The position numbers were made by a program, and so were the translations under genes. DNA of 20,336 bases, taken from the IMG/VR virus record IMGVR_UViG_3300031951_001504, positions 1 to 20,336 of that record; one strand, given 5' to 3'. This document shows, in pieces, positions 1 to 20,336 of the stretch (its first letter is position 1; each line of letters opens with the position of its first letter). This stretch comes from a virus. The notes beneath the pieces are model-generated. The model saw only the letters and a list, made by a program, of their open reading frames with translations. It was not told where the DNA came from and made no database searches.

Positions 1-2
1 GA

Positions 3-236
3 GACTTTTTTAAAGTTCATACAGACTCTTCTAGAAGATATCCAAGACAAGTATCTTCTGTCTATTATCTAAATGACGACTACGAGGGTGGAGACTTATA
101 TTTTCCATTTTTAAATATAACAATTAAGCCAGCAGCATCAGAACTTATATTTTTCCCATCAACAAATTTATTTTCTCACGAAGCAAAGCCCGTATCAAAA
201 GGAGTTAAGTACTCCATGGCCAACTGGTATAATTAA
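3..236 (+). CDS. 2OG-Fe(II) oxygenase, C-terminal part (5' truncated)
   Basis: Open from the window edge in frame 3 to TAA at 234-236; the start lies outside the window. The visible 77 residues hold the core of a 2-oxoglutarate/Fe(II)-dependent dioxygenase of the prolyl-4-hydroxylase-like type: VHTD gives the HxD iron ligands (His codon 18-20, Asp codon 24-26), then YYLNDDYEGGDLYF, then the distal His in FSHE (codon 177-179), and ten residues later Lys (codon 207-209) where the 2OG-binding Arg or Lys sits. The spacing matches the two complete oxygenases at 242 and 1100, so it is the first of three paralogues. The family hydroxylates protein, sugar or small-molecule substrates; the substrate here is unknown. 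Confidence 0.85.
   Translation, partial: DFFKVHTDSSRRYPRQVSSVYYLNDDYEGGDLYFPFLNITIKPAASELIFFPSTNLFSHEAKPVSKGVKYSMANWYN
225..233 (+). promoter_or_regulatory. extended -10 promoter, leaderless for the 242 gene
   Basis: TGG followed by TATAAT (228-233) lies over the end of the preceding oxygenase gene, with 8 bases between the hexamer and the ATG at 242. Transcription would start at about 240. No Shine-Dalgarno sequence lies before the ATG. Confidence 0.55.
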
Positions 237-241
237 TAACT

Positions 242-838
242 ATGAATAAAAAAGAATTAGGCGATAAAATAGTTGTGTATAGTGATTTTTTTGATAATCC
301 AATGATATTTTTAGAAGAAGCAAATAATATATTCAAAAATTTTCCAAACTTAAATTTTAAACCAGCAACAATTAATAACCATGAATATAATACAGACTTA
401 AGGTCATGCACTGTGTTTTCTTTAAATACTCAAAACACAAATCATGACGACATGTTCGGTATTGGATCAAGAAGAGCAAAGATTAATTTAAATAAATTAA
501 TAGATAGAAAAGTGTTTTCTTGTATTAATGATTACATGAAGTCATACGGTTTCACTGTAAAATATAGAGAGCCTTGGGAACTTTTAACATATCAAGAAAC
601 CCAGAAGTTAACCTGGCATTCTGACCATGGAGACGTTCATCCATGTCAAGTTTCATTTGTGTATTACTTTAATGACGATTATGTTGGCGGGGAGGTTGAG
701 TTTAAGGATCATATAGGGACTCCCTATAAGCCTACCGCTGGGGACCTACTAATATTTCCCTCATCTCCTGACTATATTCATAGAGTTCTACCAATAGAGT
801 CTGGTACAAAATATAATGCCATCTCTTTTGCAAAATAG
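242..838 (+). CDS. 2OG-Fe(II) oxygenase
   Basis: A 198-residue, full-length small dioxygenase of the 2-oxoglutarate/Fe(II) superfamily. The iron triad is visible: His126 and Asp128 in WHSDHGD, and His180 in YIHRV. Lys190 in GTKYNA takes the 2OG-carboxylate position, where most relatives have Arg. The jelly-roll core strands VYYFNDDYVGGEVEF and PTAGDLLIFPS are typical. The N-terminal 120 residues diverge from the neighbours and probably set substrate choice. It starts 5 bases after the preceding stop and is probably read from the leaderless promoter at 225-233. Such enzymes are common in phages of aquatic bacteria, where their substrates are mostly unknown. Confidence 0.88.
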   Translation: MNKKELGDKIVVYSDFFDNPMIFLEEANNIFKNFPNLNFKPATINNHEYNTDLRSCTVFSLNTQNTNHDDMFGIGSRRAKINLNKLIDRKVFSCINDYMKSYGFTVKYREPWELLTYQETQKLTWHSDHGDVHPCQVSFVYYFNDDYVGGEVEFKDHIGTPYKPTAGDLLIFPSSPDYIHRVLPIESGTKYNAISFAK

Positions 839-846
839 ATGTACGA

Positions 847-852
847 TATAAT
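847..852 (+). promoter_or_regulatory. -10 element (TATAAT), leaderless for the 859 gene
   Basis: TATAAT at 847-852 leaves 6 bases before the ATG at 859, putting the predicted transcription start on the A of the start codon. A second overlapping TATAAT at 852-857 is too close to the ATG to serve. The TGn extension is absent and no SD sequence is seen. Confidence 0.55.
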
Positions 853-858
853 ATAATT

Positions 859-1098
859 ATGAAACATATAGATCAAATAAGAGAAATAATTGAAAATAAT
901 AAAAAGTCTGGGGTAAACCCAACGCACCTGCTTAATGCAGAAAATTACACAGACGAAAACACGGCACAAAATAGATTTTCAATTTGTCAACAGTGTCCAG
1001 AACTAATAAAGTTAACTAAGCAGTGCAAAAAGTGTGGGTGTTTTATGGCAGCAAAAACTAAGTTAAAACAAGCAACTTGTCCGTTAGGAAAATGGTAA
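859..1098 (+). CDS. Cys-rich zinc-ribbon-like small protein
   Basis: A 79-residue protein. The N-terminal half is polar and probably helical. The C-terminal half holds six cysteines: C43-x2-C46, C56-x2-C59-x-C61 and C74, followed by PLGKW at the end. The paired CxxC motifs suggest a structural zinc site. Its place between two 2OG-Fe(II) oxygenases, and its stop one base before the next start, suggest it works with them, perhaps as a binding partner or as the modified substrate; that is inference. An iron-sulfur role cannot be excluded from sequence alone. The ATG is supported by the -10 element just upstream. Confidence 0.8.
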   Translation: MKHIDQIREIIENNKKSGVNPTHLLNAENYTDENTAQNRFSICQQCPELIKLTKQCKKCGCFMAAKTKLKQATCPLGKW

Positions 1099-1099
1099 A

Positions 1100-1696
1100 A
1101 TGTTAAAAGAAGAAATAGCCCCAGGCATAGTTGTTTATAGTGACGTAATTCCAAATAGCGAAAATCTGGCATCTGATATTGAAGAAGGACTTGTTTCATC
1201 AGGAAAAGAATGGATACCAGCATCAGTAAAAGAAGGGGATAACTCAAAAGTAAATACTAATACAAGAGATACAAGCACATTAGGAATTCCTTATTCTGGA
1301 AAAATATTAGATGATTTTACTAATTTCTCCTCTTCTTTTAATTCAACACTAAACAATATGTTTTTTGAAAATTTTGATAAAATTGAAAAAGATTATCAAG
1401 CATCTTTTGGTATTTATACTACATGGCACGATTCTTATGGAATTTTAAAGTATGGAGTAGGTCAAAAATTTACTAATCACATTGACGACCATCCAGACTA
1501 TCATAGAAGAATTTCGACGGTATATTACATAAACGATAACTATTCTGGGGGAGAAATTAGTTTTCCCAGGTTTAATATCACATTTAAGCCAAAGGCAAAC
1601 CAGATGATTATATTCCCTTCTACATATGTGTACAATCACTCCGTGAACCCCGTGCTTGAAGGAACAAGATATGCAGTAGTTTCATGGATGAAATAG
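1100..1696 (+). CDS. 2OG-Fe(II) oxygenase
   Basis: A 198-residue dioxygenase, the third of the paralogous set and the same length as the gene at 242. His127 and Asp129 (FTNHIDDH) and His180 (YNHSV) form the iron triad, and Arg190 (GTRYAVVSW) is the classical 2OG-binding residue, so it looks catalytically complete. YYINDNYSGGEISFP and KPKANQMIIFPS are core strands. The ATG follows the stop of the Cys-rich gene by one base, with only a weak AGGA ten bases upstream, which suggests translational coupling. The differing N-terminal regions among the three enzymes suggest different substrates. Reaction: oxidative decarboxylation of 2-oxoglutarate coupled to hydroxylation of an unknown target. Confidence 0.9.
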   Translation: MLKEEIAPGIVVYSDVIPNSENLASDIEEGLVSSGKEWIPASVKEGDNSKVNTNTRDTSTLGIPYSGKILDDFTNFSSSFNSTLNNMFFENFDKIEKDYQASFGIYTTWHDSYGILKYGVGQKFTNHIDDHPDYHRRISTVYYINDNYSGGEISFPRFNITFKPKANQMIIFPSTYVYNHSVNPVLEGTRYAVVSWMK

Positions 1697-1698
1697 AA

Positions 1699-1707
1699 TG
1701 GTAGAAT
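1699..1707 (+). promoter_or_regulatory. extended -10 promoter, leaderless for the 1713 gene
   Basis: TGG then TAGAAT (1702-1707) leaves 5 bases before the ATG at 1713. The hexamer is one base off consensus. A second TATAAT at 1707-1712 directly touches the ATG and cannot serve a start there. Confidence 0.4.
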
Positions 1708-1712
1708 ATAAT

Positions 1713-2642
1713 ATGGATAAAATTTTTGTAAGTCTTGCTGCATATAGAGATCCAGACTTAATTAATACAGTTAGAAGTTTTTATGAAAAAGCAAAACATA
1801 AAGATAGACTATTTTTTTCTTTAGTCTCACACGAAGGAGAAGAAATAGACTTTGACTTTTCTTTTATTCCTCCTGAGCAAATTTCTTATCAGCAAATTGA
1901 CTATAGATTAGCAGACGGAGCATGTTCTGGAAGACATTTAGCAAATTCCCTAATGTCAGATAAATATAAATATTTTCTTCATACAGACTCACACTCAAGG
2001 GCAAAACAAGACTGGGATGAAATGTTAATTAATGAACATATTAAATGCTCTACAAAGTGGGGAGAGGATTATATTTTTTCTAAGTACCCACACGGATTTA
2101 AGATATTATGGAATGATTGCGACGAGGGTACGGACGAAATTAATTTTGATAATGAATCATTACATAAAGTTGTTCCAGTTTGGGATGAAACTGAATGGAC
2201 GTATTTATTAAGATGGCAAGATATAGAAGATAAAGAGTATGGAGATAAGGTATATGGGTTTGCAGCAAACTTTGCGTTTGGACCAACAAAATGTTTAATG
2301 AAGGCGCCATATGATCCATATTTGTATTTCTTAGGTGAAGAAATAAGTTTAGGCATAAGGCTATACATGCAAGGAGTTACAATTGTTGCTCCAGCAATAA
2401 ACGCTATTTGGACAAACTATGATAGAGACAATGGCCGTAGAGGTGGATTCCATTGGACTGATAATTCTATGTGGGGATTAAGAGATAAGGCTGCTAGGAT
2501 TAGGCTGAATAAACTATTTAGAGGCGAAGATCTTGGGGTTTATGGCTTACAAGACCATATAGAAAAATACAGAGAGTTACAAAAAGAGATGGGGCTTGAC
2601 TTTGAATCAAAAGATTATGTCAAGCCCATCTACAAAGACTAG
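1713..2642 (+). CDS. GlcNAc-type glycosyltransferase
   Basis: Resembles the GlcNAc glycosyltransferase family PF11397 (related to the Skp1 GlcNAc-transferase). From the chosen ATG it has 309 residues and begins MDKIFVSLAAYRDP, the usual first strand of the fold. An ATG at 1698 would add MVEYN but lies inside the -10 region, so 1713 is preferred. The segment ACSGRHLANSL followed by YFLHTDSHSR carries the DxH-type motif (Asp92, His94) expected to bind metal and nucleotide sugar; DWDEMLI, GFAANFAFGP, LGEEISLGIRLY and WGLRDKA follow in family order. It probably transfers a sugar to a phage structural protein or a host glycan; the acceptor is unknown. Its stop overlaps the convergent lysozyme stop. 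Confidence 0.82.
   Translation: MDKIFVSLAAYRDPDLINTVRSFYEKAKHKDRLFFSLVSHEGEEIDFDFSFIPPEQISYQQIDYRLADGACSGRHLANSLMSDKYKYFLHTDSHSRAKQDWDEMLINEHIKCSTKWGEDYIFSKYPHGFKILWNDCDEGTDEINFDNESLHKVVPVWDETEWTYLLRWQDIEDKEYGDKVYGFAANFAFGPTKCLMKAPYDPYLYFLGEEISLGIRLYMQGVTIVAPAINAIWTNYDRDNGRRGGFHWTDNSMWGLRDKAARIRLNKLFRGEDLGVYGLQDHIEKYRELQKEMGLDFESKDYVKPIYKD
2592..2627 (-). terminator. hairpin, probable terminator of the lysozyme gene
   Basis: GGGCTTGAC at 2592-2600 and GTCAAGCCC at 2619-2627 are a perfect 9-base inverted repeat, with a smaller AATC-AAAA-GATT stem in the loop. It begins 12 bases beyond the lysozyme stop on the minus strand, and five Ts follow about six bases after it on that strand. It lies inside the last codons of the glycosyltransferase gene. 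The U-tract is short and displaced, so strength is uncertain. Confidence 0.5.
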
Positions 2643-3199
2643 TTAGGAAATTTTTCTATCCACTCCTTGGTTCTTGGAGTAATTCCCTTCCAGGCTGTCC
2701 AGTTTTCTCCTCTTTGAGACATACGAAATGCAATCTGTGCATTTACAACTGGATTAAACAAGTCTGCATTGTGATCTAAGTCATATTTATTACGACGATC
2801 TGGACCAAGCATTCCGATCATATTTATTTGAAAAATACCATAAGAACTGTCTCCAGTCTCATGGTTTCCATTGAATGCAAAAGGTCGACCATTACTTTCT
2901 TTTTTAGCAATAGCCCATGCCTCCTTGAGATTTTGACCTTCAAACCCTACTAGTTTTAGTAGATTTTTTAGATCTTTATCAGATAGAGATGTAGCGTTTT
3001 GATATTTTTCTAACTGATCTTCTTTAGCCCTAGAAACACTTTTGGCCACTTGCGTGGCCTCTATAGTCTCTTCAAGCACGATAGTTTTACTATCTAATCG
3101 GTTTTCAGAAGCATTAGCAACGTTTGACCAAACGCCAAACATAGCCAATATGCTGAGTGTGCCAATGATGTTCTTGTTATTATTCATAAAAGTAATCAT
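2639..3199 (-). CDS. secreted lysozyme / transglycosylase-like cell-wall hydrolase
   Basis: A 186-residue protein, the only minus-strand gene. The start at 3199 is set by AGGAGG at 3205-3210, five bases upstream; a longer reading from 3226 would bypass this site. Residues 1-30 form a signal peptide or anchor (polar start, IIGTLSILAMFGVW, then ANA before SEN, a signal peptidase I-like site). A polar stretch follows. Residues 78-186 look like a lysozyme-fold SLT/RpfB-like domain: AIAKKESNGRP with Glu101 as likely catalytic acid, SYGIFQIN at 119-126, then FNPVVNAQIAFRMSQRGENWTAW. It would cleave peptidoglycan, either for lysis after export or for entry if packaged. The sec-type signal favours export from the infected cell. 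Confidence 0.85.
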   Translation of the reverse strand: MITFMNNNKNIIGTLSILAMFGVWSNVANASENRLDSKTIVLEETIEATQVAKSVSRAKEDQLEKYQNATSLSDKDLKNLLKLVGFEGQNLKEAWAIAKKESNGRPFAFNGNHETGDSSYGIFQINMIGMLGPDRRNKYDLDHNADLFNPVVNAQIAFRMSQRGENWTAWKGITPRTKEWIEKFPN

Positions 3200-3221
3200 A
3201 GTTTCCTCCTTAGAAACGAAT

Positions 3222-3241
3222 GACACCTTTTTAGGGGTGCC
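3222..3241 (-). other. small hairpin in the lysozyme leader
   Basis: On the minus strand GGCACC (3241-3236) pairs with GGTGTC (3227-3222), six pairs including one G-U, inside the roughly 48-base untranslated leader upstream of the SD site. It could stabilise the message or tune translation. It has no T-tract and is not a terminator. Confidence 0.35.
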
Positions 3242-3253
3242 ATGTTACTTCTT

Positions 3254-3283
3254 AGTATAACACAATTTAGGGAGGGTAGTCAA
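3254..3283 (-). promoter_or_regulatory. strong -35 / extended -10 promoter of the lysozyme gene
   Basis: On the minus strand TTGACT (3283-3278) is followed by an 18-base spacer ending in TGT and then TATACT (3259-3254). Predicted start is about 3247, giving a 48-base leader. It has the best -35 box seen in the window and runs back-to-back with the plus-strand promoter at 3288-3296. Confidence 0.7.
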
Positions 3284-3287
3284 ATAA

Positions 3288-3296
3288 TGATATAAT
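3288..3296 (+). promoter_or_regulatory. extended -10 promoter for the 3305 gene
   Basis: TGA followed by TATAAT (3291-3296) leaves 8 bases before the ATG at 3305, so the leader would be at most about two bases. No SD sequence is seen: the nearby GGAGGG at 3271-3276 is over 25 bases away and upstream of this promoter. Confidence 0.6.
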
Positions 3297-3304
3297 TATT
3301 CTCT

Positions 3305-3820
3305 ATGGCTGAAATAACTAATAATTATGGTTTGACATATCCAGAGGCAACAGACTCTGTAAATGTGCATAATGATATTAAAAAATTAGCAGATGATGTT
3401 GATGATGCAATATCTTCGCTTGACGCATCAAATGTGCGGGTAAAGGTAATAAATAATTCAGGCTCAACTATAAATGCAGCAAAGCCAGTATATGCTGTAG
3501 GTCACACAAATAATAAAACACAAATTGCATTATTTACTTCAGACCTTTCAGATAATAAACCTTTTCTTGGTTTGACAAAAACATCATTAGCAAATGGTGC
3601 AAGCGGAGAAGTAGTAGTGGCTGGTGTTTTAACAAATGTTAATACAAGCAGTTTTTCCGTAGGAGAATTATTATATGTAGACTCTTCTGGGTCTCTTACA
3701 AATGTAGTCGTAGGCGGAGCAATTGGAATTGTTGCTGTCACAAGCCCAACAACTGGCGTTATTGTTATACAGGCAAAAGGTAATGGAACATGGGGAGCAT
3801 TGAAGGCTGGATTAGCCTAA
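3305..3820 (+). CDS. probable virion structural protein (tail/decoration type)
   Basis: A 171-residue protein with no cysteines. It begins MAEITNNYGLTYPEATDSVN, followed by a short helix (NDIKKLADDVDDAISSL) that may trimerise or attach, then a beta-rich domain (VRVKVINNSGSTINAAKPVY, VVVAGVLTNVNTS, GELLYVDSSGSLT, GVIVIQ) ending in WGALKAGLA. Small beta modules with a 'GELLYVDSSG' hairpin occur in phage decoration and tail-fibre proteins, but I cannot name the family. It heads the structural gene run and opens it with its own leaderless promoter. Function as a virion part is inferred from composition and context. Confidence 0.7.
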   Translation: MAEITNNYGLTYPEATDSVNVHNDIKKLADDVDDAISSLDASNVRVKVINNSGSTINAAKPVYAVGHTNNKTQIALFTSDLSDNKPFLGLTKTSLANGASGEVVVAGVLTNVNTSSFSVGELLYVDSSGSLTNVVVGGAIGIVAVTSPTTGVIVIQAKGNGTWGALKAGLA

Positions 3821-3822
3821 TA

Positions 3823-3831
3823 TGATATAAT
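3823..3831 (+). promoter_or_regulatory. extended -10 promoter, leaderless for the 3838 gene
   Basis: TGA then TATAAT (3826-3831) with exactly 6 bases before the ATG at 3838, so the predicted transcription start is the A of the start codon. The element sits in the 17-base gap after the previous stop. Confidence 0.65.
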
Positions 3832-3837
3832 CAACAC

Positions 3838-4248
3838 ATGGCAACTCTTCGTGGATCAGCATCTTCTTACGATATAGGAAATAAACCACCTAGGATTAAT
3901 TGGACAGTTGTTCGTGGAGACACCGCATCATTTAGAGTATATGTAACAGATGATGAAAAGCAACCATTAAATATCCCAGACTGGAATATTGAAATGGAAA
4001 TTAAAAGACCTGTTAACGCTAGTGATTTAGGAACAATAACTGATGCTGCTACCATAGTTATGACATTAATACCTGAGCCAGACGCAGATGATAAAGATGG
4101 AGAGTTCACAGTATTTTTATCTGCATCACAATCGTCAATTCTTCAAACAGGAGATATCTTTGATATAGAATTATCTACAGCCGAAAATAATTTGGTTTGG
4201 ACGGTTGCTCAGGGCAGCATGATAATTCTTGAAGATGTTACAAATTAA
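3838..4248 (+). CDS. baseplate/tail beta-sandwich protein, BppU-N-like
   Basis: A 136-residue protein. After a short lead, residues 20-130 read as a beta-sandwich of the kind found in baseplate upper proteins: PRINWTVVRGDTASFRVYVT, PLNIPDWNIEMEIKRP, GEFTVFLSASQSSIL, GDIFDIELSTAENNLVWTVAQGSMIILE. The 'RGDT-x2-F' opening and the closing 'G-x-ItI-x2-DVT' style strand are typical of phage structural proteins that dock fibres to the tail. It overlaps the next gene by one base (TAATG at 4246-4250). Assignment is from fold-like pattern only. Confidence 0.65.
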   Translation: MATLRGSASSYDIGNKPPRINWTVVRGDTASFRVYVTDDEKQPLNIPDWNIEMEIKRPVNASDLGTITDAATIVMTLIPEPDADDKDGEFTVFLSASQSSILQTGDIFDIELSTAENNLVWTVAQGSMIILEDVTN

Positions 4249-4472
4249 TGGCATCAGCAACAATAGTAAATAAGAAAAACAATAAACTAAAAGCAATCAA
4301 TGCTATTTCTTATGCTCTTATAAATGTTGCGAATGATACAAGAACGGTAAAAGTAAATGAAACTTTGCCGTTTAGAATAAGATTTACAAATATACAAGTG
4401 CCAGGATATAGCAAAACTAACCCTCCAGGAATTGGTATTGCTGTAGTTGGATTCAACAACTATATTTTGTAA
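4248..4472 (+). CDS. small conserved-looking phage protein, function unknown
   Basis: A 74-residue basic protein whose start codon shares an A with the stop of the previous gene (TAATG), so it is translationally coupled to the baseplate-like protein. It has a Lys/Asn-rich start (IVNKKNNKLK) and one predicted beta-domain ending PGIGIAVVGFNNYIL. There are no cysteines, signal or membrane segment. By position it is probably a virion component or an assembly partner of its neighbour; I do not recognise a family. Confidence 0.65.
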   Translation: MASATIVNKKNNKLKAINAISYALINVANDTRTVKVNETLPFRIRFTNIQVPGYSKTNPPGIGIAVVGFNNYIL

Positions 4473-4491
4473 AAAAAATAAAAAGAGGAGT

Positions 4492-4497
4492 TATAAT
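4492..4497 (+). promoter_or_regulatory. -10 element (TATAAT), leaderless for the 4504 gene
   Basis: TATAAT leaves 6 bases before the ATG at 4504. GAGGAG at 4485-4490 resembles an SD site but lies 13 bases from the ATG and upstream of the predicted transcript start, so it would not be in a message from this promoter. It could still serve read-through messages. Confidence 0.5.
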
Positions 4498-4503
4498 AGG
4501 CTC

Positions 4504-4950
4504 ATGGCAAAAATATCAGTTGATACATTAAAGACAAAGTTTCAAACGGGAGACCGTCCCTCACAGCAAGATTTCGAAGACTTAATTGATACAACCTCTG
4601 CACAGTCTACAGACTTAGGTACGCACGGTAATAATGAAAACACAATTACAGGTATTGAAAATCCAACAGTTATAGATAACTTTAACGCTGTCCAATGGCG
4701 CATGGTCAAATACCTTATATCCATTGCTAAGACTACAGCAGGCGACAATAAATTTTATGCAACAGAATTGACCATCTTGGTAGACGGTACAGATGTAAGC
4801 GTTTCCGAGTATGGAACAGTAGACAACGATGGGAATATTGGCACCATTAGCGTCTCTAGGGTAGGAAACACTGTATCTATTACAGTTACTCCAGACCCAG
4901 CAATTAAGCCAGTCACAGTTCGTTATGCACGAATTGGACTTAAGGCGTAA
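4504..4950 (+). CDS. tail structural protein with fibre C-terminal module
   Basis: 148 residues from the ATG at 4504. An upstream in-frame ATG at 4447 would overlap the previous gene by 26 bases and lie upstream of the -10 element, so it is rejected. The N-terminus (ISVDTLKTKFQTGDRPSQQDFEDLIDT) matches a recurring phage-tail pattern, a short helix followed by a GD-x-PSQ-x-DF-x-DLID turn. Residues 63-148 (VQWRMVKYLISIAKT onward, VSVSEYGTVDNDGNIGTISV) resemble the C-terminal 80 residues of the 544-residue fibre at 4968. It probably sits at the tail tip, perhaps as an alternative or capping partner of that fibre. Confidence 0.75.
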   Translation: MAKISVDTLKTKFQTGDRPSQQDFEDLIDTTSAQSTDLGTHGNNENTITGIENPTVIDNFNAVQWRMVKYLISIAKTTAGDNKFYATELTILVDGTDVSVSEYGTVDNDGNIGTISVSRVGNTVSITVTPDPAIKPVTVRYARIGLKA

Positions 4951-4967
4951 ATAAAAGGAGATAAAAA

Positions 4968-6602
4968 ATGGCAACAGTAGTAAATAAAGACTTTAAGGTA
5001 AAGAATGGTCTTATCGTTGAAGGAACAACAGCAACGGTTGACAATTTTGACATTCTTACAAAGAAAACAGACGATCAGAATTATATCGTCAGCCTGATTG
5101 GCGGAACTGCCACATCAGCAAATGAAGCAAATAAGGTTGTAAAGCGTGATGCTAATGGCAACTTTGCTGCGGGAACAATAACAGCAAATCTTACAGGCGA
5201 TGTAACTGGTAATGCAGATACAGCAACAGCACTTGAGACTGCTCGTACAATTGAACTTACTGGTGATGTAACTGGTTCTGTATCTTTTGACGGTACAGCA
5301 AACGTACAAATTTCAACAACCCTTGATAGCGATTTTGCTACAGACGCAGAGGTTGCTACAGCAAAGGGTGAAGCAATTGCAGATGCAGCAGCAGACGCTA
5401 CTTCAAAGGCTAACGCAGCCCAGGCAGCAGCAGAACTTACAGCATCAAATGCTCTTTCTTCAGCAGTAACAACTCTTGAAGGACAGATTTCCGATGCAGA
5501 AGATGCAGCAAATCTTTATACAGATAATGCTATTACAGCATTAGATCTATCTAATACATACGATGCAAAGGGTGCAGCAGCAGCAGCGCAAGCAGCAGCA
5601 GAGTCTTATGCTGATGAAAAGGTTGCAGATCTTGTAGATGGAGCACCAGCACTTCTTGATACACTCAATGAATTGGCTGCAGCAATTGCTGATAATCCAA
5701 ACTATGCAACAGATGTTGCTAACTTGGTTGCAGGAAAGCAAGATACTCTAACTGCAGGCTCAAATATTGATATTACAAATGATGTTATTTCTGTAACAGG
5801 TCTTACCTCTGCAGAGATTTCTGACTTTAACACAGCAGCCCTTGCAGCAACAGCAGCAGCATACGATATGTATGGTGCAGCAGCAGCAGCACAAGAAGCA
5901 GCAGAAGACTACGCAGACGGCCTTGCAATCAACTACGATGCAGCAGGTTCTGCTTCAACAGCACAGACTAATGCTGAGACATTTACAACAAATGCAATAA
6001 ATGGTCTTGACACAGATGATATTGAAGAGGGAGGAGCAAACCTTTACCACACAGATGCTCGTGCAAAGGCTTCAGCAGCAAATCTTCTTCTCAATGCATC
6101 ACTAACAAATATCGCAATTACAGGTAACAGTACTACAGGTCTTATCATCACCGCAGAAAACGGTGTAGCAGATTCTAATACTGATCAACTTGCAGAAGGT
6201 ACAACAAACCTTTACTTCACAGATGCTCGTGCAGTTTCTGCTCTTGAGGCAGTTACTCCAGACTTTCCTGCAGTAGAGATTGCCTCAGTAGCAAAGCAGG
6301 TGGCAGCAGAAGCATTTGTTGCAACTGCAAGCACAAACACAGCAGTTTCATGGTTGAAGGCAGACTATCGTTCTGCTGAATTCCTTGTTAAGATTGCCAA
6401 CGGAACTCACACAGAGGTTTCAAAGGTTATCTTGACACTTGATACATCAGACAATGTCGCAGTAACAGAATACGCAATGGTTGGAACAAATGGTTCACTT
6501 GGATCGGTTTCAGCAGATATTTCTGGAAATGATGTTCGTCTTCGTGTCACAACTGATAACAATAACTCAACAGTTACTGTTGTTGGAACACTTTTAGCAT
6601 AA
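4968..6602 (+). CDS. tail fibre protein
   Basis: A 544-residue, Ala/Asp-rich, cysteine-free fibre. It starts with NKDFKVKNGLIVEG, an N-terminal tag shared with the gene at 6634. Next come beta-repeat segments (LTGDVTGNADTATALETARTI, then LTGDVTGSVSFDG), then long alanine-rich coiled-coil-like helices (for example AKGAAAAAQAAAESYADEK) between short beta motifs. The turn EGGANLYHTDARA recurs as EGTTNLYFTDARA. Residues 462-544 form a C-terminal beta module shared with the 148-residue protein at 4504. AAAGGAG at 4954-4960, seven bases before the ATG, is a good SD site. A trimeric receptor-binding fibre is likely; the receptor is unknown. Confidence 0.85.
   Translation: MATVVNKDFKVKNGLIVEGTTATVDNFDILTKKTDDQNYIVSLIGGTATSANEANKVVKRDANGNFAAGTITANLTGDVTGNADTATALETARTIELTGDVTGSVSFDGTANVQISTTLDSDFATDAEVATAKGEAIADAAADATSKANAAQAAAELTASNALSSAVTTLEGQISDAEDAANLYTDNAITALDLSNTYDAKGAAAAAQAAAESYADEKVADLVDGAPALLDTLNELAAAIADNPNYATDVANLVAGKQDTLTAGSNIDITNDVISVTGLTSAEISDFNTAALAATAAAYDMYGAAAAAQEAAEDYADGLAINYDAAGSASTAQTNAETFTTNAINGLDTDDIEEGGANLYHTDARAKASAANLLLNASLTNIAITGNSTTGLIITAENGVADSNTDQLAEGTTNLYFTDARAVSALEAVTPDFPAVEIASVAKQVAAEAFVATASTNTAVSWLKADYRSAEFLVKIANGTHTEVSKVILTLDTSDNVAVTEYAMVGTNGSLGSVSADISGNDVRLRVTTDNNNSTVTVVGTLLA
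5574..5602 (+). repeat. GCA trinucleotide tract encoding poly-Ala
   Basis: Nearly pure GCA/CAG triplets inside the 544-residue fibre gene, with a similar tract near 5874-5910. They encode alanine-rich helix and are prone to slippage in multiples of three, which would change fibre length without breaking the frame. Confidence 0.6.
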
Positions 6603-6633
6603 CAAAATAAATAAAAAGAGGGAGTGGTAGATC

Positions 6634-7089
6634 TTGGCAACAATAGACAAAGACTTCAAGGTCAAAAATGGACTCGTCGTAAATAACGGCGGTAGTTTCG
6701 GAGGATCTGTAGTTGTAGGAGAACCTACACTAAGCACACACGCTGCTACCAAGGCATATGTTGATTCAGTTGCTGGTAGCATGTTTGTCGGATCTACCTC
6801 TCCCGAATCACCATCAAATGGTGATTTATGGTTTGATACATTAACCTCAAGAGTTAATGTTTATTATTCTGGTTCATGGCTCACAATGGCAAATATTGAT
6901 GATACCTTGAACCTTCCACAGCACATTCATGATACAGCAATCGATGGAACTGGTTTTATAGTATCTCAGTTTGTTGATGCTGGTAGTTTTAATGATCCAC
7001 AAGGGTCTCCAGTAGACGCTGGATCATATAACACAAGTTCATGGTCTTTGGTTTATGATGGCGGTACAGCAATAGATAACTTCAACTAA
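6634..7089 (+). CDS. short tail-fibre-like protein with shared N-terminal tag
   Basis: 151 residues starting at TTG (6634), supported by AGAGGGAG at 6617-6624, nine bases upstream; the next in-frame ATG comes well after the conserved N-terminus. The first residues, ATIDKDFKVKNGLVVNNG, parallel those of the 544-residue fibre (ATVVNKDFKVKNGLIVEG), so both probably use the same attachment point on the tail. Then THAATKAYVDSVAG, a common fibre helix, and a compact beta part (SNGDLWFDTLTSRVNVYYSGSW, a motif seen in many phage tail proteins). It ends in DNFN. It may be an adaptor, a competitor for the fibre socket or a chaperone-like partner; which is unresolved. Confidence 0.75.
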   Translation: MATIDKDFKVKNGLVVNNGGSFGGSVVVGEPTLSTHAATKAYVDSVAGSMFVGSTSPESPSNGDLWFDTLTSRVNVYYSGSWLTMANIDDTLNLPQHIHDTAIDGTGFIVSQFVDAGSFNDPQGSPVDAGSYNTSSWSLVYDGGTAIDNFN

Positions 7090-7096
7090 AAATTGA

Positions 7097-7105
7097 TGTT
7101 ATAAT
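7097..7105 (+). promoter_or_regulatory. extended -10 promoter of the 7149 gene
   Basis: TGT then TATAAT (7100-7105). Predicted start is about 7112, giving a leader of about 37 bases that carries an SD site. Unlike most promoters here it is not leaderless. Confidence 0.6.
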
Positions 7106-7122
7106 TAGCACAGAAATACAAC

Positions 7123-7142
7123 GGTAGAAATACCATAAGGAG
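7123..7142 (+). promoter_or_regulatory. GAAA-tetraloop hairpin next to the SD site of the 7149 gene
   Basis: GGTA-GAAA-TACC (7123-7134) forms a four-pair stem with a GNRA-type loop, two bases before AAGGAG (7137-7142), which lies six bases before the ATG. It could keep the ribosome site open or protect the leader. Confidence 0.4.
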
Positions 7143-7148
7143 AGATAA

Positions 7149-9305
7149 ATGGCAACAAGAATGCAACAGCGCAGAGGCACCGCAGCACAGTGGGCATCTG
7201 CAGACCCTATTTTAGCAGCAGGAGAAATCGGATTTGAGACTAACACAGGCAAGTTCAAGATGGGTAATGGTTCGTCTGCATGGACTGCTCTCTCCTATTT
7301 CGCAGATGCATCAGATTTTGATACATCAGCGATTGAGTCAACAATTGATTCAAAGGTCGCTACAGCAGTAGATACTTTGGTTGCTGGAGCACCAGCAGCA
7401 CTTAACACATTAAATGAATTGGCTGCAGCAATTGATAATAATTCTACATTTGCTACAGCAATTACAACTGCACTTTCAACAAAAGCCACTTTAACACAGG
7501 TAAATACTCATGAAGCATTGACAACAGGTGTACATGGCATTGCTGACACAGCAGCATTAGCAACTAAGACCTATGCTGATGATGCAGTTTCTGCTCACGC
7601 AGGAGACTCTACAAATGTACATGGCATTGCTGATACAGCAGCCCTTGCAACAAAAACATACGCAGATGATGCAGCAGATGCAGCAGAATTAGCAGCAACA
7701 ACTGCTGCAGGTACAGCAGCAGATGGAAAAGTTTCAACACATAATGCACTTACTACAAATGTTCATGGTATTGCTGATACAGCAGCATTAGCAACTAAGG
7801 CTTATGCAGATCAAGCAGCATCAACTGCTGTTTCTGCAGAAACTGCAGCAAGATCATCTGCAATTACTGAAGCACTTTCTAGCCATGGAACAGCAACTTT
7901 AAATATCCATGGCATTGCTGATACAGCAGCATTGGCTACAAAGACCTATGCTGATACTACTGCCACAAGCGCAGTTTCTACTCATAACGGAGTAACCACA
8001 AATGTTCACGGTATTGCTGATACAGCAAATCTTGTAACATTAGCAGGAGTTCAAACTCTTACCAACAAGACAATTACATCTCCTTCAGGACTTGTAAAGG
8101 CAGATGTGGGCTTAAGCAATGTTGATAATACTTCAGATGCAGACAAGCCAATTTCAACCGCTGCACAAACAGCACTTGATCTCAAGGCCCCACTGGCATC
8201 TCCAACATTTACTGGAACAGTAGTTCTTCCAACAGTAACAGCAGGTGGAAGTATTGTTCCATCTACAGACAACACATACGACCTTGGATCCCCAACAAAA
8301 ATGTGGAAGGATGTATATGTTGGTCCAGGATCGCTATACGTTAATGGACAAAAGGTTATTCAAGATGATTCTGGCAACATTGTTCTCAGTGCAGATGCTA
8401 ATGAAAACCTAGCATTACGTACAAGCGGTAGCGGTAATGTTGAACTTGATCCAACAGGAACAGGTAATATTCAGGTTAAGGGAACTTTATCGATTCAAGC
8501 AGGAAATCAAATAACAAGCAGTGACGGAAATGCAGTTGTTTTTGGTAATCCTGTAAGTGTAGATACAATTTCTAGCAAAACAGAAAATACGGACTTATCT
8601 CTATCTGGAAACGGTACAGGAAAAGTTTACGTTAACGATAATGCAGAAGTAAATGGAAACCTCATTGTTGGTGGAAACCTAACAGTAAGCGGAACAACTA
8701 CAACTGTAAACAGCGAAACAATTTCTTTAGCCGATAACATTATCGACCTAAACAGCAACTTTACTACTGGTACTCCAACAGAGAATGCAGGAATAAAGAT
8801 TAAGCGTGGAGACTCATCTGATGTTCAAATTCGTTGGAATGAGTCCAGCGACGTTTGGCAGTTTACAAATGATGGCGCTACATACGATAATATCGCAGGC
8901 AAGACAGAACTAGATCTTAAGGCTCCATTAAATTCTCCAACTTTTACTGGAACAGTAACCTTGCCAGCAGCAGGTATTGTATTCTCAGATGGAACACAGG
9001 CAAAGGCTGGTGTGCCATCTATTACAACATTTGCAACAGCAATCTCATCATCTGCAACACTTGCAGCAGGAGAAGCAGACAAGTTTGTTCCACTAACAGG
9101 AGCAGTAACTATCACACTTCCTGCAACAGGATACGTAACTGGGCAATCTATTGATTTCTACCAGGCTTCAGGAACTGGAGCACAGTTTGCTTCAACTAAC
9201 AGCGTTGTAGGAACACCAGGACTCAAGTTCAGAACTACCAACTCAGTAGTAACAGCAATGAAGACCGCAAGCGGATGGCTGGTTTTCGGAGATCTGTCAG
9301 CATAA
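7149..9305 (+). CDS. receptor-binding tail fibre with Mtd-N-like head
   Basis: 718 residues, no cysteines. The N-terminus (MATRMQQRRGTAAQWAS, ILAAGEIGFETNTGKFKMG, SSAWTAL) matches the major-tropism-determinant N-terminal domain, which anchors fibres to phage tails. Residues about 128-297 carry five copies of an HGIADTAALATKTYAD unit. Residues 300-718 are beta-rich, with two LKAPL-x-SPTFTGTV segments flanking GNLIVGGNLTVSGTTTTVNS and a GGSIVPSTDNTYDLGSP pattern seen in phage T4-type fibres and chaperone-dependent spikes. The C-terminus (VTITLPATGYVTGQSIDFYQ, WLVFGDLSA) looks like a small beta tip domain. No C-type lectin variable domain is seen. It is the likely main host-range determinant. 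Confidence 0.85.
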   Translation: MATRMQQRRGTAAQWASADPILAAGEIGFETNTGKFKMGNGSSAWTALSYFADASDFDTSAIESTIDSKVATAVDTLVAGAPAALNTLNELAAAIDNNSTFATAITTALSTKATLTQVNTHEALTTGVHGIADTAALATKTYADDAVSAHAGDSTNVHGIADTAALATKTYADDAADAAELAATTAAGTAADGKVSTHNALTTNVHGIADTAALATKAYADQAASTAVSAETAARSSAITEALSSHGTATLNIHGIADTAALATKTYADTTATSAVSTHNGVTTNVHGIADTANLVTLAGVQTLTNKTITSPSGLVKADVGLSNVDNTSDADKPISTAAQTALDLKAPLASPTFTGTVVLPTVTAGGSIVPSTDNTYDLGSPTKMWKDVYVGPGSLYVNGQKVIQDDSGNIVLSADANENLALRTSGSGNVELDPTGTGNIQVKGTLSIQAGNQITSSDGNAVVFGNPVSVDTISSKTENTDLSLSGNGTGKVYVNDNAEVNGNLIVGGNLTVSGTTTTVNSETISLADNIIDLNSNFTTGTPTENAGIKIKRGDSSDVQIRWNESSDVWQFTNDGATYDNIAGKTELDLKAPLNSPTFTGTVTLPAAGIVFSDGTQAKAGVPSITTFATAISSSATLAAGEADKFVPLTGAVTITLPATGYVTGQSIDFYQASGTGAQFASTNSVVGTPGLKFRTTNSVVTAMKTASGWLVFGDLSA
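7530..8040 (+). repeat. five in-frame HGIADTA repeats in the 718-residue fibre
   Basis: Copies begin at 7530, 7617, 7761, 7905 and 8004, so units are spaced 29, 48, 48 and 33 residues apart. The core VHGIADTAALATKTYAD is nearly invariant in the first four copies; the fifth changes to ANLVTLAGVQ as it leads into the next domain. Linkers vary in length and are Ala/Thr-rich helices. Likely repeated shaft units of a trimeric fibre. Confidence 0.85.
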
Positions 9306-9328
9306 TAACAAATTAAAGGAGATTAACT

Positions 9329-10942
9329 ATGTCAAAGCAAGCAGGTAGAATGAGCCAAAGCGCAAATGACTTTTTGGCACCAGGTGCACCAACAATAGGC
9401 ACAGCAACAGATGTTGGAACAGAAAGGGCATACAATAATGGCGCTGCAACAGTAACATTTACTGGCTCTACAGTAAACCCAGCAACCTCTTACACAGTTA
9501 CATCTTACCCAGGAGGATATACTGCAACAGGTGCATCTTCTCCTATAACAGTAACAGGCCTTCAGTCTGAAACTGAATATACCTTTAAAGTTAAAGGAAC
9601 AAATGGAGCAGGAACTGGAGATGAGTCAGGTGCATCTAATGCTATAACTGCAACAACTGTTCCACAAGCCCCAACAGTTTCAGCAGTAGACGTTGGAACA
9701 AATCGACCATATAATAATGGAGCAGCAACTGTTACAGTTACAGCAAACGCAACTGGTGGTAAATCAATAACATCATATGGAGCAACTCCAAGTGGATTAT
9801 CTGAAACAACAAATGGCTCTAGCCCAGTTACACCAACTGGGATGTCATCTGCAACAGGATATACATTTACTGGAAGAGTGCAAAATGCAAATGGTTGGTC
9901 TGCTGCATCTGCTGCAACAGCATCAGTTACCATTACAACCGTTCCTGATACAATAAGTGCTCCTTCAGCATCTGCCGTTGCAAATCAAGCACAAGATTCC
10001 GTGTCTTGGTCTGCTCCCGCAAACGGTGGTAAAGCAATTACAAATTACTACTGGACTTCATCAGACGGAAAATCTGGAAATACAGCCTCAACATCAGTTA
10101 CTGTAAATCAAGAGGCTAATACTCAACAGACATATAATGTTAGAGCAGACAATGCAAATGGATCATCTAGTACATCTGCAAGTTCTGGAAATGTCACAAC
10201 ATTTTCATTTACTCCGTTTGGATTTACTCCGTTCGGTGCCTTCGGTGCCTTCGGTGCGTTCGGTGCGTTCGGTGCGTTCGGTGCGTTCGGTGCCTTTGGT
10301 GCCTTCGGTGCGTTCGGTGCCTTCGGTGCCTTCGGTGCGTTCGGTGCGTTCGGTGCGTTCGGTGCCTTTGGTGCCTTCGGTGCGTTCGGTGCCTTTGGTG
10401 CGTTCGGTGCCTTCGGTGCGTTCGGTGCCTTCCACTTCTATCCTGGAATTCACGCCCACTCCTTGGCAGAATCGACCAAAGTTTTGGTTCCAGGTTCTCC
10501 AAAATCGTCAAAGGCTGCTAAAGACTTGCAAGTTGGAGATACGTTATTAGGACTCAATATACCAAATCCAGCAAACGTAGCCTGGACTAATTGGGAAGTA
10601 GACTCCTCTACAGTATCACTAAGTTCAGAAAATGTTGTAGAAACTACAATTGTTTCTATTAATACTTTTCCAGAAAATGAATTTATATACGTAGATGGAG
10701 ATTTATTCTCTAACTCACACTATATTCTAGTTCAAAAAGATGGAGTAACTAAATTTATTCCAGCATCACAAATTGATACAACCTATAAAATATTTTCTGC
10801 TGACTCAAACTCTTTTGTTGATGTACTTTTAGTAGATACTATTAGTATGCCATTGACAAAAATATCAATTAACTGTGAGCCTTATGATAACTTTTTTACA
10901 GAAACAATGTTAGTATTTGATACACAAGATTCAGCAGAATAG
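9329..10942 (+). CDS. fibronectin-III / GAF-repeat / Hint-like tail protein
   Basis: 537 residues. AAAGGAG at 9315-9321 is seven bases before the ATG. Residues about 18-295 form three fibronectin type III-like domains (TSYTVTSYPGG, SETEYTFKVKGTNGAG, then similar units beginning at PQAPTV and ISAPSAS). Residues 303-368 are 22 perfect Gly-Ala-Phe units, introduced by FTPFGFTPF. After HFYPGIHAH, residues 378-531 resemble a Hint (hedgehog/intein) domain: SLAESTKVLVPG (block A, Ser378 where Cys is usual), KDLQVGDTLLG, SNSHYILVQKDG with His464, and EPYDNFFTETMLVFD (block G-like). The terminal Asn is missing. It is probably a tail-tip adhesin that may process itself; activity is inference. Confidence 0.82.
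   Translation: MSKQAGRMSQSANDFLAPGAPTIGTATDVGTERAYNNGAATVTFTGSTVNPATSYTVTSYPGGYTATGASSPITVTGLQSETEYTFKVKGTNGAGTGDESGASNAITATTVPQAPTVSAVDVGTNRPYNNGAATVTVTANATGGKSITSYGATPSGLSETTNGSSPVTPTGMSSATGYTFTGRVQNANGWSAASAATASVTITTVPDTISAPSASAVANQAQDSVSWSAPANGGKAITNYYWTSSDGKSGNTASTSVTVNQEANTQQTYNVRADNANGSSSTSASSGNVTTFSFTPFGFTPFGAFGAFGAFGAFGAFGAFGAFGAFGAFGAFGAFGAFGAFGAFGAFGAFGAFGAFGAFGAFGAFGAFHFYPGIHAHSLAESTKVLVPGSPKSSKAAKDLQVGDTLLGLNIPNPANVAWTNWEVDSSTVSLSSENVVETTIVSINTFPENEFIYVDGDLFSNSHYILVQKDGVTKFIPASQIDTTYKIFSADSNSFVDVLLVDTISMPLTKISINCEPYDNFFTETMLVFDTQDSAE
10235..10432 (+). repeat. 22-copy 9-bp minisatellite encoding (Gly-Ala-Phe)22
   Basis: Twenty-two uninterrupted copies of GGT-GCS-TTY. Gly is GGT in all 22; Ala is GCC in 11 and GCG in 11; Phe is TTC in 19 and TTT in 3 (units 7, 15 and 18). 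GCA, the main Ala codon in the flanking fibre genes, never occurs. Units 2-9 and 11-17 share nearly the same order of variants, which suggests a block duplication. The array is far richer in G+C than its surroundings. Confidence 0.97.
10460..10921 (+). other. Hint-like (hedgehog/intein) domain region
   Basis: Residues 378-531 of the preceding tail protein. Blocks appear in the order expected of a Hint fold: nucleophile-end strand SLAESTKVLV, VGDTLLG, a His-bearing SNSHYILV strand and a final EPYDNFFTETMLVFD. Ser378 could act in an N-to-O acyl shift as in Ser1 inteins. The C-terminal Asn needed for intein splicing is absent, and no C-extein follows beyond TQDSAE, so only N-terminal cleavage would be possible. 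Confidence 0.65.
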
Positions 10943-10962
10943 TTTAATAACTTTTTAACTTG

Positions 10963-10971
10963 TGGTATACT
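10963..10971 (+). promoter_or_regulatory. extended -10 promoter, leaderless for the 10978 gene
   Basis: TGG then TATACT (10966-10971) with exactly 6 bases before the ATG at 10978. The same nine bases recur at 11772-11780 and 17562-17570. Confidence 0.65.
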
Positions 10972-10977
10972 GATATT

Positions 10978-11724
10978 ATGAAAGAAAAAAAATCTGCAAA
11001 AATATCATTTGTATCTACATTGCCAAAAAATATAGATTTATTTCCAGAACCAGTGCCAGCATTTAAAGAAATACCATCCTGGTTTAAAAAAATATTGCCA
11101 TTTTATGAAAATGATGATACCCCAATTGATGGAGTACAAAGGCTAACGGTTAAAAGATGCCTTGCATTTTTAGATATGTTATCAAGCGGGTATATAATTA
11201 AAACACCATTTGATATTTATATTGATACCACTGAAGGTAAAAGAATTTTTCAAATCCCAAAGTCTATGGAAACTTTTTCTAATTTTGGCGGAAAACCTAT
11301 GATTGGTAATCATGATATAAGACAAGTAGAGGGATATCCAATAGATAATGAAAAATATATACAGCATATATTTAGGATAAATCCAATTTGGGTAGCAAAG
11401 GGTAGTAAAGGTGTAAGTGCAATTTTTATACAGCCACAGCATCACGAAGTATCACCTTTATATGCAATTGCTGCAGTAGTCGATATTGATGGTTATCCGT
11501 CTGATGGACTATTATCATTTTTAGTTAAAAAAGATTTTAAAGGTTATGTTCAAAGGGGAACTCCACTAGTTCAGGTAATACCTTTTATGAGACAAAATTT
11601 TGTTTCTGAAATTATAAGAGATCAAAAAGAAACTGATAATATTAAAGCCATAGTAGCAAAAGTCAGATCATTTTTTAATTCTGGTTATAAAAAATTAATG
11701 TGGCAAAAGAAAAGTTATACCTAA
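10978..11724 (+). CDS. uncharacterised phage protein
   Basis: 248 residues from the ATG at 10978; a TTG at 10960 would precede the -10 element and is rejected. The basic start (MKEKKSAKISFVS) leads to PEPVPAFKEIPSWFKKILPF, DGVQRLTVKRCLAFLDMLSSGYIIKTPFDI and later FRINPIWVAKGSKGVSAIFIQPQ, YAIAAVVDIDGYP, GYVQRGTPLVQVIPFMRQ. The pattern 'K-R-C-x2-FLD-x3-SGYII-x3-PFD' resembles proteins of unknown function in cyanophages and other marine phages. The GTPLVQVIPF segment faintly recalls the beta core of dUTPase-like folds, but no catalytic motif is seen. It is AT-richer than the fibre genes, separately promoted, and placed just before the reductase. Function is not assigned. Confidence 0.7.
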   Translation: MKEKKSAKISFVSTLPKNIDLFPEPVPAFKEIPSWFKKILPFYENDDTPIDGVQRLTVKRCLAFLDMLSSGYIIKTPFDIYIDTTEGKRIFQIPKSMETFSNFGGKPMIGNHDIRQVEGYPIDNEKYIQHIFRINPIWVAKGSKGVSAIFIQPQHHEVSPLYAIAAVVDIDGYPSDGLLSFLVKKDFKGYVQRGTPLVQVIPFMRQNFVSEIIRDQKETDNIKAIVAKVRSFFNSGYKKLMWQKKSYT

Positions 11725-11747
11725 CCATTAACCTAAATAATAGCATT

Positions 11748-11772
11748 AGAGTTTTACAAAAGTAAAAACTCT
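11748..11772 (+). promoter_or_regulatory. inverted repeat over the -35 region of the reductase promoter
   Basis: AGAGTTTT (11748-11755) and AAAACTCT (11765-11772) are a perfect 8-base inverted repeat with a 9-base loop, extendable by AC/GT around a bulge. The right arm ends at the first base of the extended -10. No T-tract follows, so an operator-like or leader-junction role is likelier than a terminator. It does not match the NrdR box. Confidence 0.45.
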
Positions 11773-11780
11773 GGTATACT
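11772..11780 (+). promoter_or_regulatory. extended -10 promoter of the ribonucleotide reductase gene
   Basis: TGG then TATACT (11775-11780); predicted start is about 11787, giving a 26-base leader that includes the SD AAGGAG at 11800-11805. Confidence 0.65.
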
Positions 11781-11812
11781 TTAATAATTACAGTTTCTTA
11801 AGGAGAATAACA

Positions 11813-13843
11813 GTGTCTGATTTTTTTAGTTTTCGTTTGTCTGAAGATTTTATAAATGATTATAAAACAAAGGAACCGCCATTCGGCTTCACAGATGCAG
11901 GCGGTAATTCATTAGGAGAGATTACATTTATTCGTACCTACTCCCGTATGAAGGATGATGGAACTAAGGAAAGATGGTACGAGGTTTGTCGTCGAGTAAT
12001 CGAAGGCATGTATTCAGCACAAAAGAATCATGCTAAAGAAAACAGATTGCCTTGGAATGATTATAAAGCACAGTCTTCTGCTAAGGAAGCATTTGATAGA
12101 TTATTTAATTTAAAATGGACACCGCCAGGACGAGGACTATGGTCTTTTGGCACGGCACTTACAATGGAAAAGAAAAACTCAGCAGCATTACAAAACTGCG
12201 CTATGGTATCTACAAAAGACATAGATAGAAATGATCCAGGAACATTATTTGCTTGGGTTATGGATGCCCTTATGATGGGTGTGGGTGTAGGGTTTGATAC
12301 TGTTGGGGCAGACAAGCATTTGCCTATTTATAGTCCTACAGAACCAGCACAGGTTTATGAAATCCCAGATACTCGTGAAGGATGGGTAGAGTCCGTTAGG
12401 TTGTTAATTAATTCATTCTTAAAGCCTAATATGTATATTCAAGAGTTTAACTACGATCTTATTCGTCCTCTGGGAGCACCTATTAAAGGCTTTGGAGGCA
12501 CTGCCAGCGGCCCTGCACCACTTATCCAGTTGCACAAGCAGATAAGGTCTGTAATCGGCGGTAGAGCAGGAGAAACACTAGACTCAAGAGCAATAGTAGA
12601 CATCGTTAACCTTATTGGTACTTGTGTAGTATCAGGAAACGTAAGAAGGTCTGCTACTTTGGCTTTAGGTAATGCTCAGGATGAAGACTTTATGAATCTT
12701 AAGAATTCTGAGGTTTTCCCAGAAAGAAATTCTTTTGACCCAGAAAACCCAGGTTGGGCATGGATGTCAAATAACTCAATTTCTGCGACGGTAGGTACAA
12801 GGTACGAAGACTACGTAGACCTAATCGCAAGCAATGGAGAGCCAGGATTTATTTGGCTTGATGTTGCCAGAAACTATGGCAGACTTAAGGATCCTGCGGA
12901 CGGCAAGGATTATCGTGTAATGGGATTCAATCCTTGTGCAGAGCAGCCATTAGAATCATACGAACTATGCACCTTGGTCGAGGTACATTTAAATCGTCAT
13001 GATTCTAAGGAAGACTTCCTCCGCACCCTTAAGTTTGCCTATCTCTATGGCAAGACAGTAACGCTGATACCAACACACTGGCAACAGACAAACGGTATCA
13101 TGCAGCGTAATCGTCGTATTGGAACATCGCTTACAGGTATTGCTTCATTCTCAGACAAATTTGGTTTGCCTGTTGTGCGTGAATGGATGGACGAAGGATA
13201 TGAGACTATCCGTAAATATGATCACTCATATTCTGAGTGGCTATGCGTTCGTGATTCCATTAGGGTCACAACTGTTAAACCATCAGGGTCTGTATCAATT
13301 CTTTCTGGCGCCACGCCTGGAGTTCACTGGGCGCCTGGTGGAAACTATTTCTTGCGAGCAATTAGATTTGGGAATACTGACCCAATGATTCATTTGTTCA
13401 AGGCTGCTGGATATAAGATGGAGGCTGACCTTGTATCTGCGAATACAACTGTCGTATATTTCCCAGTACATTCTGGTCACGCAAGATCTGAAAAAGATGT
13501 AACATTATTTGAGAAGATTGCGCTTGCTGCTACTGCTCAGAAATACTGGTCTGATAACGGCGTGTCTGTAACGCTTTCATTTGACAAGGAAACTGAAACA
13601 AAGCACATTGCGCCTGCACTCCATATGTATGAGGGACAATTAAAGGCAGTCTCATTCTTGCCAATGGGTAATAAGGTATATCCTCAGCAACCATATACTG
13701 AAATTACCGAAGAAGAGTACAACGCTTACATTGGCCAGATTAAAAAGATCGACTGGTCTGCTATTTATGATGGAGCAGAAAATCTTGAGGCACAAGGCGA
13801 AATGTACTGTACTACAGATGCTTGCGAAATAAAAATATCTTAG
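11813..13843 (+). CDS. class II (B12-dependent) ribonucleoside-triphosphate reductase
   Basis: 676 residues from GTG at 11813, with AAGGAG seven bases upstream. It reduces ribonucleotides to deoxyribonucleotides with adenosylcobalamin as radical source, supplying DNA precursors in the cytoplasm. Key residues are all present: Cys129 (LQNCAMVST) and Cys386 (YELCTLVE) as redox pair, Cys375 in NPCAEQ as thiyl radical site, Asn373 and Glu377 beside it, and Cys666-x4-Cys671 at the C-terminus for thioredoxin transfer. The C375/C386 spacing equals that of the Lactobacillus RtpR enzyme (C408/C419). SGNVRRSATL and TTVKPSGSVSILSGATPGVHW are family signatures. It needs no small subunit and no anaerobic activase. 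Slightly shorter than the roughly 740-residue RtpR. Confidence 0.95.
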   Translation: MSDFFSFRLSEDFINDYKTKEPPFGFTDAGGNSLGEITFIRTYSRMKDDGTKERWYEVCRRVIEGMYSAQKNHAKENRLPWNDYKAQSSAKEAFDRLFNLKWTPPGRGLWSFGTALTMEKKNSAALQNCAMVSTKDIDRNDPGTLFAWVMDALMMGVGVGFDTVGADKHLPIYSPTEPAQVYEIPDTREGWVESVRLLINSFLKPNMYIQEFNYDLIRPLGAPIKGFGGTASGPAPLIQLHKQIRSVIGGRAGETLDSRAIVDIVNLIGTCVVSGNVRRSATLALGNAQDEDFMNLKNSEVFPERNSFDPENPGWAWMSNNSISATVGTRYEDYVDLIASNGEPGFIWLDVARNYGRLKDPADGKDYRVMGFNPCAEQPLESYELCTLVEVHLNRHDSKEDFLRTLKFAYLYGKTVTLIPTHWQQTNGIMQRNRRIGTSLTGIASFSDKFGLPVVREWMDEGYETIRKYDHSYSEWLCVRDSIRVTTVKPSGSVSILSGATPGVHWAPGGNYFLRAIRFGNTDPMIHLFKAAGYKMEADLVSANTTVVYFPVHSGHARSEKDVTLFEKIALAATAQKYWSDNGVSVTLSFDKETETKHIAPALHMYEGQLKAVSFLPMGNKVYPQQPYTEITEEEYNAYIGQIKKIDWSAIYDGAENLEAQGEMYCTTDACEIKIS

Positions 13844-13845
13844 TA

Positions 13846-13854
13846 TGATAAAAT
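13846..13854 (+). promoter_or_regulatory. extended -10 promoter for the 13864 gene
   Basis: TGA then TAAAAT (13849-13854), with 9 bases before the ATG at 13864; the predicted leader is about three bases. It lies in the 20-base gap after the reductase stop. Confidence 0.5.
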
Positions 13855-13863
13855 AGACTCATA

Positions 13864-16800
13864 ATGTCTAGTCCATCAAATCTGTATGCAGAAAAAATAT
13901 ACTCTGAGCACCCTCAGTTTTTGTGGGCACTTGATGATAAGGCTGATTACGTTTCCTTAATCTCAGAAATACAAAGAAATACTTCTGCCTGGATTTTTGA
14001 TAATGGATCTTCTACAATAACTGAAGAATTACTAGATGCTCCGTTTCCAGACAGTGTAATTAACAAAGTTATTCCTGCTGCAGTTACAGAAGGCTTGTTT
14101 TCAGTAACTTTAGTTAGTCCAGAAATAGTAAGCACGAGCCAACTTAATAGTACACTTAAAACTTTTTCAATTGGATCTTATTTCTACACACTTAGTCCGT
14201 ATTCCCTTAGCATAGAAATAGGGTATAGATATTATGATGATGCACAAGAACAATATGTAGATGTTTTAAAATCTTATGATGCATCTCTTTCTGATAGATG
14301 GTATTTTTTATCTGAAACTTTTAGTCCAGAATCTAGCGACTTGCCATTAAGGTTAGTTATAAAGATAAACTATTTAGGACAGTCTTCAGAGTTAAATGAT
14401 TACGCATTTTATATTAATGGAATTACATTTGGACAATGGTCGGAAGAGTTTCAGTCAAGTTCTCTTGGAGTAACTAAAACAACTCTTCCAAGCAGCATAG
14501 CGTTAGACCCTAGTGATGTTATTGAGGCAAAAGCGTACGGCCTGTCAGATTCTAATGGATATTATTTTGTAAATAACAGCGCATTGGCTGCAAAAAACTT
14601 TGGTGTGCCTATGGTTTTTGGATCAGAGAATGTTACTAAGTTATACGATAATAACAACAAGCCCTGCTTAATTGTTCCTTCTAACGGTATGATGTCTGAC
14701 GGCGGTAGATATCAAGAATTTACTTTAGAGTTTTGGTTAAGAACAAATAATTCTTCTTCTCAATCAAAAAGAATAGTTGGGCCAATTTCATCAACTGATG
14801 GCCTATATGTAGACGGTCCATTTTTAATATTAAAGATAAATGAAAAGTACGAATCATATTATATTGGTCAATGGGAAAGACCAATGTTACTTCACTGGAG
14901 ATACTCCAATAACTTATCTACAGTTCTGTTAAATGGCGAAGAGATAATCTCAATGTCCATAGATAGTTCTTTAATCTTATTGCCAGAAGCAGAAAATGAA
15001 TTAGGCAAAAATCAAAACTGGATTGGGTTTTATGCCTATCAAGATATACAGCCTATAGAGTTAGATTGCATTGCTCTATACACATACTTAGTCCCGTCTT
15101 TGGTTGCAAAACGAAGATTTGTTTATGGACAAGGCGTAGAGTATCCAGAAAACCTCAATGCAGCCTATGGAGGAAGTACTGTTTTATTTGACTATTCTTT
15201 TGCCGATTACACCAAAAACTATAACTACCCAGATCTAGGCTCTTGGTCTCAAGGTCTTTTGGACAATGTAATAATTGAAGACAACTATTTAAAAACTCCA
15301 GAATTTATTGCTCCACAAATATTTACTAATAGCATTGTTAATACTGGCGAAGAGTTATTGAATCAGTGTGCAACAATTCAAAATGAAACCTCTTTATTCA
15401 TAAACTTAAAACCATCTTCTCCAGCATGGGATAATACAGATTCATATCTTTATTTTGATAACTTTAACTTACTAAACCAAAGAACCCACGCATTCTACGG
15501 CTTGTTTAAAAAAGAAACTGGAACTGTTACCAATCAAGTTCTTATTAGAATAGAAGACAATTCAGGAAACTATTTGTCAATAGAGTCCGTTGGTGCAGAT
15601 ATTAGATACATCTTAAAATATGGGCAAGAACCTATTGAAACCATATATGAAGCAGTTTCAGTTCCTGAAAATGAGATCTTCGCAGTTGGTATTGAGATAG
15701 ATGTTTTTAGAGATTACTATGGAGGAAATTTAGTTTCATTTTTTAATGGGTCCTCCTCATTAAAGATGTATGTTGGGGGTACTAAAGAATTTCAAAAGAC
15801 ATTTACTGGAAATATTTATAAAATTGCTTTATGCTCTGAAAAAAATGTAAAAGATATTCAAGATCTGTTTAACATCTTTGGAGTTCCAAAAGACTATGAA
15901 AATATTTTTAATCTTTACGGCCCTGGAGTTAGTTATGATGGCGGAGACGCAGATCAGGATTTTTGGTCTTTCGTTTTTAATGGAGGAAATGTCAACTCAT
16001 TCTTAACATTAGAATTAGAGAACCACGTTGCCAGTTTTTCTATAGTTCCTAAAAATTATTTTGATAACTTTTATTTAGATGTTGATATAAAGGGATCATG
16101 GAAAGACTATATACCTTTGTCATATTTTGGCCAATACATTACAGACGAATATGGAGATAGTAAGTTTGGGCTAGACTTTATTCAATTTAATGTAAACTAT
16201 CCAGCACCAGCAAAATTTAAAGAAACAGAAGTGAAAGATACAGATGGCTGGCTTTATAGTGAGTTATCTACAGAATATTCATATCCAGTACAAAGAACTT
16301 ATGAGTCTTTGGATAATTATTTGTATACTGGATATGTAGACTATCAAGATCTGGCAGAAAGATCAATTAAGACATACTCATATGATACATCAGACGCTAT
16401 ATTAAAAACATATATTACATTTGAATATCTTGAATCAGGCGCCAATGCTTCAGAAGGATTTTTTGTTAACACTCAAGATGTTTCAAAAAATGGAGTAGTT
16501 AGTCCAGGAAGCGAATGGATTAATACTAAATATGAAGTTGTTGACAATACAATTATATATCCTCCAGCAGGAATTGATTTTAATAAAATAGCCATTGTAG
16601 TTCATCTTGAGTTTTTGGTAGATGGAATTAAATATCAGCCAATAAAAATTAAAAATTTACAGTTAGCATCACAAGCATTTAATTATAATACAGCGAACAA
16701 CATAGGGACAAGATTTGGCACTAATGTATACCCTTACGTTAACAATGGATATTATTATAACTATAAATCTAAAAATCCTTTTGCCATATACAAGGGATCG

Positions 16801-17559
16801 TCCCCATATCTTTATTTGACTAGAAACTCTGGCTTAGAATTGCGTGGTAACTATGATCCACTTATTAACAGAGGGGTTGCCATACCCGTTAATACTAATA
16901 AGGATGCAAACTATGAAGTTATGGCAATGCAATCTTTAATTAGGTTTAATGAAGACTTTTTCCCATATGCTCCTACACAAATTATGCAAATAAATGCAAA
17001 GGGCAAAACAATAAAACTGTATACGGTAGCAAATCATCCAACAGGTAAAAGAGCAAAAATATATGCAATCGACGGTAATACTGGAGCGCTTTATGACGGT
17101 ATAGCATTTTACTTAAATGGCAAAATAGTAAAAGAGCCAGTAATTAATATTAATGAATGGGCAATGCTAGGAATAGGATTCCCCAGCATATTAAATTTTA
17201 AATCTTATGCGGGATCAATAATGATTAATGGCCCAATCATATTTAACAGTTTATCTTTTTATCAGACAACTAATCTTCAGGCTATTCAGACAGTAACAAA
17301 AAGACCTTGGGCTAGGGTAAAGTTTGCCGTGGATGGTGTGTTTGACTGGGAGTATTGGAATGATTATTTTGTGTGGCAGGGTGTACTAGTGCAATCGGCA
17401 GTTAGTTATTATGGAGTAAATCCAGCAGATATATATAAGGCGTACACTGGCACCAATAAAATAATCGTTGACGATTCTAGAGTTTTTAGTTTTAAGGACT
17501 ACGAGTATGCAGTTTTTAAAGATGTATTGTGGCAATCACAAATATCAGATGCGGTATAA
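13864..17559 (+). CDS. large virion protein with LamG/concanavalin-like domains
   Basis: 1231 residues, aromatic- and Asn-rich, the largest gene here. Residues about 280-410 (RYQEFTLEFWLRTNN, GLYVDGPFLILKI, LLHWRYSNNLSTVLLNGEEII, ELDCIALYTY) and about 540-675 (THAFYGLFKKETG, VLIRIEDNSGNYLSI, NLVSFFNGSSSLKMYV, NIYKIALCSE) each read as a concanavalin-like (LamG) jelly roll. A later region (about 1040-1165, FNEDFFPYAPTQIMQINA, IAFYLNGKIVKEPV) may be a third. The final part, VFDWEYWNDYFVWQGVLVQS, lacks a known motif. Such domains bind glycans, so a tail-tip or side-fibre adhesin is likely. It sits just before the portal region and carries its own promoter. Confidence 0.75.
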   Translation: MSSPSNLYAEKIYSEHPQFLWALDDKADYVSLISEIQRNTSAWIFDNGSSTITEELLDAPFPDSVINKVIPAAVTEGLFSVTLVSPEIVSTSQLNSTLKTFSIGSYFYTLSPYSLSIEIGYRYYDDAQEQYVDVLKSYDASLSDRWYFLSETFSPESSDLPLRLVIKINYLGQSSELNDYAFYINGITFGQWSEEFQSSSLGVTKTTLPSSIALDPSDVIEAKAYGLSDSNGYYFVNNSALAAKNFGVPMVFGSENVTKLYDNNNKPCLIVPSNGMMSDGGRYQEFTLEFWLRTNNSSSQSKRIVGPISSTDGLYVDGPFLILKINEKYESYYIGQWERPMLLHWRYSNNLSTVLLNGEEIISMSIDSSLILLPEAENELGKNQNWIGFYAYQDIQPIELDCIALYTYLVPSLVAKRRFVYGQGVEYPENLNAAYGGSTVLFDYSFADYTKNYNYPDLGSWSQGLLDNVIIEDNYLKTPEFIAPQIFTNSIVNTGEELLNQCATIQNETSLFINLKPSSPAWDNTDSYLYFDNFNLLNQRTHAFYGLFKKETGTVTNQVLIRIEDNSGNYLSIESVGADIRYILKYGQEPIETIYEAVSVPENEIFAVGIEIDVFRDYYGGNLVSFFNGSSSLKMYVGGTKEFQKTFTGNIYKIALCSEKNVKDIQDLFNIFGVPKDYENIFNLYGPGVSYDGGDADQDFWSFVFNGGNVNSFLTLELENHVASFSIVPKNYFDNFYLDVDIKGSWKDYIPLSYFGQYITDEYGDSKFGLDFIQFNVNYPAPAKFKETEVKDTDGWLYSELSTEYSYPVQRTYESLDNYLYTGYVDYQDLAERSIKTYSYDTSDAILKTYITFEYLESGANASEGFFVNTQDVSKNGVVSPGSEWINTKYEVVDNTIIYPPAGIDFNKIAIVVHLEFLVDGIKYQPIKIKNLQLASQAFNYNTANNIGTRFGTNVYPYVNNGYYYNYKSKNPFAIYKGSSPYLYLTRNSGLELRGNYDPLINRGVAIPVNTNKDANYEVMAMQSLIRFNEDFFPYAPTQIMQINAKGKTIKLYTVANHPTGKRAKIYAIDGNTGALYDGIAFYLNGKIVKEPVININEWAMLGIGFPSILNFKSYAGSIMINGPIIFNSLSFYQTTNLQAIQTVTKRPWARVKFAVDGVFDWEYWNDYFVWQGVLVQSAVSYYGVNPADIYKAYTGTNKIIVDDSRVFSFKDYEYAVFKDVLWQSQISDAV

Positions 17560-17561
17560 TA

Positions 17562-17570
17562 TGGTATACT
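17562..17570 (+). promoter_or_regulatory. extended -10 promoter, leaderless for the 17578 gene
   Basis: TGG then TATACT (17565-17570), leaving 7 bases before the ATG at 17578. An in-frame ATG at 17572 lies one base after the hexamer, upstream of any transcript from this promoter. Confidence 0.6.
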
Positions 17571-17577
17571 AATGGTT

Positions 17578-17982
17578 ATGAAAAACAAAAATCAGCCACT
17601 TTTTGGTAAAGACGGTAAGCCAAGAATGCCTGGTCAAATAGGCGATACTAAAGTCACCCTAATAGATAAAAATTATGACTGGGGTATTTATGTATGGAAA
17701 AAATCTAATGGTAAATGGTTTACTGATGGAAATGGAAATATATTAAACATTCCATCAATGAAGGGCGATCTTTCAAGAATCGCAGAACTAAAGCAGGCAG
17801 CAGCATATTATGGAGAGCCAGATGGCGAAGCATACTTTTTTGCAGGCATGGGAAGAGTTACTGATGAGGAGTACAGCGAGCAGGTAGATAGAATGAAGGC
17901 TGGGCTTATTCCTAATTTGAATGATCTTGGAGCCGTACAGGCAGCAAAAGATACGATTGCTAAGTATGGAGATGAGGAATAA
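17578..17982 (+). CDS. small protein upstream of the portal gene, function unknown
   Basis: 134 residues from the ATG at 17578, chosen over the ATG at 17572 by promoter position. The N-terminal half is beta-like (KVTLIDKNYDWGIYVWKKSNGKWFTDGNGNILNIPS). The C-terminal half is helical (SRIAELKQAAAYYG, TDEEYSEQVDRMKAGLIPNLNDLGAVQAAKDTIAKYG). It overlaps the portal gene by one base (TAATG at 17980-17984), with GAGGA just before, so the two are coupled. Such a position suits a head-assembly or portal-associated protein, but I recognise no family. Confidence 0.7.
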   Translation: MKNKNQPLFGKDGKPRMPGQIGDTKVTLIDKNYDWGIYVWKKSNGKWFTDGNGNILNIPSMKGDLSRIAELKQAAAYYGEPDGEAYFFAGMGRVTDEEYSEQVDRMKAGLIPNLNDLGAVQAAKDTIAKYGDEE

Positions 17983-19571
17983 TGTCAGAAGAAAAAGAAT
18001 ATATTATCGGTGCCAGGATAGATGCATTATCAGACCCGCAAGATTCATTTAAAACATCAGATCCATTTAACAAGCCTTGGACAGAATTAAAATCATTTTC
18101 TGGAATAGATAATAACTTTAGAAGAAGAACTAATCGCTTAGTTGAAAAAGCAATGCCCAATAATCCAACACAAGGATATTTAGATAGTGCAAGAGCAGAG
18201 CAGCACGGCATAGGAGATTCTAAGTCAAAAGAAATAAATCCTGGAACGGTATACAGAAATGGCTACGGGCTATTTGATGTAATTACACCACCATGGAATG
18301 TTTATGAACTTGCTAACTATTATGATACTTCTTTTGCAAATCATGCAGCAATCGATGCTAAGGTTGAGAATATAGTTGGTCTTGGATATGACTTTGAGGT
18401 TTCCCCAAGCACAATGTTAAGGCTTGAATCAAACAAAGATAAAGATCAGGTTGGAAGAGCAAGAAATAGAATTGAACGTGCAAAAATTGAAATGCATGAA
18501 TGGCTTGAATCATTGAACGATGATGATTCTTTTACAACTACCATGATGAAGGTTTACACAGATGTTCAGGCTGTAGGAAATGGATATCTTGAAATCGGAA
18601 GAACAACTCGTGGAGAGATTGGTTATGTAGGGCACATCCCAGCAACAACAATGCGTGTTCGCAGATTACGTGATGGATATGTACAAATTATTGGAAGCAA
18701 GGTTGTATATTTTAGAAATTTTGGTGCAAAAAATGCTAATCCTGTTACGTCTGATCCAAGACCTAATGAGATTATACACTTTAAACAGTATTCGCCTTTA
18801 AATACTTTTTACGGTGTTCCAGATATAATGTCGGCAATAAACTCGCTCCATGGAGACCAGTTAGCGTCACAATATAACATCGACTACTTTAGTAATAAGG
18901 CTGTCCCTCGTTATGTTGTGACGTTAAAGGGAGCAAAACTCTCTGCGGATGCTGAAGACAAGATGTTTAGATTTCTACAAACAGGGCTTAAGGGTCAATC
19001 ACATAGAACGCTATACATTCCATTGCCTGGCGATAGCGATAGCAACAAGGTTGAGTTTAAAATGGAGCCAATTGAAAATGGTGTACAAGAAGGCTCTTTT
19101 GAAAAATATCGCAAACAAAATCGTGATGATGTTTTGATTGCACATCAGGTTCCCCTATCAAAGATAGGCGGAGGAGATGCGGGATCTATTGCAGCAGCCT
19201 TAGCGCAAGATCGCACATTTAAGGAGCAGGTCTCTAGACCAGCACAAAGAGAATTAGAAAAAATTATCAACAAGATAGTCAAAGAAAAAACAGATGTTCT
19301 TGTATTAAAATTTAAAGAACTAACCCTCACAGACGAAATTGCTCAATCTCAAATATTAGAAAGATACGTCAAGACTCAGGTCATGCTTCCAAACGAGGCT
19401 AGGTCTGTTCTTGGACTCCCACAGCGGGAAGGAGGAGACGAGCCGTTTAGCCCTAAGCCAGAAGACAATGCACAGAGGGCTAGAGATGGGGAAAGACTAA
19501 ACAATCAGTCCGATGGGGAAGCCACAATTAGTGGAAGGAACCCAAAGGGAGAGGGAAGATCAACTTCCTAG
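17982..19571 (+). CDS. phage portal protein (PBSX/HK97-like)
   Basis: 529 residues. The portal forms the dodecameric ring at the capsid vertex through which DNA is packaged. Visible signs in order: an N-terminal clip/wing region with FDVITPPWNVYELANYYDTSFANHAAIDAKVENIVGLGYDF, the mid region VGNGYLEIGRTTRGEIGYVGHIPATTMRV, then EIIHFKQYSPLNTFYGVPDIMSAINSLHGDQLASQYNIDYFSNKA, the classic PBSX-family portal signature, and IAHQVPLSKIGGGDAGSIAAALAQDRTFKEQV. The C-terminus (after about residue 480) is polar, Gly/Asn/Arg-rich and probably disordered. The start shares an A with the upstream stop. Portal followed by prohead protease is the standard HK97-type order. Confidence 0.92.
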   Translation: MSEEKEYIIGARIDALSDPQDSFKTSDPFNKPWTELKSFSGIDNNFRRRTNRLVEKAMPNNPTQGYLDSARAEQHGIGDSKSKEINPGTVYRNGYGLFDVITPPWNVYELANYYDTSFANHAAIDAKVENIVGLGYDFEVSPSTMLRLESNKDKDQVGRARNRIERAKIEMHEWLESLNDDDSFTTTMMKVYTDVQAVGNGYLEIGRTTRGEIGYVGHIPATTMRVRRLRDGYVQIIGSKVVYFRNFGAKNANPVTSDPRPNEIIHFKQYSPLNTFYGVPDIMSAINSLHGDQLASQYNIDYFSNKAVPRYVVTLKGAKLSADAEDKMFRFLQTGLKGQSHRTLYIPLPGDSDSNKVEFKMEPIENGVQEGSFEKYRKQNRDDVLIAHQVPLSKIGGGDAGSIAAALAQDRTFKEQVSRPAQRELEKIINKIVKEKTDVLVLKFKELTLTDEIAQSQILERYVKTQVMLPNEARSVLGLPQREGGDEPFSPKPEDNAQRARDGERLNNQSDGEATISGRNPKGEGRSTS

Positions 19572-19614
19572 TTATCCACAACCTTATACACAAGTTATTA
19601 ACATTTGTGTAAAA
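19572..19614 (+). promoter_or_regulatory. cluster of DnaA-box-like sites
   Basis: TTATCCACA (19572-19580) is the exact consensus DnaA box. TTATACACA (19584-19592) fits TTWTNCACA. TGTGTAAAA (19606-19614) is a match in reverse orientation. TTATTAACA (19595-19603) has one mismatch. Starts are 12, 11 and 11 bases apart, about one helical turn. TACACAA (19587-19593) and TTGTGTA (19605-19611) also form an inverted repeat. Possible replication origin or DnaA-controlled promoter. Confidence 0.55.
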
Positions 19615-19627
19615 AAGGCTCTATAAT
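19598..19627 (+). promoter_or_regulatory. -35/-10 promoter for the prohead protease gene
   Basis: TTAACA (19598-19603), an 18-base spacer, then TATAAT (19622-19627). Predicted start is about 19634, four bases before the ATG at 19638. The -35 box lies inside the DnaA-box cluster. Confidence 0.55.
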
Positions 19628-19637
19628 ATATACTAGT

Positions 19638-20336
19638 ATGACTATATCAAAAGCCCATTGGAATACAGAGGGCGAGAATGTTCGCCTTTCCCTTCCTTTT
19701 GCGAAGGTAGATAAAGAGAGACGTATTGTCTCAGGCTTTGCATCACTTGATAACATTGATAAACAAGGTGATATTGTTACCGCAGAAGCATCATTAAAGG
19801 CATTTTCTAAGTTTCGTGGAAACATTCGTGAAATGCACCAACCGCTTGCTGTAGGAAAAATGGTTAATTTTAAAGAAGATAGATACTTTGATCCAGAGTC
19901 TAAAAAGTTTTACTCTGGAGTTTTTGTTTCAGCATATGTTTCAAAAGGTGCACAAGATACATGGGAAAAAGTTTTGGACGGTACACTAACAGGATTTTCA
20001 ATTGGTGGACGTATGAATAAGTGGGATGATGGATATGATGAGAAGTCAGATTCAACAATTAGAATTATTAAGGATTATGACCTTGTAGAGTTATCTCTTG
20101 TTGATTCTCCAGCAAATCAATTTGCAAATATTATGCATGTAGAAAAGGTTGATGGAGTTGAAGTTGTTAAGGGACAAGATGTTGCGTTAGAAAATGTTTT
20201 TTATGATGAAGAATCTGGATTAGTTATGGTATCAGAAGAAGAAACAGCAGTTAGCCCAACTACTGGAAATCAAATGAAGAATATAGGTTTCGTTGAAAAA
20301 GAAGACAACGAAAAAATGGATATAGTCAAATTCTTA
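19638..20336 (+). CDS. prohead protease, HK97 type (3' truncated)
   Basis: Open to the window edge (233 residues). Caudovirus prohead protease of the HK97 (U35) family, which matures the capsid by cutting scaffold and major capsid protein. Family elements: SGFASLDNIDKQGDIV near residue 33, His67 (IREMHQPLAVGKM) and Ser121 (LTGFSIGGRM) as likely catalytic pair, and YDLVELSLVDSPANQFANI with Asp156 or Glu151 as third member. After about residue 170 the sequence turns acidic (GLVMVSEEETAVSP) and continues out of the window, so a C-terminal scaffold-like extension is possible. No SD sequence precedes the ATG; the promoter would give a leader of about four bases. Confidence 0.9.
   Translation, partial: MTISKAHWNTEGENVRLSLPFAKVDKERRIVSGFASLDNIDKQGDIVTAEASLKAFSKFRGNIREMHQPLAVGKMVNFKEDRYFDPESKKFYSGVFVSAYVSKGAQDTWEKVLDGTLTGFSIGGRMNKWDDGYDEKSDSTIRIIKDYDLVELSLVDSPANQFANIMHVEKVDGVEVVKGQDVALENVFYDEESGLVMVSEEETAVSPTTGNQMKNIGFVEKEDNEKMDIVKFL

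Follow-up and report, generated by a model that had tools for sequence, protein, structure and literature searches.

Gene content of the locus

The record analysed here is a 20.3-kb virus fragment, referred to below as the window (all 20,336 nucleotides of it), with a GC content of 32-42% and no tRNA or Rfam match. The features on which this study focuses are listed in Table 1. The genes around the Hint gene match PHROG tail families, and the Hint gene closes the tail-fibre module. Among 80 loci, a homologue of the upstream Mtd_N fibre gene was found in 55, and the order fibre gene, Hint gene and phrog_7084 is kept in most of the 80.

Table 1. Position of the Hint gene, its parts and its two neighbours in the window.
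Feature	Positions	Strand	Basis or remark
Tail-fibre-like gene, 718 aa, with Mtd N-terminal domain, directly upstream of the Hint gene	7149..9305	+	Pfam Mtd_N E 1.4e-13, PHROG tail fibre
Whole Hint gene, 537 aa (leader, FN3-like modules, repeat linker, C-terminal Hint)	9329..10942	+	ORF
FN3-like adhesin region, ~residues 15-290	9371..10198	+	Pfam fn3; approximate limits, read off the sequence
Aromatic repeat linker FSFTPFGFTPF(GAF)22HFYPGIHAH, directly before the Hint domain	10202..10459	+	Tandem array
Hint domain, residues 378-531	10460..10921	+	AF2 model, PDB fold search, family profiles
Block A: Ser378 (position 1), Thr383, VGD 402-404; predicted scissile bond His377-Ser378	10460..10540	+	
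Block B: GDLFSNSH, invariant His464, Ser461 replacing the Thr of TxxH	10697..10741	+	
Block F: KISINCEPYDNFFT, Ser513 at the intein Asp position, invariant Cys516	10859..10900	+	Invariance partly ascertainment, as part of the motif served as search pattern
Block G remnant: MLVFD, Phe530-Asp531 replacing His-Asn	10907..10921	+	
phrog_7084, 248 aa, downstream neighbour	10978..11724	+	Best resemblance: dUTPase fold

Scanned singly against Pfam, the 537-residue protein gives just an fn3 match (E 4e-9, in two stretches, best at residues 39-103), a weak collagen-like repeat (E 1.4e-4) and a sub-threshold SH3_9 hit, and the FN3/(GAF)n protein has a PHROG minor tail protein match at E 0.003. Within the linker, positions 10232-10432 form a 9-bp tandem array of 22.3 copies that codes for (GAF)22. 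The number of GAF units is 22 in the window protein, 24 in its close relatives L001 and L002, 18 in L004 and 5 in L003, and hence the length of the linker is unstable. Judged by its position in the tail module and by the FN3 or PASTA modules of its family, the Hint protein is of the phage tail adhesin or fibre type; the original prediction had likewise placed it in a phage tail protein, which is borne out by the Mtd_N fibre gene, the PHROG tail families and the FN3 modules.

The downstream neighbour phrog_7084, which accompanies the Hint gene almost constantly, adjoins ribonucleotide reductase and is also found in haloarchaeal viruses and cyanophages. Its predicted structure (pLDDT 89) has a weak likeness to dUTPases (best Z 8.6, Foldseek E 0.018), and it is possibly a divergent dUTPase-like protein. 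As a candidate partner enzyme of the Hint domain it was dropped, given this model and the adjacent ribonucleotide reductase, and it probably plays no role in how the Hint works.

Elsewhere in the window, three 2OG-Fe(II)-oxygenase-like ORFs lie at 3-1696, the first being cut by the window start and Pfam being applied to the second and third. A GlcNAc-type glycosyltransferase comes next, at 1698-2642. Between the ribonucleotide reductase and the portal gene lies a 1231-aa ORF (13864-17559), which has homologues in 41 of the 80 loci and no match in Pfam or PHROG.

Identification of the Hint domain

Our analysis of family profiles and of a predicted structure identifies a Hint domain of ~155 residues at the end of the 537-aa protein. 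The AlphaFold2 model of the domain, for which an alignment of 46 family sequences was the input, has a mean pLDDT of 92.3 and a pTM of 0.87. Its top PDB matches, using Foldseek and VIA-align, are Hint and intein structures only (Z up to 18.1), the best being BIL2 of Tetrahymena (Z 18.1, 2.1 A over 138 residues), and hedgehog 1at0 is matched with Z 17.1 (1.8 A over 131 residues). The original prediction had claimed a C-terminal Hint domain and had proposed such a comparison with Hint and hedgehog folds as its check, and the comparison agrees with it. The first model residue aligned on hedgehog Cys258 or on residue 1 of inteins is residue 9, i.e. Ser378. On the Mtu RecA intein, the model range 9..162 is aligned with 1..440, so that the last residue of the intein corresponds approximately to residue 531.

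The Pfam family Intein_splicing is matched by 19 of the 46 family members (best 6.7e-6) and Hint_2 by 10 of them. The A3 profile, which includes jumbo-phage relatives, finds the PDB chains of BIL2 and the gp41-1 intein with E-values of 7e-5 to 3e-4, BIL2 being the best match (E 7e-5). The window protein alone has no Hint match in Pfam even at E 10, because it is too divergent. A phmmer search of the PDB with the single Hint domain gave a chance GH16 match only, and the NCBIfam search gave one intein_Nterm match at 0.014, the remainder being noise.

The domain limits and active-site residues had been called correctly from the DNA, as 10460-10921 covers exactly codons 378 to 531, the codon of Ser378 (position 1) begins at 10460 and that of the retained His464 is 10718-10720. 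The domain ends in MLVFD with Asp531 at 10921; the EPYDNFF motif is present and the splicing Asn is missing, both as foreseen.

Conservation and selection in the Hint family

At least 196 stretches in IMG/VR encode the Hint family according to a pattern search, overlapping with 82 from another search. We assessed conservation in 70 distinct proteins, whose pairwise identity has a median of 44% and a minimum of 28%. Ser378, His464 and Gly403 are present in 70/70 and Thr383 in 69/70, and the only invariant columns in residues 378-511 are Ser378, Gly403, Thr439 and His464. The probability that the two named columns, Ser378 and His464, both fall among these four of 134 by chance is ~7e-4, ignoring phylogeny, and both residues lie outside the search patterns that gathered the family. 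Their conservation far exceeds what chance would give. The EPYDNFF end is near-invariant, a constancy that is partly ascertainment since the motif was itself a search pattern. Across the family, Ser378 is encoded by all four TCN codons and once by AGT.

Position 461 is Ser in 52 of the proteins, Thr in 13 and Val in 5, and Ser513 occupies the block-F Asp position (F:4) in 65/70. Residue 531 is Asp in 64, Glu in 5 and Gly in one, and the His-Asn end is absent from all 70. The +1 position after residue 531 is not conserved (Arg in 28/70, Ser or Thr in only about one third, Thr532 in the window), nor is the residue directly before Ser378. Between 3 and 12 residues follow Asp531 across the family.

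We observed a median dN/dS of 0.25 over 38 close pairs and a dN/dS of 0.06 between the window and L001, and the family is clearly under purifying selection. It is a large and constrained family and not a lone decayed relic. The domain had been described as degenerate, which holds for the splicing half, lost family-wide, but does not hold for the N-terminal catalytic positions, which are invariant and under purifying selection. The His-rich lead-in pointed out before the predicted cut does exist in the window protein but is private to close relatives and carries no weight: at least one His occurs among the 8 residues preceding Ser1 in 14/70, and three or more in only 3/70.

No relative of the Hint domain was found in bacterial and archaeal genomes by pattern and tblastn searches, and hence there is no evidence for prophage or host copies. 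Some homologues from uncultured Caudovirales are already labelled "Hint domain containing protein" or "Fibronectin type III" in the databases, and we found no description of Hint domains in tail proteins or adhesins of phages in the open-access papers searched. Hint domains of phages are usually regarded as inteins that reside in genes for replication or packaging. Our data indicate that the tail adhesins of a large environmental family carry, as their standard C-terminal cassette, a Ser-type Hint that lacks the splicing end.

The Hint domain as a cassette of adhesin genes

Comparison of the family members indicates that the Hint domain is a cassette set behind varied adhesin modules and repeat linkers. 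The modules are FN3 in most members and PASTA in others. The linker is repetitive and usually Phe-rich, with a wording that varies among GAF, FPP, SPF and HYAGF, and a few members use Thr-Pro or Val-Gly-Ser-Pro repeats instead. Some phages have two Hint tail genes. The two Hint stretches of L029/L068, which lie on one contig, are 99.0% identical in DNA while the N-terminal parts are 53% identical in protein, suggesting that the cassette was recently copied or gene-converted between tail genes of one phage. Adhesin genes share the cassette, which is sometimes homogenised between them. L031/L078 are another two tail genes of a single contig with 99% identical Hint DNA and different adhesin parts.

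Relatives in jumbo phages

More distant relatives form the C-terminus of jumbo-phage tail proteins, namely in the Erwinia phage SNUABM_33/Alexandra group, Yersinia phage fHe-Yen9-02, Phage NCTB and a 200-kb IMG/VR contig. The A1 profile matches these Hints with E-values of 1e-16 to 4e-13, and a match to PHROG 38766, of this group, has E 2e-7. They are homologous to the window domain by sequence, likewise form the last part of a tail protein and share the insertion around a conserved Trp. However, they keep Cys1, TxxH and the terminal His-Asn and are therefore not Ser-type half-Hints, and the modules that they follow are collagen-like or of other kinds. Block B of the window family aligns with FTHEH or ITQDH in the jumbo-phage Hints, and the block-F Asp is present in several of them where the window family has Ser513. 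A DNA pattern for EPYDNYF led to one additional jumbo-phage type, and scans with L154 or the NCTB Hint as query gave no additional relatives. By sequence, the two groups are one tail-associated Hint lineage with a complete Cys form and a Ser-type half form.

Comparison with known Hint classes

The window family has two features of Class 1 inteins, i.e. Cys or Ser at position 1 and the block-B His, but lacks the terminal His-Asn, the Cys, Ser or Thr at +1 with a C-extein and the block-F Asp. Class 3 inteins have a Cys at F:4 and no position-1 nucleophile, whereas the window family has Ser1, and its Cys516 lies three residues past F:4. A Class-3-like role of Cys516 as nucleophile was ruled out, as the alignment sets Ser513 at F:4 and Ser1 is present. 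A-type BILs end in His-Asn, in contrast to the Ser1 and Phe-Asp of the window family. In outline, the motif pattern is compatible with that of B-type BILs, which have all splicing motifs but the C-terminal one and undergo N-terminal cleavage. BIL2 of Tetrahymena BUBL1 (6y75) is the closest to the window domain both in structure and among PDB sequences.

The fold is shared with the hedgehog Hog domain (1at0), and functionally both would be left with no more than the first half of the chemistry of inteins. Hog has Cys1 and a sterol-recognition region after the Hint, whereas the window family has Ser1 and no such region. The PT-HINT of polymorphic toxins, which one jumbo-phage relative matches with E 1e-5, is likewise a Hint that releases one end of a modular surface or secreted protein. 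The difference is that nothing lies C-terminal of the Hint here, so that any freed piece would be the N-terminal adhesin.

A possible self-processing reaction and its alternatives

The first acyl shift of Hint proteins needs a Cys or Ser at position 1 and the block-B His (PMC7765530, PMC7664689). Hedgehog proteins carry out this initial shift only and use it for cholesterol transfer (PMC7664689), and the typical activity of BIL domains is cleavage without ligation (PMC7765530, PMC7664689). The anatomy of the window domain fits N-terminal cleavage or a hedgehog-like transfer to a nucleophile. The reading that we prefer, and to which we would give an even chance, is that the half-Hint forms an ester at Ser378 and that the adhesin is then released by hydrolysis. 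After folding, the Ser378 hydroxyl would attack the His377-Ser378 bond with the help of His464, and the N-to-O acyl shift would produce an ester between the His377 carbonyl and Ser378. Hydrolysis is the simplest fate of such an ester because there is no Asn to cyclise and no conserved +1 nucleophile. Water, possibly aided by the conserved acidic residue 531, would thus resolve it, and the FN3 and aromatic-repeat part would be freed from the Hint of ~160 residues. This would take place during fibre maturation, as in other autocleaving C-terminal fibre domains. We infer the reaction itself, its timing and the parts played by water and Asp531.

The cleavage reading is supported by the correspondence of Ser378 to residue 1 of the known folds, the invariance of Ser378 and His464, the low dN/dS, the complete Cys1/TxxH/HN set in the jumbo-phage relatives and the distribution of the cassette. 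As the residues of the first step are unchanged across a large environmental phage family, it is probable that the adhesins of these phages are trimmed or modified once synthesised. The first step may nevertheless be slow or lost in the Ser-type family, since the Thr of TxxH is mostly Ser (Val in 5/70) and the block-F Asp is Ser513. The block-F Asp assists thiol deprotonation in inteins, and esters of Ser react less readily than thioesters of Cys. It is normal for Hint domains to have an unconserved residue before position 1, and its lack of conservation before Ser378 lends no extra support to cleavage. If the family does cleave, the reaction would be a step in the maturation of phage fibres, and the family would be a source of new cleaving domains of the Ser type.

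A catalytically dead Hint domain, kept at the tip of the fibre as a cap for folding, oligomerisation or receptor binding and retaining its old active-site residues for structural reasons, seems to us somewhat unlikely. It would account for the change of Cys1 to Ser, of the TxxH Thr to Ser, Thr or Val and of the block-F Asp to Ser, and for the loss of the splicing end. In addition, conservation is equally strong at Thr439, for which no catalytic role is known, and over much of the EPYDNFFT block, so that constraint by itself need not imply catalysis. However, it is exactly position 1 and the block-B His that are invariant while their neighbours vary freely, and these two would be expected to be hit first by decay. 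Ester formation at Ser378 might alternatively end in a hedgehog-like conjugation, which we consider improbable: a hydroxyl or amine of a virion protein, sugar or lipid would attack the ester, and the new C-terminus of the adhesin would become covalently joined to the virion or to the surface of the host. The half-reaction is the one that hedgehog uses for its transfer to cholesterol (PMC7664689), and the proteins have short N-terminal leaders and no recognised anchor domain. On the other hand, neither a sterol-recognition-like region nor any other extension for binding an acceptor lies in the few residues beyond Asp531, an oxyester donates its acyl group less readily than a thioester does, and phrog_7084 is unlike a conjugating enzyme.

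A phage adhesin conjugation in which the ester-activated aromatic-repeat adhesin is passed to a nucleophile of the virion or host surface, making the attachment covalent and not reversible, is in our estimate a little less probable still; conjugation would, if it occurs, be a new mode of viral attachment. We find it very hard to believe in a residual trans- or C-terminal chemistry, in which Asp531 would act like the terminal Asp of inteins and the short tail would be released or exchanged. A terminal Asp occurs rarely, in some inteins, residue 531 is acidic in 69/70 and Thr532 comes next in the window, but the penultimate His is Phe, the +1 residue is more often Arg than Ser or Thr, and residue 531 is Gly in one protein.

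Stand-alone Hint-like proteins

Stand-alone Hint-like proteins of ~153 aa adjoin the jumbo-phage tail Hint genes in L157 (6429-6890) and in L164, where the protein is encoded on the minus strand (reverse-complement 5076-5534). They begin with Met, have no residue-1 nucleophile and keep His-Asn, and hence represent the half opposite to that of the window domain.
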